NCBI GenBank assembly: GCA_016793095.1
Contig: JAEUJQ010000076.1
Span: 62,001-126,000 of the forward strand
DNA length: 64,000 bases
From: Myxococcaceae bacterium
GTDB lineage: Bacteria; Myxococcota; Myxococcia; Myxococcales; Myxococcaceae
Direction of reading: 5' to 3'
Positions within the stretch are counted from its first letter, which is position 1, and each line of letters opens with the position of its first letter. The notes below the pieces were generated by a model. That model searched no databases, was not told where the DNA came from, and saw only the letters and a program-made list of their open reading frames with translations. Position numbers and translations under genes: made by a program. Below, piece by piece: positions 1 through 64,000 of the stretch.

Positions 1-317
1 GTCGACGCGTGCTGCGTGCACGTCGGGTCGGACGAGGCCCACTTCGGGGTGTACGCGACGGTGGCGTAGATGCTGAGCCCGTTGGCGCGCGCCGCGTTCA
101 TCACGGTGTCGAGGTACTGCCAGGTGAGCTGCCCGCGCTGCGGCTCGAAGTCGAACCAGTTGAAGTCGAGCCGGGCCGAGCGCACCCCGAGCTGCGCCAT
201 CAACTGCGAGTCCGACGGCGAGGGCAGGTGCGCGCACATGCCGACGGTGGGCGCCGCTGCCGCCGACGGCCGAGCGCTGAGGATGAGGAGGATGACGGGG
301 AGCGCGACGCGCTTCAT
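1..317 (-). CDS. Partial secreted glycoside hydrolase (N-terminal part)
   Basis: The gene runs off the left edge, so only about the first 105 residues are visible. It opens with an ATG and a short hydrophobic signal peptide (VILLILSARPSAAAA). The next stretch reads GVRSARLDFNWFDFEPQRG, then TWQYLDTVMNAARANGL and TVAYTPKW. This is the first part of a (beta/alpha)8 glycoside hydrolase of the GH39/GH5/GH42-like type, where W/F-E-P-RG and the following helix and strand are typical. The catalytic acids lie beyond the edge, so family and substrate cannot be fixed. It probably acts outside the inner membrane on polysaccharide. Confidence 0.6.
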   Translation of the reverse strand, partial: MKRVALPVILLILSARPSAAAAPTVGMCAHLPSPSDSQLMAQLGVRSARLDFNWFDFEPQRGQLTWQYLDTVMNAARANGLSIYATVAYTPKWASSDPTCTQHAS

Positions 318-383
318 GGCTGAACGCCTTCGACTGTCCCCTTTGGCGCAGCCACCCTGCATGAAGGCGGGGCCCGTCCGCAA

Positions 384-403
384 CTGAGCACGCGAGTGCT
401 CAG
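384..403 (-). terminator. Perfect 8-bp hairpin with 4-nt loop
   Basis: CTGAGCAC pairs perfectly with GTGCTCAG around a GCGA loop. It lies 80 nt past the stop of the leftward lipoprotein gene ending at 484 and 67 nt before the start of the glycoside hydrolase gene. No T-run follows on either strand, so it could equally be an operator or a transcript-end hairpin. Confidence 0.3.
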
Positions 404-483
404 CGGTGCCTGGCGCGCCACACCAGCAGCGGCTTCACCGAGATCAATCGCAGTCCAGGGTGCCTGGCGCCGCGTCGGCCTCC

Positions 484-1896
484 TCACTGCTGCGCCGCGC
501 TCGAGACCCGAACGATGTCCATGTCCGTCCCCGAGGTGAAGACGCGGAACTGGCCATTCTCGACCGAGAGCACGCGCGCGCCCTGCGGTCCTTCTCCGGC
601 GATCACGATGCCCGACTGCCGGTGGTGGGCCCTGTCGATGAACTCGACCCGGTCGCCGGCCATGAAGAGCTTGTTCAGGGTGGGGCTCCCCGCCTGCGGC
701 CTGGCTGCCGGGTTGGCCAGCGCGAGGTGCTGCGCGAGCTGCCCCGCCTCGTAGGACGTGAGGCTGCTGCGACCGCGGAGGAGGAAGTTCTCGAGGTTCG
801 GTCTGACGTCGCGGGCGAAAGAGGCAGAGGCCAGCGAGCCCTGTTCACAGGCTTCGACGGCCCTCCAGGGCGCCCACAGCTCGCCCGGGTCGCGGGTGGC
901 CTCCATGGGTCGGTAGCGATGGAGCGGGATGGGTGCGCTCGATGACCGGTCGTACGCCGCCCGGTCGGTCTTCATCGCGTCGGGAGGGAGCGTTCCCCCG
1001 ATCGTCACCGTCCGACCGTCCTTGAGGCTCACCTCGACGGAGTAGGGGAGTGGCAGGCCGCCGGCCAGGTTCACCAGGGTCTCGCGATCGACGGCGGCGC
1101 CGAACGCCCGGGTGCCGGCCATCATGACGTACGAGCCGGGAGCAGCGGAGCCGGTGCCCGCGTAGGCGAACTCGAGAGCGGTTGGCCGTTCGACGTAGGT
1201 CATGGGGACGGCGGTCGTGCCTGCGGGCGTCGTGAAGACCACCTGCGCGCTCGCCACCTGGTCAGTGGTGAACACCCGGTCGGCGCGCGCGTGGGCGGCC
1301 GCCTTCTCTTCATCGGTCGGGTGCTTGCCGAGCTGAATCGCGCCGTGATCGCCCTGTCGCGCCTGCAGCGAGAAGAACTGGAAGGGGCACCTCGTCTCGT
1401 CGTACCAGGCCCGCAGCTCGGCGTCCGCGGCGCGCGTCGAGACCGTGATGGCGCCCAGTCCCTGTACCAGCTCCGAGTGGTCGAACAGGGAGCTGCCCAC
1501 GCCGCCGGACCGGCGGATGAAGTCGAGCCCCTTCGGAGAGATGAGGTTGGTGAGCCCGGATGCGGAGGCGACCTCCTGCGAGCTCACACGGCGGCTCGCC
1601 TCGGGTGCTGGCGCGCGGCCGGCGTCGAAGGTGTCGGCTGCAGTCGCGCGTGCGACCTCGAGCGCCTTCACTGACGCGCCCGGCTCGATGCGGACCTGGG
1701 GCGTGACGCCGTGGTGGATCCTGGACAGAGAGGCCATGGGTTCTCCGAGAACGGCGAGGTGCCCGGCCTCCAGTGCAGCGCCAGTGCCATCGCCGCAGCT
1801 CGCCGCGAACGCTCCCAACCAGATGATCAGCCATCGGTGCTCGCGGAACGGTGTCCTCCCGCCCGGACACCTGGTGCGGGCGGGTCGCCTCCTCAA
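484..1896 (-). CDS. Predicted lipoprotein of unknown function
   Basis: About 470 residues. A hydrophobic stretch LIIWLGAFAASC near residues 23-34 looks like a lipoprotein signal with Cys34 as the lipidated residue. No known domain was recognised; the rest is soluble-looking with a C-terminal beta-rich part (VEFIDRAHHRQSGIVIAGEG). The start is uncertain: the only in-frame candidate ahead of the signal is a TTG at 1896 with no ribosome binding site. An AGGAGG just after it suggests that the true start region may have been rearranged. The TTG lies 10 nt past a copied tail of the lipoprotein gene that ends at 2543. Confidence 0.6.
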   Translation of the reverse strand: MRRRPARTRCPGGRTPFREHRWLIIWLGAFAASCGDGTGAALEAGHLAVLGEPMASLSRIHHGVTPQVRIEPGASVKALEVARATAADTFDAGRAPAPEASRRVSSQEVASASGLTNLISPKGLDFIRRSGGVGSSLFDHSELVQGLGAITVSTRAADAELRAWYDETRCPFQFFSLQARQGDHGAIQLGKHPTDEEKAAAHARADRVFTTDQVASAQVVFTTPAGTTAVPMTYVERPTALEFAYAGTGSAAPGSYVMMAGTRAFGAAVDRETLVNLAGGLPLPYSVEVSLKDGRTVTIGGTLPPDAMKTDRAAYDRSSSAPIPLHRYRPMEATRDPGELWAPWRAVEACEQGSLASASFARDVRPNLENFLLRGRSSLTSYEAGQLAQHLALANPAARPQAGSPTLNKLFMAGDRVEFIDRAHHRQSGIVIAGEGPQGARVLSVENGQFRVFTSGTDMDIVRVSSAAQQ

Positions 1897-1905
1897 GGGT
1901 GAGCA

Positions 1906-1931
1906 AGCGTCACTGGCGGTAGTCGTCGATG
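1906..1931. repeat. Left copy of a 26-bp direct repeat (copied gene tail)
   Basis: This 26-bp stretch matches 2539-2564 with two mismatches. The right copy is the real 3' end of the lipoprotein gene ending at 2543 (last codons DYYRQ and stop). The left copy reads IDDYRQ and stop in the same orientation. Weaker similarity continues to about 1985 (blocks GGGCCC and GTAC in the same order), so the copied piece may be about 70-80 bp. Confidence 0.65.
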
Positions 1932-1997
1932 GAGGTCGAGGGTGGCGGCGACAGGGCCCACGTGCTGTTCCTCGAGGTCCGTACGGGGCAGGAACGC

Positions 1998-2054
1998 ATG
2001 CGGATGCTCGAGGGGATCGCGCGAGGCGAGCGCGCCGTCGAGGAAGGTCGAGTG
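1998..2054 (+). pseudogene. Possible antitoxin tail fused in frame to the toxin gene
   Basis: The frame immediately ahead of the ParE-like toxin reads MRMLEGIARGERAVEEGRV with no stop before the toxin. This resembles the last part of ParD/Phd-type antitoxins, which often end in LxGIxRGxxxVxxGRxxSHE. In an intact module the antitoxin would have its own N-terminal DNA-binding part and a stop overlapping the toxin start. Here the N-terminal part is absent. Short length makes the family call tentative. Confidence 0.35.
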
Positions 2055-2333
2055 ATGTCTCACGCTCAGGCCGCCGACCTCGACGCGATCGCCGACTTCA
2101 TCGCGCTCGACAAACCCGCGGCAGCGAAGGCGCTCGTTCAGCGCGTTCTCGCGCACGTCGATCAGCTTGCGGCGTGGCCGCACTCAGGGCCAGCGCTGCG
2201 CGAGCTTCGGGGCTACCGCCAGCTGGTCGAGCCTCCATGCCGCATCTTCTATCGCGTCGATGGAGACCTCGTGTTCATCCTCCACGTCATGCGCTCGGAG
2301 CGTCGCTTGCGCCGGTCGACCCTGCCCCGCTGA
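2055..2333 (+). CDS. ParE/RelE-family toxin-like protein
   Basis: About 92 residues from an ATG with a good ribosome binding site (AGGAAGG, 7 nt away). The core DLDAIADFIALDKPAAA, then YRQLVEPPCRIFYRVDGD and FILHVMRSERRLR, matches ParE-type toxins, which poison DNA gyrase or, in RelE relatives, cut mRNA on the ribosome. The usual first beta strand (of the type VRWTPxA) is replaced by MSHAQ, and the frame stays open upstream into an antitoxin-like tail. The toxin may therefore be inactive or altered. No complete antitoxin gene is adjacent. It lies between two copies of a lipoprotein gene tail. Confidence 0.7.
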   Translation: MSHAQAADLDAIADFIALDKPAAAKALVQRVLAHVDQLAAWPHSGPALRELRGYRQLVEPPCRIFYRVDGDLVFILHVMRSERRLRRSTLPR

Positions 2334-2538
2334 GGTCGTCGCTGCTTCGGGCTCACGAGCCGTGCTGCCTTGCGCGGCGGTGATCATGCACACGAGCGAC
2401 ACGCGTTCAGCCAGCGCTTCGTGTGGCGAAAGCTGGGCGAGCGAACGTCATGGTCGCACGACCCGCCTCAGACTCACGGCAGGGAAGGACCGTGTGGACT
2501 GTCGAGCGGCGGTGCTTCACCGCGGTCAATCACCGGCC

Positions 2539-2564
2539 AGCGTCACTGGCGGTAGTAATCGATG
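2539..2564. repeat. Right copy of the 26-bp direct repeat (native gene tail)
   Basis: This copy contains the stop codon and last codons of the lipoprotein gene beginning at 5197. Together with the copy at 1906-1931 it brackets about 0.6 kb that holds the ParE-like toxin. Such a gene-end direct repeat is what integration at a gene 3' end would leave, but no integrase is present. Confidence 0.65.
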
Positions 2565-5197
2565 ATGGGCCAGGCCGCGGGCCCGTTCCGGTACATGAAG
2601 CTGCCGAACGGGTGCGCGAGCTGAATGTTCGCGCCGCACGTCGGGTTGCAGACGCGGAAGGTGACGATGGTGGCGTAGTCCGGCCAGCTGACGAGCTGGA
2701 CCGAGCCCGACGTCTCCACCAGGCCGTTGTTGTACAGCGTGTACGCGCCCGTCGAGGTGAAGCGGAAGCGCTTGGTGTTGTACGTCGTGTTCACCCAGTA
2801 CGTGCCGTCCCAGTTCGCCACCGTGCCGAAGTTGGTGAGCATCTGCGCGATGGTGGGGTTCGGGAAGCTCACGGTCGTCGTCTGCCCCGCGGTGATGGTG
2901 GCGGTGCCCGTGTAGGTGAACCACACGTCGCGCGTGGTCCCGTTCCAGAAGCCGACGCCGAGCGCATAGGTGACGGTGCCGGGGTTGAAGACGACGTCGT
3001 ACGAGTTCCCGATGTTGAGCACGTACGGGTAGGTGACGCGCTGCACGTTGTTCAACCGGATGTCCACCATGTCGTAGTGCGTGTTGTTGGTGATTCGGAG
3101 CACGCCCGTCGTGGGCCGTGCGACGGTGATGCAGCCCACGTTGCTCCACACGGTCTGCCCGGTGGCGCGCACGCGGTAGCAGTACTGGCCGTCGGCTTTT
3201 CCGGTGAACGACCGGCTCCCGGGCAGGCCGCCGCTGTAGCTGTACGACGTCGGGTTGGCGAACGCCGTGTTGACGTCCTCCTGCAGCGTGTAGCTCGTGC
3301 TGCAGATGCCGGAGCAGGTCCAGGTCACGGTGTAGCTGCCGGTGCTGCTCGAGGCGGGAACGCTCAGCGTGAGGTTGCTCGTCTGGAGGCCGAAGGTGGC
3401 GGTCACCGTCGTCGGCGCGGTCATCGTCACCATGCAGGTGGCGCCGGAGGACGAGGTGCACCCGCTCCAGCCGCCGAAGGTGGAGGCCGGGTCTGCCGTC
3501 GCGGTCAGCGTCACGCTCGTGCCCTGCGCGTACGGCTCGGTGCAGTCGGTGCCGCAGGTGATGCCCGCCGGGGTGCTCGAGACGCTGCCGGTGCCCACGC
3601 CGCCGCGTGTGACGGTGAGGATGAACGTCGGGGGGGTGATGGTGACCTGCGCGGTGTTCGAGTAGCCCGAGAACATCGTCGCGCCGGCGGCCCGGACCCG
3701 GAAGTAGTGCGTGCCGACCGCGAGCGCGGGAATGGTGGCGCTGGTCGTGTTGACCGGCAGCTGCGCCACCTCGGTGAAGCCCGAGGTCGGCATCGTGCTC
3801 CGCTCGACGCGGTAGCCCGTCTCGTTGGTCGCGTTGTCCGTCCACGTCAGCGACGCCGAGGTGGACATGACGACCGTCGCCATCAGGTTGGTGGGAGCCG
3901 CCGGCGTCATGTCCGGAACGAAGGAGGCCGTCACCGTGCGATCGGCGTTCATCGTCAGCGTGCAGGTGAGTCCGCTCACCACGTCGCAGCCCGTCCAGGC
4001 CGAGAAGGTCGAGCCGCCGGTCGGCATCGCCGTGAGCGCGACGCTGGTGCCATCGATGAAGGGCTCGGTGCAGTCCGTGCCGCAGGAGATCCCCGCCGGC
4101 GCGCTGGTGACGGTGCCGGTGCCACCGCCTCCGCGCGTGACGGTGAGGGTTCGAGGCGGAATCGGCGCGGTGAAGGTGGCCGTGATGGTGCGGTTGCCGG
4201 TGAGGGTGATGGTGCAGGTGGCTCCGGTCTGCGAGTCGCAGCCCTGCCAGCCGAGCGTCGCGCCTCCGACCGGCGAGCCGGTGAGCGTCACCTGCGTCCC
4301 CGAGGCGAGCGTCTCGGTGCAGTCGCCGGGACAGGAGATGCCCGTGCCCGTGACGCTGCCCGTGCCCGTGCCCATCGTCTGCACGGTGAGCGTGTAGCTC
4401 GCGGCGGTGGGATCGAAGGCGGCGGCGACGGTGCGCGCCATCGTCATGGTGACGGTGCAGGTGGTGCCGGAGCTCGAGTCGCAGCCGCTCCACCCGGAGA
4501 AGGAGGAGCCGACGTCCGGCGCGGCGGTGAGGGTCACCATCGTGCCCTCGGCCACCGACTCGGTGCAGTCGCTCCCGCACGAGATGCCTGGGCCGGTGAT
4601 GGTGCCCGTGCCGGCCCCGCTGCGGTTCACCGTGAGCAGGTGCGTCGCTCCGCCGACACCAGAGCCCGTCAGCGGCGCCGTCGCCGTTCCGCCCGGGGTC
4701 GCTGAGACCATGAGCGCGCCCGTCGAGGCGCTGGCGTCAGTCGGGGTGAAGCGCACCTCGACGGCACAGCCGCCCGTCGTCGCGGGGAGCCGGGAGCCGG
4801 TGCAGGTGTCGGAGACCGACTGAAAGGTGCTGCCAGTGACGGAGACGGAGAGGGTGCCAGAGAGCGAACCGCCGACGTTCTGCACCTCGAAGCGGATCGG
4901 CGGCGACATGATGCCGATGCCCACGGAGCCGAAGGCCCCCGTGGCCGGAGCGATGGAGAGCTGTGCTTCACTCGTCCCGCCACCGCCAGTCACTCCGCCG
5001 GCGACACCGCCCGCGGCTCCACCAGCGACGCCGCCCGCGCTGCCTCCGCCGCCGCCGCCGCCGCCAGAGAGGCCACCGCCCGCGCTCCCGCCACTCACGG
5101 AGCCTCCACCGCCTCCGCCACCACCACCGTCCGGGGTTCCGGCCGTCGGGCCGCACGCACTGCACATCACCACGAGGAGCGCAGAGAGGAGTCGCAT
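2543..5197 (-). CDS. Large lipoprotein with InlB-like and fibronectin III repeats
   Basis: 884 residues. Lipobox Cys15 (VVMCSAC) is followed by a Gly/Ser/Ala linker (about 24-75) that should hold the protein off the membrane. A choice-of-anchor-D-like Ig fold follows (about 78-183). Then come four divergent InlB-type B repeats (about 186-262, 266-342, 350-428, 524-600), each with CGxDCTE and GWxGC...TCT cysteines that could form disulfides. A fibronectin III domain sits between repeats three and four (about 430-523) and a second, FnIII-like, near 612-708. The last 175 residues are unrecognised. A surface adhesion or scaffold role is inferred; no catalytic motif was seen. Confidence 0.85.
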   Translation of the reverse strand: MRLLSALLVVMCSACGPTAGTPDGGGGGGGGGSVSGGSAGGGLSGGGGGGGGSAGGVAGGAAGGVAGGVTGGGGTSEAQLSIAPATGAFGSVGIGIMSPPIRFEVQNVGGSLSGTLSVSVTGSTFQSVSDTCTGSRLPATTGGCAVEVRFTPTDASASTGALMVSATPGGTATAPLTGSGVGGATHLLTVNRSGAGTGTITGPGISCGSDCTESVAEGTMVTLTAAPDVGSSFSGWSGCDSSSGTTCTVTMTMARTVAAAFDPTAASYTLTVQTMGTGTGSVTGTGISCPGDCTETLASGTQVTLTGSPVGGATLGWQGCDSQTGATCTITLTGNRTITATFTAPIPPRTLTVTRGGGGTGTVTSAPAGISCGTDCTEPFIDGTSVALTAMPTGGSTFSAWTGCDVVSGLTCTLTMNADRTVTASFVPDMTPAAPTNLMATVVMSTSASLTWTDNATNETGYRVERSTMPTSGFTEVAQLPVNTTSATIPALAVGTHYFRVRAAGATMFSGYSNTAQVTITPPTFILTVTRGGVGTGSVSSTPAGITCGTDCTEPYAQGTSVTLTATADPASTFGGWSGCTSSSGATCMVTMTAPTTVTATFGLQTSNLTLSVPASSSTGSYTVTWTCSGICSTSYTLQEDVNTAFANPTSYSYSGGLPGSRSFTGKADGQYCYRVRATGQTVWSNVGCITVARPTTGVLRITNNTHYDMVDIRLNNVQRVTYPYVLNIGNSYDVVFNPGTVTYALGVGFWNGTTRDVWFTYTGTATITAGQTTTVSFPNPTIAQMLTNFGTVANWDGTYWVNTTYNTKRFRFTSTGAYTLYNNGLVETSGSVQLVSWPDYATIVTFRVCNPTCGANIQLAHPFGSFMYRNGPAAWPIIDYYRQ

Positions 5198-5322
5198 GGC
5201 TGACCGCGCAGCATGGCGCGTGCCGGCTGAAACGCCATGGACCCCGACGCGATGACTACGCGGTGACGCGCAGACTTTTCGGGCCGGAACCGCGACACGC
5301 GTTGATGGCGATCAGGGTCCGC

Positions 5323-6390
5323 TCAGTTGCATCCGCGGTAGCAGCCGTACGGCCCTTCGCCGCCGTAGTAGCAGCTGCCGCGCTCGCAGTACTGGCAGTG
5401 CCCGCAATCGCAGTCCGTCCCGCAGGTGCCGCCAGAGCCACCGCCGCCGCTGGGAATGTCGACCCACTGCAGGGTGAGGTGCTGGCCGGTCTGATCGACG
5501 TAGTCGTTCACTGACAGGCCTGCGTCCTGGTGGCAGTTGCCGTCGAGCGCGAAGATGGTGCCGCAGTTCCCTCCACGGGCGATGCGGGCGAGCGCGCAGG
5601 CCACGAAGGCCTCGTACTGCGGAGTGAAGGCGGGCGTCGGAGTCCGGCACTGGGCAGAGACGATTCGCCGGTTGATGCAGCCCCACACCTTGGAGGCGAC
5701 GGCGAGCGCACGCGCGTGGTTGCGCGAGCAGCCCTGAATGAGGCCGAGCCCCGGGTGCGTCGCGCAGCCCATGAGGCGCGGGTCGTCGTGGTACTGGCAG
5801 AGCGCGAGGCAGACGAAGCCGCTGCACACCTGCGCGGCGGTGTTCGGCAAGACGGGACACTCGCTCGAGGTGCCGCACTCGTCGCCGCTGCTCAGGTACC
5901 CCTGGCCGTTCACGCACCGCAGGCCTGCGTCACACGCCCGGCCTGAGCCGGTGAAGCAACCGCCGCCGTTCATCCCGCCATCACGCTGCCACACGCACAG
6001 CTGTCCTGCGTCGCAGGTGGTGCTCATCTGACAGGACCGCGCCGGTGGGACAGGCGTGCCTCCCGCCGAGCCGCCGCCGACTCCAGAGCCCCCGCCCGTT
6101 GCGCCGCCGGCCGCTCCACCGCCGCTGCTTCCACCGCCGCTGACGGAGCCTCCACCCGACCCCGACGTCATGCAGGTCCCGACGGAGCAGATCTGCCCTG
6201 AGCCGCAGGCAGCACACGCCGCCCCGCCCCGGCCGCAGCGCAGCTCTGAGGTGCCGGGCTGGCAGATTCCCGAGCTGTCACAGCAGCCCGTGCAGTTCGC
6301 GCACGGCGTCGAGGTGCCAGCGCAGCTTGCGATGACTGCGCTCAAGGAGAAGGACGACAAGAACACCACCAGCAGGGCTCGTCGGCTCAT
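5323..6390 (-). CDS. Cys-rich predicted lipoprotein
   Basis: 355 residues. The signal ends in AVIASC (Cys23). A Cys-rich module follows, with CANCTGCCDSSGICQPG and then CGRGGAACAACGSGQIC. After a Gly/Ser linker comes a second Cys-rich part (about 130-355) ending in CGTDCDCGHCQYCERGSCYYGG. The first module closely resembles that of the pectin-acetylesterase-like lipoprotein ending at 45948, so it is a shared anchoring or recognition module. The function of the second part is unknown. It is read in the same direction as the InlB-repeat lipoprotein, with about 125 nt between them. Confidence 0.8.
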   Translation of the reverse strand: MSRRALLVVFLSSFSLSAVIASCAGTSTPCANCTGCCDSSGICQPGTSELRCGRGGAACAACGSGQICSVGTCMTSGSGGGSVSGGGSSGGGAAGGATGGGSGVGGGSAGGTPVPPARSCQMSTTCDAGQLCVWQRDGGMNGGGCFTGSGRACDAGLRCVNGQGYLSSGDECGTSSECPVLPNTAAQVCSGFVCLALCQYHDDPRLMGCATHPGLGLIQGCSRNHARALAVASKVWGCINRRIVSAQCRTPTPAFTPQYEAFVACALARIARGGNCGTIFALDGNCHQDAGLSVNDYVDQTGQHLTLQWVDIPSGGGGSGGTCGTDCDCGHCQYCERGSCYYGGEGPYGCYRGCN

Positions 6391-6474
6391 GCCCTGACGG
6401 TGTGCATCGGCGATGCCGCCGGCTCACACCCTGTGCCTGCCACGTCGCGCGCAGAACGTTCGCCCTCACTCCCC

Positions 6475-6741
6475 TCAGACGCAGGCCGAGGACGGCTTGA
6501 ACCAGGAGTTGGGACGGCACTCTTTGGTGTAGCCGAGGGACTGGCAGGTGATGCCGGCGAGCCAGTCGCCCCGCTGATCGGTGCAGATCGACTCGCCCGT
6601 GCGCGAGCCCTGGTTCCTGAAGTTGAGACAGTAGTGGTCCGGGCGGCCGCTCAACTCCTTGACGCACGCGCCGCTTCCGTCCAGCGCGCCGCCACCACAT
6701 GCAGCAACCAACGCTGCGAGAACGACGAGCAGACCCTTCAT
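6475..6741 (-). CDS. Small predicted lipoprotein
   Basis: 88 residues from an ATG with a GGAGG site 5 nt upstream; this start places the lipobox (ALVAAC, Cys15) in the usual position. The mature part of about 70 residues has six cysteines (such as HYCLNF and SICTDQRGDW) and ends in PSSACV, so a small disulfide-stabilised fold is likely. No family was recognised. Confidence 0.7.
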   Translation of the reverse strand: MKGLLVVLAALVAACGGGALDGSGACVKELSGRPDHYCLNFRNQGSRTGESICTDQRGDWLAGITCQSLGYTKECRPNSWFKPSSACV

Positions 6742-6819
6742 GACGACCTCCGTCTGAACAGGTTGCATCGTGTATGCCCAGGAACCTGAACGCGACGACG
6801 CCATTGCGCCCCGGTCCGC

Positions 6820-8115
6820 TCAGCGCCGGCCGAGCGCAGCGAGCAGCCGCGCCCGCGCGGCGGCCAGCGTGAACGTCGCCTGCGCCACCTGCGCGCCCGC
6901 CTGGGTGAAGGCCACCTGCGCGTCGGAGAGCTCGATGACGCTGCCCGCGCCGGCCTGGTAGCGCCCCTCGGCCAGCCGCAGCCGCTCGGCCGCTGCCGTC
7001 TTCGCCTCGGCCGCCACGTCCGTCGCCTCCTTCGCGGCGTGCACGTCGAGCTGCGCCTGCGCCACGTCGAGGCGCACCTGCTGCGCGAGCGTCTCGACCT
7101 GCGCCTTCGCGGCCGCGAGCGTGGCCTCGGCCTCGGCCTGCTGCGCGGTGGTGAGCCCGCCCTGGTACAGCGGCCATGACAGCGCGAGCTGGCCGCTCAC
7201 GTTCGGTACGATGTTCGACAGCTGCCGCGCCTGCGCGGTGGTGGACAGCTGCGCCTGCAGCGTCGGCCAGTAGGTACCCTTCACCGCCGCCAGCGAGAGC
7301 TCCTGCGCCTGCACCTGGGCCTCGAGCTGCTTCGCCTCGGGCCGCGCCTCGAGCGCGCGCGTCACCAGCTCGTCGAGCGGCGCGTCTTCGTCGGGCACCG
7401 GCGCCGGCGCCTCGTCGGCCAGCGCGCCGAGGTCGGCCTTCACGCCCATCGCCTGCGCGAGCCGCACCCGCGCGAGCGCCGCGGCGTTCTTCGCGTTGAG
7501 CCACGCCAGCTTCGCGTTCGCCACCTCGGCCCGCACCTGCGCGAGGTCGATCTCCGGCCGGGCGCCCGCGGTCACGAAGGCCTGCACCTGCGTGAGGTGC
7601 GCGCGGGTGTTGTCGAGCGAGGCCTGCGTCACCGCGACGAGGTCGTCCTGCGCGCGCGTCGCGAAGAAGGCGGTGCGCACGGTGAGCGCCGTCGTCAGCT
7701 CGAGCCCCTTCGTCACCGCCGCCTGGCTCTCGGCGAGCCGCTTCGAGGCCTGGTGCCGGTTCCACGTCGCGAAGAAGTCCCACACGAGCACCTGGGCGCT
7801 CACGTTGCCGGTGAAGAAGTCGAAGGACTCGAGGCTCAGGTTCGACGCGCCGGCGATGGCCGACGGCACCTGGCCCGGGCGGCCGACGAAGTTGGCGGTC
7901 GAGCGGCTGTACGTCAGGCCGAGGCTCACCTGGGGCAGCATCGGGGCGAACGCCTCGCGGGCGCGGGCCTGGGCAGCGCGCTCCTGGGCCCTCGCAGCCT
8001 CGAGCGCAGGCACCTGCTCGAGCGCCTTCGTGATGGCGGCCTCGACGGTGAGCGCCTCGGCGGCGGCTACCTGCGCCAGCGCGAGCGCGGCGACGAAGCC
8101 GGTCCGCGCGCTCAC
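6820..8115 (-). CDS. TolC-family outer membrane efflux protein
   Basis: 431 residues, close to the family length. A short signal peptide (FVAALALAQVAAAEA) precedes two tandem outer-membrane-efflux repeats. These are long alternating-Ala/Gln/Glu helices, for example LAAAKAQVETLAQQVRLDVAQ, that build the periplasmic tunnel. It should form the exit duct for the transporter encoded just upstream. The GTG start overlaps the permease stop by 2 nt, and this coupling decides the start over open sequence further upstream. Last gene of the adaptor-ATPase-permease-TolC operon. Confidence 0.9.
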   Translation of the reverse strand: MSARTGFVAALALAQVAAAEALTVEAAITKALEQVPALEAARAQERAAQARAREAFAPMLPQVSLGLTYSRSTANFVGRPGQVPSAIAGASNLSLESFDFFTGNVSAQVLVWDFFATWNRHQASKRLAESQAAVTKGLELTTALTVRTAFFATRAQDDLVAVTQASLDNTRAHLTQVQAFVTAGARPEIDLAQVRAEVANAKLAWLNAKNAAALARVRLAQAMGVKADLGALADEAPAPVPDEDAPLDELVTRALEARPEAKQLEAQVQAQELSLAAVKGTYWPTLQAQLSTTAQARQLSNIVPNVSGQLALSWPLYQGGLTTAQQAEAEATLAAAKAQVETLAQQVRLDVAQAQLDVHAAKEATDVAAEAKTAAAERLRLAEGRYQAGAGSVIELSDAQVAFTQAGAQVAQATFTLAAARARLLAALGRR

Positions 8116-9341
8116 TCGAACCTCAGCGCGGTGATGGGGTCCATGCGCGAGGCCTTGAGCGCGGGGTACAGGCCGAAGCCGACGCCCACCAGGCCCGAGA
8201 ACCCGGTCGCGAGCGCCACCACGTCGGGGCGCACGAGCAGCGGCCAGCCGAACTGCTCCGACAGCTGCTGCGCCGCGAAGAGGCCGAGCCCCACGCCCAG
8301 CAGGCCGCCCACCAGCGCGAGCACGAGCGCCTCGGCGAGGAACTGGGCGAGGATCTGCGCGGGGGTCGCGCCCACAGCCATGCGGATGCCGATCTCCCGC
8401 GTCCGCTCCGTCACGCTCACCAGCATGATGTTCATGATGCCGATGCCGCCGACGAGCAGCGACACCGCCGCGATGGACGCCAGCAGCGCGCTCAGCGTGT
8501 CGGCGCCCTGCTGCTGCGCGCTGGCGACCTCCGCGAGGTTGCGGATGCTGAAGTCGTCTTCCTGGCCCTGGCCGAGGCGGTGGCGGTCGCGCAGCAGCCC
8601 GGTGATGGCCCGCTGCGCGCGGCCCGTGTCCTCGCCGGCCCGCACCTGCACGAAGATGACGCCTGAGAGGAAGTTGCCCAGCCCCGGCTGCAGGCGCGCC
8701 TTGAAGGTGGACGTGGGGATGAAGACGGTGTCGTCGAAGTCCTGCCCCATCGGGCTCTGTCCCTTCTTCAGCAGCACGCCCGAGACGATGAAGGGCACGC
8801 CCTTGATGCGCACGGCCTGGCCGATGGGGTCGGCGCCGGCGCCGAACAGCTTCTCGGCCACCGTCGCGCCGAGCCACACCACCTTCGCGCCCGAGTCGAG
8901 GTCCGACTCCGTCATCGGCACGCCCAGCGCGGTGCCCCACGTGCGGATGCGGAAGTAGTTCGGCGTGGTGCCCTGCACCGAGGTGCCCCAGTTCTGCTCC
9001 TCGCTCTGCACCTGCGCCTGGGTGCGCAGCGTCGGCGCCGCGTCGGCCACCAGCGGCATCTCGGTCTGAATCGCCTTGAGGTCGTCCCACGTCAGCGTGG
9101 GCTGCGTGCCGAAGCCGCCACGCGCGCCGCCCGACGACGACGAGCCGGGCATGATGATGAGCAGGTTGGTGCCCATCGCCGCGAAGGCTGCCTCGACCTG
9201 GCTCTTCGCGCCCTCGCCGATGGCCACCATCGCGATGACGGCGGCGACGCCGATGATGATGCCGAGCGCCGTGAGGAAGCTGCGCAGCTTGTTCCGCAAG
9301 AGCGCGAGCAGGGCGATGCGGCCGGTCTGGAGCGGTCCCAT
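8112..9341 (-). CDS. MacB-type ABC transporter permease (FtsX domain)
   Basis: 409 residues. An N-terminal membrane helix ([21 protein letters not shown]) is followed by the large periplasmic MacB-PCD domain (about 40-270). Three C-terminal helices carry the FtsX domain, with [28 protein letters not shown] as its signature. In MacB this domain is fused to the ATPase; here the ATPase is a separate gene ending 4 nt upstream. It works as a dimer that drives export of peptides, lipids or drugs through the TolC duct by mechanotransmission from the periplasm. Confidence 0.93.
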
Positions 9342-9345
9342 GCGG

Positions 9346-10116
9346 TCAGGCCTCCGTCGGGTGCGTGGCGTCGGGAGCAGGGCGGCGCGGCGGCTGCTCC
9401 ACGTCGGACAGGACGAGGCCGTCGCGGAGCGTCACCACCCGCTGCGCCCACGCCGCCACGTCGTGCTCGTGGGTGACGAGGACGACGGTGATGTCGTCGA
9501 GGCCCGAGAGCAGCGTCATCACCTCGGCGCTCGTCTTCGTGTCGAGCGCGCCGGTGGGCTCGTCGGCGAGCAGCAGGCTGGGCCTCGTCACCAGCGCCCG
9601 CGCGATGGCCACCCGCTGCTGCTGCCCGCCCGAGAGCTGGTTCGGCAGGTGGTCGAGCCGCTGGCCCAGCCCCACGCGCTCGAGGGCCGCCGTCGCCCGG
9701 GCGCGCCGCTCCTTGCCGCCGACGCCGGCGTAGAGCAGCGGCAGCTCGACGTTCTCGAGCGCCGTCGTGCGCGCGAGCAGGTTGAAGGACTGGAAGACGA
9801 AGCCGATGGTCTGGTTCCGGGTGCGGGCGAGCGCGGCGCGCGACTGCCGCGACACGTCCTTCCCGTCGAGCAGGTAGCGGCCGGCGGTGGGGCGGTCGAG
9901 GCAGCCCACGACGTTCATCAGCGTCGACTTGCCCGAGCCCGAGGCGCCCATGATGGCGACGAACTCGCCGCGCTGAACGGAGAGCGAGACGCCGCGCAGC
10001 GCGTGCACCTCGACGTCGCCCAGCGAGAAGACGCGGGTGATGCCCTCGAGGGCCACCACCGGCGGCGGGGCCGTGAGGCGGGTCGGCTCGGCGGTGGTGA
10101 CGTCGGCTCGGCTCAT
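9346..10116 (-). CDS. MacB/LolD-type ABC transporter ATPase
   Basis: 256 residues. All ABC motifs are present: Walker [11 protein letters not shown]-loop FQSFNL, signature LSGGQQQR, Walker [10 protein letters not shown] followed by ALD, and switch His in THEHD. The sequence most resembles MacB/LolD-class ATPases that power extracytoplasmic substrate extrusion. The ATG at 10116 gives a short leader before the core and leaves 19 nt after the adaptor stop. An upstream in-frame start would overlap the adaptor gene and is less likely. Confidence 0.93.
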
Positions 10117-10135
10117 GGCGCGGTTTGGGCCGTTC

Positions 10136-11311
10136 TCAGAAGGCGCGGCGCATGCCTCCGCCACCCATCGTCGGTCCGCCCAGGCCTGGCGGCCGAGGCC
10201 CGTCGCCCGTCGCGCGGTCGGTGATGACGAGGGCGCCGTCCGACAGGTCGCCCTGCACCACCGTCACCGTGCCGTCCGACAGGCCCACCGTCACCGTCAC
10301 CGGCGTCGGCGTCTCGCCCTCGAGCACCCAGACGAGCCGCTTGCCGGGCTCGGGCTTGTTCACCTTGCGCATCAGCTCGGAGTCGGGCCGGAAGCGCAGC
10401 GCCGCGTTCGGCACCCGCAGCGCGTCGTCGGCGCGCGCGTAGACGAAGCTCACGTTCGCCGTCATGCCTGGCCGCAGCAGCAGCTCGTCGTTCGCCACGT
10501 CGATGACCGCGTCGTAGGTGACGACGTTCTGCACCACCTGCGGCGCGTAGCGGATCTGCCGCACCTTGCCCTTGAAGGTGCGGTTGGGGAACGCGTCGAC
10601 CGAGAAGGTCGCCTCCATGCCGTCCGACAGCTTGCCGACGTCGGCCTCGGAGACGTTGGTGTCGACCTGCATCTTCGAGAGGTTCTCGGCGATGGTGAAG
10701 AGCGTCGGCGCCGACAGCGACGCGGCCACCGTCTGGCCCACGTCCACCGCGCGCAAGACGACGGTGCCGTCGATGGGCGAGGTGATGGTGGTGTAGGCGA
10801 GGTTCACCTGCGCCTGCTGCCGCGCCGCGCGGGCCTGGGCCACGGAGCCCTCGGCCGCCTGGATGTTGGCGAGCGCGACCTCCACCTCGGCCTGCGCGCT
10901 CTCGAGCTCGGCGAGCGGCACCAGCTTCTGGTCCGACAGCTGCTTCGCGCGGGCGAGCTTGCGCTGGGCGTCCTTCTCCTGGGCCTGGGCGCGCGCGAGG
11001 CCGGCGACCGCCGCCTTCTCGTTCGCCTGCGTCATCGCGAGCTGCGCCTCGAAGAGGGCCGGGTCGAGCTTCGCCAGCACCTGGCCCTTCGTCACCTTCG
11101 AGTTGAAGTCGGCGTTGAGGCTCTGAATGCGGCCCGACACCTGCGCGCCGACCTGCACCGTCACCAGCGCCGACAGCGTGCCCGTGGCCGTCACCCGGCC
11201 GACGACGGCGCCCTTGTCGACCTTCGACGTCGCGTACTTCGGGCCAGGGCTCGCCTTCTGGCCGCAGGCCAGCGACGCAACGGCGAGGGCGAGGAGCAGG
11301 GCGCGCAGCAT
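10136..11311 (-). CDS. MacA-like periplasmic adaptor (HlyD/RND MFP family)
   Basis: 391 residues. The lipobox SLAC (Cys16) suggests lipid anchoring. The lipoyl half-motifs are visible (VQVGAQVSGRIQSLNADFNSKV and TTITSPIDGTVV), flanking a long coiled-coil hairpin (about 90-170). Beta-barrel and membrane-proximal domains follow. It ends in a Gly/Met-rich tail. It should link the MacB-like pump to the TolC duct. First gene of the efflux operon; no ribosome binding site is obvious ahead of the ATG. Confidence 0.92.
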   Translation of the reverse strand: MLRALLLALAVASLACGQKASPGPKYATSKVDKGAVVGRVTATGTLSALVTVQVGAQVSGRIQSLNADFNSKVTKGQVLAKLDPALFEAQLAMTQANEKAAVAGLARAQAQEKDAQRKLARAKQLSDQKLVPLAELESAQAEVEVALANIQAAEGSVAQARAARQQAQVNLAYTTITSPIDGTVVLRAVDVGQTVAASLSAPTLFTIAENLSKMQVDTNVSEADVGKLSDGMEATFSVDAFPNRTFKGKVRQIRYAPQVVQNVVTYDAVIDVANDELLLRPGMTANVSFVYARADDALRVPNAALRFRPDSELMRKVNKPEPGKRLVWVLEGETPTPVTVTVGLSDGTVTVVQGDLSDGALVITDRATGDGPRPPGLGGPTMGGGGMRRAF

Positions 11312-11484
11312 GGTGTGTGACGGTGCAACACCTCAAACGACGGAAAGGCAAACCCTTCTCTCGCACCACCCCCCGGTTCACCAGCAGTTCGGAGGTGGGG
11401 GGCGGAACGCACCCGCCTGAACGCGCGTACCGTTCCCATGGCCGGCGGCTCGCGGAACCAACGCTCACCTGCGAGGTTGCACCC

Positions 11485-14421
11485 GTGACGCCTTCGACCC
11501 ACCCCTCCCCATTCACCCTCGAGCGCCTGGCGCTGGGGGAGCTGTCGGGCGCAGAGGCGGCGGAGGTGCAACGGCACGTCGGTGGGTGTGCGCGCTGCAA
11601 GGCACGCCTGGCCGAGATGGACGCGCAGGCGGCGGGCTTCTCGCGCTCGTCTCACTCGTCACCGGCCCGGCTGCGCGTCGCTCGCGCGGACCGGGCCTGG
11701 AAGAGGAACGCCATGCTCGTCACCCTGGTCCCTGCCGCCGCCGCGCTCGCCCTCGTCGTCGCCTCGCCGTGGAGCAGGCCCCCGGAGGTGGACGGCCGCT
11801 TCGGCGCTCCGGTGCGCCAGGGGCGAGCCGCCGTGGAGCTCCGTCCCGGTCCTGAGCTGCGCACGCTGCGCTCGCTCTCGCTGCGCGGCCAGCCGGTCGA
11901 GGTGGGCCAGGGAACGCTCGAGGCCGCGACGGATGACGGACCGCCCAGGCCCTTCGTGCTCGAGCACACGCATGTGGTGGCCGAGGTGACGGGCTTCGCC
12001 TCTGCGGTGACGGTGACGCAGCGGTTCAGGAACCCGTTCGCGACGCCGGTCGAGGCCGTCTACGTCTTCCCGCTGCCCGACGACGCCGGGGTGGACGAGA
12101 TGACCCTCAAGGCCGGCACGCGCGTCATCAAGGCCACCATCCAGAAGCGAGCGCAGGCGCGGCGGATGTACGAGGAGGCGAAGGCGTCGGGGCGTCGCGC
12201 GGCGCTGCTCGACCAGGAGCGCCCCAACATCTTCACGCAGTCGGTGGCGAACCTGCTGCCCGGCGAGGCGGTCGAGGTCACCCTGCGCTACGTGGCGCGG
12301 CTCGCCTTCGACGACGGGGCGTACACCTTCAACTTCCCCATGGTGGTGGGGCCCCGCTACGTGCCCGGCGCGCCGCTCGCGGGAGAGTCGCAGGGCACCG
12401 GCACCAGCCCCGACACCACGCGCGTGCTCGACGCCTCGCGCATCACGCCGCCGTCGGAGCGCCCGGGCCGCGACATCTCGGTCGAGGTGCGCCTCGAGGC
12501 GGGCACCATCATCGAGCAGCTCTGGTCGGTGTCGCACCGCCTGACGCAGGAGCGCACGTCGAGCTCTCGCGCCGTCATCACGCTCGACCCGGCCGACCGG
12601 GTGCCGAACCGCGACCTCATCGTCCGGTGGAGCGTGTCCGGCGAGCAGCTGCGCGCGGCGGTGCTGGGCAGCGGCGGCCCCGACGGCGCCTTCGCCCTCA
12701 TGCTGAACCCGCCCGCGCGGCCGACCGAGAAGGACGTGACGCCGAGGGAGCTCGTCTTCCTCATCGACACGTCGTGCTCCATGGCGGGCGCGCCGCTCGC
12801 GGCCGCGAAGAGCGCGATGCGCCAGGCGATGGGCCAGCTGCGGCTCGGCGACACCTTCATGCTCATCGACTTCGCCGACCGCGCCTCGTCCTTCCACGAT
12901 GCGCCGCTGCCCGCGACGCCGCCCAACGTGCAGCGCGCGCTCTCGTACCTGAACGCGCTGCCGGCCGGCGGCGGCACCAACCAGCTCGACGGCGTTCGCC
13001 GTGCGCTCGGCCGGCCGACGGAGCCGGGTCGCCTGCGCGTCGTGCTGCTGATGACTGACGGCTTCATCGGCAACGAGCGGGAGATTCTCGCCGAGACCAC
13101 CCGGCTGCTTGGCGGCGCGCGCCTGTTCGGCTTCGGCATCGGCGGCTCGGTGAACCACTTCCTGCTCTCGCGGCTGTCGGAGACGGGTCGCGGCTTCTAC
13201 CAGTACGTCCGCACCGACGAGGACCCGACGGCGGCGGTGCAGCGCTTCGTGCGGCGCATCGAGCGGCCGCTGCTCACCGACGTCTCGCTGTCCTGGGAGG
13301 GGCTCGAGGTGCGCGAGGTGCTGCCCGCGCGGCTGCCCGACCTCTTCGACGCCCAGCCGCTCATCGTGGTGGGCCGCTACCGCCGGCCGGGCGTCGGCAC
13401 CGTCACGCTCCGCGGGCTCGTCAACGGCCGCATGGTGGAGCTGCCGACGCGCGTGGATCTGCCAGAGCAGCCGAGCGCGAGCGGGCTCACGACGCTGTGG
13501 GCGCGCGCGAAGGTGGAGGAGCTCGATCGGCTGCAGCACTTCGGCGAGTTCTCCGAGGCCGTGCAGGCCATCACCACGCTGGGCCTCGAGCACCACCTGG
13601 TGACGGCGTACACGTCATTCGTCGCCGTCGAGCAGACGCCGGTGACGACGGGCACCAGCACCACCGTCGTGGTGCCAACGGGCACGCCCGACGACGCCGA
13701 GGCGGGAGAGGGCAGCGACCGCTCACGGATGGGCTGGGTGAACACGCCCGTCAGGCGCGAACCGGCGCCGATGAACGGCGCGCGCCTGACGCTCCGGCCC
13801 GGCGCCTCGACCATCGTCCTCGAAAGCCCGCCCACGTCGCCGGACAGCACGGTCGCCCCGCCGCCGGTCGCGGACCCGGCACCGCCGGCGACGACGCCGA
13901 AGCCGCCGCCCGTCGGGTTCTTCGACGGTGACGCCAGGCGCCACGGAGCGTCGCGCCCCACGACCCCCGAGACCGTCGGCGAGGCAAAGCGTGGTGTGGC
14001 GCTGTCCGACGCTCCGGCGTCATCACGCGAGGGAGACGACCTCAGCTTGCTGTACGACGGCAGCGCCCGCAAAGGCGGCGCCGTCACGAAGCCCCCGGCG
14101 CGCGAGCTGCGTGCGCTCGGGTCAGAGCCCGCTGACAACAGCACCCTCACCCAGGCTGAGATCCTCGACGTCATCGCACACAACAGGCACGGGCTGGCCG
14201 CCTGCGCGGCGAAGCAGCGCGAGGCCATGCCGGGGACGACCGGGAAGCTGGTGGTCTCGTGGGTCATCGGGCGCGACGGCCGGGTGACGAAGGTGACGCT
14301 GGTCAGCACCGGGTTCCAGCGCTTCCCCATCGCAAGCTGCGTCATGAACCTCATCAAGGCGTGGCGCTTCCCGGCCCACAACACGCCCGGCGTCCCCGTC
14401 ACCTTCCCGTTCACGTTCTGA
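11485..14421 (+). CDS. Anti-sigma zinc finger / VIT / VWA / TonB-like membrane protein
   Basis: 978 residues from a GTG. The N-terminus is a cytoplasmic anti-sigma zinc finger (His31, Cys35, Cys38, H-x3-C-x2-C). One membrane helix follows (about 76-94), and then extracytoplasmic domains. These are a VIT domain (about 140-265, with RMYEEAKASGRRAALLDQ), a VWA domain (about 424-600) with intact MIDAS residues (D428TSCS, GGGTN, TDG), and a Pro-rich linker. The last 95 residues are an AgmX/TonB-like C-terminal domain with a likely Cys907-Cys952 disulfide. It is coupled to an ECF sigma gene 3 nt downstream. The likely role, inferred, is a sensor that holds the sigma factor at the membrane and releases it on an envelope signal. 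An upstream ATG is open but lacks a ribosome site. Confidence 0.88.
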   Translation: MTPSTHPSPFTLERLALGELSGAEAAEVQRHVGGCARCKARLAEMDAQAAGFSRSSHSSPARLRVARADRAWKRNAMLVTLVPAAAALALVVASPWSRPPEVDGRFGAPVRQGRAAVELRPGPELRTLRSLSLRGQPVEVGQGTLEAATDDGPPRPFVLEHTHVVAEVTGFASAVTVTQRFRNPFATPVEAVYVFPLPDDAGVDEMTLKAGTRVIKATIQKRAQARRMYEEAKASGRRAALLDQERPNIFTQSVANLLPGEAVEVTLRYVARLAFDDGAYTFNFPMVVGPRYVPGAPLAGESQGTGTSPDTTRVLDASRITPPSERPGRDISVEVRLEAGTIIEQLWSVSHRLTQERTSSSRAVITLDPADRVPNRDLIVRWSVSGEQLRAAVLGSGGPDGAFALMLNPPARPTEKDVTPRELVFLIDTSCSMAGAPLAAAKSAMRQAMGQLRLGDTFMLIDFADRASSFHDAPLPATPPNVQRALSYLNALPAGGGTNQLDGVRRALGRPTEPGRLRVVLLMTDGFIGNEREILAETTRLLGGARLFGFGIGGSVNHFLLSRLSETGRGFYQYVRTDEDPTAAVQRFVRRIERPLLTDVSLSWEGLEVREVLPARLPDLFDAQPLIVVGRYRRPGVGTVTLRGLVNGRMVELPTRVDLPEQPSASGLTTLWARAKVEELDRLQHFGEFSEAVQAITTLGLEHHLVTAYTSFVAVEQTPVTTGTSTTVVVPTGTPDDAEAGEGSDRSRMGWVNTPVRREPAPMNGARLTLRPGASTIVLESPPTSPDSTVAPPPVADPAPPATTPKPPPVGFFDGDARRHGASRPTTPETVGEAKRGVALSDAPASSREGDDLSLLYDGSARKGGAVTKPPARELRALGSEPADNSTLTQAEILDVIAHNRHGLAACAAKQREAMPGTTGKLVVSWVIGRDGRVTKVTLVSTGFQRFPIASCVMNLIKAWRFPAHNTPGVPVTFPFTF

Positions 14422-14424
14422 CCC

Positions 14425-14919
14425 ATGGCCCTGGGCGTCGGCGAGCTCTTCGAGCGGTACCACGGCGTCGTCTACCGGCGCTGCCTGGGACTGCTGCGCA
14501 ACGAGGCCGACGCCGCCGAGGCGGTGCAGGAGGTCTTCGTCGCCGCGCTCGCCGGCTTCGGGCGCTTCCGCCTGCACGCGGCGCCGCTCACCTGGCTCTA
14601 CGCCATCGCGACGCGGCACTGCCTGCAGCACCTGCGCAACCGGTCGACGCGGGAGCTCAAGCACGCGCTCTTCGCCGACGCCGCCGACGTCGCCCCCGAC
14701 CTCGTGAGCCGCGCGGACCTCGAGCGGGTGCTGGGCGCGCTGAGCCTCGAGGAGCTCGAGCTGGTGACGCACGCCTTCCGAGACGGCCTGACGCAGGACG
14801 AGATCTCGGCGGTGACCCGGCAGTCGCGCAAGACGGTGGGCAAGAAGCTCAAGCGCCTCACCGACAAGCTGCAGCTCTCGCTCGCGCCCGTCGAGGTGCC
14901 GGCGCGCATCGCGGGCTGA
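14425..14919 (+). CDS. ECF-type RNA polymerase sigma factor
   Basis: 164 residues. Region 2 runs about 6-75 (LFERYHGVVYRRCLGLLRNEADAAEAVQEVF, a classic ECF sigma2), and region 4 about 105-150 (LTQDEISAVTRQSRKTVGKKLKRL, the helix-turn-helix that reads the -35 box). Region 3 is absent, as expected for the class. It starts 3 nt after the stop of the zinc-finger/VWA protein, so the two are translationally linked. The order anti-sigma first, sigma second is less common than the reverse. Target promoters cannot be told from this window. Confidence 0.9.
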   Translation: MALGVGELFERYHGVVYRRCLGLLRNEADAAEAVQEVFVAALAGFGRFRLHAAPLTWLYAIATRHCLQHLRNRSTRELKHALFADAADVAPDLVSRADLERVLGALSLEELELVTHAFRDGLTQDEISAVTRQSRKTVGKKLKRLTDKLQLSLAPVEVPARIAG

Positions 14920-14922
14920 CGG

Positions 14923-15396
14923 TCAGGGCGCGCCCGCGGCGAGTCGGTTGAGCTCGGCGAGCGTCGCCCGCAGGTCCGGGCTGCGTTGCGAGGTCGGGCC
15001 AGCGACGGTCTCGGCCAGCGCGCGGCAGGCGTCCGTCGGCGAGTCGTCGAGCGCCGACCACAGGAGGATGTCTCCCGCGCGCAGGCCGACGAGGGCGCGG
15101 TGGTTCACGGCGAACGACGCCTCAGCCGGCAGGACCATGGACGGCGTGACGTGCTGCTCCGGGATGCTGCGCTGCGAGATGGTCTCCATCGTGACGTCGG
15201 TGCCGGGGTCGAGGTCGACCGCGACGACGACGACGGGCGCCAGGGCCCACCCGTGTCCCTCGCGCGCCTTCGTCTTCTTCGCGACGACCACCGCTGCGCC
15301 ACTCCCGAGCACGCAGGCGGTGAGCAGCCCGATGAGGACGCCGAAGACCAGCCCCGGGTCGCGCGCCGCCGACCGCGGTTCGTCAGGGGAGCTCAC
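14923..15396 (-). CDS. SAF/CpaB-like membrane-anchored protein (second of a tandem pair)
   Basis: 157 residues from a GTG with GGAGG 5 nt upstream. One membrane helix (VFGVLIGLLTACVLGSGAAVVV) is followed by a SAF domain (about 45-115; PVVVVAVDLDPGTDVTMETISQRSIP). This fold occurs in CpaB pilus-assembly and FlgA proteins. It overlaps its upstream paralogue by 14 nt, so they form one operon. Role inferred only from the fold: periplasmic assembly of a pilus or similar structure. No other pilus gene is nearby, and it converges on the sigma factor gene. Confidence 0.7.
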   Translation of the reverse strand: MSSPDEPRSAARDPGLVFGVLIGLLTACVLGSGAAVVVAKKTKAREGHGWALAPVVVVAVDLDPGTDVTMETISQRSIPEQHVTPSMVLPAEASFAVNHRALVGLRAGDILLWSALDDSPTDACRALAETVAGPTSQRSPDLRATLAELNRLAAGAP

Positions 15397-15868
15397 GAGT
15401 CCCTCCGGCAGCGAGCTCCCGGTCGACCGCGACCTCGAGCCGCGCGAGGAACTCATCGACCCCGGCGTCGGGCGTCGACGCGAACACGCTGGCGGCCTTG
15501 CGCGCAGCGTCGACACAGCCCACGAGCGGGTGCGGCCGCGGCGCGAAGTGCGCGAACGCGACGGCGTCGTTCTTCGACACGTCGACGGTGAGCCGCCGCC
15601 CCAGCACCGTGCGCAGGTCGGCGACCGGCACGAGGGAGTCGGTGACGAACTGCTCCGGCAGTCCGCCCGTCGTCAGGTCGTCAGGAGAGAGCACGGTGCC
15701 CGCCGGCATCGCTCGCGTCGTGAGGACGACCGTCTTCAGATGCCAGCCGAAGCGCATGCGGTGGGCCTGCCGCCCGCCCCACAGCCAGCCGCCCACCGAC
15801 AGCAGGCTGGTGAGCGCGAGCGTGGTGAAGAACCACGCGACGAGTCCGGTGACGAGGCTGCGACTCAC
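15383..15868 (-). CDS. SAF/CpaB-like membrane-anchored protein (first of a tandem pair)
   Basis: About 161 residues from the GTG at 15868 (another GTG lies 21 nt further upstream). A helix (GLVAWFFTTLALTSLLSVGGWLW) anchors a SAF domain (HLKTVVLTTRAMPAGTVLSPDDLTTGGLP) of the same design as the next gene. The shared domain order and similar size suggest a duplication. The frame stays open for another 500 nt upstream, but that stretch looks like non-coding high-G+C sequence. No strong ribosome binding site helps fix the start. Confidence 0.65.
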   Translation of the reverse strand: MSRSLVTGLVAWFFTTLALTSLLSVGGWLWGGRQAHRMRFGWHLKTVVLTTRAMPAGTVLSPDDLTTGGLPEQFVTDSLVPVADLRTVLGRRLTVDVSKNDAVAFAHFAPRPHPLVGCVDAARKAASVFASTPDAGVDEFLARLEVAVDRELAAGGTRELP

Positions 15869-16217
15869 GACGGCATACTGGCCGAGCACGACGCCCAGGT
15901 CACGCGTTCGCGGCTGCTCTGCCAGAAGCTTGAGTTCGCACGGTCGTCTCAGCGCCCGCGCGGAGGCGGGCCCGCAACGCGGGAGAGCCGGTGAGGAACG
16001 CGAGCCCGGGAGAGAAGCTGAAGGGCTCGTCAGGGCGCCGTGGACTGCACGTGCACGCGCCGCAGTCACCTTTGTCGCAGCCCTGCCTGCTGCCTGCCAG
16101 CGCGAGGCCCACGCGGACGCGCCGGCGTCTTCTGCCGGGGCCACCCGGTGCTCGGTGAGGTCGCCGAGCGCGTCGCGCACCTGCCCTCGCCCCGGTGGTG
16201 GGCTATGACGCGAGACG
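15869..16217. other. 349-bp gap with no recognised gene
   Basis: Divergent intergenic region between the SAF pair and the alarmone synthetase gene. It should hold promoters for both directions. Apart from the -10-like box just before the synthetase gene (listed separately), I see no gene, strong hairpin or repeat. Confidence 0.6.
16204..16209 (+). promoter_or_regulatory. -10-like box TATGAC next to a start codon
   Basis: TATGAC lies 8 nt before the ATG of the alarmone synthetase gene, where transcription would begin at or within a few bases of the ATG. No ribosome binding site precedes the ATG. No good -35 box is seen 16-18 nt upstream. Confidence 0.4.
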
Positions 16218-17276
16218 ATGAGCGAGTCGCTGCTGCAGCAGTTCGCCGCGTCCAGGCCCGCGCTGCTCGAGGTGGGGCAGGGCCTGCACGCGCGCGTCGA
16301 GCACCTGCTGCGCGAGGCCGGGGTGCCCGTCTCGTTCGTGACGTGGCGACTCAAGGAGCCGGCGAGCCTGGCCCACAAGCTCGCGCGGCCCGACAAGAGC
16401 TACCACGCGCTGTGGGACGTCACCGACCTCGTCGCCCTGCGCGTCTCCGTCTCGTTCGAGGACGACATCGAGCGGGTCGCGCGGCTCATCGAGCGGAGCT
16501 TCCAGGTGGACTTCGGGCACTCCCTCGAGCGCGTGCGGCCGGCGGGCTATCGCTCGGTGCACTACGTCTGCGCTCACCCGGGCGGGCCGCACGTCGACTT
16601 CCGCTTCGAGGTGCAGGTGCGTACGGCCCTGCAGCACGCGTGGGCCGAGGTGGAGCACGACCTCGGGTACAAGGTGAACGACGCGGTGCCCGAGGCCATT
16701 CGCCGGCGCTTCTCGCGCGTCGCGTCGCTGCTCGAGCTCGCCGACCAGGAGTTCGTGTCCATCCGCGACGACCTCGCCTCGTCCCGCGAGGCCGCGCGCG
16801 CCACCCTGGCCCGCAGCGACGGAGACCTGCCCATCGACCTCGTCTCCCTCGACGCGCTCGTGCGCCAGCCGGTGCTCGAGGCGCTCGACCAGTCCGTCGC
16901 CCGGGCGCTGGGCCAGCCGCTCGTCGAGGCGGTCTTCTTCCCCGACTACCTCGTCGAGGTGCTGAAGCTCTCGGGGCTCGGCTCGACCGCGAAGGTGCTG
17001 CAGGCGTTGGAGCACCACGCCGCCGAGGTGCCCGCGGTGCTGCCGAAGTACCTCGCGTTCGCCAGGCACGAGCTCGACTTCGACGCGACCGTGTTGTCGA
17101 GCGTCGAGCGCGGCTACGGGCTGCTCTTCGTCGCCCACCTCGCCGTCGTGCGCGGCAGCGAGCTGGGGCTGAGCAAGGTTGCGCGCCTGACCCGGCTCTA
17201 CCAGCAGCTCGAGTTCCCCGACGACGAGAAGAAGGCGCACCGGGTCGCGTCGGCCGCGGTGAAGGCGCTGGGCTGA
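16218..17276 (+). CDS. RelA/SpoT-domain (p)ppGpp synthetase-like protein
   Basis: 352 residues. The RelA/SpoT synthetase domain spans about 45-155: FVTWRLKEPASLAHKL, then DLVALRVSVSF, YRSVHYV at Tyr111 and EVQVRT at Glu131, followed by WAEVEHDLGYK. These match the G-loop/catalytic residues that transfer pyrophosphate from ATP to GDP or GTP. There is no HD hydrolase, TGS or ACT domain, so it is a single-domain small alarmone synthetase, but with an extra C-terminal part of about 190 residues of unknown function. A separate HD hydrolase lies at 31697. Making other alarmones, such as (p)ppApp, is possible. Confidence 0.85.
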   Translation: MSESLLQQFAASRPALLEVGQGLHARVEHLLREAGVPVSFVTWRLKEPASLAHKLARPDKSYHALWDVTDLVALRVSVSFEDDIERVARLIERSFQVDFGHSLERVRPAGYRSVHYVCAHPGGPHVDFRFEVQVRTALQHAWAEVEHDLGYKVNDAVPEAIRRRFSRVASLLELADQEFVSIRDDLASSREAARATLARSDGDLPIDLVSLDALVRQPVLEALDQSVARALGQPLVEAVFFPDYLVEVLKLSGLGSTAKVLQALEHHAAEVPAVLPKYLAFARHELDFDATVLSSVERGYGLLFVAHLAVVRGSELGLSKVARLTRLYQQLEFPDDEKKAHRVASAAVKALG

Positions 17277-17283
17277 GCCAGCG

Positions 17284-18009
17284 TCACCAGCCTGAGTCTA
17301 CCCGGAGCCGCGTCGTTCGCGCCGGGCCCACCACGATGCTCGTCCGCTGGCTCCGCCAGCCGCTGATGCACACCTGCCCCGCGATGCACGGCTCGGCCTT
17401 CGTCGTGCCCGCGGTGACGACGGCCGGTCCCGCGGGGACATCGAGGAAGGTGACGAGCCCGTCGGCGCGCGCCAACAGGGTCTGCCAGCGCCCCTGCGCT
17501 TCGAGGGTGACGTGCGAAGCGGTGGGAGTGCCGTCCTGGTCCACCACCTCGAGCGTGAGCTGCACGTCGCCGCCGCCGAAGTACCGGATCCCGACCGGCG
17601 TCGGGGAAGTCGTCGTCGTCGTCGGGGGGTGAGCCGCGGGGGATCCGGTCGCGAGGCTGGACGTCGGGGGCGCCCCGTCACCGGCGGAGAACCCGGAGCT
17701 GGTGACGGGAGTGAGCCGCTCTTCGACCGACGACTGTACTCCCTGCCACGTAGCCGTCGCGCGCACGGTGGCCCCGGAGGCTTCGAACACGACCCGGCCC
17801 AGCCCCGCCTCATCGAGCTCGAGGGACGCCGTCAGCGGCGAGGGCTCGTGGACGACGACCGCGACCACTCCGCGTCCCGGGGCATCGGCGCCGTCGCGCG
17901 CGAGGGCGGTGAGCTCTGCCCGCCCCTGACCGGCCGCGCGGAGGTCCAGGTCGAGCGTCGGACCCGCACACCCACACCACAGCGGCAGACTGGCGACGAG
18001 CACGCGCAT
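17284..18009 (-). CDS. Predicted lipoprotein of unknown function
   Basis: 241 residues from the ATG that puts a lipobox (SLPLWCGC, Cys14) at the usual place. Beta-rich Ig-like segments lie about 20-100 and 145-235, separated by a Thr/Pro linker (PPTTTTTSPTP). The second part (LEVVDQDGTPTASHVTLEAQGRW) resembles carboxypeptidase-regulatory-like folds. It converges on the alarmone synthetase gene with only 7 nt between their stops. No enzymatic motif was found. Confidence 0.7.
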   Translation of the reverse strand: MRVLVASLPLWCGCAGPTLDLDLRAAGQGRAELTALARDGADAPGRGVVAVVVHEPSPLTASLELDEAGLGRVVFEASGATVRATATWQGVQSSVEERLTPVTSSGFSAGDGAPPTSSLATGSPAAHPPTTTTTSPTPVGIRYFGGGDVQLTLEVVDQDGTPTASHVTLEAQGRWQTLLARADGLVTFLDVPAGPAVVTAGTTKAEPCIAGQVCISGWRSQRTSIVVGPARTTRLRVDSGW

Positions 18010-18383
18010 GGACGGACTGACCACAGCAACTCCGTCCTGGTTCCAGCATCCGCAGGTTGACCGATGCCGGGCGTCCGCTCGACCTCACGAGGGAGAGCAG
18101 CCGCACGAGGGGTCCTGGTCGGCGTCCCCGGGCCTGGTGAGATCCCACGAGGCCTGCGCGCACCCGACGGAGAAGTCACGGCAGGCGTACGAGGGCCGCG
18201 CGAGGTTGGGGATGGGCCCCGTGCAGCCAGCGACGACAGTGACAGCCGGAAGAGAGCAGTCGTCGCATGGTCGCTCCCGGCGCGCGTATGCGGCACCTCG
18301 CCCGGGTCGTGAGACCGCCTCCAGAAACGACGAGGGCCGCCGAACTCAGCGCCCGACGGCCCCACGTCACTGCTTCACGCTGC
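18010..18383. other. 374-bp gap with no recognised gene
   Basis: Lies downstream of ahcY and upstream of the lipoprotein gene, both read leftwards. It should hold the ahcY transcript end and the lipoprotein promoter. Frames here are open only because of high G+C; none resembles a protein family. Confidence 0.6.
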
Positions 18384-19721
18384 TCAGTACCGGTAGTGCT
18401 CGGGCTTGAACGGGCCCTCGGCCGGCACGTTGAGGTACTTCGCCTGCGCCTCGGTGAGCTTCGTCAGCTTCGCGCCCACCTTCTCGAGGTGCAGCCGCGC
18501 GACGTGCTCGTCGAGCTTCTTCGGCAGCACGTACACCTTGCCGGTCTCGAACTTCTGGCCGACGTCGAGCGCGCCCCAGAGCGCGAGCTGCGCGAGGGTC
18601 TGGTTGGTGAACGAGTTCGACATCACGAACGACGGGTGGCCGGTGCCGCAGCCCAGGTTCACCAGGCGGCCGCGGGCGAGCAGGGTGATGCGCTTGCCCG
18701 AGGGGAAGATGAACTGGTCGACCTGCGGCTTGACGTTCTCCTCGCGGATCTCAGGGTTCTTCTCGAGCCAGCTCACCTGAATCTCGGAGTCGAAGTGGCC
18801 GATGTTCGCCAGAATCGCGCCGTCCTTCATCTTCATCATGTGCTCGCCGGTCACCACGTCGACGCAGCCGGTGGCCGTGCAGATGATGTCGGCCTGGCTG
18901 GCGATCTCGTCCATCGTCACCACGTGGAAGCCCTCCATCGACGCCTGCAGCGCGTTGATGGGGTCGACCTCGGTCACGTACACGCGCGCGCCCATGCCCC
19001 GCGCCGCGAACGCGCAGCCCTTGCCCACGTCGCCGTAGCCCGCGATGACGACGGCCTTGCCGGCGATCATCACGTCGGTGGCGCGCTTGATGCCGTCGAG
19101 GAACGACTCACGGCAGCCGTACAGGTTGTCGAACTTCGACTTCGTCACCGAGTCGTTCACGTTGATGGCCGGGCACTTCAGCTCGCCCTTCTTCGCCATC
19201 TCGTAGAGGCGGTGCACGCCGGTGGTGGTCTCCTCGGACAGGCCCTTGATGGCGTCCGGGCCCTTGAAGAGGTTCGGGTGCTTCTGGTGAATCCAGATGG
19301 TCAGGTCGCCGCCGTCGTCCAGCAGCATGTTGGGGCCCTTGCCGTCCTTGAACGCGAAGATCTGCTGCTCGAGGCACCAGTCGTACTCCTCCAGCGTCTC
19401 GCCCTTCCACGCGAACACGGGCACGCCGGACTTCGCGATGGCGGCCGCGGCCTGGTCCACCGTCGAGAAGATGTTGCACGAGGTCCACGTCACCTCGGCG
19501 CCGAGCGAGACGAGCGTCTCGATGAGCACCGCGGTCTCGATGGTCATGTGCAGGCAGCCAGCGATGCGGGCGCCCTTGAGCGGCTGCTTGCCGGCGTACT
19601 GGCTGCGCAGCGACATGAGGCCGGGCATCTCCTTCTCGGCCATCGAGATCTCTTTGCGGCCCCACTCGGCCAGCTTGATGTCCTTCACCTTGTACGCGGG
19701 GAACGTCGATTTGTGGTCCAT
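18384..19721 (-). CDS. ahcY: Adenosylhomocysteinase
   Basis: 445 residues, full length. It splits S-adenosylhomocysteine into adenosine and homocysteine in the cytoplasm, removing the product inhibitor of methyltransferases. [20 protein letters not shown] carries the substrate and catalytic Lys/Asp residues, [10 protein letters not shown] is the NAD-binding loop, and the protein ends in KPEHYRY, where the Lys-Tyr tail completes the NAD site. It lies 61 nt downstream of an ArsR-methyltransferase regulator in the same direction. metK, which feeds the same cycle, is 5.5 kb away. Confidence 0.98.
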
Positions 19722-19782
19722 GACTGACTCGCTTCTTCGTTGGAGGGGACTGCGGGAACGGCGGAGCTACGGGGGACTGCGG

Positions 19783-20790
19783 TCAGGTGACGGCGCCTGA
19801 CGGGAGGGGTTTGTGAGCGACCCAGGCGTGCCAGGTGAGCGGCGCGTCGGGGCCGTCGGGGTGGAAGGCGGCAGGAATCGGGACGCCGGCGAGCACGGTG
19901 AGGCCGGCCTCGTCGAGGAAGCGGCGCACCTCGGCGTCGGGGAAGCCGAGCCACACGTCGCCCTGCTCGCGCATCACGTCGAGCTCGTGCGGCAGGTAGT
20001 CGAGCACCACGAGGTGGCCGCCGCGCTTGAGCAGCCGCGCGAGCGAGCGCACTGCCTGCCCCGGGCGCGAGGCGTGGTGCAGGGAGCGCCCCGCGAAGAC
20101 GAGATCGGCCCCGCCCGCCGTCGCCACGCGCTCGACGAGCGCAGCGTCGTCGTACGAGCCTTCGAAGAGCGAGACGTGGTGGAAGCCGCGGGTCGACAGG
20201 CGCTGGGCGACGCGGGCGAGCTGGGCGCGGCTGCGGTCGACGGCGATGACGCGCTGGTAGAGCGGCGCGAGCACGTCGAGCACCAGCCCGTCACCCGTGC
20301 CCACGTCGAGGGCGAGCTGCCGGCCGGGCAGCAGGGGCGCGAGGGCCGCGAGGTGCGCCAGGTGCTCCGGCGTCGTTGGCCCCGAGGAGGGCTTCTCGAC
20401 CGGCTCGACGTCGAAGTGCTCGACGCCGCGCGCCTCCCGCGCCGAGAGCACCGCGGGCAGACGGGAGAGGCTGCCATCGGCGAGGCAGAGCCGGCGTCCT
20501 TCGGCGACCGCGTCCTGCACCACCGCGTCGTTCGTCACCGCCACCGCCCGCAGGAACGTGCGCGTGCCATCGCGCCGCGCCTCGAGCAGCCCGACGTCAC
20601 GCAGCGGCGCCACCTTGCGGCTCACCTGAGGCTGGCTGTCGTCGAGCAGCGTCGCGAGCTCAGAGACCGACAGCTCTTCTTCCGCGCACAGCGCCAGCAC
20701 CTGCAGGCGGCCGGGCTCCGCGAAGAGCTTGTAGAGCTCGACCCGGGGCATCGCGCGCGAACTGGCGGGCGTGGAGAGCTGGAGCGACAT
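19783..20790 (-). CDS. ArsR-family regulator fused to a SAM-methyltransferase fold (SahR-like)
   Basis: 335 residues from the ATG at 20790. Residues 17-80 form an ArsR winged helix (KLFAEPGRLQVLALCAEEELSVSELATLLDDSQPQVSRKV). Residues about 140-300 form a class I methyltransferase with motif I LALDVGTGDG. Regulators of this design in Proteobacteria (SahR) sense S-adenosylhomocysteine and repress methionine-cycle genes. Its place directly ahead of ahcY supports that role, which is inferred here. The methyltransferase domain probably binds ligand; catalysis is unproven. AT-rich sequence with a -10-like box lies just ahead of the start. Confidence 0.85.
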   Translation of the reverse strand: MSLQLSTPASSRAMPRVELYKLFAEPGRLQVLALCAEEELSVSELATLLDDSQPQVSRKVAPLRDVGLLEARRDGTRTFLRAVAVTNDAVVQDAVAEGRRLCLADGSLSRLPAVLSAREARGVEHFDVEPVEKPSSGPTTPEHLAHLAALAPLLPGRQLALDVGTGDGLVLDVLAPLYQRVIAVDRSRAQLARVAQRLSTRGFHHVSLFEGSYDDAALVERVATAGGADLVFAGRSLHHASRPGQAVRSLARLLKRGGHLVVLDYLPHELDVMREQGDVWLGFPDAEVRRFLDEAGLTVLAGVPIPAAFHPDGPDAPLTWHAWVAHKPLPSGAVT

Positions 20791-20800
20791 GGACGGTCTG

Positions 20801-20806
20801 AATATA
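20801..20806 (-). promoter_or_regulatory. -10 box TATATT of the SahR-like gene
   Basis: TATATT matches the sigma-70 -10 consensus at five of six positions and lies 10 nt before the ATG. A weak -35 (TTGCAG) sits 15 nt further upstream. The short distance suggests a leader of a few bases at most. Confidence 0.5.
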
Positions 20807-20809
20807 CGT

Positions 20810-20868
20810 CCATGCGCAAGACTGCAACTGGTCGTGTCGTCGTGAGTTATTTCATGTGCTTGCGATGG
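20810..20868. repeat. Inverted repeat upstream of the SahR-like gene
   Basis: CCATGCGCAAG (20810-20820) and CTTGCGATGG (20859-20868) are inverted copies with a one-base deletion, 38 nt apart. They flank the promoter region and could be operator half-sites, possibly for autoregulation. The spacing is long for one dimer. Confidence 0.35.
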
Positions 20869-21429
20869 AGGTGCGGGTCCGGAAGGTTGTTCCCTGCGGG
20901 CGCGGTGGAGAGCGGTGAGTCCCAGTCGACGTGTCGATGGCGATGGCGGGAAGGGGCCGTCGATGGCGCCGCTCACCGACTTGTGTTGCAGGTCCTCATC
21001 GACGTCGCTGCGGCGACGCGGTGGGGAAGGGCCAGCTTCGCCCACAGCCTCCTCTCTGGGCTTCGCAGCCGGCCGGGCCGAGTGGTTCAGCGTCGCGTCC
21101 GATCACGTCTTCGTGGCGCGACACCGCGGGTTCTCTTCGGCGATGAGCACGATGCAGATGTCGGTGACGGTGCCCGAGCACCAGCTGCGCGCCCGCGGTG
21201 GGTCTGGCTCGGGTCGGCGGATTGGGGTGATGGGGTCGCGACACAGGCTCGATGCCGTTCGCTGAAGCACGACCCCTCTGACCGCCCTTCTGAAGTCGCT
21301 CGGTCGAGCCTGGCCAGCGTCCGGGCAGAGGCGCGACGCCTGAGGGCGTTGACGAACATCGGCGCGGTGGGGTTCACGTCCGCGACGGCCAGGCGCATGG
21401 CGCGGCACGAAGCACGCCCGAGCCCCTGC

Positions 21430-21435
21430 TATGCT
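21430..21435 (+). promoter_or_regulatory. -10-like box TATGCT next to a start codon
   Basis: TATGCT, preceded by TGC (an extended -10), lies 6 nt before the ATG at 21442. It matches the -10 consensus at four of six positions. There is no ribosome binding site, so a leaderless transcript is likely. Confidence 0.45.
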
Positions 21436-21441
21436 CGCTGG

Positions 21442-21864
21442 ATGAAGTCGCGGTGGTTCGGAGCATTGGTGCTCGCGCTCGTCGCCGCCTGCATGCGTCG
21501 TCAGGTGCGCTGGGAACTGCCGACGGGCTTCCCCGCGGTAGCGCTGTGTGACGGTGGAGCGCTGGTCGACGAAGACGAGACGAGCGGCGGGTCGGGCGGC
21601 GGTCAGAGCGATGGAGTGATCCCAGCCCGTGACGCCAATCCCTGCATGAAGCTGCTGACGCGCGAGTATGGATACGACTGGGAGGAACGCACCTTCCTGT
21701 TCGAGTTCTCGACGGACGACGCGGGGGTCGTCACTCACGTCTGCGCGATCCAGGTCCCATCGGCTCCGCAATCAGCCACCTGCGCGGCGGACCTCGTCGA
21801 GCGGACCCGATTCGATCCGGGGATCACCCGTGGACGCTACCGGTTCCGCTTCTTCATCGACTGA
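21442..21864 (+). CDS. Predicted lipoprotein of unknown function
   Basis: 140 residues. Signal with lipobox ALVAAC (Cys17). A Gly/Ser patch follows about residue 48. The C-terminal half (about 65-140) ends in CAADLVERTRFDPGITRGRYRFRFFID. The arrangement of one Cys, R-F-x-P and a closing amphipathic strand resembles the end of TonB/AgmX-like C-terminal domains, but the domain is too short to be sure. It converges on the next lipoprotein gene. Confidence 0.65.
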   Translation: MKSRWFGALVLALVAACMRRQVRWELPTGFPAVALCDGGALVDEDETSGGSGGGQSDGVIPARDANPCMKLLTREYGYDWEERTFLFEFSTDDAGVVTHVCAIQVPSAPQSATCAADLVERTRFDPGITRGRYRFRFFID

Positions 21865-21879
21865 CGCTGAAAACGACGA

Positions 21880-21912
21880 CGCCCCGGCGCTCCGTGAAGG
21901 AGAGCCAGGGCG
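21880..21912 (-). terminator. Terminator between convergent lipoprotein genes
   Basis: CGCCCCGGCGCTCC and GGAGAGCCAGGGCG pair as a stem with two mismatches around a GTGAA loop. Read leftwards, the stem is followed by TCGTCGTTTTC, so it fits an intrinsic terminator for the gene ending at 21939. Rightward, no T-run follows. Confidence 0.55.
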
Positions 21913-21938
21913 CGTGTCCTGCGGAGCGCTGGAAGACG

Positions 21939-22544
21939 TTACTTCGACGCCGAGACGGCGATCTGGCCACCGGCGGTCACGTTCACGTCCTCGTTGAAGG
22001 AGTGCGTGCCCTCGGAGGTCTTGATGGTGCCGATCAGCTTCATCGACACCGCGCCCGACGAGCTCGACAACCCGGTGACGGCGACCTGCTGCTTCACGTC
22101 GGCCTCGATGAAGTCGTTGAACGCGCCCTGCACTTCGATGCGGCCCTTGAACGTCTGGTCGACGGTGGCGCCGCTCGCGCCGGTCACCACCGACTGGGTC
22201 ACCGTGAAGGACCCATTGTAGACGGCCGTGCCCGCCGCGCTCTTCGCCGCGCCGCAGTTCGTGTACTTGATGGTGAAGGACTGGTTGACCGAGGCGCCCT
22301 GGCCACCGGTGTTCACCATCACGTTGAAGCCGTTGAGCGACGCCTCGCCGCCCTCAGGGCACTTCCACGAGACGCTCCCGGTGACGTCGAGCGGGGTGGC
22401 CGAGCGGTTGGCGCCGGCCGACGAGGCGCTCGAGGCCGCGAAGAACGCCTGCGCAGCGCCCTCCTTGCCGCCGCCGATCTTCGCGGTGCCGCCGCAGGCG
22501 ACGAGGCCGAGGGTGGAAAGGGCGATGAGTGCGATTCGCTTCAT
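21939..22544 (-). CDS. Predicted lipoprotein of unknown function
   Basis: 201 residues. Lipobox LGLVAC (Cys17). The mature part looks like an all-beta fold with regular Thr/Ser/Val strands (TIKYTNCGAAKSAAGTAVYNG, FKGRIEVQGAFNDFIEADVK). Two Cys, in WKCPEGG and KYTNCG, could form a disulfide. No family was recognised. A GGGGAG ribosome site lies 8 nt before the ATG. A likely promoter sits about 90 nt upstream, leaving a leader with a small hairpin. Confidence 0.75.
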   Translation of the reverse strand: MKRIALIALSTLGLVACGGTAKIGGGKEGAAQAFFAASSASSAGANRSATPLDVTGSVSWKCPEGGEASLNGFNVMVNTGGQGASVNQSFTIKYTNCGAAKSAAGTAVYNGSFTVTQSVVTGASGATVDQTFKGRIEVQGAFNDFIEADVKQQVAVTGLSSSSGAVSMKLIGTIKTSEGTHSFNEDVNVTAGGQIAVSASK

Positions 22545-22588
22545 GTGGTGGTCTCCCCTGAGAGGTGGTGCTGCTCCGTGGTTGGTTG

Positions 22589-22602
22589 CCGGGCCAGCCC
22601 GG
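22589..22602 (-). other. Small G+C hairpin in a 5' leader
   Basis: CCGGG and CCCGG pair around CCAG in the predicted untranslated leader of the lipoprotein gene starting at 22544. No riboswitch family was recognised. Confidence 0.25.
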
Positions 22603-22628
22603 GCTGATCCGTCACCGGCCGGGGCCGC

Positions 22629-22656
22629 ACCCTACTTGACTCGCTCGCGCCCGCAA
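22629..22656 (-). promoter_or_regulatory. Sigma-70-like promoter TTGCGG-16-TAGGGT
   Basis: Read leftwards, TTGCGG and TAGGGT are 16 nt apart, upstream of the lipoprotein gene starting at 22544. The same TAGGGTGCG string occurs just before the FKBP gene at 47788, which supports it as a used -10 region. Confidence 0.4.
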
Positions 22657-22685
22657 ACGCCCGGGTTCAGACGTGATGCGCAGCG

Positions 22686-23261
22686 TTACTTGAGCACCAC
22701 GTCCTTCAGCTCGGCGTTCTTGTCGCGCATCAGCTTGAGCAGGTTGTCCCACCCGCCCTCCTTGTAGATGGGCTTGATCTGGTCGTCGCGAATGCCGGTG
22801 AGCATGGAGTCGCCCAGCACCGAGACGTCGATGACGCGCCACTGGCCGCCCACCTTCGCCACGTCGTACTTCACCTTCAGCTCCTGCTTCTTCATCGGGT
22901 GGTTGATGAGGATGGTGGAGGCGATCGACGCCTTGTCGCCGGTGACGGTGGGCTCGTCGTAGATGACGGTGTCGAGGTTCTCGAAGTTCTTCCGGATCTT
23001 CGGGAACGCGATCTTCCCGAAGAGCTGGTGGAAGAGGTCGATGAACTCCTTTCGCTGCGCGTCGGTGCCCTTCGCCCACTCGTCGCCGACCAGGAACTTC
23101 CCCTGCTCCTCGCCCGCGAAGAGCTTCAGGGCCGCGAGGTCTTTTCCGTAGCGCACGGAGTTCACGATGACCTTGAGCGGCTTCGAGATGTCGTCCTTCG
23201 GGCCGGCGAGGGCGGGCGCGGCGAGGGCGAGCGTGGCGACGACGAGGAGGGTGCGGTTCAT
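22686..23261 (-). CDS. MlaC/Ttg2D-like phospholipid-binding periplasmic protein
   Basis: 191 residues from an ATG with GGAG 6 nt upstream. A cleavable signal (LLVVATLALAAPALAG) precedes an MlaC-type domain. It has FHQLFGKIAFPKIRKNFENLDTVIYDEPTV and VDVSVLGDSMLTGIRDDQIKPIYKEGGWDNLLKLMRDK, the typical end of the family. In the Mla pathway MlaC ferries phospholipids between outer and inner membranes. No MlaA, B, D, E or F is nearby, so its partners must be elsewhere. Confidence 0.85.
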   Translation of the reverse strand: MNRTLLVVATLALAAPALAGPKDDISKPLKVIVNSVRYGKDLAALKLFAGEEQGKFLVGDEWAKGTDAQRKEFIDLFHQLFGKIAFPKIRKNFENLDTVIYDEPTVTGDKASIASTILINHPMKKQELKVKYDVAKVGGQWRVIDVSVLGDSMLTGIRDDQIKPIYKEGGWDNLLKLMRDKNAELKDVVLK

Positions 23262-23314
23262 GCGGGCTCCGACGACGGGGTTCGCCCATTCTTCACGGCC
23301 GGGCCGGGTCCGCA

Positions 23315-25174
23315 ATGGAATTGGCCCGCAGCGCGACGTTGAGTTGCTGGCCGAGCGATGGTCTCTTGCTGCCTGCGGTGGCCGACGCACGCGAGCGCTA
23401 CGTCTTCATCAAGAAGCTGGCCGAGGGCGGCATGGCCGACGTGTTCCTCGCGCGCGACTCGGGCAGCTCGCCGGCGCGGCTGTGCGTGGTGAAGCAGCTG
23501 CTGCCCGAGCTGCGCACGAAGAAGGAACACGTGTCGATGTTCCTCGACGAGGCAGACCTCGCGATGCGGCTGGCTCACCCGAACGTGGTGCGCGCCCTCG
23601 ATCGCGGGACCAGCAAAGAGGGGCCCTTCCTCGTCCTCGAGTACCTCGCCGGCTACGACCTCGACCTCGTCATCGAGCGGCTGCTCAAGACAGGCGGGCA
23701 GGTCCCCTGGCAGCTCGCCGTTCACGTCATCGCGCAGACCGCCGAGGGCATGGCCTACGCGCACGCGCTGACGGGGAAGGACGGCAAGCCGCTCAACCTC
23801 ATCCACCGCGACCTCACGCCCTCGAACATGTTCCTCACCTTCGACGGCGTCATCAAGGTGCTCGACTTCGGCATCGCGCGCGCCGAGGAGCGCCGCACCC
23901 GTACCTCGACCGGCATGTTGAAGGGCAAGGCCCGCTACCTCGCGCCCGAGCTCATTCAGCAGCTGCCCGGCGATGCCCGCGTCGACCAGTTCTCGCTCGG
24001 CGCCGCGCTGTTCGAGGTGCTCGCCCTGCGGCCGCTCTTCACCGGCGACAACGAGCTCGCCGTCATTCACGCCATCATGGAGGGGAAGCGGCCGAGCCTC
24101 GTCGCCCCGAGGCCAGACCTGCCGGCCGAGATCGACGCCATCTACCGGCGCATGACCTCGCCCCAGCGTGAAGACCGGTTCCCGTCGATGGCGCAGGTGG
24201 CGACGGCGCTCCGCGCGACGTTACCCGCCGACGACCTGCGGCCGGCGCTCGCCCAGTTCCTCCGCCAGCACTTCGGCGCCGACTTCGAGGCCCACGCGGC
24301 GCTCATGGCCCGGCTCGCCACCGCGTCCACCACCGAGCTGCGGCTGTACTTCGAGAAGGGCGTCAACCTGCTCGACGCGCTGAACGACCCCTCGCGGCTC
24401 GCGAAGACGCAGGTGGCGGTAGGGCAGGTGATTCCCCCCGAGGCCCGTCGTACCCCGGTGCAGCCGGCGCCCCCTGAAGCGACTGCCCTCGAGCTGCCGC
24501 CAGTCGAGGAGCCCGCAGCCTCACCGCTGCGGTTGCCTGACGAGGTCGAGGCCCCGGTCCTCATGGCTGGTGGAGCCCGGCCTGAACGGCCACCACGGCC
24601 CGCCAGCGACCCCAGCGACTACAGCCCCGGCGCCAGGACGTGGTTGGTCCCGGTCCTGCTCGCGGTTGCGCTGGTCGCCGGTGCGGGGCTCGTGTGGCGC
24701 AGCGTCGCCGCGAAGCCTGCAGCACCCGCCAGAGGCTCGCTGCTCGTCCGCTCGCAGCCGCCGGGCGCGAGCATTCGCCTCGACAATGCGGCCGTCCAGT
24801 ACCGCACGCCCGCGGTGCTCACCGAGCTCACGGAAGGTCGTCATGAGCTCGCCCTCGAGCACCCCGACACCCTGCCGGCCTTCACCGCCGCGATCGTCGT
24901 CGCGCGCACCCAGCAGACCCTCGACGTGGTGCTGGAGCCTCGAGAGGGTCTTCTCCTCTTCGACGTCAGCCCGCCTGACGCGGTCGTCACCGTCGACGGG
25001 CGTGAGGTGGCGCTCGATGGAGGCGCGGGTCGCTCTGCTCCGCTGGCCGCCGGGACCTACGAGGTCCAGGTGCGCGCCATCGGCTATCGCACCCAGCACC
25101 TGAGCCTCGACGTTCAAGACGGCGCCCGGATCCCCGTCACCACCTCGCTCGTGCCCGAGCCGGGCGCCCAGTAG
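23315..25174 (+). CDS. Ser/Thr protein kinase with membrane anchor and PEGA domains
   Basis: 619 residues from the ATG at 23315; a GTG at 23378 just ahead of the kinase domain is an alternative. The kinase domain (about 28-290) has glycine loop KLAEGGMADV, ATP Lys60, catalytic loop HRDLTPSN with Asp166, DFG at 184 and APE, so it should be active. A Pro-rich linker and one helix (TWLVPVLLAVALVAGAGLVW) lead to two PEGA domains (about 472-540 and 545-615), which usually bind envelope polymers or act as surface modules. It is read away from the mlaC-like gene. Confidence 0.9.
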   Translation: MELARSATLSCWPSDGLLLPAVADARERYVFIKKLAEGGMADVFLARDSGSSPARLCVVKQLLPELRTKKEHVSMFLDEADLAMRLAHPNVVRALDRGTSKEGPFLVLEYLAGYDLDLVIERLLKTGGQVPWQLAVHVIAQTAEGMAYAHALTGKDGKPLNLIHRDLTPSNMFLTFDGVIKVLDFGIARAEERRTRTSTGMLKGKARYLAPELIQQLPGDARVDQFSLGAALFEVLALRPLFTGDNELAVIHAIMEGKRPSLVAPRPDLPAEIDAIYRRMTSPQREDRFPSMAQVATALRATLPADDLRPALAQFLRQHFGADFEAHAALMARLATASTTELRLYFEKGVNLLDALNDPSRLAKTQVAVGQVIPPEARRTPVQPAPPEATALELPPVEEPAASPLRLPDEVEAPVLMAGGARPERPPRPASDPSDYSPGARTWLVPVLLAVALVAGAGLVWRSVAAKPAAPARGSLLVRSQPPGASIRLDNAAVQYRTPAVLTELTEGRHELALEHPDTLPAFTAAIVVARTQQTLDVVLEPREGLLLFDVSPPDAVVTVDGREVALDGGAGRSAPLAAGTYEVQVRAIGYRTQHLSLDVQDGARIPVTTSLVPEPGAQ

Positions 25175-25202
25175 GCGGCCTGCCCGGGACCGCTCTCGCG
25201 CG

Positions 25203-25231
25203 TTGACCGGTTTGACGCTGCGCGCTACAGG
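25203..25231 (+). promoter_or_regulatory. Sigma-70-like promoter of metK
   Basis: TTGACC (five of six consensus positions) and TACAGG are 17 nt apart, and the ATG lies 47 nt past the -10. This contrasts with the many near-leaderless genes here. No SAM or SAH riboswitch fold was recognised in the leader. Confidence 0.45.
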
Positions 25232-25278
25232 GCCGCGCGAACCCGTTTCACTCCTCATCTCCAACAGAAGACACGACC

Positions 25279-26445
25279 ATGCCCAAGGACTACCTCTTCA
25301 CCTCCGAATCCGTGACCGAAGGCCACCCGGACAAGATCTGCGATCAGATCAGCGACGGCGTGGTTGACGCGCTCATCGAGAAGGACCCGTACGCCCGCAT
25401 CGCCGTCGAGACGCTCGTCAAGACCGGCATCGCGATCGTCGCCGGTGAGGTGACCACCAGCGCGTGGATCGACATTCCCAGGATCGTCCGCAACACCATC
25501 ACGCGCATCGGCTACACCGACTCGTCGATGGGCTACGACGGCCACACCTGCGGCGTCATGGTGGCGATCGAGGGCCAGTCGCAGGACATCGCCCGCGGCG
25601 TCGACGAAGGCGCGAAGAAGGAGCAGGGCGCTGGCGACCAGGGCATGATGTTTGGCTACGCCTGCAACGAGACGCCCGAGCTCATGCCGGCGCCGATCCA
25701 GTATGCGCACGCGCTCACGAAGAAGCTCGCCGACGTGCGCCGCAAGAAGCACGACTGGATCCGCCCGGACGGCAAGTCGCAGGTCACCATCGAGTACAAG
25801 AACGGCAAGCCGGTGCGCATCGACGCCGTGGTGCTCTCGACCCAGCACGCCGACGAAGTCTCCAACAAGAAGATCAAGGACGTGATCATGGAGGAGGTCA
25901 TCAAGGCCGCCCTCCCCGCCAAGCTGGTGGACAAGAAGACCAAGTTCTTCATCAACCCCACGGGTCGCTTCGTCATCGGTGGCCCCATGGGCGACTCCGG
26001 CGTCACCGGCCGGAAGATCATCGTCGACACCTACGGCGGCATGGGGCGTCACGGCGGCGGCGCGTTCTCGGGCAAGGACCCCTCGAAGGTCGATCGCTCG
26101 GCCGCGTACATGGGCCGCTACATCGCGAAGAACGTGGTGGCGGCTGGCCTCGCGGATCGCTGCGAGGTGCAGGTCTCGTACGCCATCGGCGTCGCCGACC
26201 CCGTCAGCGTGCTCGTCGAGACGTTCGGCACCGCGAAGGCCGACGAGGATCGCATCGGCCGGGCCGTGCGTGAGGTGTTCGGCCTCAAGCCGCGCCAGAT
26301 CATCGAGCACCTCGACCTGCTCAAGCCCATCTACCAGCGCACCGCGGCGTACGGGCACTTCGGCCGCTCCGAGTTCAGCTGGGAGAAGACGGACAAGAAG
26401 GACGCCCTCCGCGACGCGGTCGGCTCGAAGATCAAGGCGGCCTGA
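25279..26445 (+). CDS. metK: S-adenosylmethionine synthetase
   Basis: 388 residues, full length. It makes SAM from methionine and ATP. Signatures: [16 protein letters not shown] (ATP and Mg site, residues about 14-29), [12 protein letters not shown] (methionine/ATP loop) and [18 protein letters not shown] (P-loop). The His in GHPDK and the Lys residues of KDPSKVDR are present. It lies within 8 kb of ahcY and its SahR-like regulator, but runs in the opposite direction with its own promoter and terminator. Confidence 0.98.
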
Positions 26446-26471
26446 GTCCTGAGCCGGCCGTCAGGTGAACG

Positions 26472-26502
26472 CAGCCCTTCTCCGTGGACCGGGGAAGGGC
26501 TG
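26472..26502 (+). terminator. Intrinsic terminator of metK
   Basis: CAGCCCTTCTCC pairs with GGGGAAGGGCTG (one G-T pair) around a 7-nt loop, followed by TTTGCTT. It starts 26 nt after the metK stop and lies before the PilZ gene start, so the two are probably separate transcripts. Confidence 0.75.
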
Positions 26503-26536
26503 TTTGCTTGAAGGCGAACCACGAGAGGACGAACGC

Positions 26537-27625
26537 ATGGCTCGAGCTGCGAAGTCGAAGCAGGGATCGTCGCTGGCGGCGCTGGCTGCTGGCCTCGACA
26601 CGCGCAAGAAGCCCCTGCCCGCCGACGCCAGGCCCGGCCTCGAGGCGCTCAAGGACGTGGTGAAGGCGCGGGCGCATGCGAGCGCGGAGTCCGCCGTCGC
26701 GAAGCCTCCACCAGGCAAGCCACCGCGGGCGTCGTCGCCGTCGAGGCCGCGGGGCTCCGCTCCACGGGTCAGCTCCCGGCCTGTCTCGGGCTCGCCGATC
26801 GCGAAGACTGTCGGGTCGTCGCCTCCCGCGAAGCCTCAGGCGTCCGCGCACGCCCCAAAGCCAGCGCCGTCCGCGCACGCTTCGAAGCCGCCGTCCGCGC
26901 ACGCCGCGAAGCCGGCGCCGTCCGCGCACGCCACGAAGCCGGCGCCGTCCGCGCACTCCACGAAGCCGGCGTCGTCCCCGCACTCAGCGAAGCCGCTCGC
27001 GCGTGAGGAGCCACGAGGCTCGGCGGCTTCGTCGAGCCCGGCGCTCCCCCGGGCGGCGGCGTTGAGCTCGCTCCAGCGCGCACCCACGCTCCCGGGCCGG
27101 ACGCCGACGGCCCGGCCGACCTCTTCGACGCGCGCGCCTGAGCCCTCGAACGCACGGCGCTACCCACGAGCCCGCCTCGAGGTGCGCGCCCGCCTGTCGC
27201 TCGCCGACGACCCGAGCCGGTCCTTCGAGGCCACGCTCCCGACGGTGAACATCTCGGTGGGCGGCCTCTTTCTCGAGTCGAGCTTCTTCCTCAAGCTCGG
27301 CACGAGGCTGCTCGTCGAGCTGAAGCTGCCGCCGAAGGGCCGCGTGGTGCACGTGAAGGCCGAGGTGGTGCGGGTCGAGACGAACGGCGACGGCGGCTCG
27401 GGCTTCGCGCTGCGCTTCACCGAGTACCTCGACGGCAGCGAGGTGGTGCTCGCGACGCACTTCCTCTCGCCGGTCCTGCGCGAGTTCATCACCGCCTATG
27501 CGAAGCAGCACCGCTTCGACGCGAGCGCCGAGTACCTCGCGCACACGGCCGACGTGTTGGCGGCCTGGGAGCTCAAGAAGGCCGAGCTGGGCGGCGACGT
27601 CTGGAGTCTGACCTCGGTCTCATGA
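26537..27625 (+). CDS. PilZ-domain protein with Lys-Pro-Ala-Ser-His repeat linker
   Basis: 362 residues from an ATG with GAGAGGA upstream. Residues about 100-155 are five to six near-repeats of about nine residues (consensus KPAPSAHAx), a flexible basic linker. The PilZ domain (about 205-320) starts RRYPRARLEVRARLSL and has NISVGGLFLES. This is the RxxxR...(D/N)xSxxG pattern that binds cyclic di-GMP, with Asn in place of the usual Asp. In myxobacteria such proteins affect motility and surface behaviour. Its stop overlaps the uppP start (ATGA). Confidence 0.85.
   Translation: MARAAKSKQGSSLAALAAGLDTRKKPLPADARPGLEALKDVVKARAHASAESAVAKPPPGKPPRASSPSRPRGSAPRVSSRPVSGSPIAKTVGSSPPAKPQASAHAPKPAPSAHASKPPSAHAAKPAPSAHATKPAPSAHSTKPASSPHSAKPLAREEPRGSAASSSPALPRAAALSSLQRAPTLPGRTPTARPTSSTRAPEPSNARRYPRARLEVRARLSLADDPSRSFEATLPTVNISVGGLFLESSFFLKLGTRLLVELKLPPKGRVVHVKAEVVRVETNGDGGSGFALRFTEYLDGSEVVLATHFLSPVLREFITAYAKQHRFDASAEYLAHTADVLAAWELKKAELGGDVWSLTSVS
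26841..26995 (+). repeat. Tandem about 27-bp coding repeats
   Basis: Five to six imperfect units of about 27 bp, each carrying the core CCGTCCGCGCACGCC and AAGCC, encode the KPAPSAHA-type repeat of the PilZ protein. Unit number is likely to vary between strains. Confidence 0.8.
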
Positions 27626-28644
27626 GCGCGCTCGAGGCGGTGGTGCTGGGGCTGGTGCAGGGCCTCACGGAGTTCCTGCCCATCTCGTCCACCGCGCACC
27701 TGCGCATCGTCCCGGCGCTGCTCGGCTGGAAGGACCCGGGCGCGGCGTATTCGGCCGTCATCCAGCTCGGCACGGTGGGCGCGGTGCTCGTCTACTTCGC
27801 GAGGGACCTGCTGCGGCTCACCCAGGCCTTCCTCCGTGGCCTCATCGACAAGAAGCCCTTCAGCACGCTCGAGTCGCGGCTCGCCTGGTTCGTGGGCCTG
27901 GGCACCGTGCCCATCGGCGTGTGCGGGCTGCTCTTCAAGAAGACCATCGAGACGTCGCTGCGCAGCCTCTACGTCATCTCGGCGTCCCTCATCCTGCTGG
28001 CGGTGGTGCTCTTCGTCGTCGAGAAGGTCGCCTCCCACCAGCGCACGCTCGAGCAGATGACGCTGAAGGACGGCCTCATCGTCGGCGCGTGGCAGGCGGT
28101 GGCGCTGATTCCCGGCAGCTCGCGTAGCGGCACCACCATCACCGGAGCGCTCTCCCTCGGCTTCACCCGCGCCGACGCCGCCCGCTACTCGTTTCTCCTG
28201 TCCATCCCCGCGACGACCCTCGCCGGCGTCTTCGAGCTCAAGCACCTGCTCCAGGCGACCGACGGGCCGGGCCTCGACGTGATGGTCCTCGGCACCGTGG
28301 TGTCGTTCGTCTCGGGGCTCGCGGCGATCCACTGGTTGCTCCAGTTCCTGCGGACGCGGTCGACGCTCGTGTTCGTCGTCTATCGCGTGGTGATGGGGCT
28401 CGCGCTGCTCGGGCTGGTCTCGGCGGGCCGCCTCGCGCCGCTCGAAGGAACGCCGACCGCAGCGCACCCCGGCCCAGGGCGGGTCGCGGGACGGGTCATC
28501 GCGGGCCAGCCCTCCGCCCCTGGCGAGGCGCCTCCCGCCGCCGAGGCCGATGCGGGCGAGGCGCTCACCGCAGCGCAGCCCTCCACCGCCGGCGACCTCA
28601 GCGATGCGGGACAGGCCACCGACGCCGCGGGCTGGTCGCCATGA
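27622..28644 (+). CDS. uppP: Undecaprenyl-diphosphatase (bacitracin resistance protein)
   Basis: 340 residues. It removes a phosphate from undecaprenyl diphosphate so that the lipid carrier for peptidoglycan and polysaccharides can be reused. Signatures: [14 protein letters not shown] (residues about 14-27) and [12 protein letters not shown]. Eight membrane helices fit residues 1-275. A tail of about 65 Ala/Pro/Gly-rich residues follows the last helix; the usual family length is about 270. It overlaps both neighbours by 4 nt, so PilZ gene, uppP and the VF530 gene are one operon. Confidence 0.95.
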
Positions 28645-28871
28645 GCAAGGACCCGCTCCACGGCGTGACCCTGGAGATGATCGTGACCCGGCTCGCCGCG
28701 CACTACGGCTGGCCGGCGCTCGGAGAGCAGGTTCCGATTCGCTGCTTCACTCACGACCCGAGCGTGAAGTCGTCGCTCACCTTCCTGCGACGCACGCCGT
28801 GGGCGAGGAAGAAGGTCGAGGGGCTCTACCTGTTCATGCTGAAGGAGCTGGAGGCCCCGCCGAAGGCCTGA
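28641..28871 (+). CDS. VF530-family (DUF2132) small protein
   Basis: 76 residues. [50 protein letters not shown] matches the VF530 family along its full length. The family has a small alpha-helical fold often noted as DNA-binding-like; its function is unknown. ATGA overlap with uppP. Its last 38 nt overlap the end of the convergent membrane protein gene. Confidence 0.9.
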
Positions 28872-29457
28872 GCTCCCTGCCGACGGCCGCCCGCACCGCA
28901 GCGGCGAAGTTCCCCGTCGTGTTGAACTCCACCTTCCCGCGTGGCGTCTCGAGGGTGAGCACGCTGAAGCGCTTGCCGCGCGCGCCGATGACGCGCGACG
29001 AGGTCGCGGTGATGTCCGAGAGCGGGAGCACCCTGAGCTTCGCGCCGCGCACGGCGACGACGGCGGTGCGGGTGAGCGCGAGGCCGCGGCGCTGGTGGTT
29101 GCGTGCCCAGGTGACGGCCGTCCATGGGCCGATGACGAGGCACGCCACGAGGCCGAGCCAGTGGGGCGCCAGCAGCACGCGCGGGAGGAGCGAGGGCTCG
29201 GCGCGCAGGAGGTCGACCGTCTCGCCCAGCTCCGGACCGAACTCGACCAGCAGGCCGACGAGGCCGCCGACGGACGCGAGCATGAGCAGCAGCCACCACG
29301 CCACGGCGTCGAGGTACTCCGACACGTAGCGATCGCCCGGCGCGCGCATCAACGCCTCCAGCTCCTCGCGCTGGCCGGGCTCGAGCTGCGACCACGTCGT
29401 CTTCGTCAGCGCTGACACTGGAGGCGCAGTGTCTCCGCTCCCCCTTCGAGACACCAT
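28834..29457 (-). CDS. Membrane protein of unknown function with two helices
   Basis: 207 residues from the ATG at 29457. Two helices ([21 protein letters not shown] at about 57-78 and [19 protein letters not shown] at about 105-124) are followed by a cytoplasmic beta-rich domain ([27 protein letters not shown]), which resembles bacterial PH/GRAM-like domains. Function is unknown. The gene is convergent with, and slightly overlaps, the VF530 gene, and is divergent from the NUDIX gene. Confidence 0.7.
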
Positions 29458-29493
29458 CGCCTTCGAACGGCGGCCAACTTCGCGCGCGGCGGT

Positions 29494-29499
29494 TACACT
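29494..29499 (+). promoter_or_regulatory. -10-like box TACACT next to a start codon
   Basis: GGTTACACT lies 9 nt before the ATG of the NUDIX gene. The receptor gene starting at 55141 has nearly the same string (GGTTACACA, also 9 nt before its start). No ribosome binding site follows. Confidence 0.45.
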
Positions 29500-29508
29500 G
29501 GCCACGTC

Positions 29509-30102
29509 ATGACAGCGGCCGCACGGCAGGGGCTCACCGCGCAGGCGTTCTTCGAGCGCCTGCGGTCGCGTCTGCACGCAGCGCCTTCGAAGGTGATGGA
29601 GGCGCCTGGCATGCGCCTCAAGGCGGCGGCGGTGCTCGCGCCCTGCTTCTGGCGAGCCGGCGAGCCGTGGGTGTACCTCACGATGCGGCCGATGACGCTG
29701 CGCAAGCACCCGGGGCAGATCTCCTTCCCCGGCGGCGCGAGGGATGCTGGCGATCTCACGCCGCTGCACACGGCGCTCCGTGAGACGAAGGAAGAGCTCG
29801 GCCTCGAGCCCGACGACGTCGACGTGCTCGGCCTGCTCGGCGCGATGCCCACCATCACCTCCTATTGGGTGACGCCCTTCGTCGGCGTGGTGCCAGCCGA
29901 GGCGCCGCTCACGCCGCACGCGGGGGAGATCGCCGAGGTGCTCGAGGCTCCGCTGTGGCGGCTACGCAAGGAGAAACGGTTCATCTACGAGGTCGATCGC
30001 GACGTCTACGTCTGGGGGGACGGCCGGCACGTCGTGTGGGGGGCCACCTTCCGCATGCTCGACCAGCTGGTGACCCACGTGGAGGCGATCGGGCGGTCCT
30101 GA
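29509..30102 (+). CDS. NUDIX hydrolase, likely CoA pyrophosphatase
   Basis: 197 residues. The NUDIX box begins at Phe73 (FPGGARDAGDLTPLHTALRE, then TKEELGL) with the metal-binding R-E-x-x-E-E core. The preceding MTLRKHPGQISFPGG is the extra motif (UPF0035) of CoA pyrophosphatases of the NudL type, which split CoA into 3',5'-ADP and phosphopantetheine. It is a single-gene unit as far as can be seen. Confidence 0.88.
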   Translation: MTAAARQGLTAQAFFERLRSRLHAAPSKVMEAPGMRLKAAAVLAPCFWRAGEPWVYLTMRPMTLRKHPGQISFPGGARDAGDLTPLHTALRETKEELGLEPDDVDVLGLLGAMPTITSYWVTPFVGVVPAEAPLTPHAGEIAEVLEAPLWRLRKEKRFIYEVDRDVYVWGDGRHVVWGATFRMLDQLVTHVEAIGRS

Positions 30103-30282
30103 GCACCAACAACGCCTCGCCGGCGTCTCCGAGAACCCGGCCCGTGCGGACCGGGCGCGGCCGTCCGCGTTCGAGCGGCTGACGTGGGAGCGCCCCACCA
30201 GCGGGCCCGGTGGTGCCTCCTGGCCCAGAACGCAGAGCGCGCGACGAGCGCGCCCGGTCAGCCGGGGCTGGTGCTCGTGCGC

Positions 30283-30288
30283 TAGGCT
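30283..30288 (+). promoter_or_regulatory. -10-like box TAGGCT next to a start codon
   Basis: GCTAGGCT lies 10 nt before the sthA ATG; no ribosome binding site follows. Only three of six bases match the -10 consensus, so the call rests on the shared position with other genes here. Confidence 0.3.
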
Positions 30289-30298
30289 CCCCCGCCTC

Positions 30299-31693
30299 AT
30301 GGACGAGTTCGACCTGGTCGTCATCGGAGGCGGAGCCGCTGGTGAGCGGGGCGCGGCGCAGGCGGCGTACTTCGGCAAGTCTGTCGCCCTCATCGAGAAG
30401 GAGCCAGTGCACGGCGGGGCGATGGTGAACACCGGCACGCTGCCCTCGAAGACCCTGCGCGAGACGGCGCTCTACCTGTCCGGCTTCCGGCAGCGCGGGC
30501 TGCACGGCGTCGATCTGAAGCTCTCGCGGGAAGCGTCGGTCGACGACTTCCTCTATCGGCTCGAAGCGGTCGTCACCGAGGAGCGAACCCGCATCTCGCA
30601 GAACCTGGCGCGCCACGGTGTGCGCACCTTTCACGGTACCGCCCGCTTCACCGGCCCGCACGAGCTCGCCATCGACGGCGCGGGGGCCGAGCCGAGGCGC
30701 CTGCGCGCGAGGCACGTGCTGATCGCGACCGGCTCGAGCCCGCACCGCCCGCCGCAGTTTCCGTTCGATCACCAGCGCGTCTACGACTCGGACGAGATCG
30801 TCCGCGTGCACGACATCCCGAAGTCGATGGTGGTGGTCGGCGGTGGCGTCATCGGCTGCGAGTACGCGTGCCTCTTCGCGGCCCTCGGCACGCGCGTGAC
30901 GCTGGTCGAGCCGAAGCCCACCATCCTCGGGTTCCTCGACGACGACGTGGTGGCGACCCTCAAGGCGCGCATGCAGGCGCTCGACATCACCTTTCGCATG
31001 CCAGCCCAGGTGTGGGGCTGCGAGACGACGAAGCAGGGCGTGCGCCTCTCGCTCGACTCCGGCGACACCCTCGAGGCCGACTGCGTGCTCGTCTGCGCCG
31101 GACGCCAGGGCAACACGGCGGGGCTGGGGCTCGAGCACGTGGGCCTCGAGACGAACAAGCGTGGGCACCTCGCGGTCGATCCCGTCAGCTTCCGCACCAG
31201 CGCCCCGCACATCGCCGCGGTCGGTGACGTGGTGGGGCTGCCCGCGCTCGCCTCGACGTCGATGGAGCAGGCCCGGGTCGCCGTCGTCCACCTCTTCGAC
31301 CTCAAGTACAAGACGAAGGTCGCGCCCATCTTCCCGTACGGCATCTTCACCATCCCCGAGGTGGCGATGGCCGGTGAGAGTGAGCGCGACCTGGTCGCGA
31401 AGGGCATCGACTACGTCGCCGGTCGGGCCGACTTCGCCCACAACGCGCGCGGGGTGATGGTGGGCGACGAGGGCTTCCTGAAGCTGCTCTTCCGTCGCGA
31501 GGACCTGATGCTGCTGGGCGTGCACTGCGTGGGAGAGAACGCCACCGAGCTCATCCACGTCGGGCTCGTCGCGTTGATGAGCCAGGCGTCAGCCGACCTC
31601 TTCATCGAGACCTGCTTCAACTACCCGACCATCTCCGAGGCGTACAAGTACGCGACGTACGACGCGCTCGGCCGGCGCGCGCAGAAGGGGTGA
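30299..31693 (+). CDS. sthA: Soluble pyridine nucleotide transhydrogenase
   Basis: 464 residues. It moves reducing equivalents between NADPH and NAD+. The FAD-binding GGGAAG motif is at the N-terminus. NTGTLPSKTLRE takes the place of the redox-active Cys-x4-Cys of dihydrolipoamide dehydrogenases; this Cys-less motif is diagnostic of SthA. GGGVIGCEYACLFAALG is the NAD(P) fold, and the C-terminal dimer domain (LLGVHCVGENATELIHVG) is complete. The next gene starts 3 nt after its stop. Confidence 0.95.
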   Translation: MDEFDLVVIGGGAAGERGAAQAAYFGKSVALIEKEPVHGGAMVNTGTLPSKTLRETALYLSGFRQRGLHGVDLKLSREASVDDFLYRLEAVVTEERTRISQNLARHGVRTFHGTARFTGPHELAIDGAGAEPRRLRARHVLIATGSSPHRPPQFPFDHQRVYDSDEIVRVHDIPKSMVVVGGGVIGCEYACLFAALGTRVTLVEPKPTILGFLDDDVVATLKARMQALDITFRMPAQVWGCETTKQGVRLSLDSGDTLEADCVLVCAGRQGNTAGLGLEHVGLETNKRGHLAVDPVSFRTSAPHIAAVGDVVGLPALASTSMEQARVAVVHLFDLKYKTKVAPIFPYGIFTIPEVAMAGESERDLVAKGIDYVAGRADFAHNARGVMVGDEGFLKLLFRREDLMLLGVHCVGENATELIHVGLVALMSQASADLFIETCFNYPTISEAYKYATYDALGRRAQKG

Positions 31694-31696
31694 GCG

Positions 31697-32242
31697 ATGT
31701 GGAACCAGGACCAGCTCGCTCGCACGCTCGACTTCGCGGCGAAGGCGCACGGCGACCAGCGCGTGCCCGGCTCGGGGGCGCCCTACGTCGTGCACCTCGT
31801 GAAGGTGGCGACCGAGGTGCTGCGGGCCTTCGCCGAGACGCGAGACTTCGACGTCGACCTCGCCGTCACCTGCGCGTTGCTCCACGACTCGGTGGAGGAC
31901 GCTGGCGTCGCGCCCGAGGTGCTCGCGAAGGAGTTCGGCGTCGCGGTCGCTGCTGGCGTCAGCGCGCTGACGAAGGACGACGCGCTCGAGAAGCCGCTGC
32001 GCATGGCCGACTCCTTGAAGCGGCTGGCGGTGCAGCCGCGCGAGGTGCAGCTCGTGAAGCTCGCCGACCGCGTCACCAACCTCGAGCCGCCCCCGCCGCA
32101 CTGGACCCGCGCCAGACGCCTCGCCTACCGCGACGAGGCCCGCCTCATTCTCGACGCCCTGGGCGCCGCACATGGCCCGCTCGCCCGGCGGCTCGGCGAG
32201 CGCATCGAGGCCTACCAGCGCTTCTTCGACGACGTGCGCTGA
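31697..32242 (+). CDS. HD-domain (p)ppGpp hydrolase-like protein (small alarmone hydrolase)
   Basis: 181 residues. All HD metal and active-site residues of RelA/SpoT hydrolases are visible: His33 in PYVVHLVKVA, His63-Asp64 in LLHDSVEDAG, Glu67-Asp68, and Asp124 in KLADRVTNL. There is no synthetase part, so it matches MESH1-like single-domain hydrolases that remove pyrophosphate from (p)ppGpp and may also act on NADPH. It follows sthA by 3 nt, so the two are co-transcribed. A separate alarmone synthetase lies at 16218. Confidence 0.88.
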   Translation: MWNQDQLARTLDFAAKAHGDQRVPGSGAPYVVHLVKVATEVLRAFAETRDFDVDLAVTCALLHDSVEDAGVAPEVLAKEFGVAVAAGVSALTKDDALEKPLRMADSLKRLAVQPREVQLVKLADRVTNLEPPPPHWTRARRLAYRDEARLILDALGAAHGPLARRLGERIEAYQRFFDDVR

Positions 32243-32257
32243 CGCGCCCGGTCCTTC

Positions 32258-32643
32258 GCGGCTGCACGCTGGAGCGGCACCGGCGAACGAAGAGGCTCGC
32301 GCGCCGCCGCCAGGACTGGTTCTTCCGGCGGCTGGCTGGTGTTGGGCGCGCGACGCCCGACGTGACTGCCACGGCGGGGCCGCTCTCGCCGGTCGAGGAG
32401 GCCAGGCTGAGCGCCACTCCGTGGGTTCGGCGTTCCTCGTGGCTCGTCGAGTGCAGGGCGCGGCGATCGCATGGGAAAAGCTCGCCGTCGCATGTCGCGA
32501 GCAGCTGAGCTGGCGAAGGCGTCGGCGTTGGGCGCGTGTTGTCAAACGTCTCGCAGTTCACCCGGCGGGCGAAGCGCGCGCGCCGGACTGGGTTCTCCCC
32601 GGCTGCACGCTGAAACCCCACTCGGCGCTCGAAGAGGGCTCGG
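32258..32643. repeat. Pair of imperfect 46-bp direct repeats
   Basis: Copies start at about 32258 and 32598 (340 bp apart). The first 13 bases (CGGCTGCACGCTG) are identical, the middle diverges, and CGAAGAG-GCTCG recurs at the same distance. No coding function is evident in either copy. Confidence 0.45.
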
Positions 32644-32793
32644 CGTTCATGGCGCGCGCTGCCGGCTTCGCCACGGAGCCGCGCGCCGGTCGTCGTGGGC
32701 TTCACTCACCGACGGCATGGTGGGAGGACGAGCTGCGTGCCCCAGCCCCTGAGCCAGGCGCCGCAACGGTCTTCCTTCCTGACGCCGAGGGGC

Positions 32794-32799
32794 TATGAG
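32794..32799 (+). promoter_or_regulatory. -10-like box TATGAG next to a start codon
   Basis: GGCTATGAG lies 8 nt before the manC ATG and almost repeats GGCTATGAC ahead of the alarmone synthetase gene (16204), also 8 nt from its ATG. No ribosome binding site is present. Confidence 0.45.
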
Positions 32800-32807
32800 C
32801 GCGCGCC

Positions 32808-33878
32808 ATGGGCTCTCCAGGCGTCTACCCCGTCATCATGGCCGGCGGGAGCGGCACGCGCTTCTGGCCGCTGTCTCGCGCGTCGCGTCCCAAGCAGTTT
32901 CTCTCGCTCGCGACCAACCGGCCCCTCATCGTCGAGACGCTCGCGCGCCTGAAGGGCCTGGCGCCGCCGAAGCAGTCCTTCGTCGTGTGCGGCGCCGTGC
33001 ACGCCCCGATGGTGAGGAAGGCGCTGCCCACGCTGCCGAGGCAGAACGTCGTCGTCGAGCCGCAGGCCCGCAACACCGCGCCCGCCATCGCGCTCGCCAC
33101 CGCCCACGTCGCCCACCGCGACCCGCATGGCATCGTCATCGTCATTCCGTCGGACCAGCACGTCGCTGACGTGCCCGCGTTCCAGGCGTCCTTGACCGAG
33201 GCCATCGCGGTCGCGCGCGCGGGCCACATCGTGACGCTCGGCATCGAGCCCTCACGCCCCGAGACGGGCTACGGGTACATCCAGGTGGGCGAGCCGCTCA
33301 CCGGCGCCGCCCGTCGCGTGTCGCGCTTCGCCGAGAAGCCCGACCGGGCCACCGCCGAGCAGTACCTCGTCTCGGGCGAGTACCTGTGGAACGCGGGCCT
33401 CTTCGTCTTCCGCGCAGACGTCATGCTCGAGGCCTTCAAGCACCACATGCCCGAGCTGTCCCAGGCGCTCGAGGCCATTCGCGGCGCGCTCGGCACGAAG
33501 AAGGAAGCCGGGGTCGTGAAGCGCGAGTTCCCGAAGATGCCGGCCACCAGCATCGACTACGGGGTGGCCGAGAAGGCGTCGAACATCGCGGTCGTGCCCA
33601 GCCGCTGCGGGTGGAGCGACGTCGGCAGCTTCAACGCGCTCGCCGAGGTGCGGCCCCTCGACGACGCCGGCAACGTGTCGGTCGGCCCCAACCTGCTCAT
33701 CGACTCCGCCGGCTGTGTCGTCGTCGGGAAGGACAAGCCCATCGCCGTCGTCGGGATGCGGGACGTCGTGGTGGTGGACGCCGGCGACGCCATGCTGGTG
33801 CTGCCGAAGGCCAACAGCCAGGACGTGCGGAAGGTCGTCGAAGCGCTCAAGACGAAGAAGCTGACGAAGTACCTCTGA
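32808..33878 (+). CDS. manC: Mannose-1-phosphate guanylyltransferase
   Basis: 356 residues. It makes GDP-mannose from mannose-1-phosphate and GTP. The nucleotidyltransferase signature MAGGSGTRFWPLSRASRPKQ is at residues about 11-30. Also visible are VVEPQARNTAPAIALA, PSDQHVAD (metal and nucleotide site), ETGYGYIQ, FAEKPD and the WNAG/DYGVAEK substrate loops. The C-terminal isomerase (cupin) domain of bifunctional ManC is absent. The partner phosphomannomutase is at 41655, on the other side of a signalling operon. Confidence 0.93.
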   Translation: MGSPGVYPVIMAGGSGTRFWPLSRASRPKQFLSLATNRPLIVETLARLKGLAPPKQSFVVCGAVHAPMVRKALPTLPRQNVVVEPQARNTAPAIALATAHVAHRDPHGIVIVIPSDQHVADVPAFQASLTEAIAVARAGHIVTLGIEPSRPETGYGYIQVGEPLTGAARRVSRFAEKPDRATAEQYLVSGEYLWNAGLFVFRADVMLEAFKHHMPELSQALEAIRGALGTKKEAGVVKREFPKMPATSIDYGVAEKASNIAVVPSRCGWSDVGSFNALAEVRPLDDAGNVSVGPNLLIDSAGCVVVGKDKPIAVVGMRDVVVVDAGDAMLVLPKANSQDVRKVVEALKTKKLTKYL

Positions 33879-33897
33879 CGCGCTGCCGCCCAGCTGG

Positions 33898-35006
33898 TCA
33901 GCGCGAAGACGCCGTTGCTTCGCCAGTGACGAGGGGCACCTCGACCACGAACTGGGTGCCCTCGCCGACGGTGCTGTGCACGGCGATGGTGCCGCCCAGC
34001 TCGGTGACGATCTGCCGTGAGATGGCGAGCCCCAGGCCGGTGCCGCCTTCGGTCTTGGTGGTGAAGAACGGGTCGAAGATCCGCCCCACGACGTCGGGAC
34101 CGATGCCCGGTCCGTTGTCGGACACCGTGAGCGTCGCCCTGCCGTCGCGCGCGACCAGCGTCACCTTGACGGCGTTCCGCGCGCGTCGCGTGGGGTCGAA
34201 CGCCTGCAGCGCGTTGACGAGCAGGTTGAGCACCACCTGTCCCAGGTTGGTGCGAGAGCCCCTGACGAGGGCGTGGTCGAGCGAGAGCGTCACCTCGCCG
34301 CGAAGCCGCGCCTCCCCTCGCACCGACCGCGCCGCGAGCTCGACGACCTCGCGCAGGTCGATCGTGGAGACGGGCTGCTGGCGCGTGGACAGCTCCATGG
34401 CGTTCGTGATGTCCACCATCGCCTTCACCGACAGGTCGGCGTCCTGAACGGTCTCGCGCATCAGCTGAACCTGCTCGTCGTCGAGGGGGCCCTCGAGGAC
34501 TCCGCTCAACACCTCGACCCCCAGGTGGAGGGCCGACAAGGGGCTGCGCAGCTCGTGCGCGACGCCCGCGGCCACCACGCCCAGGGCGTAGAGCCGCTCA
34601 GTCTGCATCAGCCGGTGCTGCAGGTCCGCGACGTGTCGCGCGGCGAGGAAGCGCTCGCGCGCCTGCTGCAGGGCCAGCTTCAGCTCGACCGGCTCCCACG
34701 GCTTCTTGAGGTAGAGGTGCGCATGCCCGACGTTGATGGCCGCGATGGCCGCCTCGACGTCGGAGTAGGCGGTCACCAGCATGCGGATGACGTCCGGCCA
34801 CTCCTCGCGCACCTTCGCCAGCAGCTCGACGCCCGACATCGCAGGCATGCGCTGGTCGCTGAGCACCACCGCCACGTCATGCGTGCGCAGCAGCTCGAGC
34901 CCCTGCGCGCCGCCGTTGGCCGTCAGCACGGGCAGGTCGCGCTTGAGCCCCGCCTCGAAGACGATGAGGTTCGCCGGGTCGTCATCGACGTACAGGACGT
35001 AGCCGC

Positions 35007-35010
<4 letters not shown>
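33898..35010 (-). CDS. Receiver domain-histidine kinase fusion protein
   Basis: 370 residues from a GTG that overlaps the upstream gene by 4 nt. An N-terminal receiver (about 4-118; LYVDDDPANL, phospho-Asp in VVLSDQRMP, Lys in YLKKPW) is followed by a coiled coil. A HisKA helix comes next (GVVAAGVAHELRSPLSALHLG with the phospho-accepting His), then a full HATPase domain (NLLVNALQAF, DNGPGIG, FTTKTEGGTGLGLA). The receiver-first order suggests that phosphate arriving from another kinase controls this kinase. Last gene of the five-gene signalling operon. Confidence 0.92.
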
Positions 35011-37786
<2,776 letters not shown>

Positions 37787-37790
<4 letters not shown>

Positions 37791-38572
37791 GGCCGCGTGC
37801 CCCGGGTCGTCACCATGATGGAGTACTTGAGCGCCTCGGGGTTCGCGAGCACCTGAAGGTACGCATCGGCGAAGTCACGATAGCTGCGCTCGTCAGCGAA
37901 CTCGGGACCAACGGCCGGCGCGAGGGTGTCGAAGCGCTGCCGCCAGTCTTCGAGCAGTGTGGCGCTGGCGGCGCCCGTCACGAGGTTGAACGGCGAGACC
38001 TCGATGTCGATGTCAGCCAGGCCCGCCTCGCGGAAGCGATGGAACAGCTTGCGCCCGACGAGCAGATCGAAGCCGTGCCGCCGAAGGCCTCGCTCGAAGA
38101 GCTCCATGCCCTCGAGGACCACCGGGGGCGCAGGCCAGACGGCGCCCGCTCCATCGATCTCGGCGACGACGACCCGGCCCCCTCGCCGGGTGATGCGAAC
38201 GAGCTCTTCCACGGCCGGTCGAGTGTCAGGCAGGTACTGAAGGACGAACTGCGACCACACGACGTCGTAGGTGGAGTCAGCGAGCCCGGTCGAAGGCAGG
38301 CTGCCCTGGCGGAACTCGACGTTCGGCCTGCCGCCCAGGCGGGCCCGGGCGTCGTGGAGTCGCGCCATACTGGGGTCGAGGAGCGTCACAAAGCCCGCTG
38401 GACCCACGAGGTCCGCGATCTCCTCAGCGACCGCGCCCGAGCCGCAGCCGATGTCCGCGACACGCTGGCATGCGCAGAGCCCTGCCCATGCGAGTCGTTG
38501 CGCGCTGGGGCTCGCCTTCGCCTGGGCAGCCAACCGCGCGCCCTCGGCCGGCGATTCCATCAGGTACCTCAC
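37787..38572 (-). CDS. SAM-dependent class I methyltransferase
   Basis: 261 residues from a GTG (GTGA overlap with the upstream gene; an ATG 12 nt later is possible). Motif I RVADIGCGSGAVAEEIA binds SAM; LLDPSMARL holds the acidic residue for the ribose; YDVVWSQFVLQYLPD is motif IV. The substrate is unknown. Its place in the middle of a signalling operon suggests modification of a signalling protein or small molecule, but this is inference. Confidence 0.85.
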
Positions 38573-40893
38573 GGCGAGTCCTCTCTTCGGCTGGTCTTCT
38601 CGAAGACGGCCACCACCTGCGTCGCGATGTCACGCGCCAGGGTGCGGTGCGCGTCGTACTGGAAGAGCTGGCCGATGTTCTCGAACCCGAGCTGCTCGAG
38701 ATCGGCCACGTCTTCGCGCGACGCGAGGCACCCCGGCACGCCGTAGCCGCGCGCGACCTGGGCGCGCACCGCGAAGGCGACGAGCGCGCCTCTCACCTCG
38801 CCCGCGTCAGGAGCGCCGGGGTCGCTCAGGTGCACCTGGAAGCAGTTGAACAGCTCCTGCCAGAACAGCCCGGGCGAGCAGGACTCGACCAGCACCCAGC
38901 CTCGCGTTCCTTCTGAGCCGACGACCACCCCGAGCGACCGCTGCCGCTGCAGTCCGAGGTTGAGGTACCGCTTCCCGACCGTGGCAAGCCTGAACTCCTG
39001 TTCGGTGAGGTCGTTCGCGCGGAGCCAGACCGGGTCGCGGCTGCGCCGCACGAACGCGAGGAAGTCTGCGATGTCCGAGTCCGAGCCCGCGTGCGCCCTG
39101 AGCGCCGGGCCCTCGACGAGGCGCGCTACCGGAAGGCGCATTCGCCAGAACGTCGAGAGGCACGACAGCCCGGCGCGGAGCACCCTCGAGGTGACGGTCC
39201 CGAACACGCGTGAGGACCAGCGGTTCATCGTGTGCCACAGCCCGCGAAGGTACTCCACGTCGCCCAGCGCCTCGCCGTAGTCGAAGGCCAGGTTGACCAA
39301 CGCCTGCGAGACCTGCAGCTGGCGGTGGTAGCCCGAGCGGACCAGGAGGTGTTGGGCGAGCCACGTCCCCGAGTAGATGCGAAGGCCTGACACGTGTCCG
39401 ACGAGTTCCCGTTCTGGCCCCCTGAAGACGAAGGACTTCGACACCCCGTGGGCCCCGTTGCCGAGCGTGTGGTGGGCCTCGCGGAGCACCTCGACCTTCG
39501 CGGGGTCGTCGGCGGGGTAGTCGAGGAAGCGGTTGTTCTCAGCGCAGAAGAGCTGCCACAGCTCGTCGAACGGAAGAGCGCCGCCATCCGAGACGCCCGG
39601 CGCCAGCACTTCGATGAGCCCGTCGCGAACCACCTGCTGGTCTCCCGGTGAGAACCCGTGCAGCACCACTCCACAGCGCTGCCGATCGACTCCATCGCTG
39701 CCCGAGGCGTTCGGGGCGGTGCGCGTGACCGTCGCGTACCCGAGGGCTTGCCGCCCCTTCACGTCGATGACGACGTCCTCGAGCTCGAGGCCTGCAGGGA
39801 AGCATTCGTCGCTCGAGAAGGCGAAAGACGCGCCAGCAGGGTGAAGGTCGAGCAGCCGGCGGGGGCCCTCGGAGCCGCCGAGCGGCGAGCGGAAGGTGAT
39901 GGTGGCCTCGAGCCCGTCTTCCACCGCGGCCCTCAGGCTCGCGCGCCGGTGCCGTCTGCTGAGCGCGTCTGGCCGGTTGACGACGACAGCGCCGGCGTCG
40001 GCCGCCTGGACCGCGGTGACGCCTTCGAACTGCACGCCGCCGAACTCGAACGAGAGCCTGACGACCTGCCCGGCGGTGAAGGCGTGGTGGCTCGTCGGGC
40101 GCGACAACGTGAAGCGCTCCCCGGCGCGGTCGGCGTTCGCCTCGAGGAAGCGCCGGGCTGCGCGGGTGTCGAGCGGGTGCACGTCGAAGTGCCGGCCCCG
40201 CCTGGCCGCCCGCCGCAGCAGCGCCCTCACCTTGACGGCGTCGGTGATGCGCTCGGTTGGTCGATCATCGACGGCCGGCGCCTCGAACGACACGCCCAGC
40301 CGCGCGCTCGACCCGGGCCCCGCCGCGCGCACCGCGCGCACCACCCAGACGCGCCCCTGGATGATGGGCCGCTCGCCGCGACGCACCACCGCGGCCAGCA
40401 GGCGGGTTCCGGGGGGCAGGCGCTCGACGGCCAGGTGCGCGTCGAGCAGCAGGCCGAGGCCCTCGTCAGCGAGCTCGTCCACCGCCGCCGTGAAGCGCTC
40501 CTCACCGACGCGGAACTCGGCGGTCAGCGGCGTGACCGGCGCGTGTCGGCGCGAAGCGCGGACGTGGAGCAGCGCCCACAGGCCCTGCGGGGCGTCGAGG
40601 GTCACGAACTCGTAACCGCGGGTCGCGACATCGACGAGCGCCTGGCGTTGTTCCTCGTCGTCCGGGCACAGCACCGCCCGCGTCGCGCCCGGCACGTGAC
40701 GCTCGAGGTCCTTGAGCAGGCGCCCGAACTCCTGGTGGTGCGAGACGACGTGGGTCGGGGGCCAGGACAGGTACTGGGCGGCCTCCTGCCGGCTGGCCGC
40801 TTCGATGACCTCCTCACCCGTCAGCAGGTCGCGAAGCTCCCGACGTCGCTGCTCGTCGGGGTGAACGATGAGGATTCTGCGAGGCGACGACAT
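38569..40893 (-). CDS. Large PilZ-containing protein with degenerate receiver
   Basis: 774 residues. The first 110 have a receiver-like fold (ILIVHPDEQRRRELRDLLTG) but lack the acidic pair and the phospho-Asp, so phosphorylation is unlikely. Residues about 120-310 contain a PilZ-like beta region (RLGVSFEAP). Residues about 315-395 form a PilZ domain (RRHRRASLRA and LDLHPAGASFAF, the RxxxR/DxxxxG pattern). The last 320 residues are unrecognised, with a possible acyltransferase-like stretch (KSFVFRGPERELVGHVSGLRIYSGTW). It is inferred to act as a cyclic di-GMP effector within the signalling operon. Confidence 0.65.
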   Translation of the reverse strand: MSSPRRILIVHPDEQRRRELRDLLTGEEVIEAASRQEAAQYLSWPPTHVVSHHQEFGRLLKDLERHVPGATRAVLCPDDEEQRQALVDVATRGYEFVTLDAPQGLWALLHVRASRRHAPVTPLTAEFRVGEERFTAAVDELADEGLGLLLDAHLAVERLPPGTRLLAAVVRRGERPIIQGRVWVVRAVRAAGPGSSARLGVSFEAPAVDDRPTERITDAVKVRALLRRAARRGRHFDVHPLDTRAARRFLEANADRAGERFTLSRPTSHHAFTAGQVVRLSFEFGGVQFEGVTAVQAADAGAVVVNRPDALSRRHRRASLRAAVEDGLEATITFRSPLGGSEGPRRLLDLHPAGASFAFSSDECFPAGLELEDVVIDVKGRQALGYATVTRTAPNASGSDGVDRQRCGVVLHGFSPGDQQVVRDGLIEVLAPGVSDGGALPFDELWQLFCAENNRFLDYPADDPAKVEVLREAHHTLGNGAHGVSKSFVFRGPERELVGHVSGLRIYSGTWLAQHLLVRSGYHRQLQVSQALVNLAFDYGEALGDVEYLRGLWHTMNRWSSRVFGTVTSRVLRAGLSCLSTFWRMRLPVARLVEGPALRAHAGSDSDIADFLAFVRRSRDPVWLRANDLTEQEFRLATVGKRYLNLGLQRQRSLGVVVGSEGTRGWVLVESCSPGLFWQELFNCFQVHLSDPGAPDAGEVRGALVAFAVRAQVARGYGVPGCLASREDVADLEQLGFENIGQLFQYDAHRTLARDIATQVVAVFEKTSRREDSP

Positions 40894-40907
40894 AGGGGCT
40901 CCGTCTC

Positions 40908-41495
40908 TCAGCTGCGCGGCTTCACGAGGCCCAGCGGCTCGAGCGCCTCCAGCAGCGCCGCCGAGGTCACCGGCTTGGGCAGGAACCCGGCCGCGCCTGC
41001 CCCCGCAAAGCGCGCCCGGAGCTCAGGTGACGGCCGCCCGCTCATGGCGATGACGGCGATGGTGGACGTCTCGGCATCGCGCTTGAGGCGCTCGCACAGC
41101 TCGGGCCCGTCCATGCCGGGCATGTACGCGTCGAGCAGCACCACGTCGGGCCGCCACACGCCCACCCGCAGCAGCCCCGCGACCGGCGACTCGGCGCTCT
41201 CGACCAGCACGTCAGGGTCGGCCTGGCGCAGCACCTTCGCGAGCGAGCGCGAGAACGCCGGGTCGTCATCGATGATGAGGACGCGCGGCGCAGCGCCTGC
41301 CAGCTCCATCGGGACCGGCATCTCGTGCTCCTTGAGGAAGCTGCGAAGCGCGCTGGTGGCGATGCGTCGATGGCCCCCCGGCGTGCGGAACGCCTTCAAC
41401 AGGCCCTGGTCGATCCACCGCAGCACCGCTGACGGGCTGACCTGGACGAGCGTCGCGACCTCGTGGCTCGTCAGAAACCGGCTTCCAGTCATCAA
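40908..41495 (-). CDS. Excisionase/MerR-type HTH fused to a response regulator receiver
   Basis: 195 residues. Residues 7-50 form a MerR/excisionase-type winged helix (LTSHEVATLVQVSPSAVLRWIDQGLLKAFRTPGGHRR). Residues about 70-190 form a complete receiver (VLIIDDDPAF, phospho-Asp in VVLLDAYMPGMDG, FLPKPV). DNA-binding first and receiver second is the reverse of most response regulators. First gene of the five-gene leftward operon, 14 nt ahead of the PilZ-containing protein, with a good ribosome site (GAGG) and promoter. Confidence 0.9.
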   Translation of the reverse strand: MMTGSRFLTSHEVATLVQVSPSAVLRWIDQGLLKAFRTPGGHRRIATSALRSFLKEHEMPVPMELAGAAPRVLIIDDDPAFSRSLAKVLRQADPDVLVESAESPVAGLLRVGVWRPDVVLLDAYMPGMDGPELCERLKRDAETSTIAVIAMSGRPSPELRARFAGAGAAGFLPKPVTSAALLEALEPLGLVKPRS

Positions 41496-41522
41496 ACGCC
41501 TCGTGGTCCAGCAATGAAGGGA

Positions 41523-41552
41523 AATCTAGTTTTGAAAGAATTGGAAGTTCAA
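41523..41552 (-). promoter_or_regulatory. Promoter of the signalling operon (TTGAAC-18-TAGATT)
   Basis: Read leftwards, TTGAAC and TAGATT each match four or more consensus bases and are 18 nt apart in a locally AT-rich patch. They lie 27 nt upstream of the first ATG of the operon. Nearby in the other direction is the phosphomannomutase gene. Confidence 0.45.
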
Positions 41553-41654
41553 GCAGGTTCAGGGAAGCTGGTCGTTCGGGGAGCCCTGTCGCTGGCGTAG
41601 GCAGAGGTGGGCGCGACGTGACGGGTGTGCGGCGCTCTGCTACGGCGCGCCTCA

Positions 41655-43022
41655 ATGAACACGCACATCTTCAGGGAGTACGACGTTCGTGGGCTGGTGG
41701 ACGCGGACCTGACCGACGCGGTGGTCGAGGACCTGGGCCGTGGGTTGGGCACGATGGTGAAGCGGGCGCACGGTTCGACGGTGGTGGTGGGCCGCGACGC
41801 CCGCGAGTCGGGCCCGCGGTTCCAGACGGCCTTCATCAAGGGGCTGACGTCCACCGGGCTGCACGTCATCGACGTCGGCGTGGTGCCCACGCCGGTCGTC
41901 TACTTCGCGGCGAACACGCTGCCGGTCGACGGACTCGCCGTCATCACCGGCAGCCACAACCCCCCCGAGTACAACGGCTTCAAGATGGGCGTCGGGAAGA
42001 CGACGTTCTACGGCGAGACGATTCAGCAGCTGCGCCAGCTCATCGAGCGGCGCGACTTCGAGAAGGGCAGCCCTGGCACGGTGACGCCCTTCGACGCCGT
42101 GACGCCCTACCTGCACTTCGTCACCTCGACCGTCAGGCGCGGGCCGCGGAAGCTGAAGGTGGTGGTGGACGCGGGGAACGGCGTGGGCGGCATCGTCTCG
42201 GTGCCCATGCTCGAGCGGCTCGGCTACGACGTGGTGCCTCTGTACTGCGAGCCCGACGGGCGCTTCCCCAACCACCACGCGGACCCGACGGTGGCGAAGA
42301 ACCTCGAGCTGCTCATCGCCGCCGTGAAGCGGGAGCGGGCCGATCTCGGCATCGCCTACGACGGTGACGCTGACCGCATCGGCGTCGTGGACGAGCGCGG
42401 CGACATCATCTGGGGCGACAAGCTGATGATCCTGCTCTCTCGCGCAGTGCTGAAGGCCGTGCCGGGCGCCGCCATCGTGGGCGAGGTGAAGTGCAGCTTC
42501 ACCATGTACGACGACATCGCGAAGCACGGCGGAAACCCGGTGATGTGGAAGACGGGCCACTCGCTCATCAAGGCGAAGATGAAGGACCTGCACGCGCAGC
42601 TCGCCGGCGAGATGAGCGGCCACATCTTCTACAAGCACCGGTTCTTCGGGTTCGACGACGCGCCCTACACGGCCGCGCGGTTGCTCGAGATCCTCTCGAG
42701 CGAGCAGGGCACGCTGTCCTCGTTGCTCGCCGACGTGCCCGTCACGTACTCGAGCCCCGAGCTGCGCTTCGACACGGTGGAGGAGAAGAAGTTCGCGTTG
42801 GTGAAGGCCTGCACCGAGAAGCTGCGGGCGAAGGGCCTGTCGCTCATCGAGGTGGACGGCGTGCGCGCGACGTGGCCAGACGGGTGGGGCCTCATTCGCG
42901 CGTCGAACACCACGCCGCTGCTCGTGGTGCGCTACGAGGCGAAGACGAAAGAGCGGCTCGAGCAGATCCGCGCGCTCATCGACGGCACCATCGCCGAGGC
43001 GAAGCAGGAGCTCGGCGGATGA
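41655..43022 (+). CDS. Phosphomannomutase/phosphoglucomutase
   Basis: 455 residues from the ATG at 41655 that places the REYDVRG motif at the N-terminus. It interconverts mannose-6- and mannose-1-phosphate (and glucose phosphates). The phosphoserine loop ITGSHNPPEYNG has Ser100, the Mg loop DGDADR starts at Asp236, and GEMSGHIFYK binds sugar. RASNTTPLLVVRYE is the phosphate-binding loop of domain 4. With manC it gives GDP-mannose for polysaccharide. An ATGA overlap joins it to the flavin reductase gene. Confidence 0.95.
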   Translation: MNTHIFREYDVRGLVDADLTDAVVEDLGRGLGTMVKRAHGSTVVVGRDARESGPRFQTAFIKGLTSTGLHVIDVGVVPTPVVYFAANTLPVDGLAVITGSHNPPEYNGFKMGVGKTTFYGETIQQLRQLIERRDFEKGSPGTVTPFDAVTPYLHFVTSTVRRGPRKLKVVVDAGNGVGGIVSVPMLERLGYDVVPLYCEPDGRFPNHHADPTVAKNLELLIAAVKRERADLGIAYDGDADRIGVVDERGDIIWGDKLMILLSRAVLKAVPGAAIVGEVKCSFTMYDDIAKHGGNPVMWKTGHSLIKAKMKDLHAQLAGEMSGHIFYKHRFFGFDDAPYTAARLLEILSSEQGTLSSLLADVPVTYSSPELRFDTVEEKKFALVKACTEKLRAKGLSLIEVDGVRATWPDGWGLIRASNTTPLLVVRYEAKTKERLEQIRALIDGTIAEAKQELGG

Positions 43023-43567
43023 AGGTGTTCGCCTTCTCAGGGAGCCTGCGCACGGGCTCGTGGAACGAGCAGCTCCTGGCCATCGCAGCGCGAGGGCTGG
43101 CGGCGCGCGGCGTGGCGCTCGATGTGTGGAACTTCAAGGCCGCGAACGTGCCCATCTACGACCCCGACACCGACGGGGCTCCACCCGCCGCCGTGGTGGA
43201 CTTCAAGGCGCGCGTGCGCGGGGCGACCGGCGTGCTCATCGCCTGCCCCGAGTACAACTACAGCTACCCGGGCGCGCTGAAGAACCTGCTCGACTTCGCC
43301 TCGCGGCCGCCGGCTGAGAACCCGTTCAAGGGGCGCGTCACCGCGCAGCTGGGCGCGACGAATGGCCCGGGCGGCACCTTGCAGGCACAGGCGATGCTGC
43401 GCCACGTGCTCGCGGGCCTCGGCTGCCACACGCTGCCGGGCGCCTTCACGGTGTCGCGCTTCACCGAGGCGGTCGATGCCCAGGGCTTCAAGGAGCCGCG
43501 CCAGCAGCAGACGCTCGACGCCTTCCTCGATCGCTTCGTCGACGAGCTGAGGCTGCGGAGCCGCTGA
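43019..43567 (+). CDS. NADPH-dependent FMN reductase family protein
   Basis: 182 residues. A flavodoxin-like fold: FSGSLRTGSWNEQLL binds the FMN phosphate, CPEYNYSYPGALKNLLDF is the family signature, and GATNGPGGTLQAQ follows. Relatives reduce FMN, quinones, azo dyes or chromate with NAD(P)H. ATGA overlap with the phosphomannomutase gene and one base between its stop and the ROK kinase start make the three genes an operon. Confidence 0.9.
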   Translation: MKVFAFSGSLRTGSWNEQLLAIAARGLAARGVALDVWNFKAANVPIYDPDTDGAPPAAVVDFKARVRGATGVLIACPEYNYSYPGALKNLLDFASRPPAENPFKGRVTAQLGATNGPGGTLQAQAMLRHVLAGLGCHTLPGAFTVSRFTEAVDAQGFKEPRQQQTLDAFLDRFVDELRLRSR

Positions 43568-43568
43568 C

Positions 43569-44456
43569 GTGCTCGCCCTCGGCATCGACATCGGCGGAAC
43601 GAACGCGCGCGCGGCGGTGGTGGAGCCGGTGACCGGTCGCCTCGTCAGCTCCGCGAAGGAGGCGCTCGTCGATCGCAGCCCTGCCGCGGTCGTGGCGGTG
43701 GTGGCGGCCCTCGTCGAGCGGGTGTCCCGGGGGCATGACGTGGCCAGGGCGCCGGTCGGCGTCGGCTTCGCGGGGATGCTGCGCGGCGACGTGGTGGTGA
43801 ACGCGCCGAACCTGCACTGGCGTGACGTCGACTTCGGTGGCCCGCTCGCTCGGGCGCTGGGCCGGCCGGTGCGGCTGGTGAACGATCTCTCGGCTGCCGC
43901 GTGGGGCGAGCTCTCGGGCGGCGCGGCGCGGGGCGCGCGTGACACCTTCACGGTCTTCGTCGGCACCGGCGTCGGCAGCGCCATCATCTCTGGCGGGCGC
44001 CTGCTCTCGGGTGCGACCGGCGTCGCGGCGGAGTTCGGCCACGTGAAGCTCGTCGCCGAGGGCGGGCGGCGGTGCGGCTGTGGCGAGCACGGCTGCCTCG
44101 AGGCGTACATGGGCGGCGCGAAGCTGACGGAGTGGATGGCGGAGTCCGGCGTCGCAGGCACTCCCTCGGACCTCGAGCGCCTCGCGCTGCAGGGTGACGC
44201 TCCGGCGAAGGGGCTCTATGACTTCGCGGTCGGTCACCTCGCGCTCGCCATCGCGAATCAGGTGACGGTGCTGAACCCCGCCGTGGTGGTGCTGGGTGGC
44301 GGCGTCTTGTCGCGCTGTCCGGGCATGGTGCGGCGCGTGACCGACGTGGTGATGACGCGCGCGTCGGCGGCCTCGCGGCAGGGGCTCGAGGTGAAGCTCG
44401 CCGAGCTGGGCGACGACAGCGGCCTCGTTGGCGCCGCGCTGCTCGCGCAGGGCTGA
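43569..44456 (+). CDS. ROK-family sugar kinase (glucokinase-like)
   Basis: 295 residues from a GTG. GIDIGGTNARAAVV is the phosphate loop, LVNDLSAAAWGE holds catalytic Asp106, and the ROK zinc site is complete (His158, Cys169, Cys171, Cys176 in RCGCGEHGCLE). It probably phosphorylates glucose or a related hexose, feeding the mutase two genes upstream. Its last 80 bases (from about 44376), stop included, are repeated three more times downstream. Confidence 0.92.
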   Translation: MLALGIDIGGTNARAAVVEPVTGRLVSSAKEALVDRSPAAVVAVVAALVERVSRGHDVARAPVGVGFAGMLRGDVVVNAPNLHWRDVDFGGPLARALGRPVRLVNDLSAAAWGELSGGAARGARDTFTVFVGTGVGSAIISGGRLLSGATGVAAEFGHVKLVAEGGRRCGCGEHGCLEAYMGGAKLTEWMAESGVAGTPSDLERLALQGDAPAKGLYDFAVGHLALAIANQVTVLNPAVVVLGGGVLSRCPGMVRRVTDVVMTRASAASRQGLEVKLAELGDDSGLVGAALLAQG

Positions 44457-44762
44457 GCACGGGTCTGGCCCGGCGCCACGCGGCAGGGGCTCGAGGTGCT
44501 CGCCGAGCGGGGCGACGACGGAGGGCTCCGCGCGGGCGCGCACGGCTTCTGGCCTGGCGACACGCGACAGGAGCTCGAGCTGCGGAGCTCGCCGGCCGGG
44601 CGACGACGGAGGGCTCGTCGGCGCCGCGCTGCTCGCGCAGGGCTGAGCGCGGCGTCTGGCCCGCCGCCAAGCGGCAGGGGCTCGAGGTGTGGAGCTCACC
44701 CAGCCGGGTGACGAGGGCTCGTCGGCGCCGCGCTGCTCGCGCAGGGCAGGCGAGCAGCTGGG
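44376..44762 (+). repeat. Four tandem copies of the ROK gene 3' end
   Basis: Copies start at 44376 (the native gene end), 44481, 44565 and 44672, with spacings of 105, 84 and 107 bp. Each begins CGGCAGGGGCTCGAGG (one copy differs at two bases). The third and fourth contain GGCGCCGCGCTGCTCGCGCAGG, as in the gene; the third ends in GGCTGAGC, the fourth has lost the stop. The piece after the stop (GTCTGGCCCGGCGCCACG-like) is repeated too, so the unit spans the stop codon. Divergence shows the copies are not recent. The region from 44457 to 44839 holds nothing else recognisable. Confidence 0.9.
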
Positions 44763-44839
44763 TCTCGCTGGTCTCAGGGTCCCCGCCGCGCGGGGCAGGG
44801 AGTCGACGGCCGCGCGCGGTCCGTGACATACGCGCGGTC

Positions 44840-45328
44840 ATGTCGTCACCGCTCGCGCTCTCGAAGCTCGTCTCACCCTCGCAGCTGCTCCCGGTCTGGG
44901 AGGTGCTCAAGCACCTGCCCGCCGGGGGTGTGTTGCTGGGCCGACTCGCCGGCGCGATGGCTCCGTACACCGCCACCATTCGGCCCGAGGTGCTGACGCT
45001 GGAGAAGGGCTTCGCGCGCGTGCGCATGCAGGACACCCGGCGCGTGCGCAACCACCTCAACTCGGTGCACGCCATCGCGCTGATGAACCTGGGTGAGGTG
45101 ACGACGGGCATGGCCGTCCTCACCGCCCTGCCCGAGGGCCTTCGCGGGATCCCCAAGCGCTTGTCGATGGACTACCTCAAGAAGGCCCGCGGACCGCTCG
45201 TGGGCCAGTGTTCCTGTCCCACAGTGACGTCGCTCGAGCAGCAGGACCTCGAGGTCTCGGCAGAGCTCGGGAACGAGGCAGGAGAGGTCGTCGCAGTCGC
45301 CCACGCCACCTGGCGCATCGGGCGCTGA
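44840..45328 (+). CDS. DUF4442 hotdog-fold protein (thioesterase-like)
   Basis: 162 residues. ATIRPEVLTLEKGFARVRMQD, RNHLNSVHAIALMNLGEVTTGMA and RLSMDYLKKARGPLVGQC match the DUF4442 hotdog family, whose members resemble acyl-CoA thioesterases; the conserved Asn-His-x-x-S-V-H-A patch is at about residue 66. The substrate is unknown. The ATG lies just after the repeated ROK tails, and no ribosome site is clear. Confidence 0.82.
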   Translation: MSSPLALSKLVSPSQLLPVWEVLKHLPAGGVLLGRLAGAMAPYTATIRPEVLTLEKGFARVRMQDTRRVRNHLNSVHAIALMNLGEVTTGMAVLTALPEGLRGIPKRLSMDYLKKARGPLVGQCSCPTVTSLEQQDLEVSAELGNEAGEVVAVAHATWRIGR

Positions 45329-45329
45329 G

Positions 45330-45848
45330 CTACTTCAGCAGTCCGCCGAGCAGCCCGAGGGCGCCGCCGTCCTGAGGGGCGCTCCCGGGCGCGGCGCCGC
45401 TGGCCAGCATCGGCAGGGCTGCGGTGACGGTCTTCATCAGCTCGGGCGACAGCTTCGCCTGGAGGAACTTGAACAGAATCGGCGCAACCAGGGCTGCCTT
45501 GCCCGCGTCGAGGCGGCTGGCGGGGCCGCAGCCCTCACCGGACTCCTCGACAAGTTCGGCCTGCATCGCCGCTCCTGCGTCGCCGCCCAGCATGGAGCCG
45601 ACCCCGCCGAGCAACGCCCCGAGTCCCGCTCCGCCACCCGCCGACGCCCCACCCGGCAACGCCCCGGTGGCGGCACCCGCACCGCCTCCGCTCTGCCACC
45701 CGGCTGCCTCTGGAATGGCGGCATCGAGCTCGCCTCCGAGCGACGAGCCGACGCCCTGCTTCACCAGACCCATCAGACCGCCGGCGAGCCCCTGCGCCTG
45801 GCCCTGCGGGAGTCCCAGCTGTGAAGCGAGTTGTCCGACGAGATCCAT
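45330..45848 (-). CDS. DUF2780-like protein
   Basis: 172 residues. LASQLGLPQGQAQGLAGGLMGLVKQGV at the start resembles DUF2780 (VcgC/VcgE) proteins. A Gly/Ala-rich middle (about 50-95) is followed by a helical C-terminal domain (LVAPILFKFLQAKLSPELMKTVTAALPMLAS) and GLLGGLLK at the end. It has no signal peptide. Function is unknown. It converges on the hotdog gene with one base between stops. Confidence 0.7.
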   Translation of the reverse strand: MDLVGQLASQLGLPQGQAQGLAGGLMGLVKQGVGSSLGGELDAAIPEAAGWQSGGGAGAATGALPGGASAGGGAGLGALLGGVGSMLGGDAGAAMQAELVEESGEGCGPASRLDAGKAALVAPILFKFLQAKLSPELMKTVTAALPMLASGAAPGSAPQDGGALGLLGGLLK

Positions 45849-45947
45849 GTCTGGCTCCTGGTTGAAGGAGCCACTCGTCTACCACCTGCCCTCACCGGGC
45901 TTGATGGCATGACGCCGACGCGCGTCACCCGGTGTCCCGCGTCCTGC

Positions 45948-47291
45948 TCACGGGCCGCGCACGTTGTCCCAGACGCCCCCGTCCGCGGTGGGCGCGCCGG
46001 TCGCCCACTGGTTCGTCCACGCGCTCAGCGGGACGCCGTTCACCGTCCGCGTGAAGAGCTGGTTCAACATCACGTGGGTCGGGTTGGGAGGCTCGACGAC
46101 GTAGTACTTGAGGTTGGCCTTGCCCTGGTACTGGCTGGTCAGGAGGCCGTTGGTGGCGGTCTGGAACTCCATGTCCGTCATCTGGAAGAAGCCGCTCAGC
46201 ACGTTGTCGCGCGTGTACGCGAGCAGCCCGAAGCGCCGGTTCGGGTAGGTGGTCGAGAGCCAGGCGGGGACACGGTTGAAGTCCTGGATGCAGCCGGTGC
46301 AGCCGGGGGGCTCGGCGACGTTCCACGCTGACAGCCAGTCCGAGAGCAGCTGCGCCTGGTTCGGGTTGATCATCTGCGCCGAGTCCGCGAGCCCATGCAC
46401 CTCGGCCTGGGGGAAGGCCGCCGCGAAGCGGTGGTAGTTGAGCTGCACGCCGTAGCCGCCCGCGCTCGTGCCCGTGAGCCAGATGCGCCGTGGGCCGGGG
46501 AACGTCTGCGAGAGCCGGGCGAGGTACGCCTGCACGTTCGCGGCGCCCTTGTGGTGTCCGCCATAGCTCGCCACCGTGTCGCCCGCGTGCACGTCGCCGG
46601 TGCAGTAGGGGATGAAGACGAAGCTCGCGTTGCGGAACGGGTTGTTCATGTTGGTGCGCCCGAACGCCGCGCCCAGGCTGGGAACGTCGCCCATGAAGTC
46701 GGCGCCGTTGTAGCCATCGAAGTCGGTCGCGCTGCGAATCGTGTAGCAGGTGAGGGAGTTCCAGCAGGCTCCACCGCCCTGCATGTAGATGATGACGTCA
46801 GTGGAGCGGTTCGACAGGTTGACGCCGATGCCCGTGGGTGAGCCGTTGCCGCACTCGCTGGTGGGGAAGTCGACCCACGTCCAGACCTCGTTCGGAGCGG
46901 TGATGGCGCCCGTCGTCGCGCCCCCAGCCGAGCCGCCTGCTGCGGAGCCGCCCGCTGCCGCGCCGCCTGCTGCGGAGCCGCCTCCTGTTGACCCGCCAGC
47001 CGTCGAGCCGCCAGCCGTCGAGCCGCCCGCGGAGCCGCCAGCCGTCGAGCCACCTCCCGTCGAGAAGTTCGTCGTCATGCAGCGCCCGACGGTGCAGGCC
47101 TGACCAGCGACACAGGTGTCACAGAGGTTGCCGCCGGAGCCGCACTGCGTGTTCGACGTGCCCGAGACGCACTGGTCGTCCATGGTGCAGCAGCCCGTGC
47201 AGCTGTCTGGCCGACATCGCCCTCTCGACGGCCCGCAAGCCGAGGTGAGGGCGAGAACCGGGACCGCGAGCAGGATGAAGAGGAAACGCAC
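45948..47291 (-). CDS. Pectin acetylesterase-like lipoprotein
   Basis: 447 residues from a GTG with GGAGG 6 nt upstream. Lipobox ALTSAC (Cys19), then a Cys-rich module (DSCTGCCTMDDQCVSG and CDTCVAGQACTVG) shared with the lipoprotein ending at 5323, then a long Gly/Ala/Ser linker (about 76-122). The catalytic domain (about 125-447) has IIYMQGGGACW (oxyanion loop), GTSAGGYG (nucleophile Ser) and a late NPTHVML carrying the likely catalytic His. This is the pectinacetylesterase/NOTUM family, so it probably deacylates a polysaccharide or lipid outside the cell. Confidence 0.88.
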   Translation of the reverse strand: MRFLFILLAVPVLALTSACGPSRGRCRPDSCTGCCTMDDQCVSGTSNTQCGSGGNLCDTCVAGQACTVGRCMTTNFSTGGGSTAGGSAGGSTAGGSTAGGSTGGGSAAGGAAAGGSAAGGSAGGATTGAITAPNEVWTWVDFPTSECGNGSPTGIGVNLSNRSTDVIIYMQGGGACWNSLTCYTIRSATDFDGYNGADFMGDVPSLGAAFGRTNMNNPFRNASFVFIPYCTGDVHAGDTVASYGGHHKGAANVQAYLARLSQTFPGPRRIWLTGTSAGGYGVQLNYHRFAAAFPQAEVHGLADSAQMINPNQAQLLSDWLSAWNVAEPPGCTGCIQDFNRVPAWLSTTYPNRRFGLLAYTRDNVLSGFFQMTDMEFQTATNGLLTSQYQGKANLKYYVVEPPNPTHVMLNQLFTRTVNGVPLSAWTNQWATGAPTADGGVWDNVRGP

Positions 47292-47368
47292 GGAAGACCT
47301 CCAGCGAGAGCGGGAGGCTGTCTAGCCCCTGCGACCGGCAGAACCAACCGAGGACCTGCTGCGGCGTG

Positions 47369-47788
47369 TCACCGCACGTCGAGCAGCTCGATCTCGAAGA
47401 CGAGCGTCGAGTTGGGCGGGATGCCGGGCTTCGGGTCGGACCCGTAGCCGAGCAGCGGCGGCACCACGAGCCGGCGCGTCTCGCCCTCCTTCATGCCGAG
47501 CAGGCCCTCGTCCCAGCCGGGAATGACCTGGCCCTCTCCCACCCAGAACGAGAAGGGGGCGTTGCGGGCGCGCGAGCTGTCGAAGACGCCGCCGTCGAGC
47601 ACCGCGCCCACGAAGTGCACCTTCACCTTGTCGCCCTTCTTCGCCGCGTCACCGTCACCAGGGACCAGCACCTGCGTCACCAGCCCGCTCGGGCGCGTCA
47701 CCGGCGGCTGGGGCTCGGCGGGAGCAGGCGGCGGGCCCTTCTTGCAGCCGGCGACCGCGAGGCAGACGAGCAGGGCGAGGACGCGCAT
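47369..47788 (-). CDS. FKBP-type peptidyl-prolyl isomerase lipoprotein
   Basis: 139 residues. Lipobox LAVAGC (Cys15) and a short Pro-rich linker precede an FKBP domain (about 40-139): VKVHFVGAVLDGGVFDSS, VIPGWDEGLLGMKEGE and LVVPPLLGYGSDPKPGIPPNSTLVFEIELL. The aromatic ligand-pocket residues (F, W, Y) are present. It should help fold envelope proteins. A TAGGGT box ends 7 nt before the ATG. Confidence 0.92.
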   Translation of the reverse strand: MRVLALLVCLAVAGCKKGPPPAPAEPQPPVTRPSGLVTQVLVPGDGDAAKKGDKVKVHFVGAVLDGGVFDSSRARNAPFSFWVGEGQVIPGWDEGLLGMKEGETRRLVVPPLLGYGSDPKPGIPPNSTLVFEIELLDVR

Positions 47789-47795
47789 GGGGCGC

Positions 47796-47801
47796 ACCCT
47801 A
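47796..47801 (-). promoter_or_regulatory. -10-like box TAGGGT next to a start codon
   Basis: TAGGGT lies 7 nt before the ATG of the FKBP gene and recurs as TAGGGTGCG in the predicted promoter at 22629. No ribosome binding site is present, so this transcript may be leaderless. Confidence 0.4.
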
Positions 47802-47867
47802 CCAGCGCCGGGCTCTCCGACAGCGCTTCGAGCGCGAGGGTCGCTTCCAGCGGTGTCCCGTCGGGGA

Positions 47868-47905
47868 ATCAACGTCTTCCGTATCGATGACCAATCGTTA
47901 TTGAT
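47868..47905. promoter_or_regulatory. AT-rich divergent promoter/operator region
   Basis: The stretch holds ATCAAC and, 23 nt later, GTTATTGAT, an imperfect inverted pair. It is AT-rich for this genome and lies between the FKBP and YiaA-like genes. LysR-type regulators often bind such sites, and a LysR-type tail lies nearby, but this link is speculative. Confidence 0.3.
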
Positions 47906-47981
47906 GCCTCACGGGCTTGTTCCCGCGCGGTGGCGGGGGGCGCGGCATCATCACGGTGTCACCAACGAAAGGGAGCACGAC

Positions 47982-48275
47982 ATGTCCAGCCTGCCGCAGC
48001 CGATTCAGCCTCACTCCGCCGCCTGGGTCGCCCAGACGTGGATCTCCTTCCTCATCTCGATGGGCGTCACCCTGATGGGCATCTGGTTCCTCCCCGTGGA
48101 CGCGTGGGTGAAGGCGTTCATGGGCATGGGCCTGCTCTTCACGGTCGGGTCGACGTTCTCGCTGGCGAAGACGGTGCGCGACCAGCACGAGGCGCAGAGT
48201 ATCAAGCAGCGCATCGACGACGCGCGGGTGAGCCGGCTCATCGCCGAGCACGACCCGCTCAAGCCCCAGCTGTGA
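47982..48275 (+). CDS. YiaA/YiaB-type two-helix membrane protein
   Basis: 97 residues from an ATG with AAGGGAG 7 nt upstream. Two membrane helices (TWISFLISMGVTLMGIWFL and VKAFMGMGLLFTVGSTFSLAKT) with the family's DQHEAQSIKQRIDDARVSRLI tail match the YiaAB two-helix domain. Function is unknown. The frame of a LysR-type tail continues directly after its stop. Confidence 0.82.
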   Translation: MSSLPQPIQPHSAAWVAQTWISFLISMGVTLMGIWFLPVDAWVKAFMGMGLLFTVGSTFSLAKTVRDQHEAQSIKQRIDDARVSRLIAEHDPLKPQL

Positions 48276-48308
48276 GGCTCACCGCCGCGTGGGCGGGGAG
48301 GGGAACGT

Positions 48309-48494
48309 GTGCTGCGCGAAGAGGGTCGCGCGCTCGCGGTTGCGGATCCACGGCGTGTCGCCCTGGTGCGGGTGCTCCCTGACGTCTCGCTCGCGAACGC
48401 GCCCCTGTACCTCGTGTCACGCCCCGCGAAGCCCGTGCCGCCGCGGGTGCGCGCGCTGCACCAGTGGCTCGTCAACCACCTGCAGGCGCCCTGA
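48309..48494 (+). pseudogene. Orphan C-terminal fragment of a LysR-type regulator
   Basis: About 61 residues. ALVRVLPDVSLANAPLYLVSRPAKPVPPRVRALHQWLVNHL closely resembles the last strands and helix of the LysR effector-binding domain (typically LVRVLPDW...P..Y.V.P....P.RVRAFIDFL). The DNA-binding half and most of the effector domain are missing, and the YiaA-like gene lies immediately upstream. It is therefore a remnant left by deletion or a transplanted gene tail. A short translated peptide cannot be excluded. Confidence 0.6.
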
Positions 48495-48552
48495 CAGCCG
48501 CCCCGGCCGCGGAGGGCGGCCCCACGGCTGGCCCTCCCGTCGCCTGCCGAGC

Positions 48553-48846
48553 TCAGCCCCGCGTCGAGCGGTGCTTCACCAGCACGGCGAGCCCCACCCT
48601 CAGCGCGACGAAGACGGCGAGCAGCACGAACCACCGCCCGGCGGGCCCCAGCGCGAGGCGCGCCGCCACCACGCCGCTCACGGACGCCAGGGTGAGCGCG
48701 CGGCTGGCGAAGCGGAGCGTGGGCGTGACGTCGACCGGGAAGTCGCGCAGCCGGTGCAGCTCGCGCTCGGCGTCGAGGGCGCGCCGCGTGAAGACGACGA
48801 CGGCCGTCGCGCACGCCGCGGCGCCGAGGAGGGGCAGGAGCGTCAT
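48553..48846 (-). CDS. Small membrane protein of unknown function
   Basis: 97 residues from an ATG that overlaps the upstream peptidase-like gene (ATGA). Three hydrophobic stretches (LLPLLGAAACATAVVVF, LASVSGVVAARLALG, WFVLLAVFVALRVGLAVLV) suggest two or three membrane helices, with basic loops between. No family was recognised. It is probably the last gene of the hydrolase-peptidase-membrane protein operon. Confidence 0.65.
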   Translation of the reverse strand: MTLLPLLGAAACATAVVVFTRRALDAERELHRLRDFPVDVTPTLRFASRALTLASVSGVVAARLALGPAGRWFVLLAVFVALRVGLAVLVKHRSTRG

Positions 48847-49265
48847 CGGTCTCTCAGGTGGCGCACGAGCGCACGAAGGCCGGGCACCCGCTTGAGCGCG
48901 CGCGAGACCGCCGGCACCTGGCGAAGAACGAGGTGCGCGCCGCGAGGCAGAGTCAGCCGGAGCGCGCCCCGCCGCACCGCCACCACGCGTCCCAGCACCT
49001 CCTTCGAGGGAGGGTCGACGACGCCGACGCTGGACACCGTGACGAGCGGCGCGGTGCGCTCGACGAGGTGGGCGACGAGCTGCCCAGCCGGGTTCACCAC
49101 GAGCGCGAGGTCGCCACGCTGAAGCCCCGCCTCGTCGCCGCGCTCGACCTGCAGCTGGTCTCCGTCGAGCACGAGTGGCCACAGGCTGCGCCCCCCAGCA
49201 CGCAGCCACATACGCTGCCCCGCCGGGAGCGCGCGCAGCAGGGCCTCGAGGCGTGGGTCGGCCAT
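48843..49265 (-). CDS. S24/S26-type (signal peptidase-like) protein
   Basis: 140 residues. GRSLWPLVLDGDQLQVE has the G-x-S-x-x-P pattern around the nucleophile Ser of signal peptidases. LQRGDLALVV and LVAHLVERTA follow, with a His where ER-type and archaeal enzymes carry one; no Lys of the bacterial dyad is clear. No membrane helix is present, so it is either a soluble relative or a domain used for something else. It lies 13 nt after the alpha/beta hydrolase gene and overlaps the next by 4 nt. Confidence 0.65.
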   Translation of the reverse strand: MADPRLEALLRALPAGQRMWLRAGGRSLWPLVLDGDQLQVERGDEAGLQRGDLALVVNPAGQLVAHLVERTAPLVTVSSVGVVDPPSKEVLGRVVAVRRGALRLTLPRGAHLVLRQVPAVSRALKRVPGLRALVRHLRDR

Positions 49266-49278
49266 CAGCGCGAGTCTG

Positions 49279-50139
49279 TCACGCCGCGCGCGCGCCGAGG
49301 CGCTCGGAGACGAACCGCACGACCTCCGGCACGAAGCCGGGCAGGGCGTCGGCCTTGAAGTGGCCCAGGTGGCCCAGCGCGTCCACCCCGAGGTCGGCGG
49401 GGCGGTGGGTCTTCAGCGTGAGCGGCGCGTTGCGGTAGTGCGAGAGGAACACCGTCATCGAGCGCGGCGGGGCCCACGCGTCGTCCTCCGCCGTGATGCC
49501 GAAGACGGGCACGCGGACGCGGTCGAACAGCGGCTGCATGTCGAGCGTCGGGTCGTCGAAGAAGTAGCGCTCGAAGTGGCTCCAGCGGTCCCAGTCCCGG
49601 TAGACGCCGAGCGGCAGGTCCTCGCCGCCCCACAGGCGCCCCGGCAGGTAGCCCCACACGCGCGTCGCCGCGGGGCCCACCACCTTCCAGAGCAGCTCGA
49701 CCTTCGCCTGCTCGCTCACCGGCATGTAGCCCGACCACGACGCGCCGGTCGCGACGGTGAGCAGGCCCAGCGTGCGGTTGGGGTCGGGGAGCTGGCCGAA
49801 GGCGTGCCCGCCGAAGCTGTTGCCCACCACGAGCGTCGGCCCACGCGTGAGCGCGAAGTCCACCGCCGCGGCCGCGTCGAGCGTCGCCCAGTGCCGGTAG
49901 TGGCAGTCGAAGCCGCGCAAGGTCGCCGGCCTCGACTCGCCGATGCCCCGGTAGTCCACTGTCACCACCTCGAGCCCGTGGGTCGTCAGCAGCTCCGCGA
50001 AGCGCCGGTAGTAGCGCTGGGCCAGCCCCGTCGCGCCGAGCATCACCACCACCGCGCGCGCCTCGCCGTCGGGCGTGAAGTGCTGGGCCGACAGCCGGAA
50101 GCCGTCACGCGTCGTCAGCGGCAGGGCGGCCTGGGGCAT
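49279..50139 (-). CDS. Alpha/beta hydrolase
   Basis: 286 residues from an ATG with GGGAGA upstream. VVVMLGATGLAQRYYRRFAELL is the first strand and oxyanion region, VTVDYRGIGESRP follows, GNSFGGHAF holds the nucleophile Ser, GITAEDDAWAPP the acidic residue and GHLGHFKAD the catalytic His. It resembles myxobacterial and cyanobacterial hydrolases of unknown substrate (esterase or lipase type). First gene of a three-gene leftward operon. Confidence 0.88.
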   Translation of the reverse strand: MPQAALPLTTRDGFRLSAQHFTPDGEARAVVVMLGATGLAQRYYRRFAELLTTHGLEVVTVDYRGIGESRPATLRGFDCHYRHWATLDAAAAVDFALTRGPTLVVGNSFGGHAFGQLPDPNRTLGLLTVATGASWSGYMPVSEQAKVELLWKVVGPAATRVWGYLPGRLWGGEDLPLGVYRDWDRWSHFERYFFDDPTLDMQPLFDRVRVPVFGITAEDDAWAPPRSMTVFLSHYRNAPLTLKTHRPADLGVDALGHLGHFKADALPGFVPEVVRFVSERLGARAA

Positions 50140-50388
50140 CGAGTCTCCCGCCAGGGCACCAGCGCCCCGGGTCCGCTGGCGTCGAGGGAGCCCGGCGCCA
50201 GCGCGTCGGGAGATAGCGCTCAGTCCCGGTGGTCGCAACGTGAGGCCAGCTCACTGCGCGCCCCTCGCTCACCGCCGCGACCGGCACGACACGATTCCCG
50301 CCGCGGCTCGACGGTGTCGTCTCCGTCTGCGACGGGCATCAAGCGAGTGCGCCCGTCGGTCAGGCGTCGATTGAAGTGGGGCCGGCGC

Positions 50389-50394
50389 TATCGT
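50389..50394 (+). promoter_or_regulatory. -10-like box TATCGT next to a start codon
   Basis: GCTATCGT lies 8 nt before the ATG at 50403; no ribosome binding site is present. Four of six bases match the -10 consensus. Confidence 0.4.
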
Positions 50395-50402
50395 GCGTCG
50401 GC

Positions 50403-51194
50403 ATGCGTCGTCTCATCACTCGGCTCACGTTTGCGCTCCTCGTGACGACGGGCTGTACGCCTCGGGTGCCCGTGCCTGCACCGCTCGACCAGCGCTCGCC
50501 TCGCTGGGCAGAGTGGGCCGGACGTGTCGAGGCGATGCCCGTGTGCCTGCCGCTTGAGCTCGAGCACGCACCGCGCGGGGCTCCGGCCTTCGCGCCTGGT
50601 GACACGGTGCACGTGCGAGGCCGGCTCGGGCTGCTCGAGCTCGACTGCAGCGGCATGATCAACGAGCTGATCCTCCGCGGCCTGTGGTTGCCCGACCTGA
50701 ACGGGTTGCGGTCGCTGCCGGAGCTCGACGACGCCGTCGGGCGCTCCGAACGAACCACGTGCGGGTCGGTGCTCGGAGTCAGAGCCGGCGCTGTCGAGTT
50801 CGCCATCGAGCCACCGCTGGCGGTCCGGTTCTGGCGAGAGAACGACGCCGAGCTCTTCGACGGGCTGCTGACCCAGACGGATGCGGTCGTCGTTGGCGTC
50901 GTCGAGGCGGTGAGCGGCCGACAGGCCGTGGTGCAGCCAACGCGCGTGTGTCGTGCTCCGGGTCCCTCGCTCGAACTCTCGCGGCTGCCGGACGACGGCG
51001 TGCGCTGGAAGCTGCTCGACGGCCTCGAGCACCTCTCGTCCCTGCCCACCGTCTCCCGCACCCGCAGGGCCCAGGCGCTCCGCGTGCTCCATGACGTCAG
51101 CGTCCAGACCGACCCGGGCCGCGCGCTCAGGGCGGCGGAGCGGCTCGCCAGCGAGTTCGGCGATCGCTCACGGCTCGCGCGCCAGCCGCGGTGA
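50403..51194 (+). CDS. Predicted lipoprotein of unknown function
   Basis: 263 residues. Lipobox LLVTTGC (Cys18). A beta-rich part (about 60-190: DTVHVRGRLGLLELDCSGM and TDAVVVGVVEAVSGRQAVVQ, resembling OB-fold strands) precedes a helical tail (about 195-263) ending in LASEFGDRSRLARQPR. No family was recognised. It is divergent from the alpha/beta hydrolase operon across a 263-bp region. Confidence 0.65.
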   Translation: MRRLITRLTFALLVTTGCTPRVPVPAPLDQRSPRWAEWAGRVEAMPVCLPLELEHAPRGAPAFAPGDTVHVRGRLGLLELDCSGMINELILRGLWLPDLNGLRSLPELDDAVGRSERTTCGSVLGVRAGAVEFAIEPPLAVRFWRENDAELFDGLLTQTDAVVVGVVEAVSGRQAVVQPTRVCRAPGPSLELSRLPDDGVRWKLLDGLEHLSSLPTVSRTRRAQALRVLHDVSVQTDPGRALRAAERLASEFGDRSRLARQPR

Positions 51195-51335
51195 CGCTTC
51201 AGCTGCGGCGGCTGAGAAGCGCGTGCGAGCCAGCCCCAGACGACGGCCCGAGGTGCCTCGAGCGCTCTCCGCGGCGCGGCGTCGCGTGACTGCTCCCGTC
51301 GAGGGCTCCGCGAGTGACATGACGCCTCGTGTGTC

Positions 51336-52538
51336 TCAGGGCACCACGAGCGTGCCGCGCTCGAGCCGCTCGCACCTCCGCGTGTGCACGACGACCGGCT
51401 GCACCCCCGCAGGCACCGCCGGGTCGAGCTCGCCCTCCCACGTCGTCCCCGTCGCATCGGCCCGGCCACGCCTCAGCGCGACGCCGCCGACGATGACGTC
51501 GAGGACCGAGCCCAGCTCAGCGCCCTCGACCGTGACGGCGTCGCCGCGTGACGAGAGCGGGCGAATTCGCGTCACCTGCGGCACCGGCAACGCGTCGTCG
51601 CAGACGAAGAACGAGAACTCGCTCCACGACAGCCCACCTCGGGTGTCGCGCAGCACCGTCCACAGCGAGCCGGCGCGCCGCTCCGGTATCGGGTCGAACG
51701 GCTTCGCGCCGGGCGCGGTGAAGACCGTCTTCACGCCCTCGCGCATCGCCGTGCGGCTCTCGGAGAAGCGGCCGCCCGTCGAGTACCACGCCACGAGGAT
51801 GCGCTCGGTGCGGGCCTCGGCGCCGGTGGGCGTCTGCGCGGTGAAGGGCTCGAAGGCCTCGTCGGGCGCGTCGACGTCGAGCGGCAGCTTCCCCCCGGGG
51901 CGCACCATCAGCCGCGCGCCGGCCGGCCACTCCTCGCCCGCGACGAGGAGCTTCGAGACCCGCGGGTTCGTGTTGCGCTCCGGATCCTCCGAGATGCGCA
52001 CGCGGAACAGCGAGACGAGTGAGCGCACCTCACGGCTCTGCACGCGGGCGAAGACGGCGCGCAGCTCCTCCATCGACGCGGCAGGGTTCACCTCTTCCGC
52101 GATGGAGATGCCAAGCACCTGCCCGACGGTGCCGAGCGTGCGCTGCGGGTCGTCCGCGGCCAACACGCCGAAGAGCCCGGCCGGCGCGGTGTACGCCGCC
52201 TGCGCGTTGAGGCCGATGAACTTCACCCCCGCTGGCAACATCGTCATGTCTCCGAGCGCAGCCGGGTCGTCGATGACGGCGGGGTCCGAGCAGACGCTGC
52301 GGTTCAGGTTGAACGGGTCGGGGTCGCAGCCGATCCAGAACGTCGTCGTCCCCTGGCCAGGCCGGGTCGGGTCGAGCACCAGCGAGGTGAGGCGCGCCGT
52401 CTCGCCCGGGCGGAGGTCAGCGGGGGACGAGCTCACGCCCAGCACCCGCAGGCGGTCCACGACCGTCTCTTCCGGAAAGTCCTCGGGCGTACAGGCGGTC
52501 GCCGACACCGTCACCACCAGAGCGAGGAGCGCGCGCAT
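51336..52538 (-). CDS. Predicted lipoprotein partner of the TonB-dependent receptor
   Basis: 400 residues. Lipobox SATAC (Cys16). An Ig-like start (RVLGVSSSPADLRPGETARL) occurs in many outer-membrane-associated lipoproteins, and an IPT/TIG-like domain lies near the end (PQVTRIRPLSSRGDAVTVEGAELGSVLDVIVGG). Its ATG overlaps the receptor stop (TGATG), so the two are translated together. By analogy with receptor-lipoprotein pairs it may cap or load the receptor; the ligand is unknown. Confidence 0.8.
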   Translation of the reverse strand: MRALLALVVTVSATACTPEDFPEETVVDRLRVLGVSSSPADLRPGETARLTSLVLDPTRPGQGTTTFWIGCDPDPFNLNRSVCSDPAVIDDPAALGDMTMLPAGVKFIGLNAQAAYTAPAGLFGVLAADDPQRTLGTVGQVLGISIAEEVNPAASMEELRAVFARVQSREVRSLVSLFRVRISEDPERNTNPRVSKLLVAGEEWPAGARLMVRPGGKLPLDVDAPDEAFEPFTAQTPTGAEARTERILVAWYSTGGRFSESRTAMREGVKTVFTAPGAKPFDPIPERRAGSLWTVLRDTRGGLSWSEFSFFVCDDALPVPQVTRIRPLSSRGDAVTVEGAELGSVLDVIVGGVALRRGRADATGTTWEGELDPAVPAGVQPVVVHTRRCERLERGTLVVP

Positions 52539-55141
52539 CAGTACTCTCCCCGAACGCCGAGCACCGGCAGAATCGGCAGGCTCGTGATGTACGTGCGCGC
52601 CGAGTAGTCGTACGCGTTCAGCACGCCCTCGACGTTGGCCCGGTTCGTCACGTTCTGCACGTCGAGGTAGATGGCCAGCATCCAGCTCTGGAAGACGAAG
52701 CGCTTGTCCACCCGCACGTCGAGCTGGAAGAAGTCAGGCAGCCGCTCGCTGAACTGCTCGCCCTGAATCGGGAAGTAGTAGTTCCCGTTGACGTCGTAGA
52801 TGGCGCCCACGACGGGCGTGCGCAGCGGCCCCGAGGTGTACCGCAGGCGCGCGCCGACGATGAAGTCGAGCGGCAGCTTGTAGCTCGCCACCACGATGAG
52901 GTTGTGCGGCTGGTCGAACTGGCTGGGCGCCCACACGGTGCCGCCGCGGAAGTCACGCTCGGACCGCGAGAAGCTGTAGGCCACCCACCCGAAGAAGTTC
53001 TTCGTCAGCGCGTGGCGCAGCAACACCTCGGCGCCATAGGCGCGCCCCCGCCCGAAGCTGCCGTAGCGGATGGGCAGCATGCCGCTCGAGGTGTCGCCGC
53101 CCGTCACGGCGAGCGTCTGCCGGGCCTGGTCGAAGAGGTCCTTGTAGTAGAGCTGCAGGTCGAGGCTGATGGCGTCGGTGAAGCGCACCTCGGTGCCCAC
53201 CATCGCCTGGCGCGCGCCCTCTGGCTTCAGGTCCGGGTTGCCGAACTTCTGCGTGAGCAGCCCCTGCCGGTAGTCAGGCGGCTGGTGGTAGATGCCGGCG
53301 CCGCCCTTGAGCAGGAAGCGCTCGTGCGGCTGCCACAGCACCGAGAAGCGCGGATCGACCCACGCGTCTCTCATCACCGAGTTGTAGTCGCCGCGCAGGC
53401 CGGCCACGAGCTTGAGCGTGGGGTGCGGCTTCCACATCGCCTCGGCGAACAGCGCCGGCTCGAGCTGAAAGACGTTGGCCTGCTCCAACACCAGCCGCCG
53501 CGACGCGAACGGGTCAGGCACCTGCCCGATGTTGGGAATGGGCGGCGACTGAATCTCGAGCCGGTAGGGCAGGAACTGGAAGTCGAGGCCGGTGGCGAAC
53601 GAGAGCCGCGCCTCGGGCACGTCGATGGTGAAGGTGTTGCGCGAGGTGAAGGGGAAGAGCTGGGAGCGCGCGAAGATGTCGGCCCCCGCCGAGAAGCCCA
53701 CCGCATCGAGGCCCAGGGTGGTGCGCGTGCGGAAGTCCACGCGCTCGTGCAGCTTCGTGTCGAAGCCGAAGAGCAGCCGGTTGTACGCGATGCTGGTGCC
53801 GAAGGTGGCGCGGCCCTCGGGGTCGAGGGCGGGGTTCGGCAGCGCCGCGACGAGCTGGTCGTTCGAGCCGAAGAAGCTGACGAAGAAGCGGCTCTTGCCC
53901 TTCGGCGGCTTCCACTCGAGCCGCGCCTGGTAGTCCCAGTACCGGGGCGCCACCGTGAAGCCGACCGTGTCGGTAGCCCCGGGGATGAGGCTCAGCACCG
54001 CCGGCAGGAACGCGTCGATGTAGCTGCGCCGCGCCGACACCGCCGCCGACCAGCTCTCGTTGATGGGGAACTCGATGAGCCCCGACGCGTCGGCGATGTT
54101 GACGTCGAAGTAGCCGTGAATGCCCTTCTTCGAGGGCGTGCGGCCGGTCGCGGTGATGAGCCCCGCGATGCCGCGGCCGAACTCGGCCCCGTAGTTGCCC
54201 TGCTGGAACGTCAGCGTGTCGAGCAGGTTCGAGTTGTAGGTCGAGAAGAGCCCGCCAAAGTGGAACAAGAGCGGCACCGGCACCTCGTCCACGAAGGTGC
54301 GCGTGTCCCACGGCTTCGAGCCGCGCACGATGAGGAAGCCGAGGCCGAAGGCCGAGCGCGCCACGCCCGGCAGGTTCTGCACCACGCGAAACGCGTCGCC
54401 GTTGGTGCCGGGGATGAGGCGAATCTCTTCCTGCTTCAGGGTGACCTGCGCGACCTCTTTGCGCTCGCGCTGCCCGCGGACGATGGTCTCGTAGCCGCCG
54501 TAGACCTGCTTGCGCACGTAGTAGGTGACGTCGGTGCGCTCGCCGCCGGTGAACGTCTCGGTGGTCTCGAACTTCGTGTAGCCGGGCGCGAGCACCACCA
54601 CTCGTTGGACGCCGGCCGGCACGTCTTTGAGCTCGAAGCGCCCGTCGGGCCCGCTCAGGGTCTCGAGCGCAGCCTCGCCCTCGCCGACGACGAGCTGCGC
54701 GTTGGTCAGCAGGTCTCTCGTGCCGCGCTCGCGGATGGTGCCGGCGAAGTTGACCAGGCCCGTCACGCCCGCGTCGACCGGCACCTCCACCACCTGCTGG
54801 CGGAAGAAGAACTGGTACGAGAACTGGATTCGCACCGCCGCGGGCTGGCCGTCGACCTCGGCGGGCGTGAAGCGGAACTGCCTGATGGCGGCGAGCGCCT
54901 CGCGGTCGAACGCCTCGCCGGCCGACGTCACCACGCGCGCGTCGGTCACCGCGCCGTCGGTGCCGAGGTCGATCTCCATCACCACCGTTCCGCCCACGCC
55001 GGCGTCGAGCAGCTCGGGCGGGAAGGTGGCCTCGACCTGGTGCACCAGCGTCGGCGCCTTCGTGAGCACGCCCTGGCCACCATCGCTCTGGGCGAGCGAC
55101 GGCAGCCCGAGGAGCAGCGTGAGGACGACGGCAGCGCGCAC
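52538..55141 (-). CDS. TonB-dependent receptor with fused TonB C-terminal domain
   Basis: 867 residues from a GTG. Signal peptide to about residue 18, then a TonB C-terminal domain (about 30-115; GGTVVMEIDLGTDGAVTDARVV and AIRQFRFTPAEVDGQP). A carboxypeptidase-regulatory-like domain (about 132-215; GTIRERGTRDLLTNAQLVVGEG), a plug (LIPGTNGDAFRVVQNLPGVA, FVDEVPVP) and a 22-strand-type barrel end in an aromatic strand. The receptor should import a substrate across the outer membrane. Carrying a TonB-like domain on the receptor itself is unusual outside this phylum. GGTTACACA lies 9 nt before the start. Confidence 0.9.
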   Translation of the reverse strand: MRAAVVLTLLLGLPSLAQSDGGQGVLTKAPTLVHQVEATFPPELLDAGVGGTVVMEIDLGTDGAVTDARVVTSAGEAFDREALAAIRQFRFTPAEVDGQPAAVRIQFSYQFFFRQQVVEVPVDAGVTGLVNFAGTIRERGTRDLLTNAQLVVGEGEAALETLSGPDGRFELKDVPAGVQRVVVLAPGYTKFETTETFTGGERTDVTYYVRKQVYGGYETIVRGQRERKEVAQVTLKQEEIRLIPGTNGDAFRVVQNLPGVARSAFGLGFLIVRGSKPWDTRTFVDEVPVPLLFHFGGLFSTYNSNLLDTLTFQQGNYGAEFGRGIAGLITATGRTPSKKGIHGYFDVNIADASGLIEFPINESWSAAVSARRSYIDAFLPAVLSLIPGATDTVGFTVAPRYWDYQARLEWKPPKGKSRFFVSFFGSNDQLVAALPNPALDPEGRATFGTSIAYNRLLFGFDTKLHERVDFRTRTTLGLDAVGFSAGADIFARSQLFPFTSRNTFTIDVPEARLSFATGLDFQFLPYRLEIQSPPIPNIGQVPDPFASRRLVLEQANVFQLEPALFAEAMWKPHPTLKLVAGLRGDYNSVMRDAWVDPRFSVLWQPHERFLLKGGAGIYHQPPDYRQGLLTQKFGNPDLKPEGARQAMVGTEVRFTDAISLDLQLYYKDLFDQARQTLAVTGGDTSSGMLPIRYGSFGRGRAYGAEVLLRHALTKNFFGWVAYSFSRSERDFRGGTVWAPSQFDQPHNLIVVASYKLPLDFIVGARLRYTSGPLRTPVVGAIYDVNGNYYFPIQGEQFSERLPDFFQLDVRVDKRFVFQSWMLAIYLDVQNVTNRANVEGVLNAYDYSARTYITSLPILPVLGVRGEY

Positions 55142-55150
55142 GGCGACACC

Positions 55151-55156
55151 TGTGTA
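55151..55156 (-). promoter_or_regulatory. -10-like box TACACA next to a start codon
   Basis: GGTTACACA lies 9 nt before the receptor GTG, matching GGTTACACT ahead of the NUDIX gene at 29494. It implies a leaderless or very short-leader receptor transcript. Confidence 0.4.
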
Positions 55157-55324
55157 ACCCGAAGGCGGCCGACGTTCACGGTGAGTGAGCAACGCCAGGC
55201 GCCCGCTTCCTTCCCGGACACGTCCCGGTCTACGTCGCCTCCCCGGCGACCCCTTCGGGGAGCTCGGAGTCGCGCTTGAGGGAACTCCGCACCGCCGTCG
55301 TCGCTCGCGCCGGGGCCGCGCCCG

Positions 55325-57361
55325 TCATCGGGCGGGGCGGTTCGCGCGATCGAGGCTGCCGCCTGCGGTGACCCACCCACGAGGGGCCACGTCCTGCACA
55401 GGCACGTCGTAGGCATCGACGCGCCCGGCCGACGAGGAGGCGGTGACCCACCGCGCCCGCGTCAGCACCGCCGGGCCCGACGGCGCGAAAGGCAGCGGGC
55501 ACGAGAAGCGCGTCGTCCCGTCGTAGCGGACCTCGTGGAGGCCCGACAGCGGCCGGCTGCCGACCAGCACCGACTGCCGCGAGGTGACGAGGGGCTCCGA
55601 GAGGCAGGCGCCGGTGGCGCCCGGGCCGGGTGGGCTCTGCCACACCACCGGCGGCGTCGCGGGCGTCGCCAGGTCGTACATCGCGAGGAAACGCGAACAG
55701 AACGAGTTGGAGTCCGCCGAGATGAGCCGCCCGTCCGCCGCGAGCGCGTGCCGTGGGTTCCAGAAGGCCATCGCGGGGCTGGACGACACCAGGCCGGTCG
55801 CCGTGGCGCGGACGACCGACGGGTAGACGGTGAAGAGGCGGCCGCCGAACGCGCTCGCCGGGACCGCCGCGCTTCCCGTGACGTCGAGCGACCACCGCTG
55901 TGCGCCCGTGGCCGCCGCGAGCGCGATGAGCTCATGCCGCCACAGGTCCTCGTACGTGTAGACGGTGTCCTCGTCGGCGATGGTGTGTGAGAGGTACGTC
56001 GACTGGTGCTTCCACAGCAGCGTGCCGTTCGATGGCTCGAGCGCGGCGACCCACGACGTCCACGCCGCGCCGCCCTGGTTGATGCGCAGGTTGAGGAAGA
56101 CGCGCGGCGGGCTACCCACCACGCCGGCAGACATCATCCAGAGCGGCACGCCCTCGGCGAGGCCCAGCGGCACCGCGAAGTCGGCCCGCGACCGCGACCA
56201 CTGCAGGGTGCCGTCGACGGCTGAGCGCCCCTCGACGCGGTGACCGGCGACCTTCGTCGTCCCGGGGTCGCGCAGCAGCACCACGAGCTGCGTGTCGGAG
56301 ACGAGCATGAGCGGGCTCGTCTCGACCGGGTACGTGGACCCGGGGTTGGGAACGCCGGCGCTGCGCCGGCGGAAGCGGGGAACGCCGTCGATGGTGACCG
56401 ACACCAGCTCGGTCGTCGTCCCGTTGCTCTCGAGCCAGTACACGTTGCCGTTGCGGTCGGCCACGCCGGGAAAGGTGAGGGTGATGCCAGGCGCGGTGAG
56501 CGAGCTCCAGGCTGGCACGAACGGCGCCGCGGCCGGCTGAGAGCAGCGGCCCTGCTGGCACGTCCCCGCGGCCTGGCACGGACTCGCCGGCGCGCAGGCA
56601 GAGCCCTCGGGCGCCGTCACCTCTCGGCACTGGCCTGCGACGCACACCTTCGCGGTGACGCAGGTGTTCTCACCGCAGGCGGTGCCGTCGAGCACCTCCA
56701 CGACGCGGCAGCCTGCGCGCGCCTCGCAGACCGCCGTCTCGCACGGGTTGGCCGGAGCCGCGCAGTGCACCGGCACGAACACGCAGCCGGTCGCCTCGTC
56801 ACAGGCGTCGGTGGTGCAGGCGTCGGCGTCGTCACACCTCCGCGGCCCGCCCACACACTGGCCCTGTCGGCAGCGGCCCGCCTCCACGCAGGGCGCCGCG
56901 CACGCGGAGTCGTCAGCCGCCGCGACCTCGACGCAGGTCCCTTCCGGCGTCGGCTGCATCGCGCGGCAGGGCGCTGGCGCGGCCGGGCACGAGATGGGCG
57001 CGACCGCCGCCCCTTCGAGCCCCGCGCGGGTCACCTGCCGTTCCGCCGAGAACGTCACCTGCCCGGTGGCGTTCCCCGCGCTGGTCGGCAGGAACAGCAG
57101 CTCGAGGGTCGCTGACTCCCCACCGCCCAGCTCGAGGGCCGGGGGACCAGCGAAGGGCCCGGTCACCTCGAGCTCCACCATGCGGGTGGCCCGAGACGCA
57201 TTCGTCAGCACCACCGACGCGCGGGAGACGTCACCCACCACCGCGCGGGGAAACACGACGTGCGCGGGCTCGACGGTGAGCGCGCCGCCGGCGCCGACCA
57301 GCGACGGGTCGCGGCAGGCGAACACGGCCGCCATCGACGCCAGGGCGAGGGACACACGCAC
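55325..57361 (-). CDS. Cys-rich lipoprotein with beta-propeller domain
   Basis: 678 residues from a GTG (another GTG two codons later is possible). Lipobox AVFAC (Cys16). An Ig-like choice-of-anchor part (about 25-120) is followed by four short Cys-rich modules (about 130-270) such as CDDADACTTDACDEATGC and CQAAGTCQQGRC. The last 400 residues look like a PQQ/WD-type beta-propeller (DGTLQWSRSRADFAV, SNGTLLWKHQSTYLS, TGAQRWSLDVTGSAAVP). It is probably a surface recognition protein. It lies 183 nt upstream of the receptor gene, in the same direction. Confidence 0.82.
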   Translation of the reverse strand: MRVSLALASMAAVFACRDPSLVGAGGALTVEPAHVVFPRAVVGDVSRASVVLTNASRATRMVELEVTGPFAGPPALELGGGESATLELLFLPTSAGNATGQVTFSAERQVTRAGLEGAAVAPISCPAAPAPCRAMQPTPEGTCVEVAAADDSACAAPCVEAGRCRQGQCVGGPRRCDDADACTTDACDEATGCVFVPVHCAAPANPCETAVCEARAGCRVVEVLDGTACGENTCVTAKVCVAGQCREVTAPEGSACAPASPCQAAGTCQQGRCSQPAAAPFVPAWSSLTAPGITLTFPGVADRNGNVYWLESNGTTTELVSVTIDGVPRFRRRSAGVPNPGSTYPVETSPLMLVSDTQLVVLLRDPGTTKVAGHRVEGRSAVDGTLQWSRSRADFAVPLGLAEGVPLWMMSAGVVGSPPRVFLNLRINQGGAAWTSWVAALEPSNGTLLWKHQSTYLSHTIADEDTVYTYEDLWRHELIALAAATGAQRWSLDVTGSAAVPASAFGGRLFTVYPSVVRATATGLVSSSPAMAFWNPRHALAADGRLISADSNSFCSRFLAMYDLATPATPPVVWQSPPGPGATGACLSEPLVTSRQSVLVGSRPLSGLHEVRYDGTTRFSCPLPFAPSGPAVLTRARWVTASSSAGRVDAYDVPVQDVAPRGWVTAGGSLDRANRPAR

Positions 57362-57462
57362 GCCTGTATGACCGCTCAGCCGGTTGCGCTGTGCAAGCGA
57401 ATGCGCTCGACGAGCGGCCGGTGGTGGCCGCACACTCGCTGGCCACGAGGAGGCTCCACGAC

Positions 57463-57912
57463 ATGGCGAACGACTTCGGCAGACGGCAGATCCTCTCGGC
57501 GGCGCTGGCGCTCGGCACCACCGGGTGCGGCTTCATCCTCTACCCGAACCGGCGCGGGCGGAGCGGCGGGAACATCGACATCCCCGTCCTCATCATCGAT
57601 CTGCTCTGGCTCATCCCCGGTCTGTTGCCCGGCGCCATCTGCCTCATCGTCGACTTCACGACCGGCTGCATCTACCGCGGCGGTGGGCGCTCCGAGACGT
57701 CGTCACCGCCGTCGGGCTCAACGTCGCTGGTGACGATGGTGGACGTGGTGCTCGACGGTGAGGTCGTCGCGACCGGCGAGGTGCAACCGGACCGCAAAGT
57801 CGAGCTCACCTGGGCGCGGCCGGCGGACGAGGCGACGGTGCGTGAGCGCGCCCGCCTCGAGGTGCGCAGCCTCGGAGGCGCGGCCGTCGCCGACGTACGC
57901 ACCCTCGTCTGA
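57463..57912 (+). CDS. Small lipoprotein with membrane hairpin
   Basis: 149 residues from an ATG preceded by GAGGAGG. Lipobox LGTTGC (Cys22). GFILYPNRRGRSGGNIDIPVLIIDLLWLIPGLLPGAICLIVDFTTGCIY matches a small lipoprotein family found in gamma-proteobacteria (pattern T-I-x-x-P-E-R-R-G...SGxIDxxV). The last 75 residues are a soluble beta-rich part. Its final 111 bases, stop included, are repeated twice downstream. Confidence 0.75.
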   Translation: MANDFGRRQILSAALALGTTGCGFILYPNRRGRSGGNIDIPVLIIDLLWLIPGLLPGAICLIVDFTTGCIYRGGGRSETSSPPSGSTSLVTMVDVVLDGEVVATGEVQPDRKVELTWARPADEATVRERARLEVRSLGGAAVADVRTLV

Positions 57913-58156
57913 CACGCCGCGACGAACGTCACCACGAGCTCACCTGGGCGCGGCCGGTGGACGAGGCGACGGTGCGTGAGCGCGCCGCCGTCGTCGACGT
58001 AAGGACCCTCGTCTGACACGCCGCGACCAACCGCACCGCGAGCTCTCCTGGGCGCGGCCGGTGGACGAGGCGACAGTGCATGAGCTCGCCCGCCTCGAGG
58101 TGCGCAGCCTGCCGTCGCCGACGTACGCACCCTCGTCTGACACGTCGCGACGAGCC
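57802..58156 (+). repeat. Three tandem copies of the lipoprotein gene 3' end
   Basis: Copies start at 57802 (native end of the gene), 57936 and 58040, each beginning GAGCTC(A/T)CCTGGGCGCGG and ending ACCCTCGTCTGACACG(C/T)C, so the stop codon and the bases after it are included. Copy two lacks 30 bases of copy one (an in-frame loss); copy three lacks 10. They fill the space up to the convergent metallohydrolase gene. The repeats share no sequence with those after the ROK gene, but have the same layout. Confidence 0.92.
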
Positions 58157-58164
58157 GCGCGGAG

Positions 58165-61161
58165 TCAGTCGTGCTTGTGCTCGAGCAGCTTCTCGAGCGC
58201 GCGGGCAAACTCGTCCGCCGTGGGCACCTTCGGCTGCGGGGCGGGCCGCGGCGCGACGCTGAGCGGTTGGCCGGGCTTCAGCGGGAAGTCGTCGTAGCGG
58301 CCCGAGCCGTCGGCATCGATGAGGATGGCGTTCGTGTACGCGACGGGCAGGCCGCCGTGCAGCGGCCGCATCGAGCGGCTCGAGCCGCGCACCATCACCA
58401 CGTACCAGGTGTCCTTCGCGGGGCGCACCACCACCTTCTCGGTGACGTGCAGCCGGCGCAGCTGCGTGCCCGGCACCGGCTCGACCGTCTGCATCGCGAT
58501 GGCCTTCCGCTCGACCGCCCGCGCCTCGGGCCAGCTCGAGTTCGTCTCGCCGTTCACCGCCTCCCGACCCGCGGCGTGGCTGTAGACCTCGACCCGGTCC
58601 ACCACGAGCCACTCGGGGCCCTGAATGTCCACGCTCAGCTCGACCGCGTCGTTCGCCGCGACCGACAACGTCTGGCCGATGCCAACGGGAGAGCCGACCG
58701 GCTGCATCGCCCCGTCGAGCTTGCGCGCCGAGACCTGCAGGTACGGGCCGTTCGAGACGAAGGCCTGCTGCGTGCGAATGGCGTCGGCGAACTGCTGCGG
58801 CTGGAAGGTGCTGGGCGTGTCGTTCGCCACCTTCGCGTACGTGCGGCAGTAGCCCGGGTCGTCGCTGAACGGCTTGTGCGTGTCCGACACGCCGGTGGCG
58901 GTGCGCACGGTGCCCCGCGAGAGGAACGTCATCCAGTCGTTCATCACCGCGTTGCTCGGGCCCAGCCCGTTGGCCGACTCGATGGCGTCGAAGCCGTCGC
59001 CGAAGAGCTTCGTGTTGCTGGCGGTCGCGTCGCTGGCGGGCTCCATGCCGAACGCCGCAGGGTCGCTGTGAGTGGCGAGCGTCGCGGTGTCGACGCGAAG
59101 CTGAGACAACACGCCGCTGCCGCCGCGCGGGTGGTTGAGCTGCACGACCGCGCCGGGGTGCTCGGCTTTGATGCCCGAGAAGATCTGCGGCATGCGCAGC
59201 GACGGCCCGTCTTCGCCGCCTGCGTGGTCGAACGCGCCGCCGTTGGGCAGGTCGGGGTTCCGCTTGAGCGGGAAGGTGTTGAAGTGGCCGTACGAGAAGG
59301 TCGTCACCTCCTCGCCGATCATCGTGCCCATCAACTGCTCGGCGCCGAGCGCGCGCACCACCGGAGCGAAGTCGGTGATGACCTCGTGGTCGGTCGAGAG
59401 CAGTACGTCGACGCCCTCGGCGAGGAAGTTGGCCGCACGGAGTTCGTTGAGCACCGCGCTGTCCGAGCTGGCCACCGCGTGCACGTGCAGGTCCGCCGAG
59501 ATCCACCCCGGGGTGTCCACGACGCGGCCGATGGTGGCCGAGAGCGACGCGTCGGCGGTGCGCAGATCGACCGGCTGGCCGCGCGTGGGCCAGGTGTCGG
59601 GCCAGGTGCTGAACTCGGGCCCGCGAGAGACCACCACGTCGTACTGCCCGGGCGGCAGCGTCAGCACGAGCTGCCCGGACACCGGCACGAAGCCCACGAG
59701 CGCGGCGCCCATGCCCGGCTTGTCAATCAGCAGGTGCTGCTTCCAGGTGTCGGGGCTGAAGTCGCACGGGGTGGACTGGCAGAACACCGTCACCTTCGCA
59801 GGCGAGGGCGCGTTGCTCGGGTCCTTCACGGTGACGGTGAGGCGGCGGCCGGTGCCCTGCGCGAGCGCGACCTGGGTCGTCTGGCCGGCGGTGATGGTGA
59901 AGGTGGTGGGCGCGCCGATGGTGAAGCCCTCCTTCGACGCGGTGGCGCGGTACTCGCCGGGCTCGAGGGTGAGCTTCGTCTTGCCGTCGGCGCCGGTGAC
60001 GGCGAGCGTCGTCATCAGCCCCGACGAGGTCTCGGTGATGCTCACGCGCGCCTCGCCGGCCGGCGCCACCGTGAGCTCGGCGCTGCCGGTCGTGGCGCCC
60101 TCGGTGGCCAGCACCACGTCGCTCACGCCGGCGATGTCCTTCGCGATGATGAAGTCGCGCACGAAGTGGCGCTTCTCCTTCGCGAGGATGTTGAAGGACC
60201 CGGGCCGAACGGCCGCCTCCTTGTCGAACCACGCGAGGATGCCCTGCAGGCTCTCGCCCTCGAGGAAGGTGCCCACGACGCCGCCGTAGCCGATGACGGC
60301 GTTCGTCTTCGCGGGCTTCGTCGGGTCCTTCAGCGTCATGGTGCGCAGGGCGTAGGCGACGCCGTCACCCTGCGTGGCGATCCACTTCGACTTCTGCGCG
60401 AGGCAGTTGGTGTCGTCGAGCTTGCTGGTGCCGATGCCGTTGTGACAGCCGCCCGGGTTGAAGAGCTCGAACGCGCCCACATCCATCAGCTCGATGAGCG
60501 GCAGGCGCAGCGTCGCGTCGGAGTCGTTGCAGATGGCCGACAGCATGCGCACGCGCGACTCGCCCGGCGAGAGCACGAAGTACGTCGTCAGGCGCGCGTT
60601 CACCGGGACCGACGGGTCGACGACGGGCTCGACGGGCAGGCCGGCCACGTTGTTGAGCAAGAGCTTCAGGTTGAGCAGGTCGTGGGCCACGTCCTTGCCC
60701 GAGGCGGCGACGACGGCGGGGCCTCCCGAGCTGCCGTCGCTCAGCACCTCGACGTCGGTGACCGACGAGAAGCGGCCCAGTGAGTAGAAGAGCCCCATGC
60801 GGCCGAAGGCGTCGCGCCCGCCCTGGCCCTCGGGGCGCACGAGGTCGGCGTCGACGATGTTGCCGCCCGAGAGGATGGGGCCGACCGTGCGGCCGGGCTG
60901 CTCGACGATGACGCGCACCTTGTCGTTCTGCAGCAGCACGTCACCGACGCGCCCCTGGGCGTTGGAGCCGCCGATCAACTGCGCCGCCGATTCCACCGTC
61001 TTCGCCGAGGCGCCCGAGCCTTCCCATGAGAACAACCCGGTGGACTTGAGATCGACCTCGCAGCGGCGGGGGTTGGTGGGGCCGCCGCCTCCTCCGGGCT
61101 TCGGGCACGAGGTGAGCAGCAGGACGGCGACGGCGACGACGGTGAGGCGGGTGTGTTGCAT
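58165..61161 (-). CDS. CehA/McbA-family PHP metallohydrolase lipoprotein
   Basis: 998 residues from the ATG at 61161. Lipobox LLLTSC (Cys19) and a short Gly linker. Residues about 35-380 form a beta-rich domain (FSWEGSGASAKTVESAAQLIGG), followed by carboxypeptidase-regulatory-like folds (about 390-560). The PHP domain begins at WISADLHVHAVASSDS, with STDHEVITDFAP and QLNHPRGGSG supplying further metal-binding residues. Relatives hydrolyse phosphoesters or carbamates, but the substrate here is unknown. It should act outside the inner membrane. Confidence 0.85.
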   Translation of the reverse strand: MQHTRLTVVAVAVLLLTSCPKPGGGGGPTNPRRCEVDLKSTGLFSWEGSGASAKTVESAAQLIGGSNAQGRVGDVLLQNDKVRVIVEQPGRTVGPILSGGNIVDADLVRPEGQGGRDAFGRMGLFYSLGRFSSVTDVEVLSDGSSGGPAVVAASGKDVAHDLLNLKLLLNNVAGLPVEPVVDPSVPVNARLTTYFVLSPGESRVRMLSAICNDSDATLRLPLIELMDVGAFELFNPGGCHNGIGTSKLDDTNCLAQKSKWIATQGDGVAYALRTMTLKDPTKPAKTNAVIGYGGVVGTFLEGESLQGILAWFDKEAAVRPGSFNILAKEKRHFVRDFIIAKDIAGVSDVVLATEGATTGSAELTVAPAGEARVSITETSSGLMTTLAVTGADGKTKLTLEPGEYRATASKEGFTIGAPTTFTITAGQTTQVALAQGTGRRLTVTVKDPSNAPSPAKVTVFCQSTPCDFSPDTWKQHLLIDKPGMGAALVGFVPVSGQLVLTLPPGQYDVVVSRGPEFSTWPDTWPTRGQPVDLRTADASLSATIGRVVDTPGWISADLHVHAVASSDSAVLNELRAANFLAEGVDVLLSTDHEVITDFAPVVRALGAEQLMGTMIGEEVTTFSYGHFNTFPLKRNPDLPNGGAFDHAGGEDGPSLRMPQIFSGIKAEHPGAVVQLNHPRGGSGVLSQLRVDTATLATHSDPAAFGMEPASDATASNTKLFGDGFDAIESANGLGPSNAVMNDWMTFLSRGTVRTATGVSDTHKPFSDDPGYCRTYAKVANDTPSTFQPQQFADAIRTQQAFVSNGPYLQVSARKLDGAMQPVGSPVGIGQTLSVAANDAVELSVDIQGPEWLVVDRVEVYSHAAGREAVNGETNSSWPEARAVERKAIAMQTVEPVPGTQLRRLHVTEKVVVRPAKDTWYVVMVRGSSRSMRPLHGGLPVAYTNAILIDADGSGRYDDFPLKPGQPLSVAPRPAPQPKVPTADEFARALEKLLEHKHD

Positions 61162-61314
61162 GCGCGTGACAAAGCCCAGCCACGCCCGCGGGACAAGGTG
61201 GGGTCCGGGAACCTGCTGATGCGTCGGGTCAGACGAGGCGCGCCGCGCGTCCCCGTTCTCCTGGCAGGGGAGCAGGTCGCGCGGTGAACGAGCCTGGAGC
61301 GGCGAGGTCACCCG

Positions 61315-62562
61315 TTACAGACACGCCCCGCTGAAACAGGGCGCGCCTGCACAGCACGACAGTCCCGGTTCGCAGGCGCTGCCTCGAGGCGCGCAGGTGT
61401 TCGCCGCCCTCGTTCCCGTGCGGACGCCGTAGAACACCTGCGCCCGGTTGAGGTCCACGCTCACCACGTCGAGCGCGCCGTCTCCGTCGAGATCGCCCAC
61501 CGCCACCCGGTGCGCCTGGTCCCCCGTCGGAAGCGCGAGGCGCCGCTCGAACTCCCCCTGCCCGTCGTTGAAGAGCACGTGCAGGCGTTCGCCACGGTGG
61601 TCGGCGACGACGAGGTCGTGGTGGCCATCGGCATCGAGGTCGGCTGCCTCGACGTCGGTCGGTTCGACGCCGACGGACAGCTCACGCCAGCGCCGCCCGA
61701 GGGCATCGTGAAGCACGAGCACCATCGGTCCCTCACCCCAGCTCGTGACCGCGAGGTCGATGGGCCCCTGGTGGTCGAGGTCGATCGCCGTCATCGCGCC
61801 AAGGCCGCCTCGAAGGGCGAGGCGCTCGGCTGCCGCGAAGCCTCCGCGGCCGTCACCCCGGCGAAAGGCCAGCCCTCCGTGCACCTGACCGACGAGATCG
61901 ACGGCGCCGTCTCCGTCGAAATCGGCGATGGCCGGGTCGCTCGGCTGCGCAAAGCCATCGACGGCGCGCGCCTCGAACCCGCCATCTCCGAGCGATCGCG
62001 CGATGGTGACGACGTTGTCGCTGCCGTTGCCGACGACGAGGTCGAGGCGGCCGTCGCCGTCGAGATCGCGCAGCTGCACCGAGACCGGCCCCACGCCCGT
62101 GGGCCATTTGCCGAGAAAGCGCGGACCCCGCGAGGTTCCAGCGAAGACGCCCACCGTGCCCTCGAAGTCGTAGGGGACCGCGAGCTCTGGAAAGCCGTCG
62201 GCGTCGAGATCGGCGGCGGCGAGACCAAACGCCTCGCCGTGCGACGGGAACGAGGCAACCTCAAACCGCCGTTCATCCTCGTTGAAGAGCACCTGCAGTG
62301 AAGAATGACCCGCGATGACCACGTCGAGACGGCCGTCGCCGTTCAGGTCGGTGAGCGCGAGCTCCGACGCCCCGTCTGCGGTCGGCAGCAGGATCGGACT
62401 CTCTGCACCCCAGCCAGGTGCCATGGACGCGGGGGGCGGGTCCGGCGTGTACCGCCGATCCGGCTCGATGGAGGTTCTCGGGTGGCTCGGCCCGGGTGAC
62501 GGGGCGAGGGGCCGATCGGCACAGGCAGCGAGGAGGGGAACGGAGAGGAACAGAGAGCGCAT
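61315..62562 (-). CDS. FG-GAP/VCBS-repeat lipoprotein
   Basis: 415 residues from an ATG with GGAGGG upstream. Lipobox PLLAAC (Cys14). Six to seven FG-GAP repeats follow, each with a calcium-binding loop such as DLNGDGRLDV, DLDADGFPEL, DLDGDGRLDLVVGN, DFDGDGAVDL and DLDGDGALDV. They fold into an integrin-like beta-propeller. The tail is Cys-rich (CAPRGSACEPGLSCC). It is inferred to be a surface adhesion or recognition protein; no enzymatic motif. Confidence 0.88.
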   Translation of the reverse strand: MRSLFLSVPLLAACADRPLAPSPGPSHPRTSIEPDRRYTPDPPPASMAPGWGAESPILLPTADGASELALTDLNGDGRLDVVIAGHSSLQVLFNEDERRFEVASFPSHGEAFGLAAADLDADGFPELAVPYDFEGTVGVFAGTSRGPRFLGKWPTGVGPVSVQLRDLDGDGRLDLVVGNGSDNVVTIARSLGDGGFEARAVDGFAQPSDPAIADFDGDGAVDLVGQVHGGLAFRRGDGRGGFAAAERLALRGGLGAMTAIDLDHQGPIDLAVTSWGEGPMVLVLHDALGRRWRELSVGVEPTDVEAADLDADGHHDLVVADHRGERLHVLFNDGQGEFERRLALPTGDQAHRVAVGDLDGDGALDVVSVDLNRAQVFYGVRTGTRAANTCAPRGSACEPGLSCCAGAPCFSGACL

Positions 62563-62635
62563 GCGGGCCCTCCAACGGGCGGCGCGGTCTGCCGATCTAC
62601 CCAGGCGAGCGGTGGGGTGCCGATCGTGCGTCAGG

Positions 62636-63151
62636 TCACAGCCCTGGAGCAGGCGTCGGAACCAGCGGCAGTGGGGGTGGAGCCGTCGGCTCAGGCGCCG
62701 CTCCGTCCGCGGTCAGGCTCTCGGGCAGGGGTGGGCTCGTCAGCGAGTTGGTGACCGCGTTCTTCGAGGTGAGCCACGTCCACAGGCCCCAGACGAAGAG
62801 GCCCGCCCCGACGGCCGTCATGCCGCCCATGGTGCCCAGCAGCAGGCCGCAGCTCGACGAGCCCGACGCGCCGCTCGCGCACATGGACCCGAGGACGACG
62901 AGGTCGAGCGCGCCCGAACCACCGAGAATGCCGCCGACCACCGCGAGCACGTTGCCCGGGTGGTCGATGTCGCCGATGTCGGCCCGCTTCACGACCGTGT
63001 CGACGCCGTACTGTGACTGCAGCAGCAGGTGGCGCTGATCGCCGCCGGTGATGAACGCCTCGGTCTGGCGGCCGTCGCGGGTCGTGATGGTGGCGGTGGC
63101 TGCGCACCCGGACACGGCGACCAGCACGACGAACACGGGAGCGCCACGCAT
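62636..63151 (-). CDS. Predicted lipoprotein with membrane helices
   Basis: 171 residues. Lipobox VAVSGC (Cys16). The next 40 residues (TITTRDGRQTEAFITGGDQRHLLLQ) form a small beta domain. Hydrophobic Gly-rich stretches (VLAVVGGILGGSGALDLVVLG and GMTAVGAGLFVWGLWTWL) are likely helices. A Pro-rich tail ends the protein. Function is unknown. It is divergent from the phosphofructokinase gene. Confidence 0.7.
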   Translation of the reverse strand: MRGAPVFVVLVAVSGCAATATITTRDGRQTEAFITGGDQRHLLLQSQYGVDTVVKRADIGDIDHPGNVLAVVGGILGGSGALDLVVLGSMCASGASGSSSCGLLLGTMGGMTAVGAGLFVWGLWTWLTSKNAVTNSLTSPPLPESLTADGAAPEPTAPPPLPLVPTPAPGL

Positions 63152-63257
63152 GGGCCCGCAGTCTGCCCGTGGACGTCGCAGCGCGCCACGCGAAGTCGCT
63201 TCACTCCCGTGGCACCCCCAGCCACACTCCGCGCGCAGCCACGCACAGGGGAGCTCC

Positions 63258-64000
63258 ATGAAGAAGATCGCCGTGCTGACCTCGGGTGGTGACTCGCCGG
63301 GCATGAACGCCGCCATTCGCGCCATCACCAAGCTCGCCGCGTCGAAGGGTGTCCAGGTCTTCGGCGTGCTCGAGGGCTACGAGGGGTTGATGGACGGGAA
63401 CTTCCGCGAGCTGACGAAGGTGCTCTCGGACGGCTCGGTGGTGGTGGACGTCGAGGTCGACGCAGCGGGCGGGCAGGGCGGCACCATCATCGGCTCGGCC
63501 CGGAGCGCCCGCTTTCGGGAGGACGACGGCCGCGCCCAGGCCAACATGCAGATGGTGAAGCACGGCCTCGAGGGGCTCGTCGTCATCGGCGGCAACGGCT
63601 CGCTCACCGGCGCGCACATCTTCGCGGGCGAGTCGGGGCTGCCCGTCATCGGCATTCCCGGCTCCATCGACAACGACATCGGCTGCACCGCGCTCGCGCT
63701 CGGCGTCGACACCGCGCTCAACACCATCGTGCACGCCTGCGACAACATCTCGGACACGGCGCGGGCGCACAAACGGGCCTTCGTCGTCGAGGTGATGGGA
63801 CGCGACTGCGGCTACCTCGCGATGGCGAGCGCGGTGGCGCTGGCGGCCGACGCGGTGATGATCCGCGAGCAGGGCAAGAGCGAGGAGCAGCTCGTCGAGG
63901 ACCTGTCGAACGTCATCCGCACGGGCTACGGGCGCGGCAAGCGCCGCATCCTCGTCATCAAGGCCGAGGGCGTACAGGTGCCGTGCACGCGGCTGGTGCG
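63258..64000 (+). CDS. pfkA: 6-phosphofructokinase (partial, runs off the right edge)
   Basis: The first 247 residues are visible, from an ATG with AGGGGAG upstream. LTSGGDSPGMNAAIRA binds ATP phosphates; GSIDNDI holds the catalytic Asp; VEVMGRDCGYLA is the fructose-6-phosphate loop. The nucleotide loop is GGNGS (111-115), with Asn where E. coli PfkA has Asp; GGNGS is common in another branch of the family. The residue after the second Gly keeps the small side chain expected of ATP users, but pyrophosphate use cannot be excluded. It commits hexose phosphate to glycolysis. Confidence 0.93.
   Translation, partial: MKKIAVLTSGGDSPGMNAAIRAITKLAASKGVQVFGVLEGYEGLMDGNFRELTKVLSDGSVVVDVEVDAAGGQGGTIIGSARSARFREDDGRAQANMQMVKHGLEGLVVIGGNGSLTGAHIFAGESGLPVIGIPGSIDNDIGCTALALGVDTALNTIVHACDNISDTARAHKRAFVVEVMGRDCGYLAMASAVALAADAVMIREQGKSEEQLVEDLSNVIRTGYGRGKRRILVIKAEGVQVPCTRLV

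Follow-up and report, generated by a model that had tools for sequence, protein, structure and literature searches.

The small lipoprotein gene in the window analyzed here (a 64,000 bp stretch, C66:62001-126000, of an 8.81 Mb draft Myxococcaceae genome in 93 contigs) is followed by a real, old, and decaying tandem duplication of its own tail, and this array is one of many in the genome. The arrays span stop codons more often than start codons; rather than being drawn to 3' ends, they avoid 5' ends and the disruption of reading frames. We consider it likely that ordinary tandem duplication followed by decay, with purifying selection filtering the survivors, accounts for these arrays, and that the heavy load of them results from either a raised duplication rate or a raised tolerance of duplications.

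Results

The lipoprotein gene could also begin at an upstream GTG (57391), which is likewise open. The N-terminus of the product contains a signal and a lipobox-like sequence (..TTGCGF), and its core, IDIPVLIIDLLWLIPG, is conserved; a Pfam scan of the protein gave no match, and orthologues with 58–65% protein identity are present in uncultured Myxococcaceae/Archangiaceae. The convergent gap between this gene and its minus-strand neighbor is filled by tail copies of the gene (Table 1). These form three adjoining head-to-tail copies of a single unit, delimited by direct-repeat search, TRF, and MAFFT, and the array is thus an imperfect tandem duplication, or minisatellite, with the similarity of unit 3 running out near 58158. 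The earlier note had the gene end recurring at 57936 and 58040, and while both copies are present, each starts one base sooner than it proposed; the 30- and 10-base deletions that it described in the tail copies are confirmed by alignment. The gapped self-match of the array scores 188 bits (E about 1e-50), which together with the shuffled-sequence control described below excludes a chance origin. The array is present at only one place in the whole genome and has no similarity to other stop-spanning arrays, as expected of a repeat that arose locally. Because the unit lengths of 134 and 104 nt are not multiples of three, readthrough of the stop codon would not yield a repeated peptide.

Table 1. 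Positions within the window of the lipoprotein gene, its repeat units, and associated features.
Feature	Position	Strand	Remarks
Small lipoprotein gene	57463..57912	+	149 aa from ATG; stop TGA 57910-57912
Repeat unit 1 (gene copy), 134 nt	57801..57934	+	Last 112 nt of the gene including TGA, then 22 trailing nt
Repeat unit 2 (tail copy), 104 nt	57935..58038	+	30-nt deletion relative to unit 1; TGA and trailing bases retained
Repeat unit 3 (tail copy), ~124 nt	58039..~58162	+	10-nt deletion relative to unit 1
CAACCGGACCGC, just 5' of unit 1	57784..57795	+	11/12 identical to CAACCGCACCGC
CAACCGCACCGC, unit 2/3 junction	58028-58039	+	11/12 identical to CAACCGGACCGC
Convergent neighbor, 1048 aa, CarboxypepD_reg domain	58165..61311	-	
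ROK tail array, partial copies of the gene 3' end	44365..44747	+	Offsets 106, 189, 296; ROK gene 43569-44456

The self-match of the array extends leftward to 57791/58030, and the nearly identical segments CAACCGGACCGC and CAACCGCACCGC are a plausible candidate for the short homology used in the duplication, a junction read from 11 matching bases of 12.

Decay of the copies is directly evident. Outside the gaps, 16 of 134 aligned columns differ among the copies, with eight of these lying within the 22 bases after the stop, and most of the derived changes and both deletions are in the tail copies; indels are among the differences, which show no adenine specificity. At 57824 the gene copy has GCG (Ala), whereas units 2 and 3 have GTG (Val), and same-genus genes also encode Val, so it is the gene copy that has the derived base here, and the duplication predates this change within the gene. 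Orthologues of the lipoprotein gene are present in three same-genus genomes with 75, 74, and 72% nucleotide identity, and also in named Myxococcaceae/Archangiaceae MAGs, some of which are apparently the same contigs. None of these orthologues has tail repeats, and neither do five orthologues of the ROK gene; at the resolution offered by congeners with 72–75% nucleotide identity, the tail arrays appear to be private to this lineage.

A genome scan of the kind that the earlier note had called for, covering 1.435 Mb (16%) of the genome and including the window, revealed further cases. Genes were called with a codon model, and local direct repeats were those that scored above 50 bits, with a period of at most 350, when the sequence was compared with itself with gaps allowed. 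With gene ends taken from these codon-model calls, unchecked against the annotation, and with small counts throughout, there are 11 stop-spanning arrays, one start-spanning array, two spanning both, two at edges, and 42 inside genes, together with eight in convergent gaps, six in codirectional gaps, and one in a divergent gap; seven mutually homologous arrays whose periods are multiples of 15 nt were left out of these classes. The stop-spanning count is best regarded as 10–11 because one case (C85:67846) involves a doubtful ORF, and the single start-spanning array similarly involves a doubtful gene. When codons were shuffled within genes and bases within gaps, no arrays of such strength were found except for three at stretch ends that were left unshuffled. 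Gene-tail duplication therefore recurs in this genome, with the 11 stop-spanning arrays having no counterpart in shuffled sequence away from the stretch ends.

The array units are 60–160 bp long, GC-rich, diverged by 5–28%, and mostly present in two to four copies, and 40 of the 42 in-gene arrays have a unit length divisible by three. The stop-spanning cases are mostly clean duplications of real gene tails, such as those of a TPR-like protein and the ROK gene (gene names were read off the proteins, with the Pfam scan covering ROK and the window genes), and most of those with two copies are likewise head-to-tail without an insert, with an overhang of -8 to +12 nt; the exceptions are L065 (-24) and L085 (+23). 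The array at the ROK gene, presented in the earlier note as a second case, is real and consists of partial copies of the gene 3' end. The two sets of repeats are unrelated in sequence, as had also been noted, and we found no motif or sequence shared among the stop-spanning arrays. Of all the arrays, the one group with sequence in common is the coding-like set with 15-nt-multiple periods, so the repeats are not a mobile element. One of the arrays spanning both a stop and a start (L049; C85:172320-172527) is a tandem duplication of an ATGA stop/start overlap at a MenD-like/hydrolase junction, in which a 100-bp unit with 94% identity leaves a spare menD tail and a second start ahead of the downstream hydrolase gene.

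The sizes of the targets were taken into account by random placement of same-length units, assuming uniform duplication. The number of arrays per 1% of target is highest for convergent gaps (7.0), followed by stops in convergent gaps (2.9), codirectional gaps (2.1), and stops in codirectional gaps (1.7), and is low for divergent gaps (0.8), both ends (0.65), gene interiors (0.5), and starts (0.2). Stop-spanning arrays outnumber start-spanning arrays 11 to 1 on targets of near-equal size (p=0.0026), and 11 to 3 if the seven 15-nt-period arrays are kept in (p=0.03). The further cases and the excess over starts that the earlier note had looked for are thereby confirmed. Relative to target, there is no excess of stop-spanning over wholly intergenic arrays (11 vs 15, p=0.70), and the stop codon has no effect within either convergent gaps (p=0.10, in the direction of fewer) or codirectional gaps (p=1.0). 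Convergent gaps and their stops together exceed starts and divergent gaps (p=2e-5), and convergent gaps exceed codirectional ones at p=0.057. These densities, together with the frame-keeping units inside genes, indicate that stops have no attraction of their own and that the arrays avoid starts and divergent gaps. The gene-end process that the earlier note had proposed on the strength of two cases is thus unsupported, as stop-spanning arrays are no denser per target than intergenic ones.

The array load is nonetheless raised several-fold over that of the controls. In the 1.435 Mb scanned here, 31 arrays lie at least partly outside genes, compared with nine in 1.697 Mb of control sequence (p=8e-5), although the same-genus controls are draft long contigs that may under-represent repeats, a problem that closed controls do not have. 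The eight control replicons were from two same-genus, two same-family, and two same-order genomes, and the megaplasmids of Cupriavidus metallidurans and Sinorhizobium meliloti; one of the order-level controls (G033) comes close to this genome in arrays per Mb, but per non-coding base its rate is half as high. Loss of MutS was considered as a cause of the high load and rejected, as there are three MutS-type matches, the same as in all six congeners. Duplication with selection does not itself supply the cause of the raised load.

Discussion

The likeliest course of events begins with head-to-tail duplication of a segment of about 130 bp, one that by chance included the stop codon, probably by slippage or by recombination between short imperfect repeats. 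Unequal exchange involving these two copies would then probably have produced the third. With the complete C-terminus and stop codon retained in the first copy, the gene would be unharmed, and the tail copies, which we take to be neutral, would be free to decay through substitution and deletion. In a lineage with either a raised duplication rate or a raised tolerance of duplications, many such events would survive, and selection would be expected to purge those that break a reading frame or shift a start site or promoter. What survives would accordingly lie between convergent genes, over stop codons, or within genes with the frame kept. The observed distribution is the one to be expected if tandem duplications fall at random and purifying selection then acts on them, and there is no need for a process that targets gene ends.

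An alternative is a mutational process on the 3' side of transcription units, in which terminating or converging RNA polymerases give rise to fork stalls or R-loops, and template-switch repair duplicates about 100 bp. This would fit with the high density of arrays in convergent gaps, with six of the ten stop-spanning arrays with a known neighbor facing a convergent gene, and with a genome-wide load above that of the controls; moreover, the excess of convergent over codirectional arrays is predicted by a convergent-transcription mechanism as well, which weighs against duplication and selection as the full account. However, stops have no specific excess over intergenic DNA in the same type of gap, the fully intergenic arrays in codirectional gaps are not clustered at the end of the upstream gene, one array is in a divergent gap, and the frame-keeping in-gene arrays reflect duplications that arise inside genes too. 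We therefore regard such a process as unlikely. It is similarly doubtful that a repair or replication defect of the lineage, or a transcription-end pathway, makes tandem duplications of about 100 bp at a high rate and concentrated at convergent gaps and 3' ends, but if so, gene-tail duplication would be a distinct mutational signature of this genome.

We think it improbable that the tail repeats are functional and kept by selection, whether as a 3'-UTR structure or terminator array, as protection of mRNA ends, or as a spare template for the gene end. Each unit does contain an imperfect inverted repeat (GACGAGG..GTGCGT / ACGCAC..CCTCGTC), and unit 1 folds with a z of about -2, but in units 2 and 3 the stem is disrupted by substitutions, and the tails taken whole have no folding advantage over shuffled sequence (z +0.83 and -0.76). 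Genome-wide, the units are barely better folded than other gene ends (mean z -0.47, with a higher G+C content in the units), an Rfam search gave nothing near threshold, and the orthologues manage without tails.

Diversity-generating retroelements (DGRs) and phage attachment sites duplicate gene 3' ends at a comparable length scale, and the genome does encode four reverse transcriptase domains (C19:215609, C36:50800, C71:51804, and C71:64050, with the C71 pair 12 kb apart). It is nonetheless very improbable that a mobile or reverse-transcribing element, as a DGR template with its variable repeats, an attachment-site duplication, or a dispersed repeat family, is responsible, as the reverse transcriptase genes are on contigs other than that of the array, the differences include indels and are not adenine-specific, the copies abut with nothing between them, and the stop-spanning arrays are mutually unrelated, with the lipoprotein array being single-copy in the genome. 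Neither a dispersed copy of the unit nor an integrase beside the array was found. A DGR would have adenine-specific differences and a reverse transcriptase nearby, and we find neither; an attachment-site origin is rejected by the spectrum of differences, the adjacency of the copies, and the positions of the reverse transcriptase genes; and a REP- or MITE-type dispersed repeat would have many related copies in the genome, which this one lacks. An assembly artefact is hardly credible even in a draft of this many contigs, as there are numerous differences among the copies, each tail copy has a deletion of its own, and about 12 arrays of the stop-spanning type are inside contigs with their gene context intact.

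Related patterns are known elsewhere. Among the VNTRs of Yersinia pestis, ten loci overlap stops and six overlap starts, the units within ORFs are divisible by three, and loci near 5' ends are less diverse, which the authors attribute to stronger purifying selection, with changes in copy number at 3' ends being less harmful to the ORF (PMC3689786). The arrays here are alike in spanning stops more than starts and in their in-frame units, although the Y. pestis VNTRs have units of mostly 7–21 bp and are polymorphic among strains, whereas ours are longer and diverged. The tandem repeats of Borg elements are similarly a genome-specific load of independently arisen head-to-tail repeats, with in-ORF units divisible by three and absent from homologues (PMC9879509), but they are perfect, A-enriched, and multi-copy, unlike the GC-rich arrays of few copies described here. 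Spontaneous duplications in Salmonella are bounded by short direct homologies, about 11 bp or longer (PMC3411829). The lipoprotein array resembles them in its short junction homology, although its junction is inferred. The Salmonella events are reportedly larger. Mycobacterial interspersed repetitive units and exact tandem repeats have a similar unit length and lie at gene borders, but the former are one dispersed sequence family, in contrast to the mutually unrelated stop-spanning arrays. Our literature searches turned up no account of long tandem duplications across stop codons in myxobacteria.

In this genome, tandem duplications of about 100 bp survive across stops and in convergent gaps roughly ten times more than across starts, and those inside genes nearly always maintain the frame. 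If selection is indeed the filter, the positions of the arrays provide a readable footprint of what it tolerates in each part of a gene. The load above that of relatives points to a lineage-specific and traceable change in duplication rate or tolerance. We also note, for annotators, that a gene-tail fragment lying 3' of a stop may be neither a gene nor a regulatory element.

Several other repeats were encountered. The seven mutually homologous arrays (L056:19331, L061:11379, L064:8566, L082:9829, L098:94, L098:5938, and L098:14327) have periods that are mostly multiples of 15 nt and are on several contigs in both orientations; they are probably coding repeats missed by the gene caller and possibly constitute one dispersed repeat-protein family. 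A long array at L097:9919-10862, with units of about 120 bp, begins 5 nt past the stop of a gene and fills a convergent gap. At the start of C66 (positions 1-466; L034) units of about 64/127 bp lie directly 3' of a sigma-factor-like gene, and this array is possibly the cause of the assembly break there. Within the window, 27-bp tandem repeats of about six copies at 26826-26996 are partly outside called genes, and a 15-bp period array at 46919-47064 within the minus-strand gene 45948-47183 corresponds to a low-complexity repeat region in its product. Diverged repeats with a spacing of about 140 bp are also present at 61600-62350, within the minus-strand gene 61315-62424.
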